Of a stretch of DNA of 64,000 bases, positions 1 through 64,000 are shown piece after piece. How positions within the stretch are numbered: the stretch's first letter is position 1; each line of letters opens with the position of its first letter. Source of the DNA: Senegalimassilia anaerobia JC110 (GTDB taxonomy: Bacteria > Actinomycetota > Coriobacteriia > Coriobacteriales > Eggerthellaceae); the NCBI RefSeq assembly GCF_000236865.1, contig NZ_HE611014.1:1-64000 (forward strand), read 5' to 3'. The position numbers and the translations under genes were made by a program. Under the pieces are notes generated by a model. The model was not told the origin of the DNA and did not search any database. It was given only the letters and a program-made list of their open reading frames with translations.

Positions 1-149
1 TCTGGGGTTCGGAAGAGGCTCGAGGGCGCGTTGCGCCCTTCCTTATATATGGACGGTCCACGGCGCCCTGGGCAGGGCACGTTGCACTGTGCAGCCGCAA
101 GCCGTGACGGCGGGAGACGGAACGCGAGGCACGCGGCCTTCCCCGCACC

Positions 150-540
150 TGGACGGCCTATACGCGTATGCGCTGCGGCGCGGCACGCGATCCTGCTGCT
201 CTCCGCAGGCATATCGACGGGCAGTGGAGCTTGGACCAGAAGGCGTTGGGTCGAGCCGCGGCGACGGGAGCGCGGGGCTCTGCCCGACATGGCAGCGCTC
301 GCAGCGGCGGGGCACAGAGCGTTGGGCAGCATGGGGTGGATCCCGGCGAAACGATTTGCCGCTTTTGCGCTCTGCCTCCTTGCGATTCGATGGCCTATAG
401 GTAGATGCGTCGCGGAGCAATGCCCGGACTCTCAGTGCGCCCTTATGGCGAATCGGCAGACTGCGGGACTTTAGAGCAGAAAGCGTTAGCCAAGCCATCG
501 CGACATCTCATGGCAGCGAAGACGAGCGGTTTGACGGGGA
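150..540. repeat. Degenerate direct repeat, two units about 240 bp apart
   Basis: Several short blocks recur in the same order. GGCCTATA is at 155 and 392, (C/G)CAGAA(G/A)GCGTT at 236 and 476, GCC..CGCGAC at about 255 and 494, and ATGGCAGCG at 289 and 510. The offset is 237-240 bp for the first three and about 221 bp for the last, so the units have diverged by substitution and small deletions. No coding potential is shared between them. Confidence 0.4.
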
Positions 541-744
541 GCAGAGAGCCCGGCCCACTTCCCGCATTTGCGATATGCGTTCTCTTCGACCGTGTCGAGA
601 ACGCAAAGGGACATTCGGCCGGGCACAGCAAGGCTTCATAGATTCGAGCATAGAAGGTTGCGCTGCCTTTTTCGCCTATACGCACAAAGAGGGGAACCCA
701 ATCAGCAACCCCCCGATTCCGCTCGGTTCACTGTATAGCGGCAA

Positions 745-823
745 GCCCCCTTGCTCCATTCCTGAACCGCCTCCTTTTCTTGAACATGAGAAATGAGAGG
801 CAGTTCAAATGGAGCAAGGGGGC
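745..823. repeat. Long imperfect inverted repeat (hairpin)
   Basis: Positions 745-760 and 808-823 are a perfect 16-bp inverted repeat. The pairing continues inward, with 764-780 against 788-806 and a few bulges, leaving a loop of only about 8 nt. The transcript could form a stem of about 35 bp. GGTTTTA follows on the + strand. It could be a strong terminator, a palindromic mobile remnant or a structured RNA. No gene directly abuts it. Confidence 0.6.
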
Positions 824-1082
824 GGTTTTAATATGACTAGCTTTAGAGGAGCGCCCTTGAGACATTGCGAGGCTGGGCTCTTTCGCTCGCGCTGGATTCG
901 CTCGTTCGGCCGAACAGCGTTCGATGCCGCGATATTGATATACAGATATATAGAAGAGGTTCGCCTCATGCGACCGCTGCTCTTGCGCTTGGTTCTCTTC
1001 CTATGCCCGTTTATCGCTGCCCGAACATGCTTGCTTGTCGGCGCTCGAACTACGTTTCCTTACCTGAACGGCTTACCCCCTG

Positions 1083-1120
1083 AAAAAGAAGAGGCCCGCG
1101 AGAAGGGGGCTCGCGGGCCA
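1083..1120 (-). terminator. Intrinsic terminator reading leftwards
   Basis: GGCCCGCGAG and CTCGCGGGCC form a 10-bp GC stem at 1093-1119. On the minus strand it is followed by a T-rich tract (TCTTCTTTTT). No minus-strand protein gene lies just to its right, so the transcript it would end is not obvious. Confidence 0.5.
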
Positions 1121-1549
1121 TGGAGGAGATTCGGAAGCAACGCTTAGTGAGGGGATTCGCCTGCGCGTTATGGGGTGCGCTCGACCGGAGGGGGTTGGTC
1201 GTTCGGCGTTGCGAGCTTCCGCGGATGTGTTATCGATTGTCAACGCTCCATCTCTTTCGTCGCATGAGCGCAAGCCGCAAACAGTTGGCGAAACGGTCCC
1301 GGCTGAAACTTTATTTCGGCCAAGACCAAGGTGCGGCTTCGCTCCCGACAACATGGATAGTACGCCGGGTCAGGTAGCCGCGCGCCACCCTTAGATGGTC
1401 ATTTTCGGCTCGCTGCACGGTTTTCTTTACTTACCCGAAAGGGGTGTCTCGGGTATTTCCGCTGGTCAGATTGTTATGCTTCTTTTTCTTGGGGCGCAGG
1501 CTCATTGTTAACCGCGTATGTTACCATTCCCCCTGAGAGAAGGGGCGAA

Positions 1550-2986
1550 ATGAAAACTGCAGCATCAGCAAAACCGGAGTTGAACCATAAACCTGCCGGC
1601 GGCAAGCCGCGCTTTAGCGCCAAGATGACCGCGTTTGCATCAACGGGCATAGCGTGTCCGCTGGCTTGGGGCTTTTTGATCAACGCATTCGGAGGAGTAA
1701 GCCCCTCCGCCCAGCTTCCCTGGACGTTTTCCTACCTTCTGCTGGCGGTTGCCGTTTTGCTGTTCGCTGCCGTTTCACGCAAAGCGCCAACGTTCTTCAC
1801 CTCTGGGATTTCCGCAGCGGTTGTCGGCGCGTTCGGCGCGCTAGGCGCGCTGCTGCTCGCACTCACATTTACTGCAATCCCCTCGATTCCGCTCCAATTT
1901 GCCGCCATGGCCCTATGCGCATGCGTTCTTGGCTGGCTATACCTGCAGTGGGGAACGTTCTATGCGAAGCTCGATTTGCGCCATGCGGTGGTTTACCTGC
2001 TGCTGGCCAACATCGGGGGGTCGACGCTGAAGGCGCTCACGCATTTCGTCCCCTTTGAGGTCCAATGCGTGTTCGCCATGCTGCTACCCATCGCCTCGGT
2101 GTGGATGTGCCGCGTCGCGCTCAGCAGCATGGAGAACGCCAGCGCAGAAAAGGCCGTCATTCGCTTTGACTCCCACAACATGCGAGGGCTATGGAAGGTA
2201 GCTGTGACCATTGCCGCGTTCAGCTTCGTGGCCGCGTTCCTGGTAAGCCGGTTCTCGGGAAACCAGTCCCAGGTGCCCGCTGTCGACTTCTTGCTTGGGC
2301 GTTTATTGGAAATGGTCATCTCGGGCATCGTACTATTCGTAGTAGTGAAGCTGAACAAGCCTTTTAACTTCTCGCAATTGTGGCGTATCGCGCTTTTGGT
2401 GCTTGCTCTAGACATGCTCAGTCAGGCCACATTCCCTGAAATGACCGTGCTTCGATGCGTGGAAAGCAGTGCTTGGGACCTTATCGTGCTATTCGCCTGG
2501 TTGACCCTGTCCGACGTGGCACAGCATTCGAAGCTTCCCGCCCCGTGGGTCTTCGGCATCGGCTGGGCCTGCTATACGGCGCCGTTCGCCATCGGATCGA
2601 TGATGCCCCCCGCGTATTCAGGCGGCGAACACGATGCCGTGATCGTGGTCGCCTTGATGTTCGTGCTGCTGCTGGTGTCCTCGTTCTGCTTGGAAATGCG
2701 CGACCAGGATACGAAGTGGTTGTTCGCGGAATTGCGCGGCGAACCGGTAAGCGCGCCCGCGGATTACCGAAGCCTTGAGGAGCACTGCGAGGAGGTTGGC
2801 AAGCAGCACAAGCTGACGCCACGCGAACTTGAGATCATGCAGCTGCTGTGCAAGGGACGCACGAAGGCGTACATCGCCGAGACGCTGTACCTGACCGAGA
2901 ACACCGTGAAGGGCCACACGAAGCATATCTACTCGAAACTAGATGTGCATAGCAAGCAAGAGCTGCTTGACCTGGTTGAACGCTAA
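1550..2986 (+). CDS. Membrane-anchored LuxR-family transcriptional regulator
   Basis: About 478 residues. Roughly the first 370 residues are hydrophobic and look like ten or more membrane helices; a short linker leads to a C-terminal LuxR helix-turn-helix (TPRELEIMQLLCKG, then TENTVKGHTKHIYSKL). Polytopic LuxR regulators of this kind are greatly expanded in Eggerthellaceae, where they are thought to sense small molecules at the membrane. I chose ATG 1550 because AGAAGGGG lies just upstream; the frame stays open to a TTG at 1505 with no ribosome binding site. The gene stands alone, convergent with clpB, with a shared terminator at 3051-3091. The ligand and targets are unknown. Confidence 0.85.
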   Translation: MKTAASAKPELNHKPAGGKPRFSAKMTAFASTGIACPLAWGFLINAFGGVSPSAQLPWTFSYLLLAVAVLLFAAVSRKAPTFFTSGISAAVVGAFGALGALLLALTFTAIPSIPLQFAAMALCACVLGWLYLQWGTFYAKLDLRHAVVYLLLANIGGSTLKALTHFVPFEVQCVFAMLLPIASVWMCRVALSSMENASAEKAVIRFDSHNMRGLWKVAVTIAAFSFVAAFLVSRFSGNQSQVPAVDFLLGRLLEMVISGIVLFVVVKLNKPFNFSQLWRIALLVLALDMLSQATFPEMTVLRCVESSAWDLIVLFAWLTLSDVAQHSKLPAPWVFGIGWACYTAPFAIGSMMPPAYSGGEHDAVIVVALMFVLLLVSSFCLEMRDQDTKWLFAELRGEPVSAPADYRSLEEHCEEVGKQHKLTPRELEIMQLLCKGRTKAYIAETLYLTENTVKGHTKHIYSKLDVHSKQELLDLVER

Positions 2987-3050
2987 GCCCTGCGCCACTC
3001 ATGCAGCCGAAGGGCGAATGACTTGAAACGATGATCTCGCATACAAACGA

Positions 3051-3091
3051 AGAGCGCCTGCCAAGATAAAACTCGGCAGGCGCTCTTTTTC
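3051..3091 (+). terminator. Intrinsic terminator between luxR-type gene and clpB
   Basis: A perfect 12-bp inverted repeat (AGAGCGCCTGCC / GGCAGGCGCTCT) is followed by five T on the + strand. It ends the upstream LuxR gene and lies close to the convergent clpB stop, so it may serve both directions. Confidence 0.85.
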
Positions 3092-3141
3092 GTTACACGC
3101 TTACAGCTGCGTCGCGATAACCGCAACGCACGGCCGCTCGG

Positions 3142-5841
3142 CTAGTCAACCGGCACGGCGTCAAGCTCCAACGGCGGCTCGACGCGACATACGTACTCGT
3201 CGGTTGCCTCGTCGATGTCGATGAGCACATGGCTGCGATCGGGCAGCTTGCCCTCGACGATCTTCTGTGCAATGCGATCGACGATCTCGCGCTGCACCAA
3301 ACGCTTGCAGGGACGAGCGCCATACACCGGATCGAAACCGTCGATGGACAGATGGTCCATAGCGGCGGGCGTGACGTCGAGCGTGACGCGACGATCGGCC
3401 AAACGCTGACGCACGTCGTTAAGCTGCAGCTCGACGATGGGCTCCATGTTGGCGATGGACAGCGCATGGAACGTGATGACCTCATCGATACGGTTGAGGA
3501 ACTCGGGGCGGAAGGTGTTACGCAGCGCGTCGTTGATCTTGTTGGACAGCTCCGCCAAGCTCTTCGCCGCCGTTTCCACATCGCCCTTCATGACGTTTTC
3601 CATGACGTCGCCCATGGTCTCCTTCTGGGCGTTCGCACTTTCGTATTCGCGAATGGCTTGGGAGCCGATGTTGCTGGTCATGATGATGATGGCGTTCTTG
3701 AACGACACCAAACGACCCTGACCATCCGTCAAGCGGCCGTCATCGAGAACCTGCAGCAAGATGTTGAAGACATCGGGATGGGCCTTCTCCACCTCATCGA
3801 GCAAGATGACGCTATACGGACGACGACGCACCGCCTCGGTAAGCTGACCGCCCTCGTCGTAACCGACGTATCCCGGAGGGGCACCGATCAGGCGCTGCAC
3901 GCTGAATTTCTCCATGTACTCCGACATGTCGATGCGCACCATGGCCTTCTCGCTGTCGAACAGGTATTCCGCCAGCGCCTTCGCCAGCTCCGTCTTGCCC
4001 ACGCCAGTGGGACCGAGGAACAGGAAGCTGCCGATAGGCTTGTTCGGGTCGGACAGGCCTGCGCGGTTGCGGCGGATAGCGCCGGCGACCGCCGAGACGG
4101 CCTCGTCCTGGCCGATAACGCGCTCATGCAGCTTGTCCTCGAGGTCGACGAGCTTCTCCATCTCGCCCTGCATCATCTTGGACACGGGGATGCCGGTCCA
4201 GGTGGACACCACCTCGGCGATTTCCTCCTGCGACACCTCCTCCTTGAGAATCGCGCCGTCCTCTTGCTTGTCGTTCAGGGCCTGTTCGGCCTGATCCAGC
4301 TTGCGCTGCAGCTCGGGGATGCGGCCGTAGCGGATCTCGGAGGCCTTCACCAAATCGCCTTCGCGGGTTGCGCGCTCCTCTTCGGTCTGCGCGGCTTCGA
4401 GGTCGGCTTTGAGCGTTTGGACGTCCTCGATAACGTCCTTTTCGTTTTGCCATTCGGCCTTGCGCTTCGACAATGCATCCTGAGCGTCGGCGATTTCCTT
4501 GCGCAGATGCTCAAGGCGTTCGCGGCTGACCTCGTCCGTCTCCTTCATAAGCGCCTGCTCCTCGATCTGCATCTGGGTAAGCTTGCGCTCCGCCAGATCG
4601 ACCTCTTCGGGCATGCTGTCGATCTCGATGCGCAGACGGCTGGCGGCCTCGTCCATGAGGTCGATGGCCTTGTCGGGCAGGAAGCGGTCGGAGATGTAGC
4701 GGTTCGACAGCTCCGCGCAGGCGACGATGGCGGCATCGGTGATGCGCACGCCATGATGGATCTCGTACTTCTCCTTCAGGCCGCGAAGGATGGCGATGGT
4801 GTCCTCGACCGTGGGCTCGCTGACCATGACCGTCTGAAAACGACGCTCAAGAGCGGCATCCTTTTCGATGTACTTGCGGTACTCATCGAGCGTGGTTGCG
4901 CCGATGGCGTGCAGCTCGCCGCGCGCCAGGGCCGGCTTGAGCATGTTGCCCGCATCCATGGAGCTATCGCCCGTGGAGCCGGCGCCCACGATGGTATGCA
5001 GCTCGTCGATGAAGAGGATGATCTGGCCGTTCGACTCCTTGACCTCGCGCAGAACCGCCTTCAAGCGGTCCTCGAACTCGCCGCGGTACTTAGCGCCTGC
5101 GACCATGGCGCCCAGGTCGAGCGCGATGACGTCGTGGTCCTTCAAGCCGGACGGGACATCGCCTGCGACGATGCGCTGCGCCAGGCCTTCGACGATGGCG
5201 GTTTTGCCGACGCCGGGTTCGCCGATAAGCACGGGGTTGTTCTTCGTGCGGCGGCTGAGCACCTGGATGGTGCGACGAATCTCCTCGGAACGGCCGATGA
5301 CCGGGTCGAGCTTGCCCTCGCGCGCCTTCTGCGTAAGGTTCTGGCCGTACTGGTTCAAGGCGTCGAGCTCAGGCTTGCTTTGCTGATCGGTGACGCGGGT
5401 GGAACCGCGCAGGGAGCTGTACGCCTCCTCGACGGTTTTCCCCGTGATGCCGAGGCCGTTGAGCACGCGGCCGGCGTCGCCCTTGTCCTGAGCCAAGGCG
5501 ATGAGCAGGTGCTCGGTGGTTGCGTAGCTGTCGCCCATGCGCTCCGCTGCCTTCACGGCGTTGTCGATGACCTTCATAAGGTTGTTGCTGGGCATGGCCA
5601 TAGGCATGGTGGAGCCGCTGGCCTTCGGCATGGCGGCGATGGCGGCGTCGACGTTTTGCGACAGCTGCGCCGGATCGGCGCCGATGCGCTTGATGATGGC
5701 GGACAGATTGTTCTCCGATGCGTCCAGCATGGCCTTGAGCAAGTGAATGGGCTCGATGGTGCTGGATTGCGCATCGCCGGCAACGCCCATCGAGGCCTGG
5801 AAGGCCTCCTGAGCGGTAACGGCAAGTTTATCTAATCTCAT
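3142..5841 (-). CDS. clpB: ATP-dependent disaggregase ClpB
   Basis: 899 residues, slightly longer than typical ClpB. The order is an N-terminal repeat domain, a first AAA+ module with [13 protein letters not shown] (Walker A) and [12 protein letters not shown] (Walker B), a coiled-coil middle domain rich in Glu/Lys (about 410-540), and a second AAA+ module with [14 protein letters not shown] and LLDEVEKAH. ClpB extracts and refolds aggregated proteins together with DnaK/DnaJ/GrpE in the cytosol. The start has GGAGG just upstream. It is the last gene of the dnaK-grpE-dnaJ-hspR-clpB series, starting 34 nt after hspR, so it is probably under HspR control. The C-terminus has an acidic extension ending in VPVD. 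Confidence 0.97.
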
Positions 5842-5875
5842 GCGAACCTCCTTTGAATCGGTTCAACGCATTTGT

Positions 5876-6274
5876 TTACAAAAGCGAGCTGGGACGACGA
5901 ACGACGATCGCCGTAGGCGACTGCACGAGGGAGTTCACGCTTTCGCGCGTTTCCAGCTCGTGCACGCGATCGGCAAGGCGGCGAACCCGTTTGTGCAGGT
6001 CGTCGATTTCCTGATCGCGATCGACCAGGCGGCCCTGCAGATCGAGGATGCGGATGACCCCGGCAAGGTTGATGCCCTCGCCGGTGAGCTCGTTGATAAG
6101 GGACAGGCGCTCGATATCCGCCTGCGAGTACATGCGGGTATTGCCGCTGGTGCGCTGGGGCGTTACCAGGCCCTTCTGCTCGTATGCTCGAAGGGTTTGA
6201 GGGTGCACGCCTGCCAGTTCGGCAGCTACGCCGATCATATACAGGGGCCGGTTGCGATCGTTCCATTCGGGCAT
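5876..6274 (-). CDS. hspR: Heat-shock repressor HspR (MerR family)
   Basis: 132 residues. The N-terminus has the MerR winged helix (PLYMIGVAAELAGVHPQTLR followed by AYEQKGLVTPQR), then a predicted coiled coil (about 75-110). In Actinobacteria, HspR binds HAIR inverted repeats upstream of dnaK and clpB and uses DnaK as co-repressor, which gives feedback on chaperone levels. Here it lies between dnaJ (3 nt from its stop) and clpB in one operon, the classical actinobacterial arrangement. A possible HAIR-like operator overlaps the dnaK promoter (10002-10015). Confidence 0.93.
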   Translation of the reverse strand: MPEWNDRNRPLYMIGVAAELAGVHPQTLRAYEQKGLVTPQRTSGNTRMYSQADIERLSLINELTGEGINLAGVIRILDLQGRLVDRDQEIDDLHKRVRRLADRVHELETRESVNSLVQSPTAIVVRRPSSLL

Positions 6275-6276
6275 GC

Positions 6277-7230
6277 TTACCAGCTCCTCACGTCATCGGG
6301 CGACGCCTCCAAGAACGCCTCCATGGCCTTTTGCTGCTGCGGGTTCATAGACTTGGGAACCTGCACTTTGATGGTGATCTTCAGGTCGCCGTTGCCGGAG
6401 CCCTTCACCTTCGGCGCCCCCTTACCGCGAACCGACATGACCGTTTGGTCTTGGGTTCCGGCAGGCACCTTCACGCGCACCTTCGTGCCATCGGGAGCAG
6501 GCACTACGACGCTGGCGCCCAACGCGGCTTCCGCCACGTTGACGGGCACATCGATGAGCACATCGGCCCCATCGCGCTTGAAGTACGGATGATCCTGAAT
6601 GCGGGTAGTGACCAGCAGGTCGCCGGCCTCACCGCCCGATTCACCAGGTGCGCCCTTGCCGCGGAAGCGCAAACGCCCGCCATCGACGGCGCCCGCAGGG
6701 ACCTTGACGGTAAGCGTTTCCGAATCGGCGCGACCGGGCACGCGAACGGTAACGCGCTTCTCCGTACCGGAAAACGCCTCTTCGAACGTAACGTTCAGGG
6801 TAACGTTCATGTCCTGGCCCTTGCGCGGACGCGGTTGGCGGCCCGCAAAGCCGCTAGCGCCGGCGCCGTTGAAATCCCAGTTCGAGCCGAATGCACCCTC
6901 GCCACGGCGGATGCTTTCGAGGATATCGGCCCAGCTGCCGAAACCACCTGCACCGGCGCCGCCGAAGATATCCTCGACGTTCACGGACCCACCGCCCCAT
7001 CCTCGGGGAATCTGATTCTCGTTCGCGGTGCCGTATTGGTCGTACAGCTTGCGCTTCTTATCGTCTGACAAGACCTCGTAGGCTTCGTTGATCTCCTTGA
7101 ACTTGGCCTCGCTGCCACCCGCATCGGGGTGGTGCTTGCGCGCTAGTTTGCGGAACGCCTTCTTAATCTCGTCGGTGGTCGCCGTGCGCGGAACGCCCAG
7201 CGTTTTGTAGTAATCCGGAGTAGCCGGCAT
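6277..7230 (-). CDS. dnaJ: DnaJ-type co-chaperone lacking the zinc-finger domain (CbpA-like)
   Basis: 317 residues. The N-terminal J domain carries the HPD motif (KHHPDAGG). A Gly/Phe-rich segment (about 75-125) and two C-terminal substrate-binding beta domains follow. The four CxxCxGxG repeats of classical DnaJ are absent, so this is a type II (CbpA/DnaJ2-like) J protein. It stimulates DnaK ATPase and delivers substrates. I chose ATG 7230 because GGAAGG lies 8 nt upstream; a GTG at 7239 would abut that site. It sits between grpE and hspR, with a GC hairpin lacking a U-tract (7260-7288) between grpE and dnaJ. Confidence 0.93.
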
Positions 7231-7259
7231 GCGCTCCACCTTCCTTTCTTAAGTAAGCA

Positions 7260-7288
7260 CGAGGGCGGACCATACCGCCCGCCCTCGC
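7260..7288 (-). other. Intercistronic hairpin between grpE and dnaJ
   Basis: CGAGGGCGG and CCGCCCTCG can pair across a short loop in the roughly 67-nt gap between the two genes. There is no T-run after it in the minus direction, so it looks more like an mRNA processing or stability element than a full terminator. Confidence 0.4.
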
Positions 7289-7297
7289 AAAAGCTAT

Positions 7298-7987
7298 CTA
7301 TTCGTCTTCGCTCTCGGGCTTGGGCCTCTTCGGACCGCCCGTGGTGACGGTGACCATTGCGGCTCGGAGAACCTTCGTCCCCATCTTGTAGCCCTTCTGG
7401 TACACCTCATGCACCGTCTCGTCCGGCACGGACGCATCGTCGACCGTGGCGACCGCCTGGCACTCGAGCGCATCGAAAGCCTGGCCGGCAGGGTTGATGA
7501 CCTGCACGCCGCCGGTTTCCAGCACGTTCACGAACTTGCTGTGCACGGCCTTCACACCGTCGATCAAGCCGGCCTCGCCGTTCTTCTCGGCGTAGTCGAT
7601 GGTGCGCTCGAAATCGTCGATGACGGGCAGCAGCTTCTCAACCAGCTTCTCACCGGCGCGGAGGCGCTCCTGCTCGCGCTGCTCCGCCGTACGACGACGG
7701 TACGTATCCCATTCGGCATGCAGGCGCAGGTATTTGTCCTGCCAGTCCTTCGCCTCTGCCTGGGCCTTCTCCACCAGCTCGTCGTTGGTGGGAGCCTCTT
7801 CGGCCTGGGCCTCGAGCACTTCCTCGGCCTCCGCGACCGTATCGGATGCGGCGGGATCCGCCTCGGGGGCGGCGCCCTGCTGGGCGACGCCTTCCTGCTT
7901 CACGTCGGACGCTTCGTCCTGAATGGGAATCTGGGTGCCCTGATCCTGCGTTGCGCGCTCAGGCTCGGGCGTGCTCTGCATCGTCAT
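7298..7987 (-). CDS. grpE: Nucleotide exchange factor GrpE
   Basis: 229 residues. A long acidic, disordered N-terminus (about 1-75, rich in Glu/Ala/Gln) precedes the GrpE helical dimerisation region (DKYLRLHAEWDTYRRRTAEQ) and the C-terminal beta domain ending VTTGGPKRPKPESEDE. GrpE releases ADP from DnaK. It starts 5 nt after the dnaK stop and is clearly cotranscribed. ATG 7987 is supported by AGGAAGGG 11 nt upstream; a second in-frame ATG lies two codons later. Confidence 0.95.
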   Translation of the reverse strand: MTMQSTPEPERATQDQGTQIPIQDEASDVKQEGVAQQGAAPEADPAASDTVAEAEEVLEAQAEEAPTNDELVEKAQAEAKDWQDKYLRLHAEWDTYRRRTAEQREQERLRAGEKLVEKLLPVIDDFERTIDYAEKNGEAGLIDGVKAVHSKFVNVLETGGVQVINPAGQAFDALECQAVATVDDASVPDETVHEVYQKGYKMGTKVLRAAMVTVTTGGPKRPKPESEDE

Positions 7988-7992
7988 GGCGC

Positions 7993-9921
<1,929 letters not shown>

Positions 9922-9986
9922 TTATGTAACCGAAATCAGGTACTGCGGCTAGGCTCTAAGGGCTTAACCTTTTTCCGACGATTCGT

Positions 9987-10015
9987 ACTATAAAATCTAA
10001 GTCTTGGCATGTCAA
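9987..10015 (-). promoter_or_regulatory. dnaK operon promoter with candidate HspR (HAIR-like) site
   Basis: On the minus strand, TTGACA (10010-10015) and TATAGT (9987-9992) are separated by exactly 17 bp, close to the sigma-70 consensus. CTTG-N6-CAAG (10002-10015) overlaps the -35 element; its half sites resemble the CTTGAGT/ACTCAAG arms of HAIR operators. Repressor binding here would block the promoter, as known for HspR. The operator assignment is inference. Confidence 0.65.
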
Positions 10016-10029
10016 GTTATTTGAGAAAT

Positions 10030-10364
10030 ATAATGTTACGTTTTGTCAACACCAAAATGTCAGATAGGTTGAAATTTCTCTATCAAGCTTTTGAACTGGG
10101 AAAACAATATCCTCTTCCGGAAAATGACGCCCATGCTGGCACGGAATCGCGGCTTGATCGCGAATGTAATGCAACTCGCAAGATCTCAGTCGCTATGCAA
10201 TAGATTCTCAAAGGGCGTTTGGCACAAGACCCCCACGCCCGCTCAAACGCAGGCGCCGGAGACGCCCTTCCGTCTTCGCAACGCACGTTTCGGCCGTCGG
10301 ACGCTGAAGGTCGAGCCCGCCTTGCAGCTCGGCCCAACCCTCCCGTATCGAACCCCCATACGCA
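10030..10364. other. Intergenic region upstream of dnaK, no gene seen
   Basis: The overlapping short frames have no ribosome binding site or family signature. A TATAAT is present at 10027-10032 on the + strand without a convincing -35. I see no other feature. Confidence 0.4.
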
Positions 10365-10400
10365 ACGAGGCCCTTGCCTATATATAGGCAAGGGCCTCGT
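10365..10400 (-). terminator. 36-bp perfect palindrome downstream of the ferredoxin gene
   Basis: Positions 10365-10382 and 10383-10400 are exact reverse complements, giving an 18-bp stem centred on TATATATA. It lies 23 bp beyond the ferredoxin stop. There is no T-tract on either side, so it may act as a transcript-end stabiliser or a protein-binding palindrome rather than a classical intrinsic terminator. Confidence 0.55.
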
Positions 10401-10422
10401 TCAACGCGATCAACGACAGAGG

Positions 10423-10611
10423 TTACTCTTCGACGACCTCGGGGATGGCGCCCATGGGGCACTCCTCGACGCAGTCGCCGCAAGCGATGCAGTTCTCCTC
10501 GTTCACAGCCTCGACAACGCCACCGTTGACCTCCAGGACCTCCTGCGGGCAGGCGTCAACGCAAATGCCGCAGCCGATGCACTCGTCAGCCACAATAACC
10601 GGATGTGCCAT
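10423..10611 (-). CDS. Small 2[4Fe-4S] ferredoxin
   Basis: 62 residues with two clusters of the CxxCxxCxxxCP type: CIGCGICVDACP (about 11-22) and CIACGDCVEECP (about 41-52). Such bacterial ferredoxins carry low-potential electrons in the cytosol between anaerobic oxidoreductases. AAGGAG precedes the ATG. It is a single gene between the chaperone operon and the hypE operon, each separated by hairpins or gaps, so its partner enzyme is not indicated by context. Confidence 0.95.
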   Translation of the reverse strand: MAHPVIVADECIGCGICVDACPQEVLEVNGGVVEAVNEENCIACGDCVEECPMGAIPEVVEE

Positions 10612-10877
10612 GGTAACTCCTTCTCGTCTATAAGCCCCGGCGAAATGCTACCGGGTCATACCCCAATTAAGCAATGCAGGCACAATACCACTACTGCCGA
10701 TGATTGCAATACGAATCAGGAAAATACCCGGGGAGCGGTTACGACGGCGCTTTCGCAACGACGTTTAACCCGTGCGTCGCATCAAGCTTGACGCCTAATC
10801 CGCCAACCGAACACACAAAAAGCCCCACTTCCCGAGGAGAAGCGGGGCCAAGCCGACCGGTTATCGTCCAGACGCGT

Positions 10878-11900
10878 CTAGCAGATGCGCGGCAGCTGCT
10901 CGCCCACCAGCATATCCAGGATGCGCGTTCCACCGAAGGCCGTGCGCAGGAAGACCTTCGAGCCGCGCTCGGGCTGCGCTTCGGACACTTCGCCGATGAT
11001 AGCGGCATCAGCGCCGTACTTGTTCGCGCGCATGGCCGCAAGCGCCGCGTCGGCGTCCTCGGGGGCGACGACGCATACCATCTTGCCCTCGTTGGCCACC
11101 TGCAGCACATCATAGCCGAGCATGTCGCACGCGCCCTGCACGGCGGGCTTCACGGGGACGGCATCCTCCTCTACCGTGATGTCGGTGCCGGATTGCGCCG
11201 CCAGCTCGTTGAGCGTGGAGGCAAGGCCGCCGCGCGTGGGATCGCGGAAGCAACGCGCGCCCGGCGCCGCCGCCAGCACCTCGGCGATGAGGTGGTTCAG
11301 GGGCGCAGCGTCGCTTTGCAGGTCGGCCTTGAACGACAGCGACTCGCGGCAGCTCATGATGGTGATGCCGTGGTCGCCCAACGTGCCGCTGACCAGCACC
11401 TTGTCACCCGGCTTGCACTGCGCGCCGCCCAGGTTCACTCCCTCGCGCAGCGTGCCGATGCCCGCGGTGTTGATGTACACGCCGTCGCCGTGGCCGCGGT
11501 TAACCACCTTGGTGTCTCCCGTGACCAGATGCACGCCGGCCTCCTTCGCCACTTCGGCCATGCTGGTGCAAATGCGCTTGAGGTCCTCGATGGGGAAGCC
11601 CTCTTCCAACACGAAGCCGCAGCTCAGGTAGCGCGGGGTGGCGCCGCTGGTGGCGACGTCGTTCACCGTGCCGCACACGGCCAAACGGCCGATATCGCCA
11701 CCCGGGAAGAAGTGCGGTGTGACCACGAAGCCATCCGTGGAAAACGCCAGGCGCTCGCCTTGCGCCGGCGCGGGCAGCACCGCCGCGTCATCGCCGCGCA
11801 AAAGCTCTTCGCCTGCATAGGCGGCGAAGAACACCTCGTCAATGATGCGCTTCATCATGGTGCCGCCGCTGCCATGGCCGAGCATGACCGTAGTATCCAT
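10878..11900 (-). CDS. hypE: Hydrogenase maturation protein HypE
   Basis: 340 residues in the PurM/SelD-type ATP-binding fold. It begins MDTTVMLGHGSGGTMMKRII, has LRGDDAAVLPA and the TGDTKVV motif, and ends with the PRIC terminus whose last Cys is carbamoylated by HypF and dehydrated to thiocyanate, the source of the cyanide ligands of [NiFe]-hydrogenase. I trim the open frame to ATG 11900, which has AAGGAG just upstream. It follows nikR by about 60 nt on the same strand. The partners hypF, hypC and hypD are some 24 kb away in this window. Confidence 0.95.
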   Translation of the reverse strand: MDTTVMLGHGSGGTMMKRIIDEVFFAAYAGEELLRGDDAAVLPAPAQGERLAFSTDGFVVTPHFFPGGDIGRLAVCGTVNDVATSGATPRYLSCGFVLEEGFPIEDLKRICTSMAEVAKEAGVHLVTGDTKVVNRGHGDGVYINTAGIGTLREGVNLGGAQCKPGDKVLVSGTLGDHGITIMSCRESLSFKADLQSDAAPLNHLIAEVLAAAPGARCFRDPTRGGLASTLNELAAQSGTDITVEEDAVPVKPAVQGACDMLGYDVLQVANEGKMVCVVAPEDADAALAAMRANKYGADAAIIGEVSEAQPERGSKVFLRTAFGGTRILDMLVGEQLPRIC

Positions 11901-11962
11901 TGCATTGCTCCTTATATATGTGAACGGCCGCACGGCGTTCGATCCGCACGGCCGATGATCGC

Positions 11963-12394
11963 TTAATGATGTTCGTGGTGATGTTCGGCGACGGTGAGCA
12001 CGAGCTTGCCGTTTTGCACGCCCTTGGTTCCGAGGATCAAGTTCGCAATGCTCTGAACCAGCTCCGTATAGCCGCGCAGCACGATGACCTCCAAGCACAT
12101 GTGCTCATCGAGGTGCACATGCATTGACGACACGATGTTGCCGAAGTACTCGTGCTGGATGGCATGCAGCTTTTCCTGCAGGTCGTTTGCGTGGTGGTCG
12201 AACACGATGGTCAACGACCCCGCAACCTCGACGCCGGGCATCGCGCACTCGTCCTCGACCAGCGCATCGCGGACCAGGTCGCGCACCACTTCGCTGCGGT
12301 TCTTCGCCAGCCCCCGTCGCGATACCAGGCGATCGAAGCTTACCAGCAGGTCCTCAGGCATGGCGACCGAGAACCGCATCAGGTCGTTCGCCAT
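11963..12394 (-). CDS. nikR: Nickel-responsive regulator NikR
   Basis: 143 residues. An N-terminal ribbon-helix-helix (MRFSVAMPEDLLVSFDRLVS) is followed by the ACT-like tetramerisation domain. The four high-affinity Ni ligands of E. coli NikR are conserved in spacing: His81, His92, His94 (MHVHLDEHMC) and Cys100. The C-terminus is His-rich (EHHHEHH). NikR represses nickel import or related genes when Ni is replete. It starts 7 nt after the stop of the upstream 84-residue gene and precedes hypE, which ties nickel sensing to hydrogenase maturation. Confidence 0.95.
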   Translation of the reverse strand: MANDLMRFSVAMPEDLLVSFDRLVSRRGLAKNRSEVVRDLVRDALVEDECAMPGVEVAGSLTIVFDHHANDLQEKLHAIQHEYFGNIVSSMHVHLDEHMCLEVIVLRGYTELVQSIANLILGTKGVQNGKLVLTVAEHHHEHH

Positions 12395-12400
12395 ACCGGG

Positions 12401-12655
12401 CTACACCAGCTCGACCGTAACGCCGCCGGCGGCCTCCGCATCGTCTTCCAGCGCATCCTTCGCCTCGTCGAGCAGCGCGCGCACATCGTCGATGAGCGCC
12501 TGCGCCTCGTGCAGCTTCTTGGAAACATTCTCATAGCCGGCGTCGCCCGCCTTGTGACCCAGCGTGTGGGCCCAACGGCGCTCGAGCTTCAAATGGTCGT
12601 CGATCTGCTCGATCATCATCTCGAACTGACCGGTGTTGATGCCGTTAGTGCACAT
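12401..12655 (-). CDS. Conserved-looking 84-residue protein in the nikR-hypE operon
   Basis: I do not recognise the family. The protein begins MCTNG, so Met removal would leave an N-terminal Cys. The body is mostly helical (about 10-70), with His residues at about 21, 30 and 34 and an acidic stretch before the VTVELV end. AAGGAGG lies just before the ATG, and nikR starts 7 nt after its stop, so expression with nikR and hypE is very likely. A nickel or hydrogenase-assembly role is inferred only from context. Confidence 0.75.
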   Translation of the reverse strand: MCTNGINTGQFEMMIEQIDDHLKLERRWAHTLGHKAGDAGYENVSKKLHEAQALIDDVRALLDEAKDALEDDAEAAGGVTVELV

Positions 12656-12716
12656 AACGTCCTCCTTTGTTTCCGCGACGATGGCTCCACGCCATTCGCG
12701 GCTATTTGCGTTCTTG

Positions 12717-12733
12717 GTATGATTCGGTTATAC
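12717..12733. promoter_or_regulatory. Candidate NikR-type operator between divergent genes
   Basis: GTATGATTCGGTTATAC is an imperfect inverted repeat whose left arm, GTATGA, equals the E. coli NikR half-site. It lies 62 bp upstream of the nikR operon start and about 40 bp before the divergent gene. The spacing is shorter than the E. coli GTATGA-N16-TCATAC site, so the assignment is tentative. Confidence 0.3.
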
Positions 12734-12775
12734 GGCGAACGCGTTTCGAGGGCAAGAGCGGGTGTGAAAAAAACC

Positions 12776-13228
12776 ATGAGCGGTAACAAATACGAGGTCG
12801 CATTGGACGAAACCTGGGAGCTGTTCGGTCAGTACATGAGCGGCACCCGCGCTGGGCTGTGCTGCGTCATCAGCTCCGAACCGCTTTCGGAGGCTGCCGA
12901 AAAAGCGCTGAACAGTTCATTGGCGGCTTTGGGGCACGGGCATGATGCGTGCACATACGTCGTGCCCGGCGATCTTGACCAGCAGGCCCTGTTCGTTCTG
13001 ATCGAGGGCTTGGACCCGATCTGCATCGTAGCCGCGGACGGCAAAAGCGCCGCGCTCCTCGGGCAGGCGTATCACCTTGCCGTTCCCTCCGGGAAGGCAA
13101 CCCGCCTGCTTGGCCGCACCGCGATATCGTTTCTTGACTTCGGGTCCCTTTTACAAACGCCCCAGGATAAGCAAATCGCCTGGGCTTTGCTGAAAAAGCT
13201 GCCGAAATTCGGGGACAAGCGGGGATGA
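12776..13228 (+). CDS. Hypothetical protein, about 150 residues
   Basis: I do not recognise the family. The sequence from MSGNKYEV to PKFGDKRG is a soluble alpha/beta-looking protein without signal peptide or membrane segments. It is divergent from the small-protein/nikR/hypE operon and shares its control region, and it ends before a strong hairpin. No good ribosome binding site precedes ATG 12776; an in-frame GTG at 12764 after AGAGCGGG is an alternative. The phrase LGQAYHLAVPSGKATRLLG might bind a nucleotide, but this is a guess. Confidence 0.65.
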   Translation: MSGNKYEVALDETWELFGQYMSGTRAGLCCVISSEPLSEAAEKALNSSLAALGHGHDACTYVVPGDLDQQALFVLIEGLDPICIVAADGKSAALLGQAYHLAVPSGKATRLLGRTAISFLDFGSLLQTPQDKQIAWALLKKLPKFGDKRG

Positions 13229-13333
13229 TCGCGCCAGGTGATTGCGCAAACCGCAAATCAATGGTCGCCTAGCATTTACTTCATCGGAGCCTCGGAACGT
13301 AGCAGGCACCCCCGCTTCGATATCCCCAAAAAT

Positions 13334-13366
13334 GACGAAAGGCCGCGGGGGAGGCGGCCTTTCGTC
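13334..13366. terminator. Hairpin terminator downstream of the hypothetical gene
   Basis: A perfect 13-bp inverted repeat (GACGAAAGGCCGC / GCGGCCTTTCGTC) with a 7-nt G-rich loop. The rest of the 13229-13642 gap shows nothing else I can name apart from the galE ribosome binding site. Confidence 0.7.
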
Positions 13367-13642
13367 AGACGAGTGAAACGAGGGGGAGGAGATATCGAGA
13401 AGCGTTGTCTCCAACTGAGAACAGAATAGCGACATAATTGTTCTAGGTCAAGAATAATCTTTGAACTCATTCCGAACGGCGGCTTATCAGCCATGAGCGC
13501 TGCCGTTGTCTTCGACACGCTCATACGCGCGTGTTGCTTTCGAACTCTTTACCCGTAAGAGACCGCCGGACTGCTACCATGAAGCACATGAGAACGCGCT
13601 TGCGCGTACAGGGAAGACCTGCTCAAAGGATAAGGAGCTTTC

Positions 13643-14782
13643 ATGGCAAACAAAGGACTGGCGAAAGACCAGAAGGACCTGAGCATCCTGGTCACGGGCG
13701 GTGCCGGATTCATCGGCAGCCATACCTGCGTCGAGCTGATCCAGCGAGGCTACAGCGTGGTCATCGTGGACGATCTGAGCAATTCCAGCCAGATCGCCGT
13801 CGACCGCATCCGCAAGATCTGCGGCATCGACGCCGACGACGCCCAGCTGCGTTTCTACAAGCAGAACATCTTGGACCGAGAAGCGCTTGACGCCATCTTC
13901 GCCGAAAACGACGTTGACGCCATCATCCACTTCGCCGGCTTCAAGGCAGTTGGCGAAAGCGTGCAGAAGCCGCTGGAGTACTACTGGAACAACATCGCCG
14001 GCACGCTGGTGCTGTGCGATGTGGCGCGCAACCACGGCGTGAAGAACATCGTGTTCTCCAGCAGCGCAACGGTGTACGGCGAGCCCGAGTTCATCCCGAT
14101 CACCGAGGAGTGCCCCAAGCACGACTGCACCAACCCCTACGGATGGACCAAGAGCATGCTCGAGCAGGTGCTCACCGACCTGTACGTGGGCGACAACGAG
14201 TGGAACGTCGTGCTGCTGCGTTACTTCAACCCCATCGGCGCGCATGAGAGCGGCCTGATCGGCGAGGATCCGAAGGGCATCCCGAACAACCTGCTGCCCT
14301 ACGTCGCGCAGGTTGCCGTGAGCAAGCTGGAGTGCGTCGGCGTGTTCGGCGACGACTACGACACCCCGGACGGCACGGGCGTGCGCGACTACATCCATGT
14401 GGTCGACCTGGCCCGCGGCCATGTGGCGGCACTTGAATGGATGGGCGGCAAAGTTGGCACCGGCAAGGCGCTGGGCCTGGGATCGCTGGAAGGCGAAGCA
14501 GCCGCCGACGGCAGCCGCCGCGGCGTGGGCATCTTCAACCTTGGCACCGGCAAGGGCTCGAGCGTGCTCGATGTCGTGCACGCATTCGAGAAGGCTTGCG
14601 GCCACGAGATCCCCTACCAGATCAAGCCGCGCCGTGCCGGCGACGTTGCCACCAACTACGCTGCTTGCGACAAGGCGCGCACCGAGCTGGGCTGGGTCGC
14701 CGAGTACGACCTTGACCGTATGTGCGCCGACAGCTGGCGTTGGCAATCCATGAACCCCGACGGATACGCCACCGAGCAGTAA
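13643..14782 (+). CDS. galE: UDP-glucose 4-epimerase
   Basis: 379 residues, an extended short-chain dehydrogenase. VTGGAGFIGSHTCVEL near the N-terminus is the NAD-binding Rossmann motif, VDDLSNS follows, SSSATVYG holds the catalytic Ser/Thr, and NPYGWTKSMLEQ contains the YxxxK catalytic pair. It interconverts UDP-glucose and UDP-galactose, supplying galactose for cell-surface polymers. AAGGAG precedes ATG. Compared with E. coli GalE (338 aa) it has an insertion around residues 270-295 (GKVGTGKALGLGSLEGEAAA). A strong terminator follows. Confidence 0.95.
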   Translation: MANKGLAKDQKDLSILVTGGAGFIGSHTCVELIQRGYSVVIVDDLSNSSQIAVDRIRKICGIDADDAQLRFYKQNILDREALDAIFAENDVDAIIHFAGFKAVGESVQKPLEYYWNNIAGTLVLCDVARNHGVKNIVFSSSATVYGEPEFIPITEECPKHDCTNPYGWTKSMLEQVLTDLYVGDNEWNVVLLRYFNPIGAHESGLIGEDPKGIPNNLLPYVAQVAVSKLECVGVFGDDYDTPDGTGVRDYIHVVDLARGHVAALEWMGGKVGTGKALGLGSLEGEAAADGSRRGVGIFNLGTGKGSSVLDVVHAFEKACGHEIPYQIKPRRAGDVATNYAACDKARTELGWVAEYDLDRMCADSWRWQSMNPDGYATEQ

Positions 14783-14806
14783 CCCGTTACCCGCCGCAGA
14801 TCGCAC

Positions 14807-14844
14807 AAGGGCTCGCAATCCCATTCGGATTGCGAGCCCTTTTC
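14807..14844 (+). terminator. galE terminator
   Basis: AAGGGCTCGCAATCC and GGATTGCGAGCCCTT pair perfectly over 15 bp with a 5-nt loop, followed by TTT. Confidence 0.9.
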
Positions 14845-14853
14845 ATTAGGAAG

Positions 14854-14888
14854 TAAAAAGGGACGCAGCTTTAAACCGCGTCCCTTTG
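14854..14888 (-). terminator. Terminator of the LCP-family gene
   Basis: On the minus strand, AAAGGGACGC pairs with GCGTCCCTTT and TTACTT follows, just beyond the stop of the convergent gene at 14904. Confidence 0.8.
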
Positions 14889-14903
14889 AAGATCGAAAAA
14901 GCG

Positions 14904-16415
14904 CTAGTAGGCAGAACCCACGCCGGTTCCCGTTGCGTAGCCGCCGGTTCCCGCACCGGATGCGTAGCCGCCCGTGCCATACGAGCCAGCAGAACCGCCG
15001 GTGGATGCCGCTCCGGAATAGCCCGTTCCAGCACCGGATGCGCTGGACGACGTATCGGCATAGCCGCCCGTGGCACCGCCCGTTGCGCCGCCGTAGTAAG
15101 ACGAAGAGCCGGTTCCGCTTGAGGAGTAACCGCCGCTATAGGCGGATGCGCCGCCCGTATCGTAATCATTGCCGGCATACATCCCGCCACCCGTAGCGGT
15201 ACCGCCCGTGGAAGAGCCGCCCGCAGAGGAGCCGGCGCTATATTTCTGCGCAAGCTTGCTGGTGGAGCCGGTGATGCCGCTGGGATCGCCGCCCTGGTCG
15301 ACGACCTTCATCATCTCGGTGACCTTGTCCTCATCGGCGAACACATAGGAAACGCCGTCGACATAACCGGTGATAGAGGGCAGCATGGCGGAATACATGA
15401 GCAGATCGCCGTCATCTTTGAACTGCTGCGCCAGCGAGATGATGTCGTTGACCTTCATGTCGGTGGTAACGCACTTCGACGCAGCCTGGATAACGCCGGG
15501 CAGCTCGGTGACGGGCAGGGCCAGCACCTTGTCCACCAGAGCCTGGATGAGCTTGCGCTGGTTGGCCGTACGCGTGAAGTCGCCGTCGACATAGGCGCGG
15601 CTACGCGCGAACACCAGGGCCTGCTCGCCGTTAAGGTGCTGCTCGCCGGCCTCGATGATGATGCGCGGGTTCTCGGGGTGGTCGGTGGTGTTGTCGGCAT
15701 CGGTGTCGTCGATGCGCTCGTCGACCATGACGTCGACGCCTCCGACGGCGTCGACCAGGCTGACCAGCTCCTCGAAGTTGACTTCGGCATAATGCGAGAT
15801 GCTGGCGCCGGTGAGCTGGGTTGCCTCGCGGATGGTCGCCGCAGCGCCGCCGTAATTGTACGCAGCGTTGAACTTGTTGGTGCCGTAGCCGTCGATATCG
15901 ATCATGGTGTCACGGGGAATGGACACGAGCGTTGCCTGGTTGGAAGTCGGGTCGACGCGCACGACGATGTTCGTGTCGGAACGTGCGCCGCCTTCGTCAT
16001 CGCCCTCGCGCTTATCCGAGCCGATCAGCATCATGTAGAACGGCTCGTTGAAGCTGGAGTTAACCAACTGCTCGTTGATGCTCTCCAGCTCCTCGGACGT
16101 TTTGCCGCCCGTATTCAGCTGGCTGTTCACGTTGTTGTACCAAACGGCGAACGCGGTTCCGCATCCGATAAGGGCGACGATCAGCGCGCAGCACACGCCA
16201 AGGGCGATCTTCTTACCCTTGGCAGACTTGCGCGAACGCTGTGCCGAATACTGTGGGTTCGAACGCGAATACTGCGACGCGCCCGCCTGATTGCGAAACG
16301 CGTTGTTTGCGCCAGGGCCTTGGGAGCCGGGAGTGAACGCCGGACGATAGCCGGCGGGCACCTGGGAAGCTAGCGGATCGTTCGCTTGGGGACGGCGGTT
16401 CTTTTTGAATGCCAT
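14904..16415 (-). CDS. LytR-CpsA-Psr (LCP) family cell-wall glycopolymer ligase
   Basis: 503 residues. A basic cytosolic N-terminus leads to one membrane helix (about 58-80), then the extracellular LCP domain with RSDTNIVVRVDP, LVSIPRDTMIDIDGYGTNKFNAAY and the Arg-rich DFTRTANQRKLIQAL. LCP enzymes transfer teichoic-acid-like or capsular polymers onto peptidoglycan. The last ~105 residues are low complexity, made almost wholly of Gly, Ser, Thr, Ala and Tyr, which is unusual for the family. ATG 16415 has GAGGAG upstream. A paralogue lies at 42805-44331. Confidence 0.9.
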   Translation of the reverse strand: MAFKKNRRPQANDPLASQVPAGYRPAFTPGSQGPGANNAFRNQAGASQYSRSNPQYSAQRSRKSAKGKKIALGVCCALIVALIGCGTAFAVWYNNVNSQLNTGGKTSEELESINEQLVNSSFNEPFYMMLIGSDKREGDDEGGARSDTNIVVRVDPTSNQATLVSIPRDTMIDIDGYGTNKFNAAYNYGGAAATIREATQLTGASISHYAEVNFEELVSLVDAVGGVDVMVDERIDDTDADNTTDHPENPRIIIEAGEQHLNGEQALVFARSRAYVDGDFTRTANQRKLIQALVDKVLALPVTELPGVIQAASKCVTTDMKVNDIISLAQQFKDDGDLLMYSAMLPSITGYVDGVSYVFADEDKVTEMMKVVDQGGDPSGITGSTSKLAQKYSAGSSAGGSSTGGTATGGGMYAGNDYDTGGASAYSGGYSSSGTGSSSYYGGATGGATGGYADTSSSASGAGTGYSGAASTGGSAGSYGTGGYASGAGTGGYATGTGVGSAY

Positions 16416-16766
16416 GCAAGATCTCCTCACAGCAGTCCGTTCGGGCATGCGTTACCTTCTTCCGCACCGCACAGATTCCATGCGGCTCCCCACCGGCATG
16501 GTGCCTACGCTACCCGATTTCAACTTTCCTTCAGCGGCTTGACGAACGGCCACAACCGTGCACCAAGCCCCAATTAATCATCGTGCATTGTATCATCCCA
16601 GATTGACAACCATAAAAATGGCATGCGGCCGAAACAGGGTGTTCACGGGAACTCGCGCTCTCCCACTCATATATATAGGTCGCAACGCTTCCTTTTCTTG
16701 AAAAAATCTCCTGGAACGTAACCGCCAGGTTACAGCGTTGCGTAATCGCGCCGTTACGCTCGATGC
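16416..16766. other. Divergent control region between LCP gene and XRE regulator
   Basis: No gene seen. It contains a TATATA run near 16670 and, next to the regulator start, two inverted repeats annotated separately. Confidence 0.4.
16718..16759. promoter_or_regulatory. Two inverted repeats upstream of the XRE regulator
   Basis: GTAACC-N4-GGTTAC (16718-16733) and GCGTAA-N8-TTACGC (16740-16759) are both perfect palindromic arms sharing a TAAC/GTTA core and end 7 bp before the ATG. They are plausible autoregulatory operators for the following helix-turn-helix protein. Confidence 0.5.
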
Positions 16767-17093
16767 ATGCAGACTTCCGCCCCACATATCAATGAGCTGG
16801 CGAATACGCCGAGCGACGAGCCGAAGATGGCCGTCACGCTCGGCCGCAACGTGAAGCGCCTTCGTGAACGGGGCCGGATCAACAAGACCTGCTTCGCCGC
16901 CATGGTCGGCATCGGCAGACCGCAGCTCAACAAGATCGAGAAAGGCACGGCGAATGTCCGCCTTTCGATGGTCGAAGAGCTTGCGGATGCGCTTGAGACC
17001 ACGCCGGAGAAGCTGCTGTTCGAGCGGTTCGATCCGACAAGCATCGCCATCCCGCGCAAAGCCCCTGATTGGCAGTTCGATCCACATTCATGA
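16767..17093 (+). CDS. XRE-family helix-turn-helix regulator
   Basis: 108 residues. LGRNVKRLRERGRINKTCFA followed by AMVGIGRPQLNKIEKGTANV and LSMVEELADALETTPEKLLF is a complete cro/C1-type helix-turn-helix (about 25-85). No second domain is present. A ribosome binding site is not obvious before ATG 16767; a second in-frame ATG at residue 21 is an alternative start. The gene stands alone and is divergent from the LCP gene; paired palindromes just upstream suggest autoregulation. The target is unknown. Confidence 0.85.
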   Translation: MQTSAPHINELANTPSDEPKMAVTLGRNVKRLRERGRINKTCFAAMVGIGRPQLNKIEKGTANVRLSMVEELADALETTPEKLLFERFDPTSIAIPRKAPDWQFDPHS

Positions 17094-17179
17094 TTCGGTG
17101 CAATCGCGTTGCCAATGCCTAGGTGTGGGGAATTTCGCATGCGTTTACCATTCCCTACCCTCATTCGCGCGTTTTAGGC

Positions 17180-17185
17180 TATAAT
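17180..17185 (+). promoter_or_regulatory. -10 element of tRNA-Gly
   Basis: A perfect TATAAT lies 36 bp upstream of the mature tRNA start; the -35 region is not clear. Confidence 0.6.
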
Positions 17186-17221
17186 GCCCACACGGTATGG
17201 CAAGGAGCGCCTGCCAAGTAT

Positions 17222-17296
17222 GCGGGTGTCGCCAAGTGGTAAGGCACGAGCTTCCCAAGCTCGCATTCGCGGGTTCGAGTCCCGTCACCCGCTCCA
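17222..17296 (+). tRNA. tRNA-Gly (CCC anticodon), CCA encoded
   Basis: Acceptor GCGGGTG/CACCCGC pairs fully. The anticodon stem CGAGC/GCTCG holds the loop TTCCCAA with anticodon CCC. The T-arm has GGTTCGAGTCC, and the 3' CCA is encoded at 17294-17296. Confidence 0.95.
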
Positions 17297-17305
17297 TCGA
17301 TCATC

Positions 17306-17336
17306 AACGACGGCCGAGAGCCGTCGTTTTCATTTT
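17306..17336 (+). terminator. tRNA-Gly terminator
   Basis: AACGACGGC and GCCGTCGTT form a 9-bp stem with a 5-nt loop, followed by TTCATTTT. It ends immediately before the ribosome binding site of the next gene. Confidence 0.75.
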
Positions 17337-17348
17337 CAGGAGGCAACG

Positions 17349-18014
17349 ATGACCGAATCGCATCCGGTATTCGACACGTTCATCTTCGACCTGGACGGAA
17401 CGATCCTGGACACTATGCCAGACCTCATCCACGTCACCAATGAAACGCTCGCTCATTTCGGCTACCCCACCCACACCGACGCTGCTATCCACAGCTTCGT
17501 GGGCGACGGCGCGCAACGCCTGATCTATCGCGCCCTTCCCGAAGGAACCCCTGACGCCGTGTGCGCCGAGGCGCTTGAATATTGGAAGGCACTGTACCCC
17601 CAAACCGGGCATGCTCGCACACGCCATTACGCGCATATGCCTGAGACGCTGGCCGAGCTGAAAGCGCGAGGATGCAAGCTTGCGGTGCTCTCGAACAAAT
17701 ACGAGGGCGGCGTGAAGGATGTCATCCCGCGATTCCTCCCCGACCTTTTCGAGGTGCTACATGGAGAATGCGAAGGCATTCCCCGCAAGCCCGCCCCTAC
17801 CGGCTTGCTGCGAACCATCCGCGAGTTGGGTAGCGCTCCCGAGCGCACCGCCTATGTGGGCGACTCGGCCGGCGACATGCGCGTTGCCCACAATGCCGGA
17901 ACATACGCGATCGGCGTCGACTGGGGCTACAACCCGGCGAGCACCCTGGTTGAGGCCCAGGCGGGCGCGATCATCTCCGACCCTGCGCAGCTGCTTGAGT
18001 TCGCGAGGGCGTAG
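17349..18014 (+). CDS. HAD-family phosphatase, phosphoglycolate phosphatase-like
   Basis: 222 residues with all HAD motifs: FDLDGTILDTMPD (nucleophile Asp, motif I), LAVLSNKYEG (motif II), the Lys of RKPAP (motif III) and YVGDSAGDM (motif IV). A helical cap lies between motifs I and II, as in Gph/PGP enzymes that dephosphorylate 2-phosphoglycolate and similar small phosphoesters. AGGAGG precedes ATG 17349. Substrate specificity cannot be read from sequence. It sits between two tRNA genes and may be partly cotranscribed with tRNA-Gly by read-through. Confidence 0.88.
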   Translation: MTESHPVFDTFIFDLDGTILDTMPDLIHVTNETLAHFGYPTHTDAAIHSFVGDGAQRLIYRALPEGTPDAVCAEALEYWKALYPQTGHARTRHYAHMPETLAELKARGCKLAVLSNKYEGGVKDVIPRFLPDLFEVLHGECEGIPRKPAPTGLLRTIRELGSAPERTAYVGDSAGDMRVAHNAGTYAIGVDWGYNPASTLVEAQAGAIISDPAQLLEFARA

Positions 18015-18091
18015 CAGCCGCGAAGCTTAACCCGTGATATTGGCATGTGCGAGCATCGAGCCAAAAGGTTTAATGCTACAATGATGTGCGC

Positions 18092-18167
18092 GCCTCAGTA
18101 GCTCAGGGGATAGAGCACCGCTCTCCTAAAGCGGGTGTCGTACGTTCGAATCGTATCTGGGGCACCA
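18092..18167 (+). tRNA. tRNA-Arg (CCT anticodon), CCA encoded
   Basis: GCCTCAG pairs with CTGGGGC (one G-U pair). The D-arm is GCTCAGGGGATAGAGC, the anticodon loop CTCCTAA reads AGG, the T-loop is TTCGAAT and the encoded CCA is at 18165-18167. TACAAT about 10 bp upstream is a likely -10 element. Confidence 0.95.
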
Positions 18168-18177
18168 TGAAACACCA

Positions 18178-18206
18178 GGCCATCGGCTCAAGCCGATGGC
18201 CTTTTC
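18178..18206 (+). terminator. tRNA-Arg terminator
   Basis: GGCCATCGG and CCGATGGCC pair over 9 bp, followed by TTTTCATTT. Confidence 0.85.
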
Positions 18207-18391
18207 ATTTCCTGAGAGGCCTCATTTCCCGGCAAAGCGGATGCGCCGGGGAGAATCCGCTCGAAACTACCCGCAACTATTATCAATAGACCGAGAAGCG
18301 CCCTTCGCGCTCAGGCGAAAGCGCAGGTACACGCACGGGCAAGGTAGCCTCAAGGGCGCTGCCCCACAACTCTTCGATTCCCAAATCTCGG

Positions 18392-20071
18392 CTACCCACG
18401 CGCGATGTGCCGGGGATACCACTTTTGGAACCAGGCGGTGAACACGCCCATCAGCGCGGGGAGGATGGAGTTGATCGCGCCGACGAAGCTGGCTGCATCC
18501 GTTTGCATGATGAAGTACGTCCAGATGGGCGTGATCAAGTACAGCACGCCCCACGCCGCGGTCAGGATGCGGTTCGTCCTCATGAAGATCGGATTGCGCA
18601 ATGCCGCTTCCCCGTTGTAGCTGTTCTTCGAGTAATGCGCGGTCAGCGGCACTTCGGCAAAGCAGGTGACTGTCCACATCGCCCCGAACAGGAAGTACGA
18701 CGCCGGAATGACCAGGGCAGGGTGCGCTCCCGTCAGCAACGCGATGGAGCACGCTGCAACTGCCAGAGCGGAAACCTGGTCGTACACGGTCGCCTTCGTC
18801 CGTCGCATCAGAACGGGCAGCAAGACGCATACCGCAATGCTGACCAAGCTTCCCCAGAAGCCATCGATTGCAGCCGCAACCCAAAAGACGATCCAAGGAA
18901 TCAAAAGCAGCAGCATATTGGTTTTCGGCTCGCTTGCGTTCGCGCCCGCGGCAGGGCCTCCGCCCGCAACGGCGTCCGATTCGCCAGCATCCATTTCGCC
19001 GCCATCCGCACCGCTCGCTGCGCCGAAATAATCATCCCAACGCATCATCAGATCGAAATCGCCCTCGACCGAGTACAGATGCTTCATAAGCGCCTCGTCG
19101 CCGGCGATCTCCCCGCTGGCGATCGAGCGCCAAACACTCAAAGGCGTGTTGATGCGCGTGGTGAAACCCGCAGAGAAGCCTTCAGCGGGTTCCGTCTCAA
19201 CACGGCTCCCACTTTCCTCGAGGACGATGCGGTAAGTCTTGCCGATATCGGTATAGTTCATGTCGAGCGCGATATCCCGCCCCGGCCATGCCTGCTTACG
19301 ATACAAGGCCGCCATCTGCCGGGTGAACACCAGGCTAGGGTCTTCCTTTTCGCCCGACTCGCCAACCCCCCAGCTGGCATCCGCCATCGCCTCGAAGACA
19401 TCGCGCGGGAACAGGTTCCGATCAAGCTTATCGCGGGTCTCCCCCGATATTTCGCCGGAAGCGAACTCCTCCCCAGCCTTCCGAACCCAGGAAAGGTACT
19501 CGTTGGTGCGATCCGCCAGCTCCTTCACCCTGAACAGCTCGCCCTGCCCGCAGAAGATCGCCGCGTAATCACCCTTCCCGCAAAGCCGATCGAACAAGCT
19601 GGTCACGCAGTCGTAGTTGCCCTTCGCCGTATAGAAACCGCAGGTCGAGACCACCACCGTGCGCTTGCCGCTCATGTCGTAGCGGGAAGGATGCCCGCCG
19701 CTTTCCGTTTCCGCGCTCATAAAGGGCAGCGACATGGGAAGCTGGCGGTCGATCAGGTTCTTCAGCTGGCCGGGCAGCCCGAAGTAATACAAGGGGAAGC
19801 TCCAGATGATGACGTCGGCCCATAAGATCTTCTCGATGACCGCCTGCATGTCGTCATGGATGCAGCACATGCCCGGCGTCTTGCTCCAGCAGGAAAAGCA
19901 GCCTAGGCAAGGCTTGATATCGAGCGCGTTGACGTTAAGGGTTTCGATTGCCGGCGCCTGTTTGCGCCCGTTTTCTTCCCAAGCAATGATTCCATCGAGG
20001 AAAGCGCTGGTCAAGCGCCAGGTATTGCTACGTTTACCCTTAGGGCTGCCGTTGATTGCCAGAATATTCAT
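18392..20071 (-). CDS. Flavodoxin-fold oxidoreductase fused to SCP2-like and membrane domains
   Basis: 559 residues. Residues 1-200 are an NADPH-dependent FMN reductase/iron-sulfur flavoprotein fold (MNILAINGSPKGKRSNTW, then CLGCFSCWSKTPGMCCIHDD with clustered Cys, then SFPLYYFGLPGQLKNLIDR). Residues about 270-385 resemble an SCP2 sterol-carrier domain (TRINTPLSVWRSIASGEIAG). An Ala/Gly-rich linker leads to about five membrane helices. The enzyme would be a flavin reductase tethered to the membrane, perhaps acting on a hydrophobic substrate. AAGGAG precedes ATG 20071. The substrate is unknown and the three-part fusion is unusual. Confidence 0.8.
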   Translation of the reverse strand: MNILAINGSPKGKRSNTWRLTSAFLDGIIAWEENGRKQAPAIETLNVNALDIKPCLGCFSCWSKTPGMCCIHDDMQAVIEKILWADVIIWSFPLYYFGLPGQLKNLIDRQLPMSLPFMSAETESGGHPSRYDMSGKRTVVVSTCGFYTAKGNYDCVTSLFDRLCGKGDYAAIFCGQGELFRVKELADRTNEYLSWVRKAGEEFASGEISGETRDKLDRNLFPRDVFEAMADASWGVGESGEKEDPSLVFTRQMAALYRKQAWPGRDIALDMNYTDIGKTYRIVLEESGSRVETEPAEGFSAGFTTRINTPLSVWRSIASGEIAGDEALMKHLYSVEGDFDLMMRWDDYFGAASGADGGEMDAGESDAVAGGGPAAGANASEPKTNMLLLLIPWIVFWVAAAIDGFWGSLVSIAVCVLLPVLMRRTKATVYDQVSALAVAACSIALLTGAHPALVIPASYFLFGAMWTVTCFAEVPLTAHYSKNSYNGEAALRNPIFMRTNRILTAAWGVLYLITPIWTYFIMQTDAASFVGAINSILPALMGVFTAWFQKWYPRHIARG

Positions 20072-20340
20072 CGGGCGCTCCTTACTTCGGCGGCGCATCG
20101 CCATACCCAGTCGATACATCCCTGCCAGCTTCTTCAGCCGAACCTGCGGCCGTCTTCCAGCACGGGCTGGCACGGGCTTTGCGACCTTCGCAGCCAAACT
20201 AGGTTTGCCTGCGAAGAGGCGCAGTCGCCGCGTGAAAGCCGTTCCTTTTGCACCCTATCAGTATATGCGGTCCACAGGATGCCGAAAGAGGCTCGAGGGG
20301 TGATAAGCAGGTAAAGCCGAGCACATCCCAACGATGAAAA

Positions 20341-20371
20341 AGGCCTGTCGGACTTTCGTCCGACAGGCCCT
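20341..20371 (-). terminator. Terminator of the NRMT transporter gene
   Basis: GGCCTGTCGGA and TCCGACAGGCC pair perfectly, followed on the minus strand by TTTTTCAT. It lies 28 bp after the transporter stop. Confidence 0.9.
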
Positions 20372-20398
20372 TGCACATGCTTTCCGTTGCCGAAGCCG

Positions 20399-21652
20399 CT
20401 ATGCGCCGATAAGCGTTTGCAGCGTGGTCAGGAAGCTGGACATATTGCGCCAGCACATGAACAGCGTGATGCAGATGAAGATGACGCCGCAGATGTTGGA
20501 GAACGCATGGTTGCGCCACTTGCCCAGGCTCTTGCCGTTGGCAACGTACATCACGAAGAACGCCATGATAGGCAGCAGAATGGCGTTGGCCGCCTGAGCC
20601 ACCAGAATCAGCTCCGTGGGGCTCTTGCCCAGCAGCACGGCCATCAAGCAGCCAGCCACCAGCACGATGACCCACACGACCTTGAACTTGAGGTCCTTCA
20701 GCGTCTTGCCCCAGCCGAGCACGCCGTTGACGGCGTAAGCAGCGGAAAGCGGAGCGGTGATGGCGCTGGAGAAACCGGCAGCCAGCAGACCGACGCCGAT
20801 GAGCACCGTGGCCCAGTTGCCCAGCAGCGGCTGCAAGGCGACGGCCATGTCCTTGCCGTTGGTGACGGTGATGCCGGCAGCGTGCATATTAGCCGCAGCG
20901 CAGACGAGGATGGCCATGGAGATGATACCGCCCAGGCCGATGGACAGAACGCAGTCGAAACGTGCGTCGGCGATCTGCTCGGGATCCTTAAAGCGCTCGG
21001 ATGCGCCGGAAGCATGCAGGAACAGGTTGTACGGCACGATGGTGGTACCGATCAGGCCCACGGCGGTCAGGATACCCTTGGCACCAGCCTGGCCCTCGGG
21101 CAGAGAAGGCGTGAACAGACCGGCCGCGACAGCACCCCAGTCGACAGGAGAAGCGAAAGCGGTGATAAGGAACACCAGGCCCATGAAGATGACGATGCCC
21201 GTGAGGATCTTCTCGACCAGCTTGTAAGAACCGACCCACATGGCGGCGAAAGCCAAAATGCCCAACACGATGACGATGGGGATCATGGGAACATTGACCA
21301 CCGCTTGGATGCCCAAGATACCGCCCGTGATGTTGCCCGTCTCATATGCGGTGTTGCCGATGAAGATGGCGATGATAACAATCACGATTGCAATCCACTT
21401 CAGCACCGGATGCGAAATGCGATCGCGGATGTTCTCACCCAGACCCTCCTGCGTGACGATGCCGATACGGGCCGCCATCTCCTGGAAGATAATAGTCGCA
21501 ACGGTGGCGAACAGCAGCGCCCACAACATGGTGAAGCCATAGCTTGCACCAGAGACCGTGCACGTGGTGACCGTGCCAGGACCGACGAAACCAGCTGCGA
21601 CCAAAGCACCGGGGCCGATGTTCTTCAGTTTCTCGGTAATCGAGCTTGCCAT
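20399..21652 (-). CDS. NRAMP-superfamily divalent metal transporter of the NRMT (magnesium) type
   Basis: 417 residues with about 11 membrane helices. In helix 1 the NRAMP metal-binding DPGN is replaced by GPGT (about residues 24-27). In helix 6 the usual A-x-x-M-P-H-N becomes TTIVPYN, losing the soft-metal Met. Those substitutions define the NRMT branch, characterised from Clostridium and Eggerthella lenta as transporters that accept Mg2+ as well as Mn2+. I therefore infer Mg2+/Mn2+ uptake at the cytoplasmic membrane rather than classical MntH function. AAGGAGGG precedes ATG 21652. Confidence 0.88.
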   Translation of the reverse strand: MASSITEKLKNIGPGALVAAGFVGPGTVTTCTVSGASYGFTMLWALLFATVATIIFQEMAARIGIVTQEGLGENIRDRISHPVLKWIAIVIVIIAIFIGNTAYETGNITGGILGIQAVVNVPMIPIVIVLGILAFAAMWVGSYKLVEKILTGIVIFMGLVFLITAFASPVDWGAVAAGLFTPSLPEGQAGAKGILTAVGLIGTTIVPYNLFLHASGASERFKDPEQIADARFDCVLSIGLGGIISMAILVCAAANMHAAGITVTNGKDMAVALQPLLGNWATVLIGVGLLAAGFSSAITAPLSAAYAVNGVLGWGKTLKDLKFKVVWVIVLVAGCLMAVLLGKSPTELILVAQAANAILLPIMAFFVMYVANGKSLGKWRNHAFSNICGVIFICITLFMCWRNMSSFLTTLQTLIGA

Positions 21653-21826
21653 CGTTCCCTCCTTTCCTACCGGGGCATCCCCGCCCCTCCTTGTGGTATA
21701 TGAGGGACACTTTAGCATGCGAAAGCGTTTGTGACGCCGTTTCGATACACGGCCGTAACACAGCACGCGGTCCAGCGACGGTGGAGGGTAGGTTTTCAGG
21801 GACGGACGGCGAAACCGGCGCGCGCC

Positions 21827-22795
21827 TTACGACATCTTCCAGAAGTTTTGGATCAATTCCTGTCGGCTGGCATCGCCCGTTTTCTTCAAGATGTTGTGCA
21901 CGTGCACCTTCACCGTGGAAAGCGCCAGCGACATCTCGGATGCGATGTTCTGGTTATCCTTGCCCAGCAGGATAAGGTAAAGCACCTCGCGCTCGCGCTG
22001 GGAGAGCTTATGGCGCGTGGCGAACACGTTCAGGTTCTCGACGATTTGCTGCTCCTGCTGCTTGCTACCACCCTGCGCAGGAGGACGCTCGAAACGAAGC
22101 GAAAGCATACGAACCCCGTTGCGCACCGCGGCAACGCCGATGACCAGCATCAGCAGATTCTCGGCATAGCTGCGCTCGGCGCTGAAGATGATCAAGCCCA
22201 GGTTAACCGACGGCAAGTCCAGCACCAGGAAGGAAGCGGCATCCTCGGCCAACACGATCAGGCCCAGTACCCATGCCACCGCATACAGGCCCCGATGCCG
22301 CCACATGCGGGCGCGCTCGGCGTCATCTTTCTGACGCAAGAAGCTATATCCCGCATACAGCAGGATCCAATACATATAGAACTGGCGTATGGACCAGAAC
22401 CAGAAGCGTTGCACATCACCATCGGGAAGAACCACCAGCGTGGCAATGCTGGCGATCGCGAAAACCGCCGGCGGTACCGCGAACATGCTGCGGCGCGCTT
22501 CGTTCAGATAGTCGCAAAGCAAGACCCAGAACGCAGTGACGAACCCGCCTCCGGTCAACACCGAGGCAAGCGAACGGACGAGGAGATATCCGGAGGTGAG
22601 CGTATCCCCGCTTGAGCGGACGATGAACTCGTCTTGAAACACCAAGGAAATGTCGAAGAAGTAGAACGCGAAGGCGACCGAAAGGAACAGCATGGTCTTC
22701 TTGCGCGACACCAGATACGAGGACAAGCACACCGCCGCCACCAAAATGGAAACGAGCAGCATCAGCAGCGTGTAATAGAACAATGCAAGCTCCAC
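21827..22795 (-). CDS. Membrane LuxR-family transcriptional regulator
   Basis: About 323 residues. Seven or so membrane helices occupy the first ~230 residues (LFYYTLLMLLVSILVAAVCL onward), then a linker rich in Gln and a LuxR helix-turn-helix (LSQREREVLYLILLGKDNQN and STVKVHVHNILKKTG). GTG 22795 has GGAGGGG 4 nt upstream; a longer frame could start at GTG 22867. It is divergent from arcA across a shared 450-bp region, so control of arginine deiminase is a reasonable guess. Confidence 0.83.
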   Translation of the reverse strand: MELALFYYTLLMLLVSILVAAVCLSSYLVSRKKTMLFLSVAFAFYFFDISLVFQDEFIVRSSGDTLTSGYLLVRSLASVLTGGGFVTAFWVLLCDYLNEARRSMFAVPPAVFAIASIATLVVLPDGDVQRFWFWSIRQFYMYWILLYAGYSFLRQKDDAERARMWRHRGLYAVAWVLGLIVLAEDAASFLVLDLPSVNLGLIIFSAERSYAENLLMLVIGVAAVRNGVRMLSLRFERPPAQGGSKQQEQQIVENLNVFATRHKLSQREREVLYLILLGKDNQNIASEMSLALSTVKVHVHNILKKTGDASRQELIQNFWKMS

Positions 22796-23245
22796 AGGCC
22801 CCTCCGTAGAACGCTTTGCCGCCAGCCTCCCGCAGCCGGCCAAGGCAATCCTCGGTATTGTAATCACTTACCCGCACCCATTTTACCCTCAACCCCGATT
22901 CGCCACCCTGTTTACAGAAACGATGAGCGCCGAAGTCAACTAAACCGAAGAGAGTCGACTCGATTTACCAGGTTTTCCCCATACCATACCACAAGCTCTC
23001 CATCAGGGGTTTATCGCGGGTTTAGGAAGTTTCGCTTTGCGATAGTCCTTGGTTCCACCTCTAAACAGGGGTCGTTAAATCCGCGTTAGACCTTCCGGAT
23101 TTTACGTGGAGGTTGCAAAGTGGAGTCAACGGAACGGGGCACCGAAAACGCCCCACTCGCAAGCCCAAAGCGTTAGGCCAAGAAGCGCTGGAAGGCTTGC
23201 ACGGCGAAGATAGTCTTCATCCCACGAGACGAAAGAAGGTTTGCA
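22796..23245. other. Divergent control region between luxR-type gene and arcA
   Basis: No larger gene seen. It holds the promoters of both genes, which I could not pin down with good -35/-10 pairs, a short GGGGC/GCCCC hairpin near 23137-23154, and a possible 18-codon leader ORF at 23120-23176. Confidence 0.4.
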
Positions 23246-24463
23246 ATGGCTGGCGTGAACGTCAAAAGCGAGATCAAGCCGCTCAAGAAGGTGCTGCTGC
23301 ACCGTCCCGGCAAGGAGCTGCTGAACCTCACCCCGAACACGCTCGAGGAGCTGCTGTTCGACGACATCCCGTTCTTGAAGGTTGCCCAAGAGGAGCACGA
23401 CGCCTTCGCACAGGCCCTGCGCGACAACGGCGTCGAGGTCGTGTACCTGGAGGATCTGACGGCCGAGGTTCTGGCCGCCGACCCCGAGCTGCGCGAGAAG
23501 TTCCTGCTGCAGTGGATCGACGAAGCCGGCATCAAGACCGAGCGTTATCGCAAGATCATCTTCGATTACATGCAGGAGAACTACCCTGACGCCAAGGACT
23601 TCGTTCTGAAGACCATGGAGGGCATCAACCTCACCGAGCTGCACACCGACAAGTCCAACTCGCTGGTCGACCTGGTGTCCGAGGCCTCCAAGATGGTCGT
23701 CGCCCCGATGCCGAACCTGTACTTCACCCGCGACCCCTTCGCGATGATCGGCAACGGCGTCTCCATCAACCGCATGTACTCCGTCACCCGCAACCGTGAG
23801 ACCATCTACGGCGAGTACATCTTCAACTATCACCCGGACTTCCAGGGCACCCCGCAGTACTACAGCCGCTACAACACCTTCCACATCGAGGGCGGCGACA
23901 TCCTCAACATCAACGAGCACGTGCTGGCCATCGGCATCTCCCAGCGCACCGAGCCCGACGCCATCGACGGCATCGCCCACAACATCTTCAACGACCCCAC
24001 CTCCCCGGTCGACACTATCCTGGCGTTCAACATCCCGAACAACCGCGCCATGATGCACCTGGACACCGTGTTCACCCAGATCGACGTGGACAAGTTCACC
24101 ATCCATCCCGGCATCATGGGCCCGCTGTCCGTGTTCGAGATCACGCCCGAAGGCGACGGCATCAAGGTGCATGAGATCAACGCCCCGCTCGAGCAGATCC
24201 TGGAGAAGTACATCGGCATGCCGGTGACGCTGATCCCCTGCGGCGGTGGCGACCGTATCGCCGCCGAGCGCGAGCAGTGGAACGACGGCTCCAACACGCT
24301 GTGCATCGCTCCCGGTCGCGTGGTTGTTTACGAGCGCAACGACGTCACGAACGCCGTGCTGCGCAAGAACAACATCGACGTCATCGAGATCCCCTCGGCC
24401 GAGCTGTCCCGCGGCCGTGGCGGCCCGCGCTGCATGAGCATGCCGGTCGTGCGCGAGGACTAA
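23246..24463 (+). CDS. arcA: Arginine deiminase
   Basis: 405 residues, the usual size. KKVLLHRPGKELLNLTP begins the guanidino-modifying fold. FTRDPFA, HIEGGD, HLDTVFTQID and the C-terminal RCMSMPVVRED with nucleophile Cys396 are the catalytic motifs. It hydrolyses L-arginine to citrulline and ammonia, the first step of the ATP-yielding arginine deiminase pathway. AAGAAGG precedes ATG 23246. An ArcD-like antiporter follows, with a terminator between them. No ornithine transcarbamylase or carbamate kinase gene is in this window. The gene uses highly biased, C-ending codons, suggesting strong expression. Confidence 0.98.
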   Translation: MAGVNVKSEIKPLKKVLLHRPGKELLNLTPNTLEELLFDDIPFLKVAQEEHDAFAQALRDNGVEVVYLEDLTAEVLAADPELREKFLLQWIDEAGIKTERYRKIIFDYMQENYPDAKDFVLKTMEGINLTELHTDKSNSLVDLVSEASKMVVAPMPNLYFTRDPFAMIGNGVSINRMYSVTRNRETIYGEYIFNYHPDFQGTPQYYSRYNTFHIEGGDILNINEHVLAIGISQRTEPDAIDGIAHNIFNDPTSPVDTILAFNIPNNRAMMHLDTVFTQIDVDKFTIHPGIMGPLSVFEITPEGDGIKVHEINAPLEQILEKYIGMPVTLIPCGGGDRIAAEREQWNDGSNTLCIAPGRVVVYERNDVTNAVLRKNNIDVIEIPSAELSRGRGGPRCMSMPVVRED

Positions 24464-24473
24464 TCGTTTTTAT

Positions 24474-24509
24474 AAAGGGAGGCCGCCGGATCGATCGGCC
24501 TCCCTTTTG
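24474..24509 (+). terminator. arcA terminator
   Basis: AAAGGGAGGCCG and CGGCCTCCCTTT form a 12-bp stem followed by T. The downstream antiporter must then have its own promoter or depend on read-through. Confidence 0.85.
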
Positions 24510-24679
24510 GGCAGCTTGCGAAACGACGCGCTGCCCGCTGTTTCCATCGGTTTCGCCTCTGCGTTCCGTTTGAGCCTGTAAACGGGATTCGCCACCGTAA
24601 GCAGGTTCGGTATGTCCGGCTAAACGAGCGGAGTCCAGTGGCGAAACCAAACGATTGATTTCTACTAAGGAGGGAAATC

Positions 24680-26119
24680 ATGAGCGAGAAAGCTAAAGGT
24701 ATCGGCCTGTTCGGGCTGATCGGCATGGTCGTCAGTTCCTGCATCGGTTCCGGCGTGTTCGCCATCACCGGCCAGCTTGCAGGCGTTGCCAGCCCCGGCG
24801 CCGTGCTGGTGGCCTGGGCCGTCGTCGGTATCGGCTTCGCCGCCCTTGCCCTGTCGCTGAACAACCTGGGCGCCAAGAAGCCCGAGCTCAAGGGCATCTT
24901 CCAGTACGCCGAGGAGGGCTTCGGTCCGCTTGCCGGCTTCATTTCCGGCTGGGGTTACTGGCTGTCCGCATGGCTGGGCAACATCGCGTTCGCCACGATG
25001 ATGATGTCCACGCTGGGCTACTTCTTCCCCACCTTCCTCCCTGGCAACACCCTGCCGTGCGTAATCGTCGCCTCGCTGTTCATGTGGGCGCTGACCTTCC
25101 TGGTCATCCGCGGCGTTGAGAGCGCTTCCTTCCTGAACGCTATCGTCATGGTTGCGAAGGTTGCCTCCCTGGGCATCTTCCTGATCTTCGCCATCTTCAT
25201 GTTCAACGCCGGCATCTTCACCGCCGACTTCTGGGGCAACGTGTACAACAACGCCGTCGCCGCTGGCGAGATGGGCGCCGACGCCGCCAGCATGGGCGGT
25301 CTGTTCGAGCAGGTCATGAACTGCATGATCATCATGATGTGGGTGTTCATCGGCATCGAGGGCGCAGCAGTCATGAGCTCCCGTGCCCGTAACAAGCACG
25401 AAGTTGGCAAGGCTACCGTTATCGGCCTGATCTGCCTGCTGCTCATCTACATCGGCTGCTCCGTGCTCCCCTACGGCTACATGAGCTACACCGAGATCGC
25501 TCAGCTCGACTACCCCGCAATGCTCTACGTGTTCGATTCCATGGCTCCCGGCTGGGGCGGCGCGTTCATCAGCATCGCCATCATCGTGGGCGTTGCAGGT
25601 GCTTGGCTGTCCTTCACCATGCTGCCCGCTGAGACCACCTCCGAGATGGCCGAGCGTCACCTGCTCCCCGAGTCCTGGGGCAAGCTGAACAGCAAGGGCG
25701 CTCCGCAGATGAGCCTGCTGCTCGTAGGCGCTTGCATTCAGGTGTTCCTGATCGTGCTGATGTTCAGCGAGGATGCCTACAACTTCGCCTTCAGCATGTG
25801 CACCGTCTCCATCGTGATCACCTGGGCCTTCATCGCGCTGTACCAGATCAAGTTCTCCGCCAAGGAGGACAAGAACGCGGCCCAGATCACCATCGGCGTC
25901 ATCGCCCTGGCCTTCCAGGTTGTCGGCGTGCTGTACAACGGCTGGTCGTTCCTGCTGCTCACCTGCGTGGGCTACATCCCCGGCTTCTTCGTGTACGCCA
26001 AGGCTCGCAAGGACCGCGGCTACGCTCTGACGAACGGCGAGAAGGTCGGCATGGGCGTTGTGTCCGCACTCGGCGTCGCAGCCCTGGTGCTGGTCGGCAT
26101 GGGCGTGATCGGCATCTAA
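24680..26119 (+). CDS. arcD: Arginine/ornithine antiporter, ArcD-like (APC family)
   Basis: 479 residues with about 12 membrane helices. FGLIGMVVSSCIGSGVFAIT is the helix-1 motif of basic amino acid antiporters and PELKGIFQYAEEGFGPLAG is also typical. The likely role is electroneutral arginine-in/ornithine- or citrulline-out exchange feeding ArcA. AAGGAGGG precedes the ATG. It lies 216 bp after arcA and shares its highly biased codon use. The APC family also holds lysine and polyamine exchangers, so the substrate rests on context. Confidence 0.88.
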   Translation: MSEKAKGIGLFGLIGMVVSSCIGSGVFAITGQLAGVASPGAVLVAWAVVGIGFAALALSLNNLGAKKPELKGIFQYAEEGFGPLAGFISGWGYWLSAWLGNIAFATMMMSTLGYFFPTFLPGNTLPCVIVASLFMWALTFLVIRGVESASFLNAIVMVAKVASLGIFLIFAIFMFNAGIFTADFWGNVYNNAVAAGEMGADAASMGGLFEQVMNCMIIMMWVFIGIEGAAVMSSRARNKHEVGKATVIGLICLLLIYIGCSVLPYGYMSYTEIAQLDYPAMLYVFDSMAPGWGGAFISIAIIVGVAGAWLSFTMLPAETTSEMAERHLLPESWGKLNSKGAPQMSLLLVGACIQVFLIVLMFSEDAYNFAFSMCTVSIVITWAFIALYQIKFSAKEDKNAAQITIGVIALAFQVVGVLYNGWSFLLLTCVGYIPGFFVYAKARKDRGYALTNGEKVGMGVVSALGVAALVLVGMGVIGI

Positions 26120-26149
26120 GCGAAATCCCCCCTCCTTCGCAAGATGCAG

Positions 26150-26181
26150 AAAGACCCGGACCATATGGTCCGGGTCTTTTT
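26150..26181 (+). terminator. Terminator of the antiporter gene
   Basis: AAAGACCCGGACC and GGTCCGGGTCTTT pair over 13 bp with an ATAT loop, followed by TT. Confidence 0.9.
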
Positions 26182-26545
26182 CATGTTTCAGCGTATTTCA
26201 GAGCACGGTGACACCAGATAGCCGCTTAACCAAACTACAAGCATTGCGGAGCAGGAACTCGTAAGCACTTGTCAAAGAAACCCTGGATAGCATCCCAATG
26301 CGGATCGCAGCTATTCACATTGCGAAACGAGAACGCATAGGCACTCATCGTTTCGTCGCACCAGGACCGAAACTTCGCAAGCGCTTAAGCAGACCTGCGA
26401 GTCAGCGCAAATAGCACTTCCCTAATCCTTGCACACTGGAACGATGCTCTTATTGCGGACCAGACCGAGCAAGCATCGCAATGTTTTGCATGTATCCAGA
26501 CCACACACGACAGGACAGGCCCGCGAGTCAACGCGCAAACATACC
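26182..26545. repeat. Intergenic region with degenerate direct repeats
   Basis: No gene seen. A block near 26391-26430 (GCGAGTCAGCGCAAATA followed by CCCTA) recurs near 26518-26556 (GCGAGTCAACGCGCAAACATA then CCCTA); the second copy runs into the end of the tetR-type gene. Similar but weaker phrases occur near 26225-26280. Confidence 0.35.
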
Positions 26546-27133
26546 CTAGCCCTCGTACGCCGCCACAAGGCTCTCCAAGAGTTCGGCTGCGATTTCCCTG
26601 ACTTCACGGCCTTCGGAGATTGCCGCGACGGCCGCTCCGTCGACGACGACCCCCACTACATGCGCAGGCATCCCCACGCCCGCATGCTTAAGGATCCGCC
26701 CTACCGCCTGGTCAAGCTGCACGCGACCGTTGCGATACGCCTCGGTAACGTCCTCGGACTCGGATGCGGCAAGCAACTGCATGTAGTGAGCGGCAGGATT
26801 AACGGAATCATCGGGCAGGCTGGCGCTGATGAGCAGGTTGATCAAATGCTTACGGCAATCGGCCTGATCCATGGACTCGGCCGTGGCCGCGGCATTTTCA
26901 GCACGCTCGGCCCAAAGCTGGATGTTGTAACGACCGGCCTCATACAGAAGCTGATTGGTAGATTCGAAATAATATCCAACCGATGAGGATGCGGCCCCCG
27001 CCCATTGCGCAACTTTACGATACGTGACTGCCTTCGGGCCCTGTTCGCGCAAAAGTGCCGCAGCGGCAAGCACAAGCGACGTGCGCGTGATCTGAGCCTT
27101 CAACGATTTAGGGGTTTGATTCGCCTCACTCAC
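26546..27133 (-). CDS. TetR-family transcriptional regulator
   Basis: 195 residues. The N-terminal helix-turn-helix (TRTSLVLAAAALLREQGPKA followed by VTYRKVAQWAGAASSSVGYY) is a standard TetR DNA-binding domain; the remainder is an all-helical ligand and dimer domain. GTG 27133 is chosen because AAGGAG lies 6 nt upstream; the frame is open further but without signals. It follows the first MFS carrier gene across a terminator and is a plausible local regulator of the carrier/amidinotransferase block. Confidence 0.88.
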   Translation of the reverse strand: MSEANQTPKSLKAQITRTSLVLAAAALLREQGPKAVTYRKVAQWAGAASSSVGYYFESTNQLLYEAGRYNIQLWAERAENAAATAESMDQADCRKHLINLLISASLPDDSVNPAAHYMQLLAASESEDVTEAYRNGRVQLDQAVGRILKHAGVGMPAHVVGVVVDGAAVAAISEGREVREIAAELLESLVAAYEG

Positions 27134-27174
27134 ATCGGTCTCCTTTACGCAAAAACCCAATGGTCCTATTGTAA

Positions 27175-27211
27175 AGGAAATGCCGCTCGAGGGTAGACCC
27201 TCGAGCGGCAT
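27175..27211 (-). terminator. Terminator of the first MFS carrier gene
   Basis: TGCCGCTCGAGGGT and ACCCTCGAGCGGCA form a 14-bp stem with a 2-nt centre, followed on the minus strand by TTTCCTTT. It lies 42 bp after the MFS stop and before the tetR-type gene. Confidence 0.8.
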
Positions 27212-27252
27212 TCATCAGGCAAATCTTTGGATTGCCGTTATGCTCGGACGCA

Positions 27253-28602
27253 TTACACCTCGGACAGGTCCTTGCCGGTGTGCTCGTGCGATGCGATCAT
27301 GGCGCCCAGGGCCAGAACGGCGATGAATACCATGTAGTACGCAGGAGCAATCGGGTCGCCCGTGAAGTTGATCAGGGCGAAGGAGATGTAGGAAGCGGAA
27401 CCGCCGAAGATGGCGTTAGCCAGGTTGAAGCTCAACGCGAAGCCGGAGTAACGCACATCGGTCGGGAACGTCTCGCACAGGTAGCTGGAAAGCGTGCCGT
27501 CGTTGATGGTGAGCAGCAGGCACATGACCAGCTCGACCACCAGGATGGTGAAGAAGTCCAGCGTGTTCAGTAGCCAGAACGCGGGGATGGTGAAGATCAC
27601 GAAACCCGCGGCAGCCGCGATGAGCATCTTCTTGCGACCGAACTTGTCGGAGATGCGGCCGGACAGGAAGATGAAGCCGATGTAGACGATCAGCACGATG
27701 GTGGTGATGATGGACGCCTGACCCGGATCGTAGTTCAGCGTAGCCTCAAGGTAGTTCGGCAGGTAGGTCAGAACAGCGTAGAAGCCCACAGCGTTCAGCA
27801 CGCATGCGCCGAAGGAGATGGCCAGCACGCGGAAGTGCTTCTTGAACAGGGTGCGGATCGGCTTGTCTTCGCTCTTCATGCCCTTCTCGGCAAGCTCGGC
27901 CTGCATCTTCGCATACACCGGGGAATCTTCCAGATGCTCGCGGATGTAGTGCGTGATGTAGCCCAGAGGACCAGCCAGCCAGAACGGGATACGCCAGCCC
28001 CAGTTCACCACGAAGTCGGACGAGGCGCCGAACGTGTTAAACATCCAGGTAGCGAACAGGGAGCCCACCAGCAGGCCAACGGCCGTGGAGGCGGGAACCA
28101 TGGAGCAGTAGAAACCACGGTGGTTCTTCGGCGAATACTCGGCAATGAACGTGGCAGCGCCGGCATATTCACCGGAAGCAGAGAAGCTCTGCACCATGCG
28201 CATAAGCAGGAGCAGCAGCGGGGCGCCAACGCCGATTACGGCGTAACCGGGCAGGCAGCCGATAAGGAAGGTGGCGCCGGACATCATGAGGATGGAGATG
28301 GACAGAGCCCATTTGCGGCCCTTCTTATCGCCCATGTTGCCCCAGAAGATGGCACCGAGAGGACGGACCAAGAACGCCAGCGCGAACACGCCGAACGTCA
28401 TCATAGTTGAGACCATTTTGTCTTCGCCCGGGAAGAACACCAAAGCGATGACGGTGGCAAGGTAGGAGTAGCTGGCATAGTCGAACCACTCGATGAAGTT
28501 GCCCAGGAACGAGGAGAACACAACCTTCTTCAGCGTTTTATGCTTTTCAGCCTCGGAAAGTTCGGTTTCGTTCTGAATCGGTCTCGGTTGGTCAGCATTC
28601 AT
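27253..28602 (-). CDS. MFS transporter, metabolite:H+ symporter family (paralogue 1)
   Basis: 449 residues with 12 membrane helices. FLGNFIEWFDYASYSYLATV and GNMGDKKGRKWALSISILMM are signatures of the MHS group (ProP, ShiA, alpha-ketoglutarate permease). GRISDKFGRKKML is the second-half motif. It probably imports a small organic acid or zwitterion with protons. The start codon overlaps the end of a 35-codon upstream ORF by 11 nt. It is closely similar to the next carrier at 28960, so the two arose by duplication. Substrate unknown. Confidence 0.9.
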   Translation of the reverse strand: MNADQPRPIQNETELSEAEKHKTLKKVVFSSFLGNFIEWFDYASYSYLATVIALVFFPGEDKMVSTMMTFGVFALAFLVRPLGAIFWGNMGDKKGRKWALSISILMMSGATFLIGCLPGYAVIGVGAPLLLLLMRMVQSFSASGEYAGAATFIAEYSPKNHRGFYCSMVPASTAVGLLVGSLFATWMFNTFGASSDFVVNWGWRIPFWLAGPLGYITHYIREHLEDSPVYAKMQAELAEKGMKSEDKPIRTLFKKHFRVLAISFGACVLNAVGFYAVLTYLPNYLEATLNYDPGQASIITTIVLIVYIGFIFLSGRISDKFGRKKMLIAAAAGFVIFTIPAFWLLNTLDFFTILVVELVMCLLLTINDGTLSSYLCETFPTDVRYSGFALSFNLANAIFGGSASYISFALINFTGDPIAPAYYMVFIAVLALGAMIASHEHTGKDLSEV

Positions 28603-28699
28603 GATTTTCCCCTAAGAACAGTGCAGCGGCTTTGAGACTGAAACCGACTGCAGCACACGGCAGTTCATCGCCTCCCCTTGAAGCGATGTTGTTTCGCAT
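28592..28699 (-). CDS. 35-residue leader ORF overlapping the MFS carrier 1 start
   Basis: The ORF begins MRNNIASRGGDELPC and ends GENHEC. An optimal AAGGAGG lies just upstream of its ATG. Its stop lies 11 nt inside the carrier gene (ATGAATGCTGA holds both the carrier ATG and the leader TGA). The product matches no family I know. The carrier's own upstream signal (AGGGGA) is weaker, so translational coupling or leader-peptide control is likely. A like arrangement is found at the paralogous gene. Confidence 0.65.
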   Translation of the reverse strand: MRNNIASRGGDELPCAAVGFSLKAAALFLGENHEC

Positions 28700-28715
28700 T
28701 TCAACCTCCTTACCC

Positions 28716-28747
28716 TCTAGGTGGGGCCGAATCCGGCCCCACCTATG
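28716..28747 (-). terminator. GC-rich hairpin upstream of the leader ORF
   Basis: AGGTGGGGCCG and CGGCCCCACCT pair over 11 bp with a 4-nt loop. It is followed in the minus direction by AGAGGGTAAGGAGG rather than a T-run. It could be the 3' end of the upstream carrier transcript or a control hairpin before the leader ribosome binding site. Confidence 0.5.
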
Positions 28748-28797
28748 CACTGGCGGATAAGAAGATGATACCGTGCGCTTATCAATGTTAGCCATTT

Positions 28798-28906
28798 GCA
28801 GGCAAGTTGTTACCTTTCGGCAACGTAGCCCGATGAAGAATCGTCTCAAGTAAACGCGTCGGCAAAACGCGATCCCAAATTAATAATTCTTCAACAACTT
28901 GCCTGC
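28798..28906 (-). ncRNA. Candidate structured RNA element between the two MFS genes
   Basis: GCAGGCAAGTTGTT (28798-28811) and AACAACTTGCCTGC (28893-28906) are exact reverse complements over 14 bp and enclose about 80 nt. Inside, GAAGAAT pairs with ATTCTTC and CGCG-N9-CGCG forms a small hairpin. Read on the minus strand, it lies 54 nt after one carrier stop and about 100 nt before the leader ORF of the next. I match it to no known riboswitch. Confidence 0.45.
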
Positions 28907-28959
28907 TATGACCAGGCGATCGCGGTAGGAGGAGTCCTTAATCGCCTAATCGAACCTCT

Positions 28960-30288
28960 CTAAATCTCGGACAAATCCTTGTTCGAGTGCTCATGCGACA
29001 TGATCATGGCAACCAGCGCTACACAGGAAACCGCAACCATATAGAACGCAGGAGCAAGGGTGGAGCCCGTCGCCGTGATCAGCGACGTGCAGATGAACGA
29101 TGCCGTGCCACCGAACAGCGCGTTAGCCATATTGAAGCTAAGGGCAAAGCCCGAGTAACGCACTTGGGTGGGGAACGTCTCGCTCAAGTAGCTGGAAAGG
29201 GTACCGTCGTTGATGGTGAGGATCAAGCACATAATCAGCTCGACCACCAGGACAGTCACGAAATTCGCAGTGCTCATCAGGATGAACGCCGGAATGGTGA
29301 AGACGATGAAGCACACACATGCGGTGATCAACATCTTCTTGCGACCGAACTTGTCGGACAGATGCCCGCTCGCAAAAATGAAAGCGACGTAGGTTACCAA
29401 CGCGATGGTGGTGATCAACGACGCCTCGTTCTTCGGCATCATGACGGCCGTCTCCAGGTATACCGGAAGGTAGGTAAGCACCACATAGAAGCCAACGGCG
29501 TTCAGCATTGCAGCGCCGATGGAGATGATGAGCTTGCGCAGATGCTTCGTGAACAGGCAGTGAATCGGACGCTCCGGAGCACCGGCGGCGCCAGAAGCCT
29601 CAGCGTCTTTGAGCGCACGCTGCATCGCCTGGTACGTAGGAGAATCCTCAAGCTGGATGTTCACGAAATACGCGCCGATACCCAAAGGACCGGCAAGGAT
29701 GAACGGGATGCGCCAGCCCCACTCGTTCACCGCAGCTTCCGGCATGATGGTGTACATAACAGTCGCAAAAGCGCTGCCGACCAGCAAGCCAATGGCCGTG
29801 GAAGCGGGAACGATAGAGCAATACATGCCACGTTTGTCCGTGGGCGCATACTCGGCCAAGAACGTTGCCGCACCCGCATACTCGCCAGAAGCGGAGAAGC
29901 CCTGGATCATGCGGAGCAGAAGCAGCAAAGCCGGAGCGCAAATGCCCAAGGCAGCATACCCGGGAAGCAAGCCGATGCAGAACGTGGCACCGGCCATCAT
30001 GAAGACCGAAACAGTCAGCGACCATTTACGGCCCTTCTTGTCGCCCATGTTGCCCCAGAAAATAGCACCGATAGGACGAAGCAAGAACGACAAAGCGAAC
30101 ACTGCAAACGTTTGAATCAACGCTAACGCAGGATCATCGTTCGGAAAGAACACTTGCGCGATAACAACCGCGAAGTACGAATACGTGGCATAGTCGAACC
30201 ATTCAATGAAGTTGCAGAAAAATGACGCCGTTGCCACTTTGCGTACGGTCTTGCTCTTTTCCGCGTCGAACCGAGCGTTATCTTTCAT
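28960..30288 (-). CDS. MFS transporter, metabolite:H+ symporter family (paralogue 2)
   Basis: 442 residues with 12 membrane helices; FFCNFIEWFDYATYSYFAVV, GNMGDKKGRKWSLTVSVFMM and GHLSDKFGRKKML match the MHS group and the neighbouring paralogue almost position by position. ATG 30288 is preferred over GTG 30297; an AGGG lies about 8 nt upstream. The start overlaps a 26-codon leader ORF by 11 nt. Compared with paralogue 1 the central loop differs (KDAEASGAAGAPERP), so the substrates may differ. Confidence 0.9.
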   Translation of the reverse strand: MKDNARFDAEKSKTVRKVATASFFCNFIEWFDYATYSYFAVVIAQVFFPNDDPALALIQTFAVFALSFLLRPIGAIFWGNMGDKKGRKWSLTVSVFMMAGATFCIGLLPGYAALGICAPALLLLLRMIQGFSASGEYAGAATFLAEYAPTDKRGMYCSIVPASTAIGLLVGSAFATVMYTIMPEAAVNEWGWRIPFILAGPLGIGAYFVNIQLEDSPTYQAMQRALKDAEASGAAGAPERPIHCLFTKHLRKLIISIGAAMLNAVGFYVVLTYLPVYLETAVMMPKNEASLITTIALVTYVAFIFASGHLSDKFGRKKMLITACVCFIVFTIPAFILMSTANFVTVLVVELIMCLILTINDGTLSSYLSETFPTQVRYSGFALSFNMANALFGGTASFICTSLITATGSTLAPAFYMVAVSCVALVAMIMSHEHSNKDLSEI

Positions 30289-30358
30289 GGAAATCACCCT
30301 GGAACCATTTCAGATCGCTCGAGCACGAACCCAATCCAATAGTATTGAATATCCCCAT
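30278..30358 (-). CDS. 26-residue leader ORF overlapping the MFS carrier 2 start
   Basis: It begins MGIFNTIGLGSCSSD and ends GDFHER. AAGAGGAG precedes its ATG by 6 nt, which is stronger than the carrier's own site. Its TAA lies 11 nt inside the carrier (ATGAAAGATAA). The amino acid sequence is unrelated to the leader before paralogue 1, but the geometry is identical, which supports a coupling function. Confidence 0.6.
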   Translation of the reverse strand: MGIFNTIGLGSCSSDLKWFQGDFHER

Positions 30359-30461
30359 CACAATCTCCTCTTCGAGGGCTCCCCTCCTATGATTTCGCCG
30401 TTTCATAGAGGCCCTCATCAGGCGAAACGCTATCCCTCATGACTTACGTTCCGCTACCGAT

Positions 30462-30508
30462 AAAAAATGGTGGACTGCACCTTCCCTTATATAAGCACAG
30501 TCCACCAT
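30462..30508 (-). terminator. Terminator of the 195-residue unknown gene
   Basis: ATGGTGGACTG and CAGTCCACCAT pair over 11 bp and the minus strand continues TTTTTTA. The loop contains CTTATATAAG, itself a small palindrome. Confidence 0.85.
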
Positions 30509-30517
30509 AATTAGCTA

Positions 30518-31105
30518 TTACCGCAAAACAACGTCCGCGGGAATGTCGTCCTCGTCCATCAGGTCAACCTGAGCACGGCTGGCGCGCATGATGAAGTCAT
30601 GCTTTGCCTTCTGGCCGCCACGGGCGAGCTTCTGCAGCACAACACCCTTCAGGCGAGGATAGTCGTTCAGGCCATACCACGCGAAAGCCGTACCGTTGAC
30701 ATAGCACTCGACGATGCTATGGACGGGAACCGCCACATCACGCTTGGCATCAAGATCCAGATACTCCTGAATCTCGGTTGCGCACACGTCCTTGATGACT
30801 TCAGCGCTGATTTCCAGGTCGTGACCGAGCTGCTTGAGCTGGCGCTCAACCTCGCCCTGATCAGCATGCGGGAAATACGTAACGTCATACGTGACGGCAG
30901 CAACACCGGAAGCCTTGGCAAACGCCAGCAGGTCATCAAGCGCGATGAACTGGACATGCTCCTCCGTACGCTCTTTGATGTCGAGCATTGCGGGGAACCC
31001 GGCGATGCCCTTTGCCTCGAACGCAGCCTTCAGCTGGTCCTCGGTCATTGCGGCTTCAAAGTCAACCTTCGTTGCGATATGGGTTAAGCGATTCGTAACC
31101 TTCAT
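30518..31105 (-). CDS. Protein of unknown function, 195 residues, in the amidinotransferase/carrier block
   Basis: I do not recognise the family. MKVTNRLTHIATKVDFEAAM starts a soluble alpha/beta protein. Motifs of note are CYVNGTAFAWYGLNDYP and KAKHDFIMRASRAQVDLMDE. There is no signal peptide or metal motif. AAAGGAGG precedes ATG 31105. It begins 46 nt after the EamA transporter stop and ends at a strong terminator, so the two form an operon and may act on the same compound. Confidence 0.8.
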   Translation of the reverse strand: MKVTNRLTHIATKVDFEAAMTEDQLKAAFEAKGIAGFPAMLDIKERTEEHVQFIALDDLLAFAKASGVAAVTYDVTYFPHADQGEVERQLKQLGHDLEISAEVIKDVCATEIQEYLDLDAKRDVAVPVHSIVECYVNGTAFAWYGLNDYPRLKGVVLQKLARGGQKAKHDFIMRASRAQVDLMDEDDIPADVVLR

Positions 31106-31151
31106 GACGCAGCCTCCTTTCAAAGGCACCTACGTCCGGCACTAGCAGATG

Positions 31152-32285
31152 CTAGCGCTCCTCCTCCTTGGCAGCCTCTTCGGCGAGGCGTTCAGACAGA
31201 TTCTCAGCAACTTGCTGCTGCTTCTCCATCTTGGAACCCTGGATCATGGCCTTGACGGTCGGGAATGCGCCGCCGCCAACGATCAAGATGATACCGATTG
31301 CAGTGTTGAGCGTAACGGGCTCGCTGAACACAACCAGGCCAATGAACAGAGCGACAGGAACCTCCCAGTAGGCGATGGTGCTGTAGTCCATTGCCGGCAG
31401 GTTGCGGCCAGCGACCAGCAGGCAGCCCAGAGCGATAGGACCGCAAACGATCCACAGCAGCACGGCACCCACCCAGTTGAAGGCGGTGAAGTGAATCTCG
31501 GTAATCCAGTTGGTCTGGCCCGTAGCCATGCCGACAACGTTCATCAGGATAGCGATAACACCTGCACCGATAACGGCGAAAATGAAGTTGTACACACCAC
31601 GTGCGGTGGTGTCAGCATCCTTGCGGTAGCCGTTGAAGAACATGGAAGCGCCGTAGAACACGCCGGACAGCAGACCGAAGATGTCGCCAACCATCTTCTG
31701 CGGGAATTCCGGAGTGGAGGGGGCCAGGTTGAAGTCCAGGCCGAAGACGTTGCCGCCGACGCCGAAGCCGAGGAGGCTCTCGCCGAACAGCATACCAACG
31801 AACACGACGCAGAGGCATACCCACTGCAGCGGGCTCATCGGCTCTTTACGGAAGATACGAGCCAGCAACACGCAGATAACCGGGCCGGTGTAGATGAACA
31901 TAACGGCGTTCGCGACGGTGGTCATCAGCGTAGAGGTGACGTAGCATGCCAGGGACATGCCGATCATCAAGCCACCCAGTGCGATTGCGGGAGTAAGCTT
32001 AAGCTTCTTGAAAGTGGTTACCTTATGGGTGGCAACCATGAGAATCACGAAGAACAGCACACCCATGGCCATGCGACCAAGCGCCATAATTGCGCCGATG
32101 GAGTCGGAGCCGTTCAAACCCTGGGTAGCGTCGAACATGTCGGTACGCGTACCCCAGCGGCTGAACAGCGGCACCAGACCCATGCCCGTTGCAGAAATCA
32201 GCATGAAGATAGTGCCGATTTTGCGATTCATCTGATAGTCTTGAGAGCCATCCCCCTGGCCCTTAGTGTTGATTTCGTCTGCCAT
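31152..32285 (-). CDS. EamA/DMT-superfamily transporter
   Basis: 377 residues with about ten membrane helices arranged as two EamA repeats (ISATGMGLVPLFSRWG in the first half, SGVFYGASMFFNGYRKDADT at the start of the second). DMT carriers export or exchange metabolites such as amino acids. The C-terminal tail is charged (EEAAKEEER). AAGGAGG precedes the ATG. It is cotranscribed with the 195-residue protein and lies downstream of the amidinotransferase gene, separated by a terminator. Substrate unknown; a guanidino compound or amino acid is an inference from neighbours. Confidence 0.87.
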   Translation of the reverse strand: MADEINTKGQGDGSQDYQMNRKIGTIFMLISATGMGLVPLFSRWGTRTDMFDATQGLNGSDSIGAIMALGRMAMGVLFFVILMVATHKVTTFKKLKLTPAIALGGLMIGMSLACYVTSTLMTTVANAVMFIYTGPVICVLLARIFRKEPMSPLQWVCLCVVFVGMLFGESLLGFGVGGNVFGLDFNLAPSTPEFPQKMVGDIFGLLSGVFYGASMFFNGYRKDADTTARGVYNFIFAVIGAGVIAILMNVVGMATGQTNWITEIHFTAFNWVGAVLLWIVCGPIALGCLLVAGRNLPAMDYSTIAYWEVPVALFIGLVVFSEPVTLNTAIGIILIVGGGAFPTVKAMIQGSKMEKQQQVAENLSERLAEEAAKEEER

Positions 32286-32443
32286 TGGTTCCTCCTTAAA
32301 AAACCAGTAGCATGTACAGGTGCCTCCAATTCACCCAATTTCGGTTCTGACCAAACTAGGTCGTGCTTGTTTTGATACCCCTATCTAAGCTCGATCCTGT
32401 CCGGTCGAATCGAAAACCCTTGTTGACTGGATTGGAAGGCGAA

Positions 32444-32491
32444 CTAAAAAAAGGGGACCTGGCTGAACTTGTCTTGCCAGGCCCCCTTTCT
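32444..32491 (-). terminator. Terminator of the amidinotransferase gene
   Basis: AAAGGGGACCTGGC and GCCAGGCCCCCTTT pair over 14 bp (one mismatch), followed on the minus strand by a run of seven T. Confidence 0.9.
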
Positions 32492-32541
32492 ATTACATGT
32501 TCAGAGTTCTACCGAAGTAGATTCTGATTTAGGCCGATAGC

Positions 32542-33690
32542 CTAGTCCTCCCACATCTCCGGGTGGATGAGCGTGCAGTCCTTGACGCGGTTCGGGAAGT
32601 AGTCGAGGCACTCGCCCTCGCGGTAAACGTCAGCCGTGGAGCAGTGCAGGCCGCCACCGAACGGATAGGCGTCGCGCAGGTCAACGGGGATGACGTTCAT
32701 GCCGAGCTGGTCCATCTGCTCCTGCTCGTGGACCTCAGAAGCCTCAACGATGACCGTGGAGGGATCCAGAACCAGGCAGTTCATGGACAGCCACACGGAG
32801 CTGTAGCACAGCGCGGGCGGCTCGTCATGAGCAGGCTGAGCGGCGTCGACGATCTGCCAATCGTTGGCCTCGAAGATCTCCTTCTGGCCCTCGGCAGGAT
32901 GACGATGCGGGTTGTTGATGATCAGGCCCGGACGCAGCGGCACGAAGGTGGCGTCGATGTGGATCGGGTACGGGTCGCCCGGGAAGTTCATGGCATGGAT
33001 GCGATACTCGGGATAGTAGCGCTGGAACCACTCCATGGCGGTGCGGTTGGTGGTCAGACCATGCTGGATGAAGATATCCTTGCCCATGCGCATGAGGTCA
33101 GCGGCGTCCCACATCGGCTCGACTTCGGTGGTCACGAAGTCCTTGTTGGCGGTACGGACGAGGCGCTCTTCCAGGGTGATCTTCTCGTCGTAGTAGTTGT
33201 GCTTGTAGGAAGCGTCGGTCAGACGAGGACGGGGAGCCTGGGTCCACAGGAACTCGGGATCCTCATCGAAGTACTGCTTCATGAGCGGCCAGTAGGCCAG
33301 GTACTCGAAGTAACGGCAGCGGAAGGAGTTGGCGGAAGCCATGATCTCGTTGCCGACGGTCAGCAGGATGTCGCGCGGAGGCATGCAAGTCATCATGGAA
33401 TCGTTGCGGAAGTCCGGCGTACCGATGGCCTGGTTCCACTGCAGAGGGGTCGGGCGGTCGACGACGACACCGCGCTCCTCAACGGCCTTGACCAGGTTCT
33501 CGAGGCACTCGTTGCCACGCTCGACGGTGCGCAGCGGGCGCAGGCCCCACATGCCGCGCATCTCGGAGTCAACCGGCACCTTCTCAGAGGTTGCGGGCTC
33601 CTCGGGCGGGATCATGGAGTTATCGCAGCGGCCAACGATGACGCGCTTCAACGGATCCCAGTCGTTCCAAGAGTTGACAATCTTCGCCAT
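32542..33690 (-). CDS. Glycine amidinotransferase family enzyme
   Basis: 382 residues. The sequence follows vertebrate arginine:glycine amidinotransferase throughout its catalytic half: DIFIQHGLTTNRTAMEWFQR, FPGDPYPIHIDATFVPLRPG with catalytic His244, VWLSMNCLVLD, and GGGLHCSTADVYR with nucleophile Cys350. The family moves the amidino group of arginine to an amine, classically glycine, giving guanidinoacetate and ornithine. Bacterial homologues use varied acceptors, so glycine is not proven. AAAGGAG precedes ATG 33690. It is a single gene with a good promoter and a cluster of upstream TTGTGCAAA motifs. Confidence 0.9.
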   Translation of the reverse strand: MAKIVNSWNDWDPLKRVIVGRCDNSMIPPEEPATSEKVPVDSEMRGMWGLRPLRTVERGNECLENLVKAVEERGVVVDRPTPLQWNQAIGTPDFRNDSMMTCMPPRDILLTVGNEIMASANSFRCRYFEYLAYWPLMKQYFDEDPEFLWTQAPRPRLTDASYKHNYYDEKITLEERLVRTANKDFVTTEVEPMWDAADLMRMGKDIFIQHGLTTNRTAMEWFQRYYPEYRIHAMNFPGDPYPIHIDATFVPLRPGLIINNPHRHPAEGQKEIFEANDWQIVDAAQPAHDEPPALCYSSVWLSMNCLVLDPSTVIVEASEVHEQEQMDQLGMNVIPVDLRDAYPFGGGLHCSTADVYREGECLDYFPNRVKDCTLIHPEMWED

Positions 33691-33861
33691 GACTGTCTCC
33701 TTTCTTTGAAGGTGCTTCCTACACCTTCGACGATGCACACTACCTATTGTGTACCCTTTGGCTCAACCGGCCTTTTGATTTGAAATTCGCTAAGAGGGAA
33801 AGATCACTTGGCAACCCTGTAAGTTCGTTTCATTTCGTGTTCCGGTTTTGCCGACGAGATA

Positions 33862-33890
33862 TTTATAACACCAGAGTTGTGCGCCTGCAA
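33862..33890 (-). promoter_or_regulatory. Promoter of the amidinotransferase gene
   Basis: Minus-strand TTGCAG (33885-33890) and TATAAA (33862-33867) are 17 bp apart, placing the start of transcription about 165 nt before the ATG. A short hairpin (33708-33728) lies just before the ribosome binding site. Confidence 0.65.
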
Positions 33891-33918
33891 TAGGTCATTT
33901 ACACGTATTTTCAGGCAC

Positions 33919-34113
33919 TTTGCACAAGTTCATTGTTCAGCTGCACAAAAATCTGTAACACAGCCGAAATACTCGTTTATGCATTTTTCGTCCGATTATT
34001 GGATATTTTCCTTGATTGAACCGATTTGCACGAATGATTATCGGTACGAATCGAATTTGCATGCATTTATATGGTCAAGTCTATGTTTCGCCAGAGCGCT
34101 CATATTTGCACAA
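33919..34113. promoter_or_regulatory. Cluster of TTTGCACAA-like motifs
   Basis: TTTGCACAA at 33919 and 34105, CTGCACAAA at 33941, TTTGCACGA at 34025 and TTTGCATGC at 34056. The stretch is markedly A+T-rich for this genome and lies just upstream of the amidinotransferase promoter, as expected for multiple sites of one regulator. The regulator is not identified. Confidence 0.45.
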
Positions 34114-34570
34114 CCAATGGGAAAAGCGCCCTCTGATAACCTTGGTCTATCGGTTTTCTGTTATTGCATCTGCGTAGCAATCCTCGCCTAGAGGCCGCGA
34201 ACGGTTTTCCTGAAGCACTTAACGGCTTTTCGTTCTTGATCTGAGGCTTTGCTGCTTGAGCACTCGCTTAAGCAGCAGATATTGCCGTTATTTGACCGTT
34301 TTCATGCTTCCCGTTTCGTGATATGGACGGTGCACAGTCGATAAAAGGACAGGTCTACGGTATCGTTCGCCACCTTGGTCGCTTTTAGCCGGCTGGAGCT
34401 CCGTATGAGACTTCGCGATTGCGCGATGCGTTCGATCCTCGACTCGCAATCCGACCTGTAGCCCGTTCTGGAAACTCGGCTGCCGTCATTGAAGGGCATA
34501 GCCGTCGTTATTCGACACCGCAACGCTTCCCGAGGCTGTGTTCGGGCCGATTACCCGCCCCGCTACGCAA
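34114..34570. other. Intergenic region between amidinotransferase promoter and hypD
   Basis: No gene seen. A 10-bp hairpin GCTGCTTGAG/CTTAAGCAGC lies at 34251-34276 without a T-run. The 104-codon frame overlapping the A+T-rich stretch (33877-34191) has no ribosome binding site and no recognisable domain. Confidence 0.4.
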
Positions 34571-34602
34571 AAAGGCGGCGCAGCTTGCTTGCTGCGCCGC
34601 CC
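34566..34602 (-). terminator. hypD terminator
   Basis: GGCGGCGCAGC and GCTGCGCCGCC form an 11-bp stem with a 6-nt loop; the minus strand continues TTTTTGCG. Confidence 0.92.
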
Positions 34603-34631
34603 TCTGATGCGACGATGTTCCCGGTTTCGCT

Positions 34632-35765
34632 TTAATAGTACCTATAGTAGGCGGCGCAGCTGCCCTCGCTGCTGACCATGCATGGGCCGACGGGGTTCTC
34701 GGGCGTGCACACCTTGCGGAACAGCGGGCAATCGCTGGGCTCCATGCGAGCACGCAGGACGTCGCCGCAGCGGCAGCCCTTGGGGTTGATGGTGGGCTCG
34801 ATTTCCGGCTGGAAACGTTTAAGCGCGTCGAATTGCGCGAACTCCTCGCGGATGCGGTATCCGCTGCCGGGGATATCGCCCAGGCCGCGCCAGGTGGCGG
34901 TGCAGGTTTCGAAGACCTCGTCGATGGCGGCCAGGGCCACGGGGTTGCCCTGCGGCATGACGCCGCGGGCGTAGGCGATCTCTATCTCCGCCCTTCCCTC
35001 GTGCAGCTGGCGCATAATCATGGCGATGCCCTGGAGCACGTCGACGGGTTCGAAGCCCGTGACCACGCCGGGGATGCCGTATTCCTTCGCTAGGAACTCA
35101 AAGGGTTTGGTGCCCGTGATGGTGCCCACGTGACCTGGCAGGATGAGCGCGTCCAGCTTGAGGTCCGGGTCCTTCACCAGGGTTTCCAGGGCGCCGGGCA
35201 TGTTCTTGTGCGCGGCGAACACGCTGAAGTTCTTCAGGCCCATGGCCGCGGCGCGCTTGATGGCCATGGCCACCAGCGGCGTGGTGGTCTCGAAGCCCAC
35301 GCCCACGAACACGATCTGGCGATCGGGGTTGGCCTTCGCCAGGGCCAGCGCGTCCAGCGGCGAGTAGCAGATCTGCACGCTGCGCCCTGCCGCCTGCTCT
35401 TTGAGCAGGCTCGACGTGCTGCCGGGCACGCGCGTCATGTCGCCGAACGTGGCTATGGTCACGTTGGGGGTGCGGGCAAGGGCGATGACGGCGTCGATAT
35501 CGCGGTTCGAGGTGACGCATACGGGGCAGCCCGGGCCGGACGAGAGGCGCACGCTGTCGGGCATGAGGTTGCGGATGCCGTTGCGCGCGATGGCCACGGT
35601 GTGCGTGCCGCACACCTCCATGAGCGTAGCGCCTCCTTCCGGCGCGAGTTTGCCTATGGACTCGATGAGGCCGCGGGCGAGCTTCGGGTCCTTGAACGCC
35701 GCCAGCTCGTTTTGCATGGTGCCGGCGTCGACCGTGCGGCTGCGATGTATGTTCTGGGGTTGCAT
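34632..35765 (-). CDS. hypD: Hydrogenase maturation protein HypD
   Basis: 377 residues. MEVCGTHTVAIARNGIR, SGPGCPVCVT, the GFETTTP motif and the C-terminal Cys-rich region (INPKGCRCGDVLRA ... DCPLFRKVCTPENPVGPCMVSSEGSCAAYYRY) that binds a [4Fe-4S] cluster are all present. HypD with HypC assembles the Fe(CN)2CO unit of [NiFe]-hydrogenase, taking cyanide from HypE. AAGGAA precedes the ATG. It is the last gene of hypF-hypC-hypD. Confidence 0.97.
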   Translation of the reverse strand: MQPQNIHRSRTVDAGTMQNELAAFKDPKLARGLIESIGKLAPEGGATLMEVCGTHTVAIARNGIRNLMPDSVRLSSGPGCPVCVTSNRDIDAVIALARTPNVTIATFGDMTRVPGSTSSLLKEQAAGRSVQICYSPLDALALAKANPDRQIVFVGVGFETTTPLVAMAIKRAAAMGLKNFSVFAAHKNMPGALETLVKDPDLKLDALILPGHVGTITGTKPFEFLAKEYGIPGVVTGFEPVDVLQGIAMIMRQLHEGRAEIEIAYARGVMPQGNPVALAAIDEVFETCTATWRGLGDIPGSGYRIREEFAQFDALKRFQPEIEPTINPKGCRCGDVLRARMEPSDCPLFRKVCTPENPVGPCMVSSEGSCAAYYRYY

Positions 35766-35855
35766 GATGAGATTCCTTGGTACGAGGGGCGAAATGCGAA
35801 AAGCCGACCGCCTGCGCGCCGGAAGGCTGCAAGCGATCGGCCGGTTGGGCGTTGC

Positions 35856-36104
35856 CTACGCCGTGGCGGCGGGCAGCTCGTCGCCCGCCAGGTCGGGGAA
35901 CTCCTTGATGAGGTCGATGGTTTCCTGCGCGTAGTCGGGATCGACAACCTCGATGGCGAAGCCGGCGTGCACGAGCACGAAATCGCCGACGCCCGCCTGC
36001 GGCGTGAGGTCGATGGACACGCTGCGCGTGACGCCGAGAATGTCCACCGTGGCCATGCCGTCGCCGTCAAGCTGCGCGATCTTCGCGGGAATAGCTAGGC
36101 ACAT
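35856..36104 (-). CDS. hypC: Hydrogenase maturation chaperone HypC
   Basis: 82 residues. It begins MCLAIPAKI, with the essential Cys2 that carries the iron unit, followed by a small beta-barrel (DILGVTRSVSIDLTPQAGVG DFVLVHAGFAIEVVD). HypC shuttles Fe(CN)2CO between HypD and the hydrogenase large-subunit precursor. AAGGAAGAAGG lies upstream of ATG 36104. It sits between hypF (73 nt before) and hypD (90 nt after). Confidence 0.95.
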   Translation of the reverse strand: MCLAIPAKIAQLDGDGMATVDILGVTRSVSIDLTPQAGVGDFVLVHAGFAIEVVDPDYAQETIDLIKEFPDLAGDELPAATA

Positions 36105-36177
36105 TCGCTGCCTTCTTCCTTCCATGATGAGACGTTTTGGGGATGCGCCGCCAGGCGCTTGCACGCCTTCCGAGCTG

Positions 36178-38631
36178 CTACTTCCCCGCCGTCTCGTCCG
36201 TTTGTCTTGCTGCCCATGCTACCACAGCCTGCCCGTAGGAGATGCAGCCGTCGCTGGGCGGCAGGTCGCGGTTGAGCGCCACCGTGAAGCCGCTGCCCTG
36301 CAGCGCCGGCACGGCGTGCTCGAGCAGGTAGCGGTTGAGAAACACGCCGCCCGACAGCGCCACCGTAGTGATGCCGTACAGGCTTTGCACCAGCTGAGCA
36401 GCCATAACGATGGCGTTCACGAACGCATCGTGGAAGCGGCGCGCGATGGTTGCCACGGGAACGCCGGAGGCGATGTCGTCGAGGAGCGCCTTGAACGCCG
36501 GCGCCGCGTCGAACAGCAGGACCGACGTATCGAGCGCAGTGCTGGTTTCGGTGGCCGTATTCTTCACGACATCTATATGGTAGGCGTCGGTGGCCGGCAA
36601 CCCCTCGGGGACCGCGCCCATGGCCGCCTCGAGCTCGATGGCCGGCTGGCCGTCGTAGGACGGCTGGCGACACACGCCGAGCAGGGCACTGGCCGCGTCG
36701 AACAGGCGCCCGACCGAGGAGGTGTAGGGCGTGTTCAGGCCGCGCTCGATCATCTGGTCGCACACCTCGGCCTGGTCGCCCAACGCCAGCAGCGCATCGG
36801 CGGCGCCGGGATGCTCCAGCAGATTGAACTCGTACAGCACGCCGTACGCCATGCGCAGCGGATTGCGCACCGCCGCGGCGCCGCCGGGCATGGGAACGTA
36901 GGCGAAGTTGGCGAAACGCTCGTAGGCCTGCTGGTTGGCGAGCAGGACCTCGCCACCCCACACGCGACCGTCGGCGCCGTAGCCCGTGCCGTCGAACGCG
37001 ATGCCGCACACGGGCCCGAACAGCCCGTTCTCCCCCAGCACCGAGGCGATGTGCGCATGGTGATGCTGCACCTCGGTCAAAGGCAGGTTGTTGCGTTGCG
37101 CCTGCTCGCGGGCCCATTTGCTTGCGAGGTACTCGGGATGCGCATCGCAGGCGAGGCGGCGCGGCGTTTCCTGGAACAGCTGGCGATAACGGTCTTCGGC
37201 CTCGAGCCAGGCGTCGTAGGTTTCCGCGTTCTCAACATCGCCGATGTGCTGCGAGACGAACGCGTCGGGGCGCTGGTCGTCGGCCGCGGCGGCGCGCACC
37301 AAGGTGAACGTGGCCTTCTGCTCCGAGCCCGTGGCCAGCAGGGTTTCCTGCTTGGGCTGCGCCTCGGGGCAATCGAGCGCGATGGGCAGCGGGGCGAAGC
37401 CGCGGGCGCGGCGGACGAACTGGATGGCCTGCTCGTCGCCTACGCGCACCACGCGCAGCACCGAGTCGTCGTAGCGCGACAGGATGCGACGGTTGTTGCC
37501 CAGGACGGCATCGGCGATGCCGGCGAACTTGGACAGCGCCTGATCGTCGTCGGTGACGATAGGTTCGTTATGCAGGTTTCCCGAGGTCATGACCAGCATG
37601 GGAAGCGCGGAATCACCCTGCTGGGCACGCAGCGCCTCCGCGAAATCGTGGAGCAGCAGATGCTGGACGGGCGTGCAAGGCAGCATGACGCCCAGCTCGG
37701 GAAGGTTGTCGGCCAGACCGGCGGCGAACTGCGCCTCGGCACGCTTGCGCAGCAGCACGATGGGGCGCTTAGTGGATTCCAGCGCGCCCTGCTCCGCCTT
37801 GTCGACATGGCACACGCGACGCGCGTCGGCCGCGCCCGCAACCATGACGGCGAACGCCTTGCCCTGACGGCGTTTGCGTTGGCGCAGCTTCGCCAACGCA
37901 TCGGGGTTCGAGGCGTCACACACCAGATGGAAGCCGCCGAGGCCCTTCACCGCGACGATGCCGCCGTCGAGCAGCAGCTTGACCGCTTCCGCGAAGATGG
38001 CGTCGGATTCCTCGCGGGTATTGCCCCACTGCGGCTCCTGCCGGCCTTGCGCAAGGTTCACCCAGCTGATGTGCGGACCGCAATCCCAGCAGGCGTCGGG
38101 CTGCGCATGGAAGCGGCGGTCGAGCGGGTCGGCGTATTCGGCAGCGCAACGCGGGCACATGGGGAAATCCTTCATGGACGTTGCGGGGCGGTCGTAGGGC
38201 AACGACCCGATGATGGTGAAGCGCGGGCCGCAGTTCGTGCAGTTGATGAACGGATAGCGATAGCGGCGGTCTGAGGGGTTGAACAGCTCGTCCAGGCAGT
38301 CGTCGCAGGTGGCGAGGTCGGGGGAAACCAGCGTGGTCTGCTGGGCGTCGTGATCGTCGGAGAAGCGGATGTCGAACGAGTTGAACCCCTCCAGCGGCGC
38401 CTCCTTGAGGTCGATCTCCTTGACCTTCGCGGCAGACGGGGGGTTCATATGCAGCTCGGTGACGAACTTGTCCAGCAGGTTCGCCTCGCCCTCGGCGTGG
38501 ATGAACACGCCTTCAACAGCATTGAGCACCCAGCCGTTGAGCTGGTACTTTTTCGCCAAACGATACACGAAGGGGCGAAAGCCCACCCCTTGCACGATGC
38601 CTTTTACCTGTATGTCGAGCGCTTCGATCAT
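36178..38631 (-). CDS. hypF: Carbamoyltransferase HypF
   Basis: 817 residues with the full HypF order: acylphosphatase domain (KGIVQGVGFRPFVYRLAKKY), two zinc fingers (CDDCLDELF...CTNCGP and CPRCAAEYA...CWDCGP, about 105-180), a YrdC-like domain (GGIVAVKGLGGFHLVCDASN) and the Kae1-like domain (EVQHHHAHIASVLGENGL, FDGTGYGADGRVWGGEV). It transfers carbamoyl from carbamoyl phosphate to the HypE C-terminal Cys, starting cyanide synthesis. ATG 38631 has AAAGGG upstream; an ATG five codons earlier lacks a site. It heads hypF-hypC-hypD. Confidence 0.97.
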   Translation of the reverse strand: MIEALDIQVKGIVQGVGFRPFVYRLAKKYQLNGWVLNAVEGVFIHAEGEANLLDKFVTELHMNPPSAAKVKEIDLKEAPLEGFNSFDIRFSDDHDAQQTTLVSPDLATCDDCLDELFNPSDRRYRYPFINCTNCGPRFTIIGSLPYDRPATSMKDFPMCPRCAAEYADPLDRRFHAQPDACWDCGPHISWVNLAQGRQEPQWGNTREESDAIFAEAVKLLLDGGIVAVKGLGGFHLVCDASNPDALAKLRQRKRRQGKAFAVMVAGAADARRVCHVDKAEQGALESTKRPIVLLRKRAEAQFAAGLADNLPELGVMLPCTPVQHLLLHDFAEALRAQQGDSALPMLVMTSGNLHNEPIVTDDDQALSKFAGIADAVLGNNRRILSRYDDSVLRVVRVGDEQAIQFVRRARGFAPLPIALDCPEAQPKQETLLATGSEQKATFTLVRAAAADDQRPDAFVSQHIGDVENAETYDAWLEAEDRYRQLFQETPRRLACDAHPEYLASKWAREQAQRNNLPLTEVQHHHAHIASVLGENGLFGPVCGIAFDGTGYGADGRVWGGEVLLANQQAYERFANFAYVPMPGGAAAVRNPLRMAYGVLYEFNLLEHPGAADALLALGDQAEVCDQMIERGLNTPYTSSVGRLFDAASALLGVCRQPSYDGQPAIELEAAMGAVPEGLPATDAYHIDVVKNTATETSTALDTSVLLFDAAPAFKALLDDIASGVPVATIARRFHDAFVNAIVMAAQLVQSLYGITTVALSGGVFLNRYLLEHAVPALQGSGFTVALNRDLPPSDGCISYGQAVVAWAARQTDETAGK

Positions 38632-38683
38632 ACGACGCCCTTTCATTTAAGGTTTACGTTTTTCCGCCGGCCGATTCCAAAAA

Positions 38684-38717
38684 ACGCGCGTCGGCGAGAT
38701 TGCCGACGCGCGTTGGG
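38684..38717 (-). terminator. pgi terminator
   Basis: ACGCGCGTCGGC and GCCGACGCGCGT pair perfectly; the minus strand continues TTTTTTGG. Confidence 0.9.
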
Positions 38718-38741
38718 TTTCAGCCATTGAGCCGAGGGGCT

Positions 38742-40454
38742 TTATGCCTGCTGCAGCTCTTCCAAGATGTCGCACACCACTTCCGCAAGCGCGCGCAAGG
38801 TGACGCCCGAGTTATCAGGCAGATGCAGATGCACGCAGCGGCGACCGCGGCTTGCGAGCGTGACCAGGTCGCCCGAGGCCTGCGCCTTCGCCAAGGAGCC
38901 CAGACTTTCGGCTTCTTCCTTCAGCGGGATGTCCTTCAGCTCGTCTGCCGACAGGATGAGGAACACGCCGCAGTTCGGGCCGCCCTTCTGCAGCTGGCCC
39001 GTGGAGTGCAGATAGCGCGGGCCGACTTCAAGGCACGACACCACGCGGCGCTTCTCGGCCACGCCGTGGCGGATAGTCTCGAGCGCCTCGCGGCGACCTT
39101 CGCCCGTGAACGGGAGGAAGGCGTTGAGCGCGAAGAAGTCGCCAGGTTGGATGCTGGCGAGCAGCGCGCGCAGCGATGCGCGCACGTCGGAGCAGTCCTT
39201 GAAGCACGGGGCCTGGCGCACCTCGACCTGACCCATGTGCACCTCATCGATGAAGTCCTGCACATAGTCGGGCTCGGGCTGGCCGTCGCGCAGGATGTCG
39301 AGCACCGCGGCCTTGGCCGACGCCACGTCGGGCTGGTCGAACGGGCAGACCTTCATGAGGTAGCCGCACATGGCGATGGCGTACTCCCACATGATGAAAT
39401 GCTCGGGCAACTCGTACACGGACTCGATCTTGAACGCCGCGCGCGGGATGGTGGGGTCGATATAGGACAGGCTCATCTCGAAGTTGTGGCGCTCGTCCCA
39501 CAGGTCGTTCTTCGTTTGGTACATGATGACGCTGCGGTCGCCCGGGTCCTTCTTGAGCAGCAGCGTGTCGATCTCGATGTTGGGCAGGATGCCCTGGCCG
39601 TTCTTGCCGACGCTCTCGGCGACCAACTGCTCGATCCACAGGCCGAGCACGCGGCCGCGCTTCTGCGTGAGGAAGCTGAACTTGTTGCGGCCCTGCACGT
39701 AGTTGTCGTACAGGAAAGCGGCCAGGCCGATGGCCGGGTTGTCGATGGCGTCCTCGCTGCAGGCGCGCTCTGCCTCGATGGCGTGCTGCATGAACTCCTG
39801 CAGGTTGATGCCCACGAGCGCGGCGGGCAGCAGGCCGAACACGGACATGGCGCTGAAGCGGCCGCCCACGGTGGGCTCGCCGGAGAACACCGCAGCCCAG
39901 CCTTCCTCGCGAGCCTGCTGCTCGAGCTTGGAGCCGGGATCGGTGATGGCAACCAGATGCTGCACCATTTCCTCGTCCGAGATCTGGTCGGCCAGAGCGT
40001 CGCGAACGGCGCGCAGCGCCAGGCGCGGCTCGATGGTGCCGCCCGATTTGGAGGACACGATGAACAGCGTGGTGCGAGGGTCGATCTCCGACAGGATGCC
40101 GCGCACGCGGACCGGGGAGTCGGAATCAAGCGTGCGGAAACGCACCAGGGAAGAGTCCGGCTTGTGGTACTTGGTTATGGTCATGGGCGCCTGGGTGGAG
40201 CCGCCTTGGCCGATGAGCACCACGGACTTCAAACCCTGGGCGATGATGGAATCAGCAAATGCCTGAATCTCGTGCAGCGGGTACGGCGGATTCGTTGCGA
40301 GGTCCGTCCACCCCATGTAATTCTGTGCGCATTCCTGCGCTTCGTCGGAAAAGCCGTAAAGCGTTGCATCCTTCGCATGAAGGCGGCTGGCAACGCATTC
40401 CTTCACCAATGTTTTGGCGGAGGGGTAGAGCTTTTCCATATCTCCAGACAGCAT
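38742..40454 (-). CDS. pgi: Glucose-6-phosphate isomerase
   Basis: 570 residues. Hallmarks are VVLIGQGGSTQAPMTITKYH, FIVSSKSGGTIEPRLALRAV, GGRFSAMSVFGLLPAALVGI and the C-terminal region. It interconverts glucose-6-phosphate and fructose-6-phosphate in glycolysis. It resembles the longer isomerases that occur as or within fusion proteins in some Actinobacteria more than the E. coli enzyme. ATG 40454 is preferred over GTG 40460 because GAAGG lies 5-6 nt before it. A strong terminator follows. Confidence 0.92.
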   Translation of the reverse strand: MLSGDMEKLYPSAKTLVKECVASRLHAKDATLYGFSDEAQECAQNYMGWTDLATNPPYPLHEIQAFADSIIAQGLKSVVLIGQGGSTQAPMTITKYHKPDSSLVRFRTLDSDSPVRVRGILSEIDPRTTLFIVSSKSGGTIEPRLALRAVRDALADQISDEEMVQHLVAITDPGSKLEQQAREEGWAAVFSGEPTVGGRFSAMSVFGLLPAALVGINLQEFMQHAIEAERACSEDAIDNPAIGLAAFLYDNYVQGRNKFSFLTQKRGRVLGLWIEQLVAESVGKNGQGILPNIEIDTLLLKKDPGDRSVIMYQTKNDLWDERHNFEMSLSYIDPTIPRAAFKIESVYELPEHFIMWEYAIAMCGYLMKVCPFDQPDVASAKAAVLDILRDGQPEPDYVQDFIDEVHMGQVEVRQAPCFKDCSDVRASLRALLASIQPGDFFALNAFLPFTGEGRREALETIRHGVAEKRRVVSCLEVGPRYLHSTGQLQKGGPNCGVFLILSADELKDIPLKEEAESLGSLAKAQASGDLVTLASRGRRCVHLHLPDNSGVTLRALAEVVCDILEELQQA

Positions 40455-40785
40455 GAGCACCTTCTTTCTGCGTAAGTATTCAGCATTCTAGCAAACCGTG
40501 GCAGATGGTACCCCGTTTAGGCGTCTCCGTGTGATGGAGTTGTGAACGGGGAAGCGGAATGGTCAGCGTTTAGGGCGGATAGCGCGTGCTTTATACGGTT
40601 GGAGGGGGACGGGCAGGCGCGGGTGCAGGCGCGGGCGCGAGGAATTGCCGGCTCGCCGGCGGCGATGGGTCGGGCGGATGCGGAAAGCGGGCGCCGCAAA
40701 GGACGCCCGGGGCGCAAAGCGGCGCGACCCGCCCGCGTGTTGCCGGCGGGCGAGGTCGCGGGCGGCGCCGAACAGGCTCGGGGCG
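40455..40785. other. Intergenic region between pgi and ldh, with probable ldh terminator
   Basis: No gene seen. A GC-rich hairpin (GCGACCCGCCCGC at 40724 against GCGGGCGAGGTCGC at 40746) follows the ldh stop on the minus strand and is probably its terminator, though it lacks a long T-run. Confidence 0.45.
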
Positions 40786-41739
40786 CTACAGGTCCAGCTT
40801 GTCGATGACCGATCGCAGCGTGGCGGCCGAGGCCTTGAGCTGCTCGGTTTCCGTCTCGTTGATCTTGATGGGCACCTGGTACTCGATGCCGCTGGCGCCG
40901 ACGACCGCGGGCATGGACAGCACGATGTCGTGCAGGCCGTACTCGCCGTCGATGTAGTTGGACACGGGAAGAATAGGCTTCTCATCTCGGGTGATGGCCT
41001 CGCAGATGCGTTTGACCGTCATGGCGATGCCGTAATAGGTGGCGCGCTTCTTCTTGATGATCTCGTAGGCCGCGTTCTTCACTTCCTCGGCGATGCGGTC
41101 CATGTTGCGTTGGTGGTCGGTGTGGCCGCGCAGCTCGCAGAAGTCGTTGAGCGGAATGCCAGAGATGTTAGCCAAGCTCCATGCCGCGATCTCGCTGTCG
41201 CCGTGCTCGCCGATGATACGGGCGTGCACGTTGCGCGGATCGACGCCCAGGTGCTCGCCCAGGGCGTACTTGAAGCGCGCGGTGTCGAGCGTGGTGCCGC
41301 TGCCGAGCACGCGGTTGGCGGGCATGCCGGAAAGCTTGAGGGCCACGTAGGTCAGGATGTCCACGGGGTTCGAGACCACCAGCAGAATGCCCTGGTAATC
41401 GCGCTCGGCGATCTGCGGGATGATGGACTTGAAGATGGCGACGTTCTTGTTGACCAGGTCGAGGCGCGTCTCGCCGGGCGCCTGGTTCGCCCCGGCCGTG
41501 ATCACGGTGATGGCCGCATCGTCGATATCGGAGTAGTCGCCCGCGTAGATGTTCATGGGGCTGCCGAACGCCATGCCGTGCGCGATGTCGAGGGCCTCGC
41601 CCTCGGCGCGATCGTGGTCGACGTCGATGAGGACCATCTCGGAGAACAGGCCCGATTGCATGAGGGCGAAGGCGCTGGCCGAGCCCACGAACCCGCAGCC
41701 GACGATGGCCACCTTGCGAGGATTGATGATTGCTGCCAT
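40786..41739 (-). CDS. ldh: L-lactate dehydrogenase
   Basis: 317 residues. KVAIVGCGFVGSASAFAL is the NAD-binding Gly motif; the conserved VVSNPVDILTYVALKLSGMP, the LGSGTTLDTARFKYAL segment and IIGEHGDSEIAAWS with the catalytic His are typical of L-LDH rather than malate dehydrogenase. It reduces pyruvate to L-lactate with NADH in fermentation. ATG 41739 has GGAG upstream; the upstream open frame overlaps the divergent TraX-like gene and is discounted. It is a single gene. Confidence 0.95.
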   Translation of the reverse strand: MAAIINPRKVAIVGCGFVGSASAFALMQSGLFSEMVLIDVDHDRAEGEALDIAHGMAFGSPMNIYAGDYSDIDDAAITVITAGANQAPGETRLDLVNKNVAIFKSIIPQIAERDYQGILLVVSNPVDILTYVALKLSGMPANRVLGSGTTLDTARFKYALGEHLGVDPRNVHARIIGEHGDSEIAAWSLANISGIPLNDFCELRGHTDHQRNMDRIAEEVKNAAYEIIKKKRATYYGIAMTVKRICEAITRDEKPILPVSNYIDGEYGLHDIVLSMPAVVGASGIEYQVPIKINETETEQLKASAATLRSVIDKLDL

Positions 41740-41842
41740 GGTTGCTCCTATCCTTTGCGGGCGGGCCGCAAGCGCAGATTTCGCGGGGCGCGCCCCGCGG
41801 GGAATGCATGCCGGAGGCGAAACGCCGAGCCGGCACGTAGGG

Positions 41843-41848
41843 TATACT
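41843..41848 (+). promoter_or_regulatory. -10 element immediately before the TraX-like gene
   Basis: TATACT ends 6 bp before the ATG at 41855, which would place the transcription start at or very near the start codon. No Shine-Dalgarno sequence is present, consistent with a leaderless mRNA. Confidence 0.5.
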
Positions 41849-41854
41849 GTGCGC

Positions 41855-42619
41855 ATGATACAACAAGCTGGAACATCCGCCGCGGCAAAGCCGCGCCCCC
41901 AACGCGGTTTCACCGCGTTTCCCCTGAAAGCGCTGGCCATCGCCGGCATGACGTGCAACCACGCCTGCTACATCTACTGGGACTATCTGCCGCCCGGGAT
42001 TCTGTGCGCGCTGTTCGCGCTTGGCGGCCTGACGTTCCCCATCATGGCGTTTCTGCTGGTGGAAGGGTATCGACATACGTCGAGCGTGCGGCGTTACGGC
42101 CGACGTCTGCTGATATTCGCCCTTGTGGCTCAAGTGCCCTACGGGCTGTTCCTGGCGCATGAGATGAACGTGCTGTTCACGCTGTTCGTGTGCCTGTGCC
42201 TGCTGTACGCGTACGACCATATGCGACGACGCGGGCTGTTTTGGCTGACGTTCGCGCTGGTGACCGCCCTGACGGCGTTTTGCGATTGGGGCATCCTAGC
42301 ACCCTGCATGGTGCTCACGCTCCATGTGGTGAAGGACCGCAGGCAACGTGTGGCGTACTCGGCGCTGCTGCCCATTGCCACCGGAGGGCTGCCGGCGCTT
42401 ATGCAGCTCATGGAGCTTCCCACGCTGCAGAACCTAGCGTTCGCGTTATACCCGCTGGTAGGCTGCAGCGCCACGATTCCCCTGCTGTGGGCTTACAACG
42501 GCGGGCGCGGCAGGTCCATGAAATGGTTCTTCTATGCGTACTACCCCGCGCATATCGCCGTGCTGGGATTGGCGAAGGGGCTGCTTCTGGGCGACTGGAA
42601 CATCGCCGTGACCGGGTAG
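41855..42619 (+). CDS. TraX-family membrane protein
   Basis: 254 residues with about eight membrane helices. LKALAIAGMTCNHACYIYWD, GGLTFPIMAFLLVEGYRHTS and the C-terminal WFFYAYYPAHIAVLGL are signatures of TraX, named after the F-pilin N-acetylase but widespread outside plasmids as an acyltransferase-3-like protein. Its role here is probably acylation of a surface molecule, which is inference. It is divergent from ldh and appears to be translated from a leaderless transcript. No conjugation genes surround it. Confidence 0.88.
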   Translation: MIQQAGTSAAAKPRPQRGFTAFPLKALAIAGMTCNHACYIYWDYLPPGILCALFALGGLTFPIMAFLLVEGYRHTSSVRRYGRRLLIFALVAQVPYGLFLAHEMNVLFTLFVCLCLLYAYDHMRRRGLFWLTFALVTALTAFCDWGILAPCMVLTLHVVKDRRQRVAYSALLPIATGGLPALMQLMELPTLQNLAFALYPLVGCSATIPLLWAYNGGRGRSMKWFFYAYYPAHIAVLGLAKGLLLGDWNIAVTG

Positions 42620-42631
42620 GATGCTTGGAGC

Positions 42632-42711
42632 TGCACGAGGATCGACGCACGTCGGGTAGCGCGCCGCGATCGCACGAAGACCGATGCAGGTCGGGTAGCG
42701 CGCGGGACCGC
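42632..42711. repeat. Two imperfect tandem repeats of about 39 bp
   Basis: GCACGAGGATCGACGCACGTCGGGTAGCGCGC at about 42632 is followed by GCACGAAGACCGATGCAGGTCGGGTAGCGCGC at about 42672. They lie directly after the TraX-like stop and before its terminator. Confidence 0.6.
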
Positions 42712-42738
42712 AAAAGCCGGCGAGGGCCGGGAAGACAA

Positions 42739-42776
42739 CGAGGGTCGCTGCGCGATTGCAGCGGCCCTCGCCGTTT
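42739..42776 (+). terminator. Terminator of the TraX-like gene
   Basis: CGAGGGTCGCTGC pairs with GCAGCGGCCCTCG (one G-U), then CCGTTT. Being palindromic it may also serve the convergent LCP gene. Confidence 0.65.
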
Positions 42777-42804
42777 CGCTAGCGTCCAAGAACGAACGCG
42801 ACGT

Positions 42805-44331
42805 TTATTTCCAGTCGGCTCCCAGGACGATGAGGAAGTCCTCCTCGAACAGGTAGGTGTTCGAGTTCTGCACCGCCTTGCCCACGCCGAGGGCCTTCAC
42901 GATGGCCTCGGCAGCTTCCTTGTCGGAGGAATCGTTGTACACCACCACGGTGTCTTGGTAGTCGAAGTTGTCGGCATTGCTGGTGTTCACGCTGTACCCA
43001 AGGCCCTGAATGCGCTCGGTGGCGTCGAGGCCGGCTCCCGCAAGGCCGTTGCCGTTGCGGATGGCCACGCTGCCGCCGCGCTTGACCGCGCCCGCGCCCT
43101 CGCCCGCCGTGCCGCCGCTTGTGGCGCCGCCGTCGCCGGTGGTTGCCAGAATGGTGCCCGAAGTCTTGTCGACGACGTCGCCTTCAGTGGGCGGCAGGCC
43201 CGCATCGACGCGCTTCATCATGGCCTTCCATTCCGCGGTGTTGTTCACCTCGTACCAAACGCCGTCGATGTACTCGGAAGTGGTGGGTTCCATGGCGGAA
43301 TAGATGTCGGTGGACGGGTCGAGGCCCTGCATGGCCTGCGCGAGCCCGATGATGTCGGTAACGCCCAGGTCGGTGGTGACGTACTTCGAGAGCGCCTGCA
43401 CGGTGGAGGCCATGGACGCAGCGTCGGCCGACAGCAGTTTCTTGGCGATGGCCGACATGACCAGGCGCTGGTTGGCGGCGCGATACTCGTCGCCCGGGCC
43501 GATCTCGTCATAGGCGTGGCGCGCGCGGCACAGGATAAGGGCCTGGTCGCCGTTGAGCGTTTGCGGGCCGGCGTCCAGGTGACCGCCGGCGTCCTCGTCG
43601 TCGATGGTCATGGGGACGTCGACCTCGATGCCGCCGAGCGCGTCCACGATATCCCGGAAGCCATCGAAGTTGATCTCGGCGTAGTGCGAGATATCGACGC
43701 CCGCCAGCTTCGACACCGTTTGCACCGAGAGCGCGGGACCGCCGAACACGTGCGCGGCATTGAGCTTGTTCACGCCGTATTCGCCCATGTCGACCATGGT
43801 GTCGCGGTGCAGCGAGACCAGCGTGACCTTCTTGCTCACGGGGTCGATGCGCGCGAGCATGATGCTGTCGGTGCGGTAGCTGTCGCCAAAATCGCCGGAC
43901 TCGTCGCGCTCCTCGGAGCCGTCGGTTCCCATGAGCAGCATATAGAACGGCTCTTTGGTCATGTTGGTTTTGACCAGGTACTTCCCCACGTTGCCCAGGC
44001 CCGCGTGAAGGTTGCCGGAAAGCACCTGCACGTACGCGAACGCCGCGCCGACGGCGATGACCACGACGGCAAGCGCCGCGATGCCGGCATAGAACAGCTT
44101 GCCGTGCTTTTTGTGCTTGTGGGTTTTGGCGTACTCGTCGCGCGAAAGGCGGCGTGCCGACGGCTCGCCTTGACCAGCGGACGGCCGGTCTCCGCCGTAG
44201 CTATCGCGCGCGTAGCGGTTTTGGGCGCGCACGTCTGCAGCGGTTGCGCGCCTGCCGTTGGATGGTTGGTTCGTGTTTGCTCGGCCCGCGCCGTAACGGT
44301 CGCGCCCGTAGCCTGTGCGTTTGTTATCCAT
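42805..44331 (-). CDS. LCP-family protein with C-terminal LytR_C domain
   Basis: About 508 residues. A long polar, Arg/Tyr/Asn-rich cytosolic N-terminus precedes one membrane helix (about 78-100). The LCP domain follows (LVSLHRDTMVDMGEYGVNKLNAAH, then HAYDEIGPGDEYRAANQRLV), then a Gly/Ala linker and a C-terminal LytR_C domain (SVAIRNGNGLAGAGLDATER onward). Function as for the paralogue at 14904: ligation of anionic glycopolymers to peptidoglycan. The start is uncertain: ATG 44331 has no clear ribosome binding site; ATG 44361 has a weak GAGG. Confidence 0.88.
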   Translation of the reverse strand: MDNKRTGYGRDRYGAGRANTNQPSNGRRATAADVRAQNRYARDSYGGDRPSAGQGEPSARRLSRDEYAKTHKHKKHGKLFYAGIAALAVVVIAVGAAFAYVQVLSGNLHAGLGNVGKYLVKTNMTKEPFYMLLMGTDGSEERDESGDFGDSYRTDSIMLARIDPVSKKVTLVSLHRDTMVDMGEYGVNKLNAAHVFGGPALSVQTVSKLAGVDISHYAEINFDGFRDIVDALGGIEVDVPMTIDDEDAGGHLDAGPQTLNGDQALILCRARHAYDEIGPGDEYRAANQRLVMSAIAKKLLSADAASMASTVQALSKYVTTDLGVTDIIGLAQAMQGLDPSTDIYSAMEPTTSEYIDGVWYEVNNTAEWKAMMKRVDAGLPPTEGDVVDKTSGTILATTGDGGATSGGTAGEGAGAVKRGGSVAIRNGNGLAGAGLDATERIQGLGYSVNTSNADNFDYQDTVVVYNDSSDKEAAEAIVKALGVGKAVQNSNTYLFEEDFLIVLGADWK

Positions 44332-44652
44332 ACGGTCATTGTGACGGCCCCCGGCCCCCATGCAAGCGACCTCACACGCTTTGCGGGAAATGCCCATATG
44401 AGCACGAGCGGGGAAACGGCGGCCTGTCCGAGGGACAAGAAAGGCCTGGAACGCATTTCGCGTTCCAGGCCTTCAAGGCGGGAAACCCGGGGCTCCGCCA
44501 CAGTCAGCGAGGGCCCTATAGTGCCCAGAATCCGCCTGAAGCAAGGCGGCATAAGCCTTTGGGCCATGCCGCCGAAGCTGAAGGTGAAAGCCGGGTGCCA
44601 CAAGCCCCGCAGCGTCGAGTCGGTCCGCCAGCCGACAGACCGGCGGAACCGT

Positions 44653-45927
44653 TTAACCGCCGGGGAAGCGGATGACCATGTAGATGGCGGCGATGGCCAC
44701 CGTGAACAACATGATCGGGAAACCGCGTTTGAAGAACTGCATGAACGTGATCTCATGCCCGAACTTCTTGCTGATATCGGACAGCACCACGTTGGCGGAT
44801 GCGCCGATGAGCGTGCCGTTGCCGCCCAGGCAAGCGCCCAGAGACAGCGCCCACCACAGCGCCGTGCCGTCGAGGCCGTCGGCCTCGAGCGTCAGGATGA
44901 TGGGGATCATGGTTGCCACGAACGGGATGTTGTCCAGGAAGCTGGAGATGATGGCCGAGCCGAACAGCACCGCCAGCATGGTGATCATGAGGTTGCCGCC
45001 CGTGACGTCGATAAGGCCCTGTGCCAGCATGCCGATGACGCCCGTTTCGGACATGGCGCCGACGATGATGAACAGGCCGGCGAAAAAGCACAGCGTGGTC
45101 CATTCGACGCCGTGCAGCGCCTCTTCGATGCTCTCACCGGAGATGAGCAGGATCAGGCCGGCGGCGGCAAGGGCGATGACGCAGGACTCCAGGCCGAGCG
45201 CGCCGTGGGTCATGAAGCCGACGACCACGAGGACGACCATGGCGACGCTGATCTTGAGCAGGCGCGCATCCTTGATGTAATCGTTCTCGTCAAGCTCCAT
45301 GATGGCCTTGCGGTGCTCCTCGTTGGCGGAGATCTTGCGGCCGTACATGACGTAGAACAGGCCGATGACGGCAGCCAGGATGATGACGACCGCAGGCGCA
45401 TCATAGGCGATGAAGTCGGCGAAGGTGTAACCCGCGGCAGAGCCGATCATGATGTTGGGCGGGTCGCCGATGAGCGTTGCCGTGCCGCCGATGTTGGACG
45501 CCAGGATCTGCGTCATGAAGAACGGCACCGGGTCGATGTCGAGCAGGCGGCACACGGTGATGGTCATGGGGCCGATGAGCAGCACGGTGGTGACGTTGTC
45601 CAAGAAGGCGGACAGCACGGCCGTGAGCAGCACGAACAGCACCATGATGGTCCAGGGGTTGCCCTTCGCCACGCGCGCGCACTTGATGGCCAAAAATTCG
45701 AACACGCCCGACTGCTTCACCACGGCCACGAACAGCATCATGCCGAACAGCACGCCGAGCGTATTGAAGTCGATGTGCCCGATAGCCGTCTCGAACGGCA
45801 TGATGTGCAGGATGAGCAGCAGCATGGCGCCGGTGATGGCGACAAGCGCGCGATGCACCTTCTCGGTCATGATGGCGATCATGGCCACCACGAAGATGGC
45901 GACGGAAATGATCTGGCTAGTATCCAT
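44653..45927 (-). CDS. ArsB/NhaD/SLC13-like ion transporter
   Basis: 424 residues with about 11 membrane helices. Two inverted-repeat signatures are present: SAFLDNVTTVLLIGPMTITV with IGGTATLIGDPPNIMIGSAAGY in the first half, and SSFLDNIPFVATMIPIILTL with LGGNGTLIGASANVVLSDIS in the second. These are hallmarks of the ion transporter superfamily that includes arsenite permease, NhaD Na+/H+ antiporters and SLC13 carboxylate carriers. The substrate cannot be told from sequence. AAGGCGG precedes the ATG. It is divergent from murT-gatD. Confidence 0.88.
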   Translation of the reverse strand: MDTSQIISVAIFVVAMIAIMTEKVHRALVAITGAMLLLILHIMPFETAIGHIDFNTLGVLFGMMLFVAVVKQSGVFEFLAIKCARVAKGNPWTIMVLFVLLTAVLSAFLDNVTTVLLIGPMTITVCRLLDIDPVPFFMTQILASNIGGTATLIGDPPNIMIGSAAGYTFADFIAYDAPAVVIILAAVIGLFYVMYGRKISANEEHRKAIMELDENDYIKDARLLKISVAMVVLVVVGFMTHGALGLESCVIALAAAGLILLISGESIEEALHGVEWTTLCFFAGLFIIVGAMSETGVIGMLAQGLIDVTGGNLMITMLAVLFGSAIISSFLDNIPFVATMIPIILTLEADGLDGTALWWALSLGACLGGNGTLIGASANVVLSDISKKFGHEITFMQFFKRGFPIMLFTVAIAAIYMVIRFPGG

Positions 45928-46154
45928 ATCCCACCGCCTTGGTTACATTGTTTTCCACGGGTCCTTCTTTCTCCAAAGCGCGCGAAATCCTTATGCAATC
46001 GCGCAAAAATCCACTATAGCAAAACCCGATTTCCCCATGCGGAACCATGGGGAAAGTTTCTCGTGTTTTAACGTTGAAAGGCTGCAATGCGCGGCGGCCG
46101 CCCGAGCGCGGGATATACTGGGCGCATGCATTTACGAAGGTAAGCGAGGAAACC

Positions 46155-48383
46155 ATGGGATTGAGATTCACCGCCGCCCGCGCCGTCAGCGGCGTCTCCA
46201 CTTGGGGCTTGAAAAACGTGTTCCGCCGCCCCGCCGCGAACTTCCCGGGCAAAATGGCCCTGTACGTGGACCCGCAGCTTATCGCGCATCTGCGCGGCAA
46301 GCTCGATCGCGGTAGCGTGTGCGTGGTGGGGACCAACGGCAAGACCACCGTTTCCAACCTGCTTGCCGACGTGCTTGAAGCGTCGGGCCAGCGGGTCGTC
46401 TGCAACCGCACGGGCGCGAACCTGGATTCGGGCGTGTCCACGGCGCTGCTGCACGCCGGCAAGGCCGACTGGGGCGTGTTCGAGTGCGACGAGCTGTGGC
46501 TGGCGAAGATCCTGCCGCAGCTGCGCGCCAACTACGTGGTGCTGCTCAACCTGTTCCGCGACCAGCTTGATCGCTGCGGCGAGATCGACCGCATCCAGGA
46601 CAGCATCGTCAAGGCGCTGGGCAGCTCGCCTGAAACCGTGCTGGTCTATAACGCCGACGACCCGCTGTGCGCATCCATCGCCGACCGCGCCGGGCAGCTG
46701 CCGGGTCGCGAGGGCACGCGCTCCATCGCCTTCGGCGTGGCCGAGAGCATGGGCCTAGCGCAAAACACCGTCTCCGACGCCACCATGTGCCAGCGCTGCT
46801 CCACCATGTTCGAATACGACTGGCGCCAATACGGGCAGCTGGGCGAATGGCGCTGCCCGAACTGCGGTTTCGCGCGCCCCGCGCTGGATTTCGCCGCCGA
46901 AAACGTGCAGCTGGGAGCCGACGGGCTGGCGTTCTCGCTTGCCAAGCCCGGCGCCGGCGATGCCGGGCGCGAAGGGGCGTTCTCGGTGACGGCACGCTTC
47001 AGCGGCGCCTATATGGTGTACAACCTTGCCGCCGTGAGCGTTGCCGCAAGCCTGCTGGGATGCACGAACGAGGCGTTGCAGAAGGCCATCGACGCGTTCG
47101 ACCCGCAAAACGGGCGCCTGCAGACCTACGACCTTGCTGGCCGCCGCGTCCTGCTGAACCTGGCGAAGAACCCCACCGGCTTCAACCAGAACCTCAAGAT
47201 CGTGGCGCAGGACCAAGCGCCGAAGGTGGTGGCCTTCTTCATCAATGACAAGGAGGCCGACGGGCGCGACGTGTCGTGGCTGTGGGACATCGACTTCGAG
47301 GAGCTGGCGCAGGCGGGCCCGCTGACGGCATACGCCGGCGGCATCCGCGGGCGCGACATGGCCGTGCGCCTGAAGTATGCCGGCATAGACGCCCAAACCG
47401 TTGACAACGCCAACGACCTGCTGCATCGCATCGCGCAGCAGCCGCGCGAGGTGAGCGCGTACATCATCGCGAACTACACGTCGCTGCCGGGGTGCAAGGC
47501 CGCGCTGGACGCAGCCGTGGCCGCAGGCGGCGAAGTCGAGCCCGCCACGGGAGAGGCGCCCGCGCCGCGCGATTTCGGAAACCAAGGCGCCGACGGCGCG
47601 CCGGCCGGCGAAGATGTGGCGAACGGCCAAAACCCCGTGGTCATCGCGCACCTGTTCCCCGACCTGCTGAACCTGTACGGCGACGGCGGCAACGTGCGCG
47701 TGCTGCAGCAGCGCCTGGCATGGCGCGGCATCCCCGTGGAGATCCGCCGCGTGAACCACGGCGACGCCATCGACCTTTCCGGCGTCGACCTGATCATGAT
47801 GGGCGGCAGCCCCGACCGCGAGCAGAAGCTGGCCAGTGCCGACATCGTGGCCATGCGCGACCAGCTTGACGCATACGTACAGGACATGGGCCCGCTGCTT
47901 GCCATTTGCGGCAGCTACCAGATGCTGGGCCGCGAGTGGCTGGTGGACGGAGAGAAGGTGCCCGGCCTGGGCTTGGTGGGCATGACCACGGGACGCCCCG
48001 GCACCTCGGGCGACCGACTGGTAAGCAACATCGCCCTTCGCAGCCCCTTGGCCGACGAACCCGTGGTGGGTTACGAGAACCACGCAGGCCGCACGTACCT
48101 TGACGAGGGCGTGGAGCCGTTCGGCACCGTGGTCTCCAACACGGGCTTGGGCAACAACGAGGAGACCAAGCAGGACGGCGTGCGCTACAAGAACGTGCTG
48201 GGCACGTACCTGCACGGCCCGCTTCTGGCAAAGAACCCGCAGATCGCGGACTGGCTGCTTGCTCGCGCACTTGAGCGAAACGCCAAGCGAACCGGGCAGC
48301 CCCTGATCGAGCTGACCCCGCTCGATGATGCGCCCGAGAAAGCCGCCAACGCCTTCATGTGCGACAAGCTGGGAGCCAAGTAG
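46155..48383 (+). CDS. Fused MurT-GatD: lipid II isoglutaminyl synthase
   Basis: 742 residues. Residues 1-450 are MurT: Mur-ligase P-loop VVGTNGKTTVSN (about 56-67), the MurT zinc ribbon (Cys212, Cys215, Cys234, Cys237) and the MurT C-terminal domain (NLAKNPTGFNQNLKIV). A Gly/Ala/Pro-rich linker (about 456-492) joins GatD: VVIAHLFPDLLNLYGDGGN, nucleophile Cys585 in LAICGSYQMLG, and the TYLHGPLL His motif. Together they amidate D-glutamate in the peptidoglycan stem. In staphylococci and streptococci these are two proteins; here they are one. GAGGAAA precedes ATG 46155. A strong terminator follows. Confidence 0.93.
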   Translation: MGLRFTAARAVSGVSTWGLKNVFRRPAANFPGKMALYVDPQLIAHLRGKLDRGSVCVVGTNGKTTVSNLLADVLEASGQRVVCNRTGANLDSGVSTALLHAGKADWGVFECDELWLAKILPQLRANYVVLLNLFRDQLDRCGEIDRIQDSIVKALGSSPETVLVYNADDPLCASIADRAGQLPGREGTRSIAFGVAESMGLAQNTVSDATMCQRCSTMFEYDWRQYGQLGEWRCPNCGFARPALDFAAENVQLGADGLAFSLAKPGAGDAGREGAFSVTARFSGAYMVYNLAAVSVAASLLGCTNEALQKAIDAFDPQNGRLQTYDLAGRRVLLNLAKNPTGFNQNLKIVAQDQAPKVVAFFINDKEADGRDVSWLWDIDFEELAQAGPLTAYAGGIRGRDMAVRLKYAGIDAQTVDNANDLLHRIAQQPREVSAYIIANYTSLPGCKAALDAAVAAGGEVEPATGEAPAPRDFGNQGADGAPAGEDVANGQNPVVIAHLFPDLLNLYGDGGNVRVLQQRLAWRGIPVEIRRVNHGDAIDLSGVDLIMMGGSPDREQKLASADIVAMRDQLDAYVQDMGPLLAICGSYQMLGREWLVDGEKVPGLGLVGMTTGRPGTSGDRLVSNIALRSPLADEPVVGYENHAGRTYLDEGVEPFGTVVSNTGLGNNEETKQDGVRYKNVLGTYLHGPLLAKNPQIADWLLARALERNAKRTGQPLIELTPLDDAPEKAANAFMCDKLGAK

Positions 48384-48440
48384 CGGCAGATCGTTGGAAT
48401 GCGGGCGGGCGCGGAAGCGCCCCTGCTGCAAGCGAACGCG

Positions 48441-48499
48441 AAAGCGCGGCGCCGGCCCTGTGCGAGGAAAACGCATGGGAGCCGGCGCCGCGCTTTTTG
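48441..48499 (+). terminator. murT-gatD terminator
   Basis: AAAGCGCGGCGCCGGC and GCCGGCGCCGCGCTTT pair perfectly over 16 bp, followed by TTT and then GTTT. Confidence 0.9.
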
Positions 48500-48522
48500 T
48501 TTGGGAGCGATTTTGAGAAAAA

Positions 48523-48556
48523 AGAAAGCGGGCCGGACATTTCTGCCCGGCCCGCG
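48523..48556 (-). terminator. tRNA-Thr terminator
   Basis: GCGGGCCGG and CCGGCCCGC pair on the minus strand, followed by TTTCTTTTTTC. Confidence 0.85.
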
Positions 48557-48564
48557 TACATTCG

Positions 48565-48640
48565 TGGAGCCAACGACCGGATTCGAACCGGTGACCTGCG
48601 CTTTACGAGAGCGCTGCTCTACCAGCTGAGCCACGTTGGC
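48565..48640 (-). tRNA. tRNA-Thr (CGT anticodon), CCA encoded
   Basis: On the minus strand the acceptor GCCAACG pairs with CGTTGGC. The D-arm is GCTCAGCTGGTAGAGC, the anticodon loop CTCGTAA reads ACG, the T-arm is GGTTCGAATCC, and CCA is encoded. Confidence 0.95.
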
Positions 48641-48852
48641 ACACGGCTTCTTGCGAAGCGCGAATATGAACTATACCGAAGAGCCTGTCGTTTCGCAAGG
48701 GGCAAATGCAACTTTTCGGGCGAACGAGCGGGCATTCGCCGTTTCTCCACAGGCTCGCATCCTAGCGTTGCGGCCCTCGAGAGCCGCATGGGCATGCGCT
48801 CAACCGCTGCGGCGTCCTTGCCTAAGAGTCGCCCGATGCGCAGCGTCGCCGC

Positions 48853-49341
48853 CTACTCCTCGTTCTCGGGGGCCTTCACCACCAGCACGGGAACCTGGGC
48901 CTCTCGCAGCACGTAGCTGCTCACGCTACCCAGCATGCCGCGCAGAGCGCCCAGACCGCGGCTGCCCATGATGATGAGCCCGCAGCCGTTCTCCTGCGCG
49001 TACTTCACGATCTGGTCGCCCGGATGCACCTCGGGCAGCAGGCAGACGCGTTTCTCGTTCATAAGCGGGCGGATCACCCCATCGACCTGCGCATGCAGGC
49101 GCTCGGACGCTTCCTCCGTTGCCTCCTCCATGGCTTCTTGCATACCCATGGGGACGACGCTTTCGATCAAATCCACGCCGCGAGCCTCGAGCTTGGCCAC
49201 GGCGGTTCGCTCCAGGTCGACGATCTGGACGACGTGCAGCGCAAGTCCGGCGTCCTCCTTCGCGAAGCGCACGGCCTCGTCAAGCGCTGCACAAGCGGAA
49301 TCGGACCCGTCGAACGGGACCATAACGGCATCGTAGAGCAT
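48853..49341 (-). CDS. Universal stress protein (UspA family)
   Basis: 162 residues with one Usp domain. The N-terminus YDAVMVPFDGSDSACAALDE and the C-terminal IIMGSRGLGALRGMLGSVSS with VPVLVV form the nucleotide-binding motif of ATP-binding Usp proteins. Usp proteins are induced under growth arrest and anaerobic or energy stress. GAAGGGGG precedes the ATG. It is monocistronic; a TATACT at 49530-49535 on the minus strand is a candidate -10 element. Confidence 0.92.
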   Translation of the reverse strand: MLYDAVMVPFDGSDSACAALDEAVRFAKEDAGLALHVVQIVDLERTAVAKLEARGVDLIESVVPMGMQEAMEEATEEASERLHAQVDGVIRPLMNEKRVCLLPEVHPGDQIVKYAQENGCGLIIMGSRGLGALRGMLGSVSSYVLREAQVPVLVVKAPENEE

Positions 49342-49674
49342 TGCAACCCCCTTCTCTCACCGGTCGAACCTAGGAAGGCAAGGCGACGTAGCGCATTGCG
49401 ACGAACATCGAACGCCGCGCATCCCCGGCAACCGCGCGCGTATCCCCGCGTGCAGCACGTGTTCCGCAGGCCGCTGAGGCAACTCAGCGTACAAGCGCCG
49501 CGGACCCTTCCCCATCAGGCTTTATCCCCAGTATAGCAAGAAGCCCCGCGGCAATCGCCGCAGGGCTTCCGCAAACGCCGTTCGCGCAAACGGCGTTGCC
49601 ATGTTGTAACGTTTCGCGATCGCGATGAGAGGAGGCGAACCGCCCCGTTCGCGCAAAGCGAGGGCTTTCGCCGG
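49342..49674. other. Intergenic region between the APC permease and usp genes
   Basis: No gene seen. Two hairpins lie near its right side: AAGCCCCGCGGC/GCCGCAGGGCTT (49541-49568) and AACGCCG/CGGCGTT (49575-49598). Both follow the APC permease stop on the minus strand and probably end that transcript. Confidence 0.5.
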
Positions 49675-51075
49675 CTACACCTCCAGGTGCTTGAACGCCT
49701 CGGGCACTTCCTTGAAGCCCTTGGACTTCACGGCGCCGACGATCAGGCCGAGGATCAGCCACACGACGCCGACGATATAGGTCATCGCCTCGAAGCCGGT
49801 GAACACGTACACCAGGATGGCGATGCCGATCCAGGGGCAGATCAGGTACTTCACGATGTCGCCGAAGGTGTTGCGCTTCTTCTCGCGGATGAAGAAGAAC
49901 AGGAACACGGCGAAGTTCAACAGGATGAACGAAGCCAGGGCGCCGAAGTTCACCAAGCCGGCCAGCTGGGTCATCTTGTCGCCCATGGGGATGGACAGGC
50001 ACAGGGTGACCACGCCCAGGAACACGGCGGAGAACCAGGGGGTCTGGTACTTCGGGTGGACCTTGCCGAACGCCTTCGGGATAACGCCGTCGCGGCCCAT
50101 GGAGTACAGCAGGCGCGAGGAGGCCATCTGGGCGTTCATGATGTTGGCGATGCCGATGGCGATGATGTTGATGACCAGCATGATCTTGTAGAAGACCGGG
50201 CCGCCCACCAGCATGACGGAGTCGAAGAAGCCCATGTCAGGATCGGTGTTGGCCCAGTCGGGCTGCACGATGGCGGCGATGTAGGTCTGAGCGACGAACA
50301 CGACGATGATGGCGCACAGGGCGATCAGGATGCCGCGGCCGATGTTCTTCTCGGGCTCGTGGGTTTCCTCGGCCAGCGTGGACATGCCGTCGAAGCCCAG
50401 GAAGGAAAGCGCTGCCAGCGAGATGCCGGCGGCGATGAAGTGGGCGTCGACCTGACCTTCCTGATAAATCGGGTCGAGGACGAAGGCGCCGGCGCCGCCG
50501 CCGCCCATGATGAAGTTGCAGCCGAGCGCGATGAACGCGATGACGGCCAGGACCTCAATGACGAAGATGACCCAGTCAACGCCACGGCTCATCTGGATGC
50601 CGCGGATGTTCACGAACGTGTTGAAGGCGATGAAGACCACGGCCCACAGCCATGCCGGGCTGTTGGGGATCAGAGCGGTGCCCCAGTTCATGACCATGAC
50701 GATGAGCAAGGACGGAACCAGGATGTAGTCCAACAGGATCAGCCAGCCGGCGATGAAGCCGACGTGCGGGTTGATGCCGCGCTGCACGTAGGAGTACACG
50801 GAGCCGGCGATCGGGAAGCGGCCGGACATGCGCATGTAGCTCATAGCGGTGAACATGATGGCCACGAAGCCGATGATGTAGACCAGCGGCGTCATGCCGT
50901 GGCTGTTCAGCTGGATGGAGCCGAAGATGGATTGCGGGGCGATGATGACCATGAACAGGACGCCGTACATCACCACGTCCCAAAGGCCCATCCCGCGGCG
51001 CAGCTCTTGCTTGTAGCCGAACTGCTCGATGTTGTCCCCGGCGTTACCCTTCGCCGGAGCTTTTTGCTCTGCCAT
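49675..51075 (-). CDS. APC-family amino acid permease
   Basis: 466 residues with 12 membrane helices. GLWDVVMYGVLFMVIIAPQS, YSYVQRGINPHVGFIAGWL and LSFLGFDGMSTLAEETHEPEKN are signatures of the amino acid/polyamine/organocation superfamily. It most likely imports an amino acid or amine with protons. AAGGAAAGGG precedes ATG 51075. Its upstream neighbour on the same strand is an acetamidase/formamidase, but a terminator separates them. The precise substrate is unknown. Confidence 0.88.
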   Translation of the reverse strand: MAEQKAPAKGNAGDNIEQFGYKQELRRGMGLWDVVMYGVLFMVIIAPQSIFGSIQLNSHGMTPLVYIIGFVAIMFTAMSYMRMSGRFPIAGSVYSYVQRGINPHVGFIAGWLILLDYILVPSLLIVMVMNWGTALIPNSPAWLWAVVFIAFNTFVNIRGIQMSRGVDWVIFVIEVLAVIAFIALGCNFIMGGGGAGAFVLDPIYQEGQVDAHFIAAGISLAALSFLGFDGMSTLAEETHEPEKNIGRGILIALCAIIVVFVAQTYIAAIVQPDWANTDPDMGFFDSVMLVGGPVFYKIMLVINIIAIGIANIMNAQMASSRLLYSMGRDGVIPKAFGKVHPKYQTPWFSAVFLGVVTLCLSIPMGDKMTQLAGLVNFGALASFILLNFAVFLFFFIREKKRNTFGDIVKYLICPWIGIAILVYVFTGFEAMTYIVGVVWLILGLIVGAVKSKGFKEVPEAFKHLEV

Positions 51076-51265
51076 TTCCCTTTCCTTTCTTTCTTGCGGG
51101 GAAAACAAGCATTGCGCAGGGCCAGAAGCGCGATTCCCGGCTCTACGCAATAGCCCGTACTTTAGCACGTTAAAGCGCATGAGTAGAGTGAATATAGCAA
51201 TTCCTAGCAATGCCGTGCATGATTTTGGGGCCGAAAGGCGGCCCTACGCGCTCACGAGATACGAA

Positions 51266-51301
51266 AAATGCCCGATTCCCTGGGGAAACCGGGCATTTTG
51301 C
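51266..51301. terminator. Bidirectional hairpin terminator
   Basis: AAAATGCCCG and CGGGCATTTT form a 10-bp stem. It separates the acetamidase gene from the permease gene on the minus strand. The remainder of 51302-51527 shows no gene. Confidence 0.75.
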
Positions 51302-51527
51302 ATAAGATATCGAAATCGACGACACCGGAACTGCCGTGTATTTTAGCCTCTGCTAACTAAGGCGAACGGCAGATTTATGGCGATAAACGGTTGCGCGAAC
51401 GCATAGTGTTTCGCTCGTTGCGCGGCGTGATCCGGCCAGGCCTTGCCACTTGACCGGAAGCACCCCGGCGCCGTAAACGATCGTTGCAGCCCGCGATCAG
51501 ACCAGCCGGTGCCTACGGCTGAGGGAT

Positions 51528-52439
51528 TTACGGCTGAGGAATCAGAACGGGGAACTCCGACAGCTTCGGCGTCCCGATGCGCAGCGACACGTCGACCTCG
51601 CACGGCTCGCAGCCCTGGCTCACCTCGACGTCGCTTTGGACGGACATATACATATAGGTCTCCACGGCATCCCAACCGGTAACGCGCATCAGCAGACGCT
51701 GCAGCTCCTTCGAGCCGTTCATGAGCGCCTGCTCGTAATGGGTGCCGCTGCAGTTCACGTACCACTTGCCGTTGGGGCCGAAGGTCTCGAGCACCGGCCA
51801 GTTCAGCTCGAAACCCTTCACCAGCTGCACGCGAACGGTGATCTCAGCGGGGATCTCGATGCCGGTGCCGCACAGCTCGGCGTCGCCCATGGTGGCGTGC
51901 ACGTCGCCCATCTGCAGAAGCGCGCCGGGAACGCGCACGGGGAAGTACAGGCGCGTGCCCTTGGTGATCTTCTTGTTGTCCATGTTGCCGCCGTGGCTGC
52001 CCACGAAGCCGTCGATGACGTCGGGGCCGGACGGCGCGGTGCCGATGACGCCGATCATGGGGTTGATCGGGAAGCTGACCTGGTTGAACGTGGCCATGCC
52101 GTCCTTGATGGGGATCTTCTTGGTGCGGTAGCCGGTGGTCTCGAACAGCGGGCCGCAGTGATCGTCGGTGGCGATGGTGCCCTCGTCGGCCACCTTCACC
52201 TCGTAGATGTCGACCACGAGCACGTCGCCGGGCTCGGCGCCCTCGATGTAGACGGGGCCCGCGGCGGGATTGGCGAAACCGTACGTGTAATCAAGGTCGG
52301 CCATGGTGGTGTTCTCATCGGGAATGCGGTTGCTGAAGCAGTCCTGCGTGTTGAACTGCAGCACCTCGCCGGGCTTGGCCGTGGCGCAAGGCTTGTTGTC
52401 CTTGGAGAATTCGTAAACCTGATCGGTGATAATCTGCAT
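51528..52439 (-). CDS. Acetamidase/formamidase family protein
   Basis: 303 residues of the FmdA/AmdA fold. GPVYIEGAEPGDVLVVDIYE, IKDGMATFNQVSFPINPMIG and VIGTAPSG, HGGNMDNKKITKGTRLYFPV and GDVHATMGDAELCGTGIEIP contain the Asp/His residues that bind the zinc and catalytic water. The family hydrolyses formamide or short amides to ammonia and the acid. AAGGGGG precedes ATG 52439. It is a single gene. The physiological amide is not evident; release of ammonia and formate or acetate would fit an amino-acid-degrading anaerobe. Confidence 0.9.
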   Translation of the reverse strand: MQIITDQVYEFSKDNKPCATAKPGEVLQFNTQDCFSNRIPDENTTMADLDYTYGFANPAAGPVYIEGAEPGDVLVVDIYEVKVADEGTIATDDHCGPLFETTGYRTKKIPIKDGMATFNQVSFPINPMIGVIGTAPSGPDVIDGFVGSHGGNMDNKKITKGTRLYFPVRVPGALLQMGDVHATMGDAELCGTGIEIPAEITVRVQLVKGFELNWPVLETFGPNGKWYVNCSGTHYEQALMNGSKELQRLLMRVTGWDAVETYMYMSVQSDVEVSQGCEPCEVDVSLRIGTPKLSEFPVLIPQP

Positions 52440-52779
52440 GATGCCCCCTTCTTCATGATTGCGAACGCGGCTTGCCGCCGTTTCGAGCGATTGTACGCCA
52501 ACCGCCGCAGGCGCGCCACGGCGGGCGGCGCCACGGCGGGGCAAGCTCGACGGCCGGGCGAAAGCGGCGAAGGGAGAACGCGCCACGGCCACCGAGCCAC
52601 CGCCCCCATCGGGAAGCCTGCGTCCAACCCGAAGGCCGAGCGGCGCGAAACAGCGCCCGGAAAGCGACAGCCGCTCAGGGCGAACCCGCCCTCCGGCGCA
52701 AAAGCCGCAAACGCAAAAGGGCGTGGCCCCGCATATGCGAAGGCACGCCCTTTCGGCGCGTTATATAGGCACGTGAGGC
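52440..52779. other. Intergenic region containing the selenium-operon terminator
   Basis: No gene seen in this unusually G+C-rich stretch. AAAGGGCGTG and CACGCCCTTT (52716-52753) form a 10-bp hairpin with TT following on the minus strand, placed to end the yedE-yedF-DUF3343 transcript. Confidence 0.5.
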
Positions 52780-53019
52780 TCACAGCTCGAGTACGACGGC
52801 CTGCTCGAGCTCGATGCCGCTGCGCTGCGCCAGCGAATCCAGCAGCTCCGCCGCAGCCTCGGGCTCGAGCCATGCCATACCGCATCCCGCCGAAAGCTGC
52901 CGCGGGATGGGCGCAAGGCGGCCGCGAAGGCCCTCGCCTGCGGCCGCCTGCTTGAAGGCGAGCGCGTCAGTGGTGGTATGGAACGACGCCACCGCCGTCT
53001 TCACCTTCCGCCGCGCCAT
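52780..53019 (-). CDS. DUF3343 (putative Se/S carrier-like) protein
   Basis: 79 residues. TAVASFHTTTDALAFKQAAA and the APIPRQLSAGCGMAW motif with its Cys are typical of DUF3343 proteins, which accompany yedF and yedE in organisms that use selenium and are proposed to carry reactive selenium or sulfur. It starts 3 nt after the yedF-like stop, so the two are translationally linked. Confidence 0.85.
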   Translation of the reverse strand: MARRKVKTAVASFHTTTDALAFKQAAAGEGLRGRLAPIPRQLSAGCGMAWLEPEAAAELLDSLAQRSGIELEQAVVLEL

Positions 53020-53022
53020 GGG

Positions 53023-53229
53023 TTAGGCGATCTCGATCACGAAATCGTCGCCGACGCGCTGCGCCGTCGCCGTGCGCTTGCGCTTCTTCGCCAGCGAACA
53101 GATGTTGTCGCGCGCCACGGTGTTGCTCACCGTCACCTTGATGGGCTCGGAGCCGCCCTTCTTCATGGCGTTCATGGTCAGGATGACCGGTTCGGGGCAA
53201 GAGAGCCCTCGGGCGTCAACTTCGATCAT
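53023..53229 (-). CDS. yedF: TusA/YedF-family sulfur or selenium carrier
   Basis: 68 residues. MIEVDARGLSCPEPVI carries the conserved CPxP Cys11 of the TusA/SirA/YedF family; the rest is the small two-layer fold (VTVSNTVARDNICSLAKK). Next to yedE and DUF3343 it is likely to handle selenium, as proposed for YedF, rather than to thiolate tRNA. GGAC or AAAGGACTTCC precedes the ATG. Confidence 0.9.
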   Translation of the reverse strand: MIEVDARGLSCPEPVILTMNAMKKGGSEPIKVTVSNTVARDNICSLAKKRKRTATAQRVGDDFVIEIA

Positions 53230-53280
53230 TGGAAGTCCTTTCGGTAAATGAACTGGGGAAATACGCTTGCAGCTTATACG

Positions 53281-54381
53281 CTACGCGGCGGTCTTCTGCT
53301 TGCGCACGTTCACGATGGCGATGACGAACAGCACCGCGATGCAGCACACGAGCACGATCTGGCCCGCAACGCTCGGGCCGCCCAGGACGGCGGCCTTCTC
53401 GGCGGTTGCGGCGGAGGCGGCAGCGCCCGCCAGGCCGAAGTTGTGGGCGAAGGCGGCGCCGATGAGCATGCCGACGAAGGTGACGGCGGCGTCGCAGGAG
53501 CCCTGGCCGGCCAGCGTCATCTGGCGCAGCGGGCAGCCACCGGCCAGTGTGGCGCCGAAGCCCACGGCGTACAAGCCCAGGATGTTCCACAGGTGCTGGG
53601 AGTGGGCGATGGGCTGACCAGCGAAGCTGAGCTTGAAGCCGCCGGTGGCCAGGTTGAACACCACCATGACCACGAACAGGCCGGCGATGGGGAGCATCAG
53701 GTCGAAGTCGCGCATGAGGAAGATGTTGCGGACGGAGCCGGCGAAGCAGATGCGGACCTTCTGCGCCAGGGCGCCGATGACAAGGGCGGTCACCAGGGCG
53801 ATGAGCACGGGAGCGTGCTTGGAGCCCGGGCCGGCCTGGCTGACGGCGAACACGCCGGCGAAGACGCTGATGCACAGGCCGATGATCAGCAGCACGGGCA
53901 GGACGGCGCCGGCCGTCTTGTTCGTGTCATGCTCGCGGCCCAGGGAGTAGCCCTTCTTCAGGAAGAACGTGCCCGTGGCGACGCCCAGGACGAAGCCGAT
54001 GAGGCCGACCCAGGCGTTCAGGTCGCCGGCGGCCATGCGCAGCACCATGCGAAGCGGGCAGCCCAGGAAGATGAGGGCGCCGATCATCATGATGAAGCCC
54101 AGGACGAATCGGGTCATGGGAGAAGAACCCGCCGTAGAGCGGTACTCGCGCGTGGCCAGGGCGATCAGGAACGAGCCGACGACCAGGCCGACGATCTCGG
54201 GACGGAAGTACTGCACCGTCTCGGTGGTCTGCAGCTTCATGGAGCCCGCCATGTCGCGGATGAAGCACGCGGCGCACATGGCCATGTTGGCGGGGTTGCC
54301 GGAGAAGGCCAGAAGCGCCATTCCGAGGCCGACCAGCACGCCGACCAGGGCCAAGCCCTTTTTGCTGTTGAGGAAATCCAA
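53281..54381 (-). CDS. yedE: YedE-family selenium-related membrane transporter
   Basis: 366 residues with about ten membrane helices of the YeeE/YedE fold. GNPANMAMCAACFIRDMAGS, FLGCPLRMVLRMAAGDLNAW and LAGGCPLRQMTLAGQGSCDA carry the conserved Cys and Gly-rich pore motifs. YedE is proposed to import selenium compounds. The frame opens with TTG 54381 preceded by AAAGGGA, so a TTG start is used. It heads yedE-yedF-DUF3343. A possible 8-codon leader ORF (54394-54420) with its own GGAGG lies just upstream. Confidence 0.92.
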   Translation of the reverse strand: MDFLNSKKGLALVGVLVGLGMALLAFSGNPANMAMCAACFIRDMAGSMKLQTTETVQYFRPEIVGLVVGSFLIALATREYRSTAGSSPMTRFVLGFIMMIGALIFLGCPLRMVLRMAAGDLNAWVGLIGFVLGVATGTFFLKKGYSLGREHDTNKTAGAVLPVLLIIGLCISVFAGVFAVSQAGPGSKHAPVLIALVTALVIGALAQKVRICFAGSVRNIFLMRDFDLMLPIAGLFVVMVVFNLATGGFKLSFAGQPIAHSQHLWNILGLYAVGFGATLAGGCPLRQMTLAGQGSCDAAVTFVGMLIGAAFAHNFGLAGAAASAATAEKAAVLGGPSVAGQIVLVCCIAVLFVIAIVNVRKQKTAA

Positions 54382-54393
54382 GGAAGTCCCTTT

Positions 54394-54420
54394 CTATATA
54401 TAAAGATGAATCGTTCGCAT
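54394..54420 (-). other. Possible 8-codon leader ORF before yedE
   Basis: ATG CGA ... TAG encodes MRTIHLYI with GGAGG 5 nt upstream. It ends 12 nt before the TTG start of yedE. It may assist initiation at the weak TTG codon, or be chance. Confidence 0.3.
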
Positions 54421-55018
54421 TCGATCCTCCGTCGCGCATGCGCACGCACGGGCCCACAGGCCTGCGGGGACGACAAGGCAGAACACGCCCAAAACGCCAT
54501 TCGAAACGGAAAACAATGCAAGCCGCGTCAAAGCGCGGCGAAATCGACGCCTTGCAGAATGCGTCGGATGCGGGCAGAAAGCCCATAGCAGAATGATTGC
54601 GCTAGCAGAATTTGCGCGAACCAGTGGTGCATTGTAAGGAGGTAACGGTTTCGTGTCAAAGGCAGCGGCGCTAATTTTCCCCGAGCGGTAGACGGGGCAC
54701 TTGCACAAGCGTCGCTCATAAGGCTTGCCGTGGGTTTGCCCATAGGATCCTCGTGGCATTGCCGTTGCGTCACCTATGGGGTTCCGCCGAATCGCCTGCA
54801 GAGATGCCGCAGATCGCCTGTTAAGGTTCCCATATCTTCGCCGTAGCCTTGCCTATAGGGACCCTTTTAGCGTTGCGCGACATTACTCTGAAGCACCATC
54901 CATTTGTGAAGGTTCTGTGACAGGAAATCATTTGCTTGCATTGAGACTGGATGGCGCGTATAGTTCTTTCTCGCAGCTTTTCCGAAACATTCAGTTCCGC
55001 GAAAAGCGGGTCGCATAT
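54421..55018. other. Intergenic region between yedE and the initiator tRNA
   Basis: No gene recognised. It contains a short imperfect tandem array (54725-54871) listed separately. Confidence 0.4.
54725..54871. repeat. Four imperfect repeats of about 32-46 bp
   Basis: Each unit starts with (T)TGCCG or GCCGT and contains a CCTATAGG-like core: CCCATAGGATCC, CCTATGGGGTTCC, a degenerate third unit with TTCCCATAT, and CCTATAGGGACCC. Spacing is irregular, so this is neither a CRISPR nor a clean tandem array. Confidence 0.4.
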
Positions 55019-55095
55019 TGCGGGGTGGAGCAGTCTGGTAGCTCGCCGGGCTCATAACCCGGAGGCCGTAGGTTCAAATCCTGCCCCCGCGACCA
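55019..55095 (+). tRNA. Initiator tRNA-Met (CAT anticodon), CCA encoded
   Basis: TGCGGGGTGGAGCAG with the GGTAGCTCG D-arm, the three G-C pairs of the anticodon stem (CCGGG/CCCGG), loop CTCATAA and GGTTCAAATCC T-arm are the hallmarks of tRNA-fMet. Position 1 is T and position 72 is G (55091), a weak U-G pair in place of the common C-A mismatch. The 3' part, from the anticodon loop on, is duplicated at 59401. Confidence 0.93.
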
Positions 55096-55132
55096 AATGT
55101 TCAAGCCGCCCATCGGGCGGCTTTTTTGTTGC
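55051..55132 (+). repeat. Left attachment repeat (att) within tRNA-fMet
   Basis: 82 bp from the tRNA anticodon loop through CCA and the following terminator (GCCGCC-CATC-GGGCGGC then T6) recur at 59401-59482 with two differences (55091 G/A and 55128 G/A). Such direct repeats at a tRNA 3' half mark integration by a tyrosine recombinase. Confidence 0.8.
55105..55127 (+). terminator. tRNA-fMet terminator
   Basis: GCCGCC/GGGCGGC hairpin followed by six T. Confidence 0.85.
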
Positions 55133-55353
55133 ACGATACGCTGGAGCCATCGCGTCAAACAATCGAAGAGCAAGCTAAGCAGTTCTGCACGATGAAGTAA
55201 GCTCTACTCACGAATCAACGCCTTTGTCGCAATAGCTCGTAGCAACCAGCGGGCGGAACGTTTTTTGGCATGCAAATCAGCCTCAAACGCAGAGGCCGCG
55301 GAGTTAATCCACGGCCTCAAAACAGTCGTCCTTCTATCGCTTTCCCGATTTAC

Positions 55354-56163
55354 CTATGACGCATCGGCAATCTCGTAGCCATCGGCTACGATCTTCACCG
55401 TCGCCGGAGCCTCCTTCTGCGACGTGTAACAATTGAGCACGATAGTCTCGCCGTTCAGCCAATGGTTTGCGTACAGGCCCGTCGTCTCCACTTTGACGCC
55501 GTTCGCATCGAACAGCTCGACCTTGAAGTTGATGTAGTCGAAATCGTATCCGGTGTTGTTCGAGACGGTTGCTTGGCCCGTGAAGGTCGAGTATTGTTCG
55601 GTAAACTCAAGGTTTATCGTGCCTGCCAGCGATTCTACTGCCGCCTTCTCGTTATTGTCGCGCTCCACCTTCTTGCCGTGGCTGACCAATTTATCTAAGC
55701 TGTCTTGGCATGAGGATGACACCGTAAGCCCGTACTCGTCCACGAACGTTTTTAGCAGCGTGGTGCGCTTGTCGTAAGCTTTCTGCCAATCCTGCTGAAA
55801 CTTTTCGTTATCTGTCGCGCACAACTCCGCGGCTTCGCGCTGATCTTTCAGCGAATTGATGTATGCGATAGCATTTTCCTGCAGCTTGCTGTCCTCAAAC
55901 TGCAAGCTCTGATACTTCTCTACCTGATTCAGCTCGGCGTCGACCAGCTTCTCATAATACTCGGTAGACTTGTCAGTCTTGGTGGACTTTTCCACCAGGG
56001 CATCGCGCGCCTCGTAGCCTTTTGCGAGCGATTGCATGAACGCCTCGTCCGCATACCGGGGCTGATCTTGGCCGTTCTGCTCAGCGCAGCCGGCAAACAT
56101 GGCTGCGCATGCGGCCAAAGCGCAGGCCAGGGCAGCGGCAAGTATTATCTTCGATCGGTTCAT
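55354..56163 (-). CDS. Secreted lipoprotein with C-terminal FxLYD-like domain
   Basis: 269 residues. MNRSKIILAAALACALAACA leads to a lipobox FAGC (Cys about 26), so the protein is lipid-anchored outside the membrane. A long helical, Lys/Glu/Gln-rich segment (about 45-190) precedes a beta domain containing YINFKVELFDANGVKVETT, like FxLYD domains that occur in many Gram-positive surface proteins. Binding partner unknown. ATG 56163 is preceded by AGGGAGA. It lies 13 nt after the next lipoprotein's stop and forms an operon with it. Confidence 0.82.
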   Translation of the reverse strand: MNRSKIILAAALACALAACAAMFAGCAEQNGQDQPRYADEAFMQSLAKGYEARDALVEKSTKTDKSTEYYEKLVDAELNQVEKYQSLQFEDSKLQENAIAYINSLKDQREAAELCATDNEKFQQDWQKAYDKRTTLLKTFVDEYGLTVSSSCQDSLDKLVSHGKKVERDNNEKAAVESLAGTINLEFTEQYSTFTGQATVSNNTGYDFDYINFKVELFDANGVKVETTGLYANHWLNGETIVLNCYTSQKEAPATVKIVADGYEIADAS

Positions 56164-56176
56164 TATGGTCTCCCTG

Positions 56177-56812
56177 CTAATTTGCCGTGAGCGAATCGCG
56201 CTGGTCTTGGTCGAGCGCGTCTGGATAGGTCGTGCTAGCAAGTTCCGCGCCGCTCTGGTCGACGATGCTCACAACGCAGCTGACCGGCTGCCCCGCGAAC
56301 TGCTGATATATGCAGGCGATCAGCCCCGCCTGCAACGGGGCGAAAGCCTCGCTGAGCCCGACCTGGCTGTTGCTGGTGGTCAGGGTCACTTTGGAGAACT
56401 GTTCATCGTAGTCAACGGCGGTGATGGTTGACCAGGTTTCGCTGTTGGGCATCTCGTCAAGCTGCTTTGCCGTCGAATCATGCCAGGAGTCCACAAGCTC
56501 GTTGTACTTATCTATAGGCATCGTCGCGGTATAAGAGCCGTCCTCGTTGGCGACGATGTCGGTGCAGCCCCACTCCTGAAGGTTTGCTTGCACATCCTCA
56601 GCTACCGTATCCTGGAAGAATAAAGCAGGGAACGTGACCGTGCGCGTTGCGATGGTCGCCTTCTCAACGGCGCTGTTCTCGTCCTGCTCGCTCGTCACGT
56701 TACCGGAATTTTGCGTGGCACATCCCACCAGACCGGCGCCTAGCGCGCACATCGCCACCGCAATCGCGATTACGGCACCTGCGCTTTTTCCGAAAACACC
56801 TGTTTTTCCCAT
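56177..56812 (-). CDS. Secreted lipoprotein of unknown function
   Basis: 211 residues. A signal peptide (about 10-30, AGAVIAIAVAMCALGAGLVG) ends in a LVGC lipobox. The mature part has a Thr/Ser-rich start, then a mixed alpha/beta domain (EWGCTDIVANEDGSYTATMP). I do not recognise the family. GGGAGGGG precedes the ATG. It is the first gene of a two-lipoprotein operon within the island. Confidence 0.8.
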   Translation of the reverse strand: MGKTGVFGKSAGAVIAIAVAMCALGAGLVGCATQNSGNVTSEQDENSAVEKATIATRTVTFPALFFQDTVAEDVQANLQEWGCTDIVANEDGSYTATMPIDKYNELVDSWHDSTAKQLDEMPNSETWSTITAVDYDEQFSKVTLTTSNSQVGLSEAFAPLQAGLIACIYQQFAGQPVSCVVSIVDQSGAELASTTYPDALDQDQRDSLTAN

Positions 56813-56999
56813 CTCATTCCCCTCCCATCGAGATTAAGCAAAGCCAACAAGGATGTTAGCCGTATCGAAGGTTAGACCTCAACCTCTTCCGCAACCTCGG
56901 GAACCACGTCCTTGCGCCCCTCAGAGCCGCGAACGGCGCGAGCCAGCCATTCAACCGAACGTCATGGATGCTGGAACCCTCGCGCCCGCCCCTTCTCCC

Positions 57000-57121
57000 C
57001 GCCGCGTAGCACGCAATTAACGCCACGACACGAGCGTTATCGCGTTTGAAACAATTCCGTAAACTGCCTTCGGTAGCGTTTTCCCTGTCATGTACGCGAG
57101 GAAAGCGCATGCGTTAGGGAC
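57000..57121 (+). repeat. Leader sequence copy 1 (upstream of the 51-residue membrane protein)
   Basis: Positions 57049-57120 match 59631-59702, before the alanine symporter, at all but two positions. The flanking 50 bp upstream are also related (ACGCAATTAA is shared) but diverged. The shared core contains a short hairpin CTGCC-TTC-GGTAG and ends in GCGTTAGGGA. In this copy the pairing partners found downstream in copy 2 are missing. Confidence 0.75.
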
Positions 57122-57154
57122 GAGCTATTCACCTACCGCGCGGTCGAGGCGTTC

Positions 57155-57310
57155 ATGCGCGGGGATGATCCCGACGTGGCAAACGAGCGGAACCGAAAGA
57201 CCGGAAGGCTGTGGTGGGGCAAACTCGCCGCGAGAACCGTAATAGCCGCGTTCGTCGGGCTTTGCTTCGGATGGGGGCTTGCGAGCCTTCTTTTCAAGCT
57301 CATCGGCTGA
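57155..57310 (+). CDS. Small membrane protein, 51 residues
   Basis: Too short for usual gene calls. It begins MRGDDPDVANERNRKTGRLW and continues into one hydrophobic helix (TVIAAFVGLCFGWGLASLLF) ending KLIG: a basic cytosolic N-terminus and one membrane span. GAGG lies 5 nt before the ATG. It follows the duplicated leader by 34 bp, so it is probably expressed from the same kind of promoter or leader as the alanine symporter. Function unknown. Confidence 0.6.
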   Translation: MRGDDPDVANERNRKTGRLWWGKLAARTVIAAFVGLCFGWGLASLLFKLIG

Positions 57311-57387
57311 TCCGTCAAGAGGCGATTTCCGCATTTGATGAGACCTAGCATATTTGAATAAAGATACGGCAAGGAAGGAGAAGAGCG

Positions 57388-57438
57388 ATGAAAGAGCGTT
57401 TCGTGGAGGTCTATTCCCAGGGAATAGACTCCGCCTGA
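57388..57438 (+). pseudogene. 16-codon ORF with a strong ribosome binding site, possibly a truncated gene start
   Basis: MKERFVEVYSQGIDSA is preceded by AAGGAAGGAG at 7 nt. A site this good before so short a frame suggests the 5' end of a gene cut off when the downstream foreign DNA arrived, or a leader peptide for the EamA gene. I see no continuation in another frame. Confidence 0.4.
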
Positions 57439-57588
57439 TTTTCTCCAATTTCGGTCATTTTTTCTAGGGAGGTGCGGCGGGCAGAGACTCGCTTTTTCCT
57501 CGGCTTGTCTTGACGGCATCTCCCCTGTTGTAGTACCTTGCCCCTGTTTAAAAACGCGTGGATTTTTCTGGGCGCCAGCCACCTTTTC

Positions 57589-57623
57589 GCCACGCAACCG
57601 AGCAGTCGGTTGTGTGGCTTTTT
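57589..57623 (+). terminator. Terminator in the leader of the EamA gene
   Basis: GCCACGCAACCGA and TCGGTTGTGTGGC form a 13-bp stem with a GCAG loop, followed by TTTTT. It lies 116 nt before the EamA start with no complete gene in between except the 16-codon ORF, so it may be an attenuator or end the preceding transcript. A second hairpin (CAGACGCAC/GTGCGTCTG, near 57693-57715) precedes the ribosome binding site. Confidence 0.7.
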
Positions 57624-57738
57624 CGTCTCGGCAGCAGGCGCCACAAGCACCGCCAGAAGACCGGACGAACCCCACCTTCCGACTGCAGGGAACAGACGCA
57701 CGAGGCGTGCGTCTGCGAGACAGCAGACGGAAGGAAGC

Positions 57739-58698
57739 ATGATGGCAGGAACGGACACAATCAAGCAGCAGGGCGCCGGGGCAGGAGCCACGAGCGCGGG
57801 GCAGGCCAAGGCGGCGCTCCAAGTCTTTGCGGGCGGCGCCTGCTACGGTGCCATGGCCACGACCTACAAGCTCGCCTACGCCGCGGGCTTCACCTCGGCG
57901 CAGGTGGTGGCGAGCCAGGCGTGGTTCGGCTGCTTCTTCTTCGCCCTCGCCACGCTCGCGGGCCACGCGCTCGGGCACCGCTGGCAGCGCGTGGGCTGGA
58001 AGCTCGCCCTCAAGCTCATGGGCCTGGGGGCCCTCACCTGCCTCACCTCGATTCTCTACTGCTACGCCATGAGCGTGCTGCCCGCCCCGGTGGCACTCAC
58101 GCTCCTCTTCCAGTTCACGTGGCTGGGGCTCGTGTGGCAGACCGTCATGACGCGCCGGCCGCCGAGGCCCCTCCAGGCGGTCTCCGCCCTGGTCGTCGTC
58201 TTCGGGACGGTGTTCGCGAGCGGCGTCTACAAGACCGGCATCGCCGGGTACGACCCCGTGGCCCTGCTCTGCGCGCTGGGGGCGGCCGTGTCCTGCTCCC
58301 TTTTCGTCACCCTCTCCGGCAGGGTCGAGGCCCCCTGCTCGTCCGAGCAGCGCGGCGTCATTGTGTGCGCGGGCTCCGTGGTCATGTCGCTCACGGTGTG
58401 CCCGGACTACGTCGTCTCGGGCGTCCTCGCCCAGGGCATCCTGCTCTTTGCCGTCATCGCCGGCTTCTTTGGCCTGCTCTGCCCGGTCCTGCTCTTCGGC
58501 ATGGGCTCTCCACACCTGCCCGCGGGCCTCTCCACCGTCATGGCCGCCGCGGAGCTCCCCGCCGGCCTGCTCGTCGCCATGATCGTCCTCGGCGAGCCGC
58601 TCGGCGTCGTCGAGTGGCTGGGCGTCGCCATCATCCTCGCCGGCGTGTGCCTGGCGCAGGTCTCCCCCCCTGCGCGCCGGCCGCCTGCGAAGGGATGA
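57739..58698 (+). CDS. EamA-family transporter, probably acquired by transfer
   Basis: 319 residues with ten membrane helices in two EamA repeats (FAGGACYGAMATTYKLAYAA; AAVSCSLFVTLSGRVEAPCS). DMT exporters of this type move amino acids or other metabolites. GGAAGG precedes ATG 57739 (a second ATG follows directly). Its codon use differs from neighbours: Leu is mostly CTC and overall G+C is very high, as in Olsenella/Collinsella-like Coriobacteriales, whereas resident genes favour CTG. It lies inside the tRNA-bounded island. Confidence 0.85.
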   Translation: MMAGTDTIKQQGAGAGATSAGQAKAALQVFAGGACYGAMATTYKLAYAAGFTSAQVVASQAWFGCFFFALATLAGHALGHRWQRVGWKLALKLMGLGALTCLTSILYCYAMSVLPAPVALTLLFQFTWLGLVWQTVMTRRPPRPLQAVSALVVVFGTVFASGVYKTGIAGYDPVALLCALGAAVSCSLFVTLSGRVEAPCSSEQRGVIVCAGSVVMSLTVCPDYVVSGVLAQGILLFAVIAGFFGLLCPVLLFGMGSPHLPAGLSTVMAAAELPAGLLVAMIVLGEPLGVVEWLGVAIILAGVCLAQVSPPARRPPAKG

Positions 58699-58985
58699 CT
58701 AGCTGACGGCTCGTTCCGCGGCGGCGGAGGGGCCGACGGCGGCGAGGAGACTCTCTGCCGACTGCGAGACCCCGACGAAGCGCTGCATGTCGACGCCATC
58801 CTTCTTGCAGACCGCAGGAAGCAGCACGTCCCTCGTGGTCATGCCCGGAACGTCCCTTATCGCGCCGATCAGGCCGAAGGCGACGAACCACCCGAAGCTG
58901 AGTCCCACCGTGGCGTCGATGACAGGCAGCATCGCCACGGATGCCGCGGACACCGGATCCAAGACGGCGGAGACATCCCGCCTGT
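58699..58985 (-). pseudogene. Truncated frame of unknown origin fused to the integrase remnant
   Basis: About 95 codons of plausible coding sequence (SVAMLPVIDATVGLSFGWFV, then GMTTRDVLLPAVCKKDGVDM) have the same CTC-rich codon use as the EamA gene and end 1 bp after that gene's stop. The longer frame leading into it passes through antisense and out-of-frame integrase DNA, so its real start is lost. I do not recognise the family. Confidence 0.45.
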
Positions 58986-58989
58986 TGAG

Positions 58990-59159
58990 GACGTCGAGCA
59001 CCCCGCCTCCGACTTGGTGCCGTGGACGGTGCGGCTGGGCTACTTCCTGCACTTGCCCGTCACGGGGTCCTTCCCGAGCGAGACCCTGATGCGCCGCGTG
59101 TTCTTCTTGCCCGTCTTCTCGATCGATCCTATGCCGGATAATGAGCTTCTTCCTGACAT
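58990..59159 (-). pseudogene. Truncated tyrosine recombinase (integrase) N-terminus
   Basis: From ATG 59159 (AAGGG upstream) the frame reads KTGKKNTRRIRVSLGKDPVT and then GKCRK before a TAG at 59040-59042; in the same frame it goes on PSRTVHGTKSEA. This is the arm-type DNA-binding domain that begins many phage and ICE integrases (VRVSLGKDPVTGKRK ... VHGTKAEAE). The catalytic domain is absent, so it is a remnant. It lies about 240 bp from the right att repeat, as expected for the island's own integrase. Confidence 0.65.
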
Positions 59160-59300
59160 CGTTTGCCCTTTCCCTTCTCGTCTTTATGGGAAAGAAGACC
59201 GCCATTCGAGACACCTCTTGTCAAGTGTTTGATACGGTCTTCTTTTCCCGTCTTCGGTCACGATACGGAAACGTACTGTTTTGGGTTTTGGGCGAAAATG

Positions 59301-59320
59301 CTGAAACATCCTGAAACATC
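59301..59320. repeat. Direct repeat of CTGAAACATC, possible integrase arm site
   Basis: Two perfect adjacent 10-bp copies lie 80 bp inside the right att repeat. Short direct repeats at this position are typical arm-type binding sites of tyrosine recombinases; the link is inference. Confidence 0.4.
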
Positions 59321-59400
59321 ATGGGTATCAGGATTTTTTGACGGGATTCTGAACTGTAAAATAGGGAAAAGTGAAGCAATCTGACCACTTGCAAGGTGTT

Positions 59401-59482
59401 CTCATAACCCGGAGGCCGTAGGTTCAAATCCTGCCCCCGCAACCAAATGTTCAAGCCGCCCATCGGGCGGCTTTTTTATTGC
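59401..59482 (+). repeat. Right attachment repeat (truncated tRNA-fMet copy)
   Basis: It starts at the anticodon loop (CTCATAACCC), runs through AACCA and the terminator hairpin, and matches 55051-55132 at 80 of 82 positions. It lacks the 5' half of the tRNA, so it is not functional as a tRNA. Confidence 0.85.
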
Positions 59483-59630
59483 CAAAACGTTTTTCTTCAC
59501 CAGGCCGACATGCTACTTCGACAACAGAAGCGCCCATTAACGGAACCGGCGATTCTGCCTGACGCGTTTAAAGCGCCCCTCCTGCCGCATAACGCGCAAT
59601 TAATGCCGCAACGCGTTCGTTTTCCAAATC

Positions 59631-59768
59631 GAAACAATTCCGTAAACTGCCTTCGGTAGCGTTTTCCCTGTCATGTACGCGAGGAAAGGGTATGCGTTAG
59701 GGAGACCCGCTCCCCCGTTCGGTTCTCCTGAACGCATGCGCTCTTCCCGACAGGGAAAGGGAAAGGCC
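59631..59768 (+). promoter_or_regulatory. Structured leader of the alanine symporter (leader copy 2)
   Basis: TTTCCCTGTC (59663-59672) pairs perfectly with GACAGGGAAA (59749-59758), and inside it TGCGTTAGGGAG (59693-59704) pairs with CTCCTGAACGCA (59726-59737). A small CTGCC/GGTAG hairpin precedes them. The outer 3' arm runs into the GGGAAAGGGAAAGG ribosome binding region, so folding could regulate translation. I see no match to the glycine riboswitch that often precedes this family. Confidence 0.5.
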
Positions 59769-61304
59769 ATGGAGGATTTCCTTACATCGTTCTTCATCAC
59801 GCCGTTCACCGGACTTGCGGAGGGAATCGCCACCGCTACCAGCCCGCTCGACGTCATCGATGCCGTCGATGGCTTCGTGTGGGGCCCTATCATGATTTTG
59901 CTGCTGCTTGGCACGCACATCTTCATGACCATCCGCACCGGGTTCATCCAGCGCAAGATCGGCACCGGCATCAAGCTGTCCGTCACCAAGGACGACCCCT
60001 CCAACGCCGACGGCGACATCACCCAGTTCGGCGCGCTGACCACGGCTCTTGCCGCCACCATCGGAACGGGCAACATCGTCGGCGTGGGCACGGGCCTGCT
60101 GTTCGGCGGCCCGGGCGCCATCTTCTGGATGTGGATCACCGGTATCCTGGGCATCGCCACGAAATACTCCGAGGTGTTCATCGGCGTGAAGTACCGCGTG
60201 AAAGACCACTCCGGCAAGATGCTCGGCGGCGCCATGTACGCCCTTGAGCGCGGCTTCAAGAATAAGAAGGCCGGCCGCATCCTGGCCATCCTGTTCGCCC
60301 TGTTCGCTTCGTTGGCGGCCTTCGGCATCGGCGCCTCCACGCAGTCGAACTCCCTGGCAGATGCGCTGTACAACACCTCGCTTATCGACGGCAAGGCTAT
60401 CCCACAGTGGCTGGTGGGCGCCGTGGTGGTGGCTCTTGTGGCCATCGTCATCCTGGGCGGCATCAAGTCCATCTCCAAGGTGTGCGAGAAGCTGGTCCCC
60501 GTCATGGCTGTCTTCTACGTGGTGTGCTGCCTGATCATCATCGGCATGAACGGCCAGTTCCTGGGCGAGGCGATCCGCCAGATCATCGTGGGCGCCTTCA
60601 CCCCCGCAGGCGCCGCAGGCGGCGCCGTGGGCTCGACCATCACCCTGGCCCTGCAGTTCGGCTTCAAGCGCGGCATCTTCTCCAACGAGTCCGGCCTGGG
60701 CTCCGCCCCGCTGGTCGCCTCCTCCGCCACCACGAAGAACCCCGCACGTCAGGCGCTGGTTTCCATGACCGGCACGTTCTGGGATACCGTCGTGGTGTGC
60801 GCCATCACCGGCCTGATGCTCATGACCACGCTGCTGGCGAACCCCGAGCTTTCCACGGCCATCGCTAACGGCACCATCTCCTCGGGCGCCGGCCTTGCGA
60901 CCGCCGCGTTCGAGAAGATCCCCGTGTTCGGCCCCTTGGTGCTGCTGGTTGGCCTGGTCACCTTCGCGTACTCCACCATCCTGGGCTGGAGCCAGTACGG
61001 CAACCGTGCCATCAGCTACCTGCTGGGCAAGAAGGCCGCCCTGCCCTACTACATCGTGTTCCTGCTGTTCGTGTTCTGGGGCTGCATGATGGTCGGCGAT
61101 GCCGCCGGCAGCGCCGCGGTCTCCAACCTTAGCTCCGTGGTATGGAATGTGGCCGACGTGATGAACGCGCTCATGGCCATCCCGAACTGCATCGCGGTCC
61201 TGGGCCTGTCCGCCATCATCGCCCGCGAAACGAAGCATTACGTATACGACAACAACCTGGAAGAAGTCGACAAGACCGAGATTCCGCAATACCACGAGAA
61301 GTAG
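59769..61304 (+). CDS. Alanine/glycine:cation symporter (AGCS family)
   Basis: 511 residues with about 11 membrane helices. GTHIFMTIRTGFIQRKIGTG, ALTTALAATIGTGNIVGVGT, FWMWITGILGIATKYSEVFI and FKRGIFSNESGLGSAP are AGCS signatures; the family takes up alanine or glycine with Na+. ATG 59769 is supported by AAAGGG upstream; an in-frame ATG at 59673 lies inside the duplicated leader and has no ribosome binding site. Strong codon bias suggests high expression. It is a single gene, followed by a terminator. Confidence 0.93.
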   Translation: MEDFLTSFFITPFTGLAEGIATATSPLDVIDAVDGFVWGPIMILLLLGTHIFMTIRTGFIQRKIGTGIKLSVTKDDPSNADGDITQFGALTTALAATIGTGNIVGVGTGLLFGGPGAIFWMWITGILGIATKYSEVFIGVKYRVKDHSGKMLGGAMYALERGFKNKKAGRILAILFALFASLAAFGIGASTQSNSLADALYNTSLIDGKAIPQWLVGAVVVALVAIVILGGIKSISKVCEKLVPVMAVFYVVCCLIIIGMNGQFLGEAIRQIIVGAFTPAGAAGGAVGSTITLALQFGFKRGIFSNESGLGSAPLVASSATTKNPARQALVSMTGTFWDTVVVCAITGLMLMTTLLANPELSTAIANGTISSGAGLATAAFEKIPVFGPLVLLVGLVTFAYSTILGWSQYGNRAISYLLGKKAALPYYIVFLLFVFWGCMMVGDAAGSAAVSNLSSVVWNVADVMNALMAIPNCIAVLGLSAIIARETKHYVYDNNLEEVDKTEIPQYHEK

Positions 61305-61329
61305 AACGGTTTTACCTCTCCAGCACATG

Positions 61330-61365
61330 TTGAAGGGGCTCGTATTCGAGTCCCTTCCCTTTTTG
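61330..61365 (+). terminator. Terminator of the symporter gene
   Basis: AAGGGGCTCG and CGAGTCCCTT pair with a short loop, followed by CCCTTTTT. Confidence 0.7.
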
Positions 61366-61610
61366 CCCAAAACCACCCCGATTCAACAGCGGGGAGCGCG
61401 TAAACAGGGGGCGGAAGTGCGTTCATGCAGCACCCGAATCACACCGACGGCGCGCGCCATGTCTTTTCTCTTTTCTGGACGCGTTCGGCTTTCAAAGTGC
61501 GCATACAATTTTTCGTTGCCCCCCTTGTCCACGCTGACCGATGCGGACGATAAGCCCTATAATTACCTGCTGTGAAAACGCCATCTAGGCGACAAGAGGG
61601 GGCACATGCC

Positions 61611-62951
61611 ATGAGAAGGGTCCACGTCCAGACCGTTAGCTTTGCGAACATCGCCATCACGATCGCGCTCGCCATCGTATGCGCCATCCTGTTTTGGCAG
61701 GGACGAGCGCAATTCAATGTATTGCAGCAAGCAACCGAGGCGTACATCTCCTGCGAGAACGACGCGCAGCAGGTGCAGGACAGGTCGGATCGCCTGACCG
61801 AGCAGGTTCGCCTGGTCACCATGACCGCCAAACCGGAGTACATCGACAACTACTTCTCCATGGCAAACAGCAACGAGGAGTTCGACGAGGCTTTTGCGGA
61901 TCTCAAAAGCCGGTTCGAGGGAACCGATGCATACGAATCGCTGCGCACCGCGATGGACGAATCGAACGAGCTGATGAACACCGAGTTCTACGCCATGCGC
62001 CTGATCTGCGAGGCGAACGATATCGACCCCTCCCCCTGGCCGGAAATCGCATCATGCCAGATCAGCGATGATGATTCGCGCACATCGCACGACAGCATGA
62101 TCTATAAGGCGCAAAACCTCGTTTCCGATTCCAAATACCAGGAAGCGAAGGATTCCATCAACAGCCACACCACCGACTGCATCGCCAAAGTAACCGACGC
62201 CACAATCGGCAACCAAAACCGCGCCGCTTCCGTATTCGATGGCATTTACGGCACGATCGAGGCATGCGTGGCGATCTACATCGCCCTGACGTTGGTCATC
62301 TGCGCGCTCGTCCGTCGCGCCGTCGTGAAACCCCTGCTAAGCTTCGGCGACAGCATCAAGGCCAACCAACTGTTCCCCGTGCAGGGCGCCGGCGAGCTGC
62401 AAGTGCTGGCGGAAACGTATAACCGCGTGTTCACGGAAAACGAGGCCACGCACATGGTCGTCAAACATCAGGCCGAGCACGACCCGCTGACCGACCTGCT
62501 CAATCGCGGGTCGTTCGACAAGGCCCTGAAACTCCACGACGACGGCAAGCACGACTTCGCGCTCATCTTAGCCGACGTCGACCAGTTCAAATCCGTCAAC
62601 GACACCTTCGGCCACGCCGTGGGGGACCAGGTGCTCAAGCGCGTATCCAGCCTGCTGCAGGTAGCATTCCGCAACACCGATTTCGTGTGCCGCATCGGCG
62701 GCGACGAGTTCGCCGTCATCATGGTGGATGCGACCAGCGATCTGCGACACATCATCCAAGAGAAGATCGATTTCGTGAATACGGAGTTATCGAAGCCCAT
62801 CGATGGCATGCCGCAGGTATCGCTGAGCGCAGGCGCCGCGTTCGCCGATCGCCCCGATCCCGGCGACAGCATCTACAAGGACGCGGACGATGCGCTGTAT
62901 CACACGAAGGAAAACGGACGCGGCGGCTGTTCCTTTTTCGGTGAGTTCTAG
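61611..62951 (+). CDS. Membrane diguanylate cyclase (GGDEF domain)
   Basis: 446 residues. Two membrane helices (about 10-30 and 210-232) flank an extracellular sensor region (about 35-205) of unknown type. A linker leads to the GGDEF domain (HDPLTDLLNRGSFDKALKLH; LADVDQFKSVNDTFGHAVGD; CRIGGDEFAVIMVD). The active-site GGDEF is intact and RNTD five residues upstream fits the inhibitory RxxD I-site, so it should make c-di-GMP with feedback control. ATG 61611 has AGAGGGGG 8 nt upstream; a GTG at 61572 is less likely. Confidence 0.92.
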   Translation: MRRVHVQTVSFANIAITIALAIVCAILFWQGRAQFNVLQQATEAYISCENDAQQVQDRSDRLTEQVRLVTMTAKPEYIDNYFSMANSNEEFDEAFADLKSRFEGTDAYESLRTAMDESNELMNTEFYAMRLICEANDIDPSPWPEIASCQISDDDSRTSHDSMIYKAQNLVSDSKYQEAKDSINSHTTDCIAKVTDATIGNQNRAASVFDGIYGTIEACVAIYIALTLVICALVRRAVVKPLLSFGDSIKANQLFPVQGAGELQVLAETYNRVFTENEATHMVVKHQAEHDPLTDLLNRGSFDKALKLHDDGKHDFALILADVDQFKSVNDTFGHAVGDQVLKRVSSLLQVAFRNTDFVCRIGGDEFAVIMVDATSDLRHIIQEKIDFVNTELSKPIDGMPQVSLSAGAAFADRPDPGDSIYKDADDALYHTKENGRGGCSFFGEF

Positions 62952-63029
62952 CGTCTGAACAGGGAAGATACGCGAACACAGGACTTGCGCAAGCGAAAGG
63001 CGATCCGGGTCCGCGCACAACCCAACGAA

Positions 63030-63088
63030 TAGCGAAACCCCCGGAAGCGATGCAGCCATTAGGCTTCGTCTCCAGGGGTTTCGCGTAA
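63030..63088 (+). terminator. Hairpin downstream of the diguanylate cyclase gene
   Basis: GCGAAACCCC pairs with GGGGTTTCGC, with a second inner pairing of GGAAGC and GCTTCG-type arms. No long T-run follows, so termination is likely but not certain. Confidence 0.5.
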
Positions 63089-63156
63089 AGTACGAGACAG
63101 CTGCATTTGCAAGCAACGGATCAGGCTACGCTTAGAAGAAAGCGCACACCAGACAC

Positions 63157-63996
63157 CTAAGAGGCTAAACAAAGTCCATCTCGCCAGCCAATCACGCAGC
63201 AATGCCAAGCGTCATTTTCGGCTTTTGAGGACCCCCCCCCGTCTCTGACTCGATTAAGGGCTGCAAAAAACTGCATCTCATTCGAAACGCCCATTTTATG
63301 GTAGATGTTGGCAATATGGCGCTTGAGGGTATTTCTACTGATGCTTAGCTTATCGGCAATCTCTACACGCGATATGCCCTTTACCAGCAAGCAAGCAACT
63401 TCCCACTCACGCGGGGAAAGAGAGTACGCAGCAACAATGGGGTCCACATCGCAATCCATCATAAAGCGATTCACGCCATTTGGGTACACAAGACGAAAAC
63501 GACTGCAAAGATGTTCGTTCACTTCTTCAAGCACGCGCATTTCCTCATCGGTGAAATCACCATGCTCTTTTGAGCGCATAAGGGAAATAGTGCCGAACAG
63601 AATATCATCGGCAGCGATGCAAGCTGTCGCCGTGTAGAAAATGCCTAAACGGCTTTCCCATTCCTGGTGAATACGCGACCGCTCAATCACCTCTGGTCGC
63701 ATTAAATCCGTTGAGCGAATCGTCCTGGGTAAGCATTGATTGTAAAACCACGACAGATAGTCAATAGCGTGATAGTAATTCGCATATAACGCCGTAAGTT
63801 CGTCGTCGGTATCCGTGCTTCGATAGTTGAAAGCAGATTTATGCGAATCGGATTGGTCGTTAAGCGCTGTATATGAATGATCGAAAGGTATTATCCCCCG
63901 CAAACCATCACAACAAGTTACGAGCAAATCTTCCATAGGTGTAGTGTAAAGCTTGAGAATCAGGTCATTCTGTTTTCTATGGATGTCATCTTCCAT
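63157..63996 (-). CDS. Soluble LuxR-family transcriptional regulator
   Basis: 279 residues. A GAF-like sensor region (about 15-170: LLVTCCDGLRGIIPFDHSYT; ATACIAADDILFGTISLMRS) precedes a LuxR helix-turn-helix (YSLSPREWEVACLLVKGISR; ISRNTLKRHIANIYHKMGV). Unlike the other two LuxR regulators here it lacks membrane helices. A run of nine G in the coding strand (63232-63240) follows the DNA-binding domain, and the tail after it is atypical, so the C-terminus may be frameshifted. The start lies four bases from the window edge, so the ribosome binding site is not visible and a longer frame cannot be ruled out. Confidence 0.8.
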   Translation of the reverse strand: MEDDIHRKQNDLILKLYTTPMEDLLVTCCDGLRGIIPFDHSYTALNDQSDSHKSAFNYRSTDTDDELTALYANYYHAIDYLSWFYNQCLPRTIRSTDLMRPEVIERSRIHQEWESRLGIFYTATACIAADDILFGTISLMRSKEHGDFTDEEMRVLEEVNEHLCSRFRLVYPNGVNRFMMDCDVDPIVAAYSLSPREWEVACLLVKGISRVEIADKLSISRNTLKRHIANIYHKMGVSNEMQFFAALNRVRDGGGSSKAENDAWHCCVIGWRDGLCLAS

Positions 63997-64000
63997 ATGC

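Follow-up and report, generated by a model that had tools for sequence, protein, structure and literature searches.

Upstream peptides with a conserved C-terminus overlap the starts of MHS-like carrier genes in Eggerthellaceae

We analyzed a window of 64,000 nucleotides from Senegalimassilia anaerobia JC110 (contig NZ_HE611014.1), in which two paralogous MHS/ProP-like carrier genes, each preceded by a small overlapping ORF, lie on the minus strand together with both of these leader ORFs (Table 1). The gene order is amidinotransferase-like enzyme, EamA carrier, 196-aa protein, leader and carrier 2, leader and carrier 1, and a BetI-like TetR regulator; after these, the window encodes arginine deiminase and has a gene resembling an arginine-ornithine antiporter. 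Although both carriers match TIGR00883 over the full length, their scores (368.8 and 375.4 bits) fall below the curated cut-off of 443.45 bits, and they are MHS-like relatives, not curated members of that family.

Table 1. Features of the carrier locus, in window coordinates (SD, Shine-Dalgarno sequence with anti-SD duplex energy).
Feature	Position	Strand	Remarks
TetR-family regulator, BetI-like	26546..27133	-	
Carrier 1, MHS/ProP-like MFS metabolite:H+ symporter, 449 aa	27253..28602	-	TIGR00883 3e-110, under its cut-off
C-terminal motif region of leader 1, KAAALFLGENHEC-stop	28592..28633	-	
Leader ORF 1, 35 codons, MRNNIASRGGDELPCAAVGFSLKAAALFLGENHEC-stop	28592..28699	-	overlaps carrier 1 by 11 nt
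SD of carrier 1, AGGGG, within leader 1 codons Leu-Gly	28609..28613	-	-6.4 kcal/mol
SD of leader 1, AAGGAGG	28705..28711	-	-12.3 kcal/mol
Inverted repeat GGTGGGGCCG-gatt-CGGCCCCACC, immediately 5' of leader 1 SD	28720..28743	-	by eye
Carrier 2, MHS/ProP-like symporter, paralogue of carrier 1 (~64% identity), 442 aa	28960..30288	-	
Leader ORF 2, 26 codons, MGIFNTIGLGSCSSDLKWFQGDFHER-stop	30278..30358	-	overlaps carrier 2 by 11 nt
SD of carrier 2, AGGGTGA, within leader 2	30294..30300	-	-6.9 kcal/mol
SD of leader 2, AGAGGAG	30365..30371	-	-9.4 kcal/mol
Possible structured RNA in leader 2 5'UTR, two stems, possible pseudoknot	30373..30427	-	3 sequences, 2 compensatory pairs
Conserved neighbour protein, 196 aa	30518..31108	-	no family match
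EamA-type carrier	31152..32285	-	
Arginine:glycine amidinotransferase-like enzyme	32542..33690	-	best PDB match 1jdx, E 1e-78

A sequence-only reading of this DNA had reported that both carriers begin inside a small upstream ORF with the same 11-nt overlap, and that the small ORFs have the stronger ribosome binding sites. Our analysis reproduced both statements: the leader stops lie 11 nt within carrier 1 (ATGAATGCTGA) and carrier 2 (ATGAAAGATAA), the two leaders share an identical frame relative to their carriers, and the anti-SD duplexes are stronger for the leaders (-12.3 and -9.4 kcal/mol) than for the carriers (-6.4 and -6.9 kcal/mol). In shuffled upstream DNA, ORFs that had 24 codons or more, an SD of -9 or lower and a stop between +1 and +20 arose in 85 of 2000 shuffles (4.3%) for carrier 1 and in 49 of 2000 (2.5%) for carrier 2. 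Taken singly, in one genome, either leader is modest to weak evidence, and it is conservation in relatives that settles the matter.

We sampled carrier homologues from 61 genomes of relatives, together with named genome contigs and further stretches; for each homologue, we assigned a carrier start and then read the frames that overlap it. An upstream ORF, placed in the same frame relative to the carrier as in the window, precedes many Eggerthellaceae carriers; this gave 46 distinct upstream peptides that overlap the carrier, mostly by 11 nt, 19 of them exactly 26 residues long. The N-termini of these overlapping leaders are variable and the C-terminus is conserved, approximately [N/D]EA[A/V]xFLGD[Y/F]HE, as in the ends NEAVHFLGDYHEC (L169), NEAAPFLGDYHEC (L036), DEAVHFLGDYHES (L018), DKAANDLGDYHEI (L013) and NEAANFLGDYHGI (L154), and the counterpart of leader 1 in a genome of the same genus (G002) reads KAAAKLLGDYHEC. 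Judged by sequence, the window peptides KAAALFLGENHEC (leader 1) and DLKWFQGDFHER (leader 2) are diverged members of this family. Short forms occur in part of Adlercreutzia, one of 16 residues ending in PEGAGDSHE (8 nt overlap) and one of 20 residues ending in GKDLGDFHGI.

These ORFs combine the traits of three known arrangements: as in upstream ORFs generally, a short SD-preceded frame 5' of a main gene is kept in relatives; as in overlap coupling, the upstream stop lies no more than about 20 nt from the downstream start and the downstream SD is the weaker one (38 of the 46 distinct leaders); and as in arrest leaders, nascent-chain residues are conserved near the C-terminus while the N-terminus varies. 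Because a -10-like hexamer is found ~46–52 nt ahead of the leader start in many loci, the transcript probably has the leader as its first ORF.

The leader was absent from the carrier homologues of Slackia, Hugonella, Bifidobacterium and Actinomyces that were compared on the carrier tree, and of the many orthologues that lack a leader, some (Slackia) share the gene neighbourhood. On this tree, a quick one with several long branches and with leader labels assigned automatically and corrected by hand in seven rows, leaders occur in both the carrier-1 and the carrier-2 clade and their distribution needs ~12 changes, so that the leader appears old relative to the paralogues of the window but not universal. 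In G001, a genome of the same genus, leader 1 has its ATG replaced, and a GTG-started frame of 24 codons retains the motif. The distribution indicates that the leader is a lineage-limited trait with losses.

Several expectations of the sequence-only reading have to be revised in this light. It had called the two peptides unrelated, which is wrong, as they are members of a single family and have a conserved C-terminus in common. Overlap and strong leader SD do persist among relatives, as it had anticipated, but the free drift of the peptide that was to accompany them does not extend to the conserved C-terminal motif. The conserved regulatory design that it had proposed holds as to type (leader peptide or coupling) and recurs in both carrier clades, but is limited to a lineage rather than universal. 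Orthologues without an upstream ORF or with broken frames, which it had named as evidence against its proposal, were encountered in part, namely the leaderless genera and, in G001, a leader 1 that has lost its ATG but keeps the motif frame.

Reading the conservation at the peptide level is complicated by the overlap itself. In the overlapping leaders, the Leu-Gly codons double as the carrier SD and the His-Glu codons hold the carrier ATG, so that part of the motif is possibly a by-product of these signals; the NEA[AV] part lies outside both. Across the core of 26 overlapping leaders, the synonymous share of codon differences was 31% in the leader frame, compared with 5% and 10% for the alternative frames. 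Taken by themselves, the overlapping leaders showed only marginal frame specificity in the six codons preceding the SD, with 36 of 500 shuffles equally high. A cleaner view comes from 10 leaders set apart from the carrier start, which are those associated with creatininase operons: here the synonymous share reached 47% vs 5% and 16% in the other frames, a value attained in none of 500 column shuffles, and third-position differences were 0.56 vs 0.22. Leu changes among CTG, CTC and CTT, Gly between GGA and GGC, and His is mostly CAC, with the residues unchanged. In the same 10 leaders, the Glu codon lies 18–20 nt from the carrier ATG (20 nt in L201, by eye) and the stop falls anywhere from about -10 to +20; since the distance from motif to ATG is constant while the stop shifts, it is the motif, not the stop, that holds position. 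This codon-level constraint in the leader frame is the pattern left by purifying selection, and translation of the leader frame with selection on the peptide is well supported by the substitution data.

The motif is also carried by an enzyme. In genomes of Adlercreutzia and Eggerthella (for loci found by genome searching, the genus was assigned by inference), the creatininase-family enzyme itself bears a motif tail, ending in ENEFAGTGDFHEN or HEFSGEGDYHEV followed by the stop, and the creatininase of other genera, without this tail, ends in AIRAEFA. The tail overlaps the next start by 11 nt, either that of an MHS carrier (L190-L195) or that of a BCCT transporter (L199, L200, L202, L203), with Pfam matches at these loci of 4e-48 for creatininase and 7e-112 for BCCT. 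In two further genomes, the tail is retained with the His codon CAC and no overlap, and the BCCT gene begins ~55 nt downstream. The pattern GD[YF]H[ED]x-stop gave 39 matches in 140 genomes of the family vs 2 for the reversed control, and nearly all of the matches that could be read lie at MHS/BCCT carrier loci. A longer pattern, run over 250 genomes of the class, returned Eggerthellaceae matches and a single one elsewhere (L249), which reads as an unrelated frame that no transporter ORF follows. Occurrence of the motif in wholly different genes was likewise set aside, as the first pattern search mostly gave MHS carriers or unrelated in-gene matches. Comparison of these loci gives good support for the C-terminal motif, for its portability to an enzyme tail and for its association with transporters.

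An amidinotransferase or creatininase widely accompanies the carriers, also beyond Eggerthellaceae. Enzymes encoded next to the carriers act on guanidino compounds. Given neighbours that include an amidinotransferase homologue, an EamA carrier, creatininase and a BetI-like TetR regulator, the gene context suggests that the carrier substrate is a guanidino or betaine-like compound, for example creatine or guanidinoacetate. Colonic creatine is reported to be lower in mice colonised by Eggerthella lenta (PMC11149096).

With moderate confidence, we interpret the leader as a cis-acting peptide that, through its nascent C-terminus, keeps the ribosome on the carrier start region, in addition to translational coupling. 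The strong leader SD would load ribosomes that, after ~26 codons, meet the carrier SD and AUG, both sited within the final leader codons; ribosomes that arrive and terminate at this point would then either be needed for initiation at the weak carrier site or compete with it. The conserved end of the nascent chain, EA[AV]xFLGD[YF]HE, may tune this initiation, most likely because the ribosome is slowed or arrested in response to a guanidino compound imported by the carriers, and the paused ribosome would either mask the carrier start or, if pausing aids reinitiation, open it. Slowing by the nascent chain at the next start, coupled with nearby termination, fits a motif fixed at or before the transporter SD on leaders whose N-terminus and stop position vary; arrest itself, its ligand and the sign of regulation are what we infer from this arrangement. 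Still more tentatively, and in our estimate possible rather than probable, GD[YF]HE could be a modular nascent-chain sensor of a guanidino metabolite (creatine, guanidinoacetate), mounted either on a leader of 16–36 residues or on the tail of a catabolic enzyme, with the paused ribosome covering the next MHS or BCCT start. Arrest specific to a release factor is not favoured, since all three stop codons (TGA, TAA and TAG) are used among the leaders, and a programmed +1 frameshift producing a fusion with the carrier is rejected for the family, as several leaders stop 9–10 nt before the carrier ATG.

The layout at the locus could be read more simply, with the leader doing nothing beyond bringing terminating ribosomes to a weak carrier start, the motif arising from SD, spacer and ATG, and the amino acids being irrelevant. 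Such plain coupling has a textbook layout, which is the one found here: the stop sits beside the start in an 11-nt overlap, and the SD is strong for the leader and weak for the carrier. The Leu-Gly and His-Glu codons also coincide with the carrier SD and ATG. Yet NEA[AV] lies beyond these signals, and the motif is kept off the start and on the creatininase C-terminus despite synonymous changes that destroy the ATG and alter the SD codons; leaders apart from the start and creatininase tails show that the motif is more than SD and ATG read in the leader frame, and we regard plain coupling as a rather doubtful account. Alternatively, a peptide and an enzyme that share a C-terminal motif might both act in trans, as a tag or miniprotein whose binding target is the transporter or a partner, or which marks the product for turnover. 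This seems unlikely to us: the motif always lies directly 5' of a transporter start, with mostly fixed spacing, the transporters downstream belong to two unrelated families (MHS and BCCT), and the motif is sometimes trailed by 1–11 extra residues, which a C-terminal tag would hardly tolerate.

Transcription attenuation, in which leader translation chooses between terminator and antiterminator, finds some encouragement in hairpins 5' of several leaders and in a terminator-like hairpin with a T-run ~12 nt past the GDFHEN stop, ahead of the BCCT gene, in G161/G162. In the window and at most loci, however, the leader overlaps the carrier and leaves no room for a terminator between them, and the leaders were found to contain no run of regulatory codons of the trp/his attenuator type, which makes attenuation quite improbable as the general explanation. 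That the leaders are chance ORFs of a high-GC genome is conceivable for single loci, given the 2–4% of shuffles noted above, but is refuted for the family as a whole by conservation, frame-specific substitutions and transfer of the motif across genera; we consider it a most remote prospect.

TnaC, the leader peptide of the E. coli tna operon, works via Rho-dependent transcription termination. Like the leaders described here, TnaC and similar arrest peptides consist of about two dozen residues, lie 5' of transport or catabolism genes and conserve their functional residues (PMC10941005). Unlike TnaC, window-type leaders are unrelated to it in sequence and overlap the regulated gene, and arrest and ligand are so far conjectural for them. 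The CruR/DUF2946 upstream ORF of Bordetella likewise stands at the head of a transporter operon and has a conserved C-terminal arrest motif, but is a larger protein that detects copper by means of CXXC and stalls at RAPP, and its abstract describes neither an 11-nt overlap nor an enzyme-fused form (PMC9426467). The odc1 motif of alpha-proteobacteria shares a highly conserved short peptide in the 5' region of a metabolite gene, but this is an unrelated 11-aa peptide with a UUG start two nt before the main start and a defined RNA structure (PMC8632094). Classical coupling of overlapping ORFs has the same upstream stop beside a downstream start with a weak SD, but peptide conservation is not expected there, whereas GDYHE-type leaders are conserved.

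As far as the literature was searched, none of TnaC, CruR and odc1 has this sequence or an enzyme-borne form, and nothing was found on Eggerthella leader peptides or on these carriers; the leader-peptide translational switch for creatine-like uptake to which the comparisons point looks undescribed. If the interpretation is correct, a common gut lineage would harbor an undescribed leader-peptide family controlling carriers that likely import creatine-like host metabolites, with the rare property that an arrest-type motif can move between a free leader and a working enzyme's tail. The analysis yields a comparative data set and a short peptide suited to in vitro arrest tests with few candidate ligands.

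At the RNA level, covariance-model searches of the leader region against Rfam 15 matched neither a known riboswitch nor any other RNA family. The idea that the leader mRNA sequesters the carrier SD is not supported, with folding z-scores near 0 and the SD partly open; with an unremarkable mRNA fold and a carrier SD that is not clearly sequestered, a simple RNA switch is not visible. Besides the possible structured RNA in the 5'UTR of leader 2 (Table 1), a hairpin formed by the inverted repeat precedes the leader 1 SD and, by eye, is retained with altered sequence in G001 and G002.

A strong hairpin (GGTGGACTGTGC...GTGCAGTCCACC, followed by TTTTTT) separates the gene for a 196-aa protein from leader 2, the 26-codon ORF overlapping the start of carrier 2, and is found across the whole genus. 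It is likely the terminator of the 196-aa gene, so that a separate promoter for leader 2 and carrier 2 is probable. The 196-aa protein, which has no match in Pfam or NCBIfam, is conserved beside amidinotransferase/creatininase carriers in many Eggerthellaceae.

The leader-2 5'UTR is possibly a structured regulatory RNA. One of its two possible stems has two compensatory pairs among three same-genus sequences compared, UUCGCC/GGCGAA could pair as a pseudoknot, and Rfam gave no match. The hairpin upstream of leader 1 is retained in two same-genus genomes (G001 and G002) with differing base sequence.

Minus-strand features around the two leaders
Feature	Window position	Strand	Remark
Two possible stems, possible pseudoknot	30373-30427	-	leader-2 5'UTR
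Strong hairpin and T-run	30460-30510	-	3' of 196-aa gene
196-aa protein gene	30518-31108	-	family-less
GC-rich inverted repeat	28720-28743	-	immediately 5' of leader-1 SD

Among loci from relatives, L196 and L198 carry a terminator-like hairpin (AGCGGATC-TTTCGG-GATCCGCT, then a T-run) about 12 nt 3' of the creatininase stop (...GDFHEN) and 5' of a BCCT transporter, an arrangement that might represent an attenuation variant. At L233, an open frame of 152 codons terminating in ...GDFHEW overlaps the start of a cytosine/purine-type permease (PF02133) by 11 nt, an arrangement that may be due to chance.
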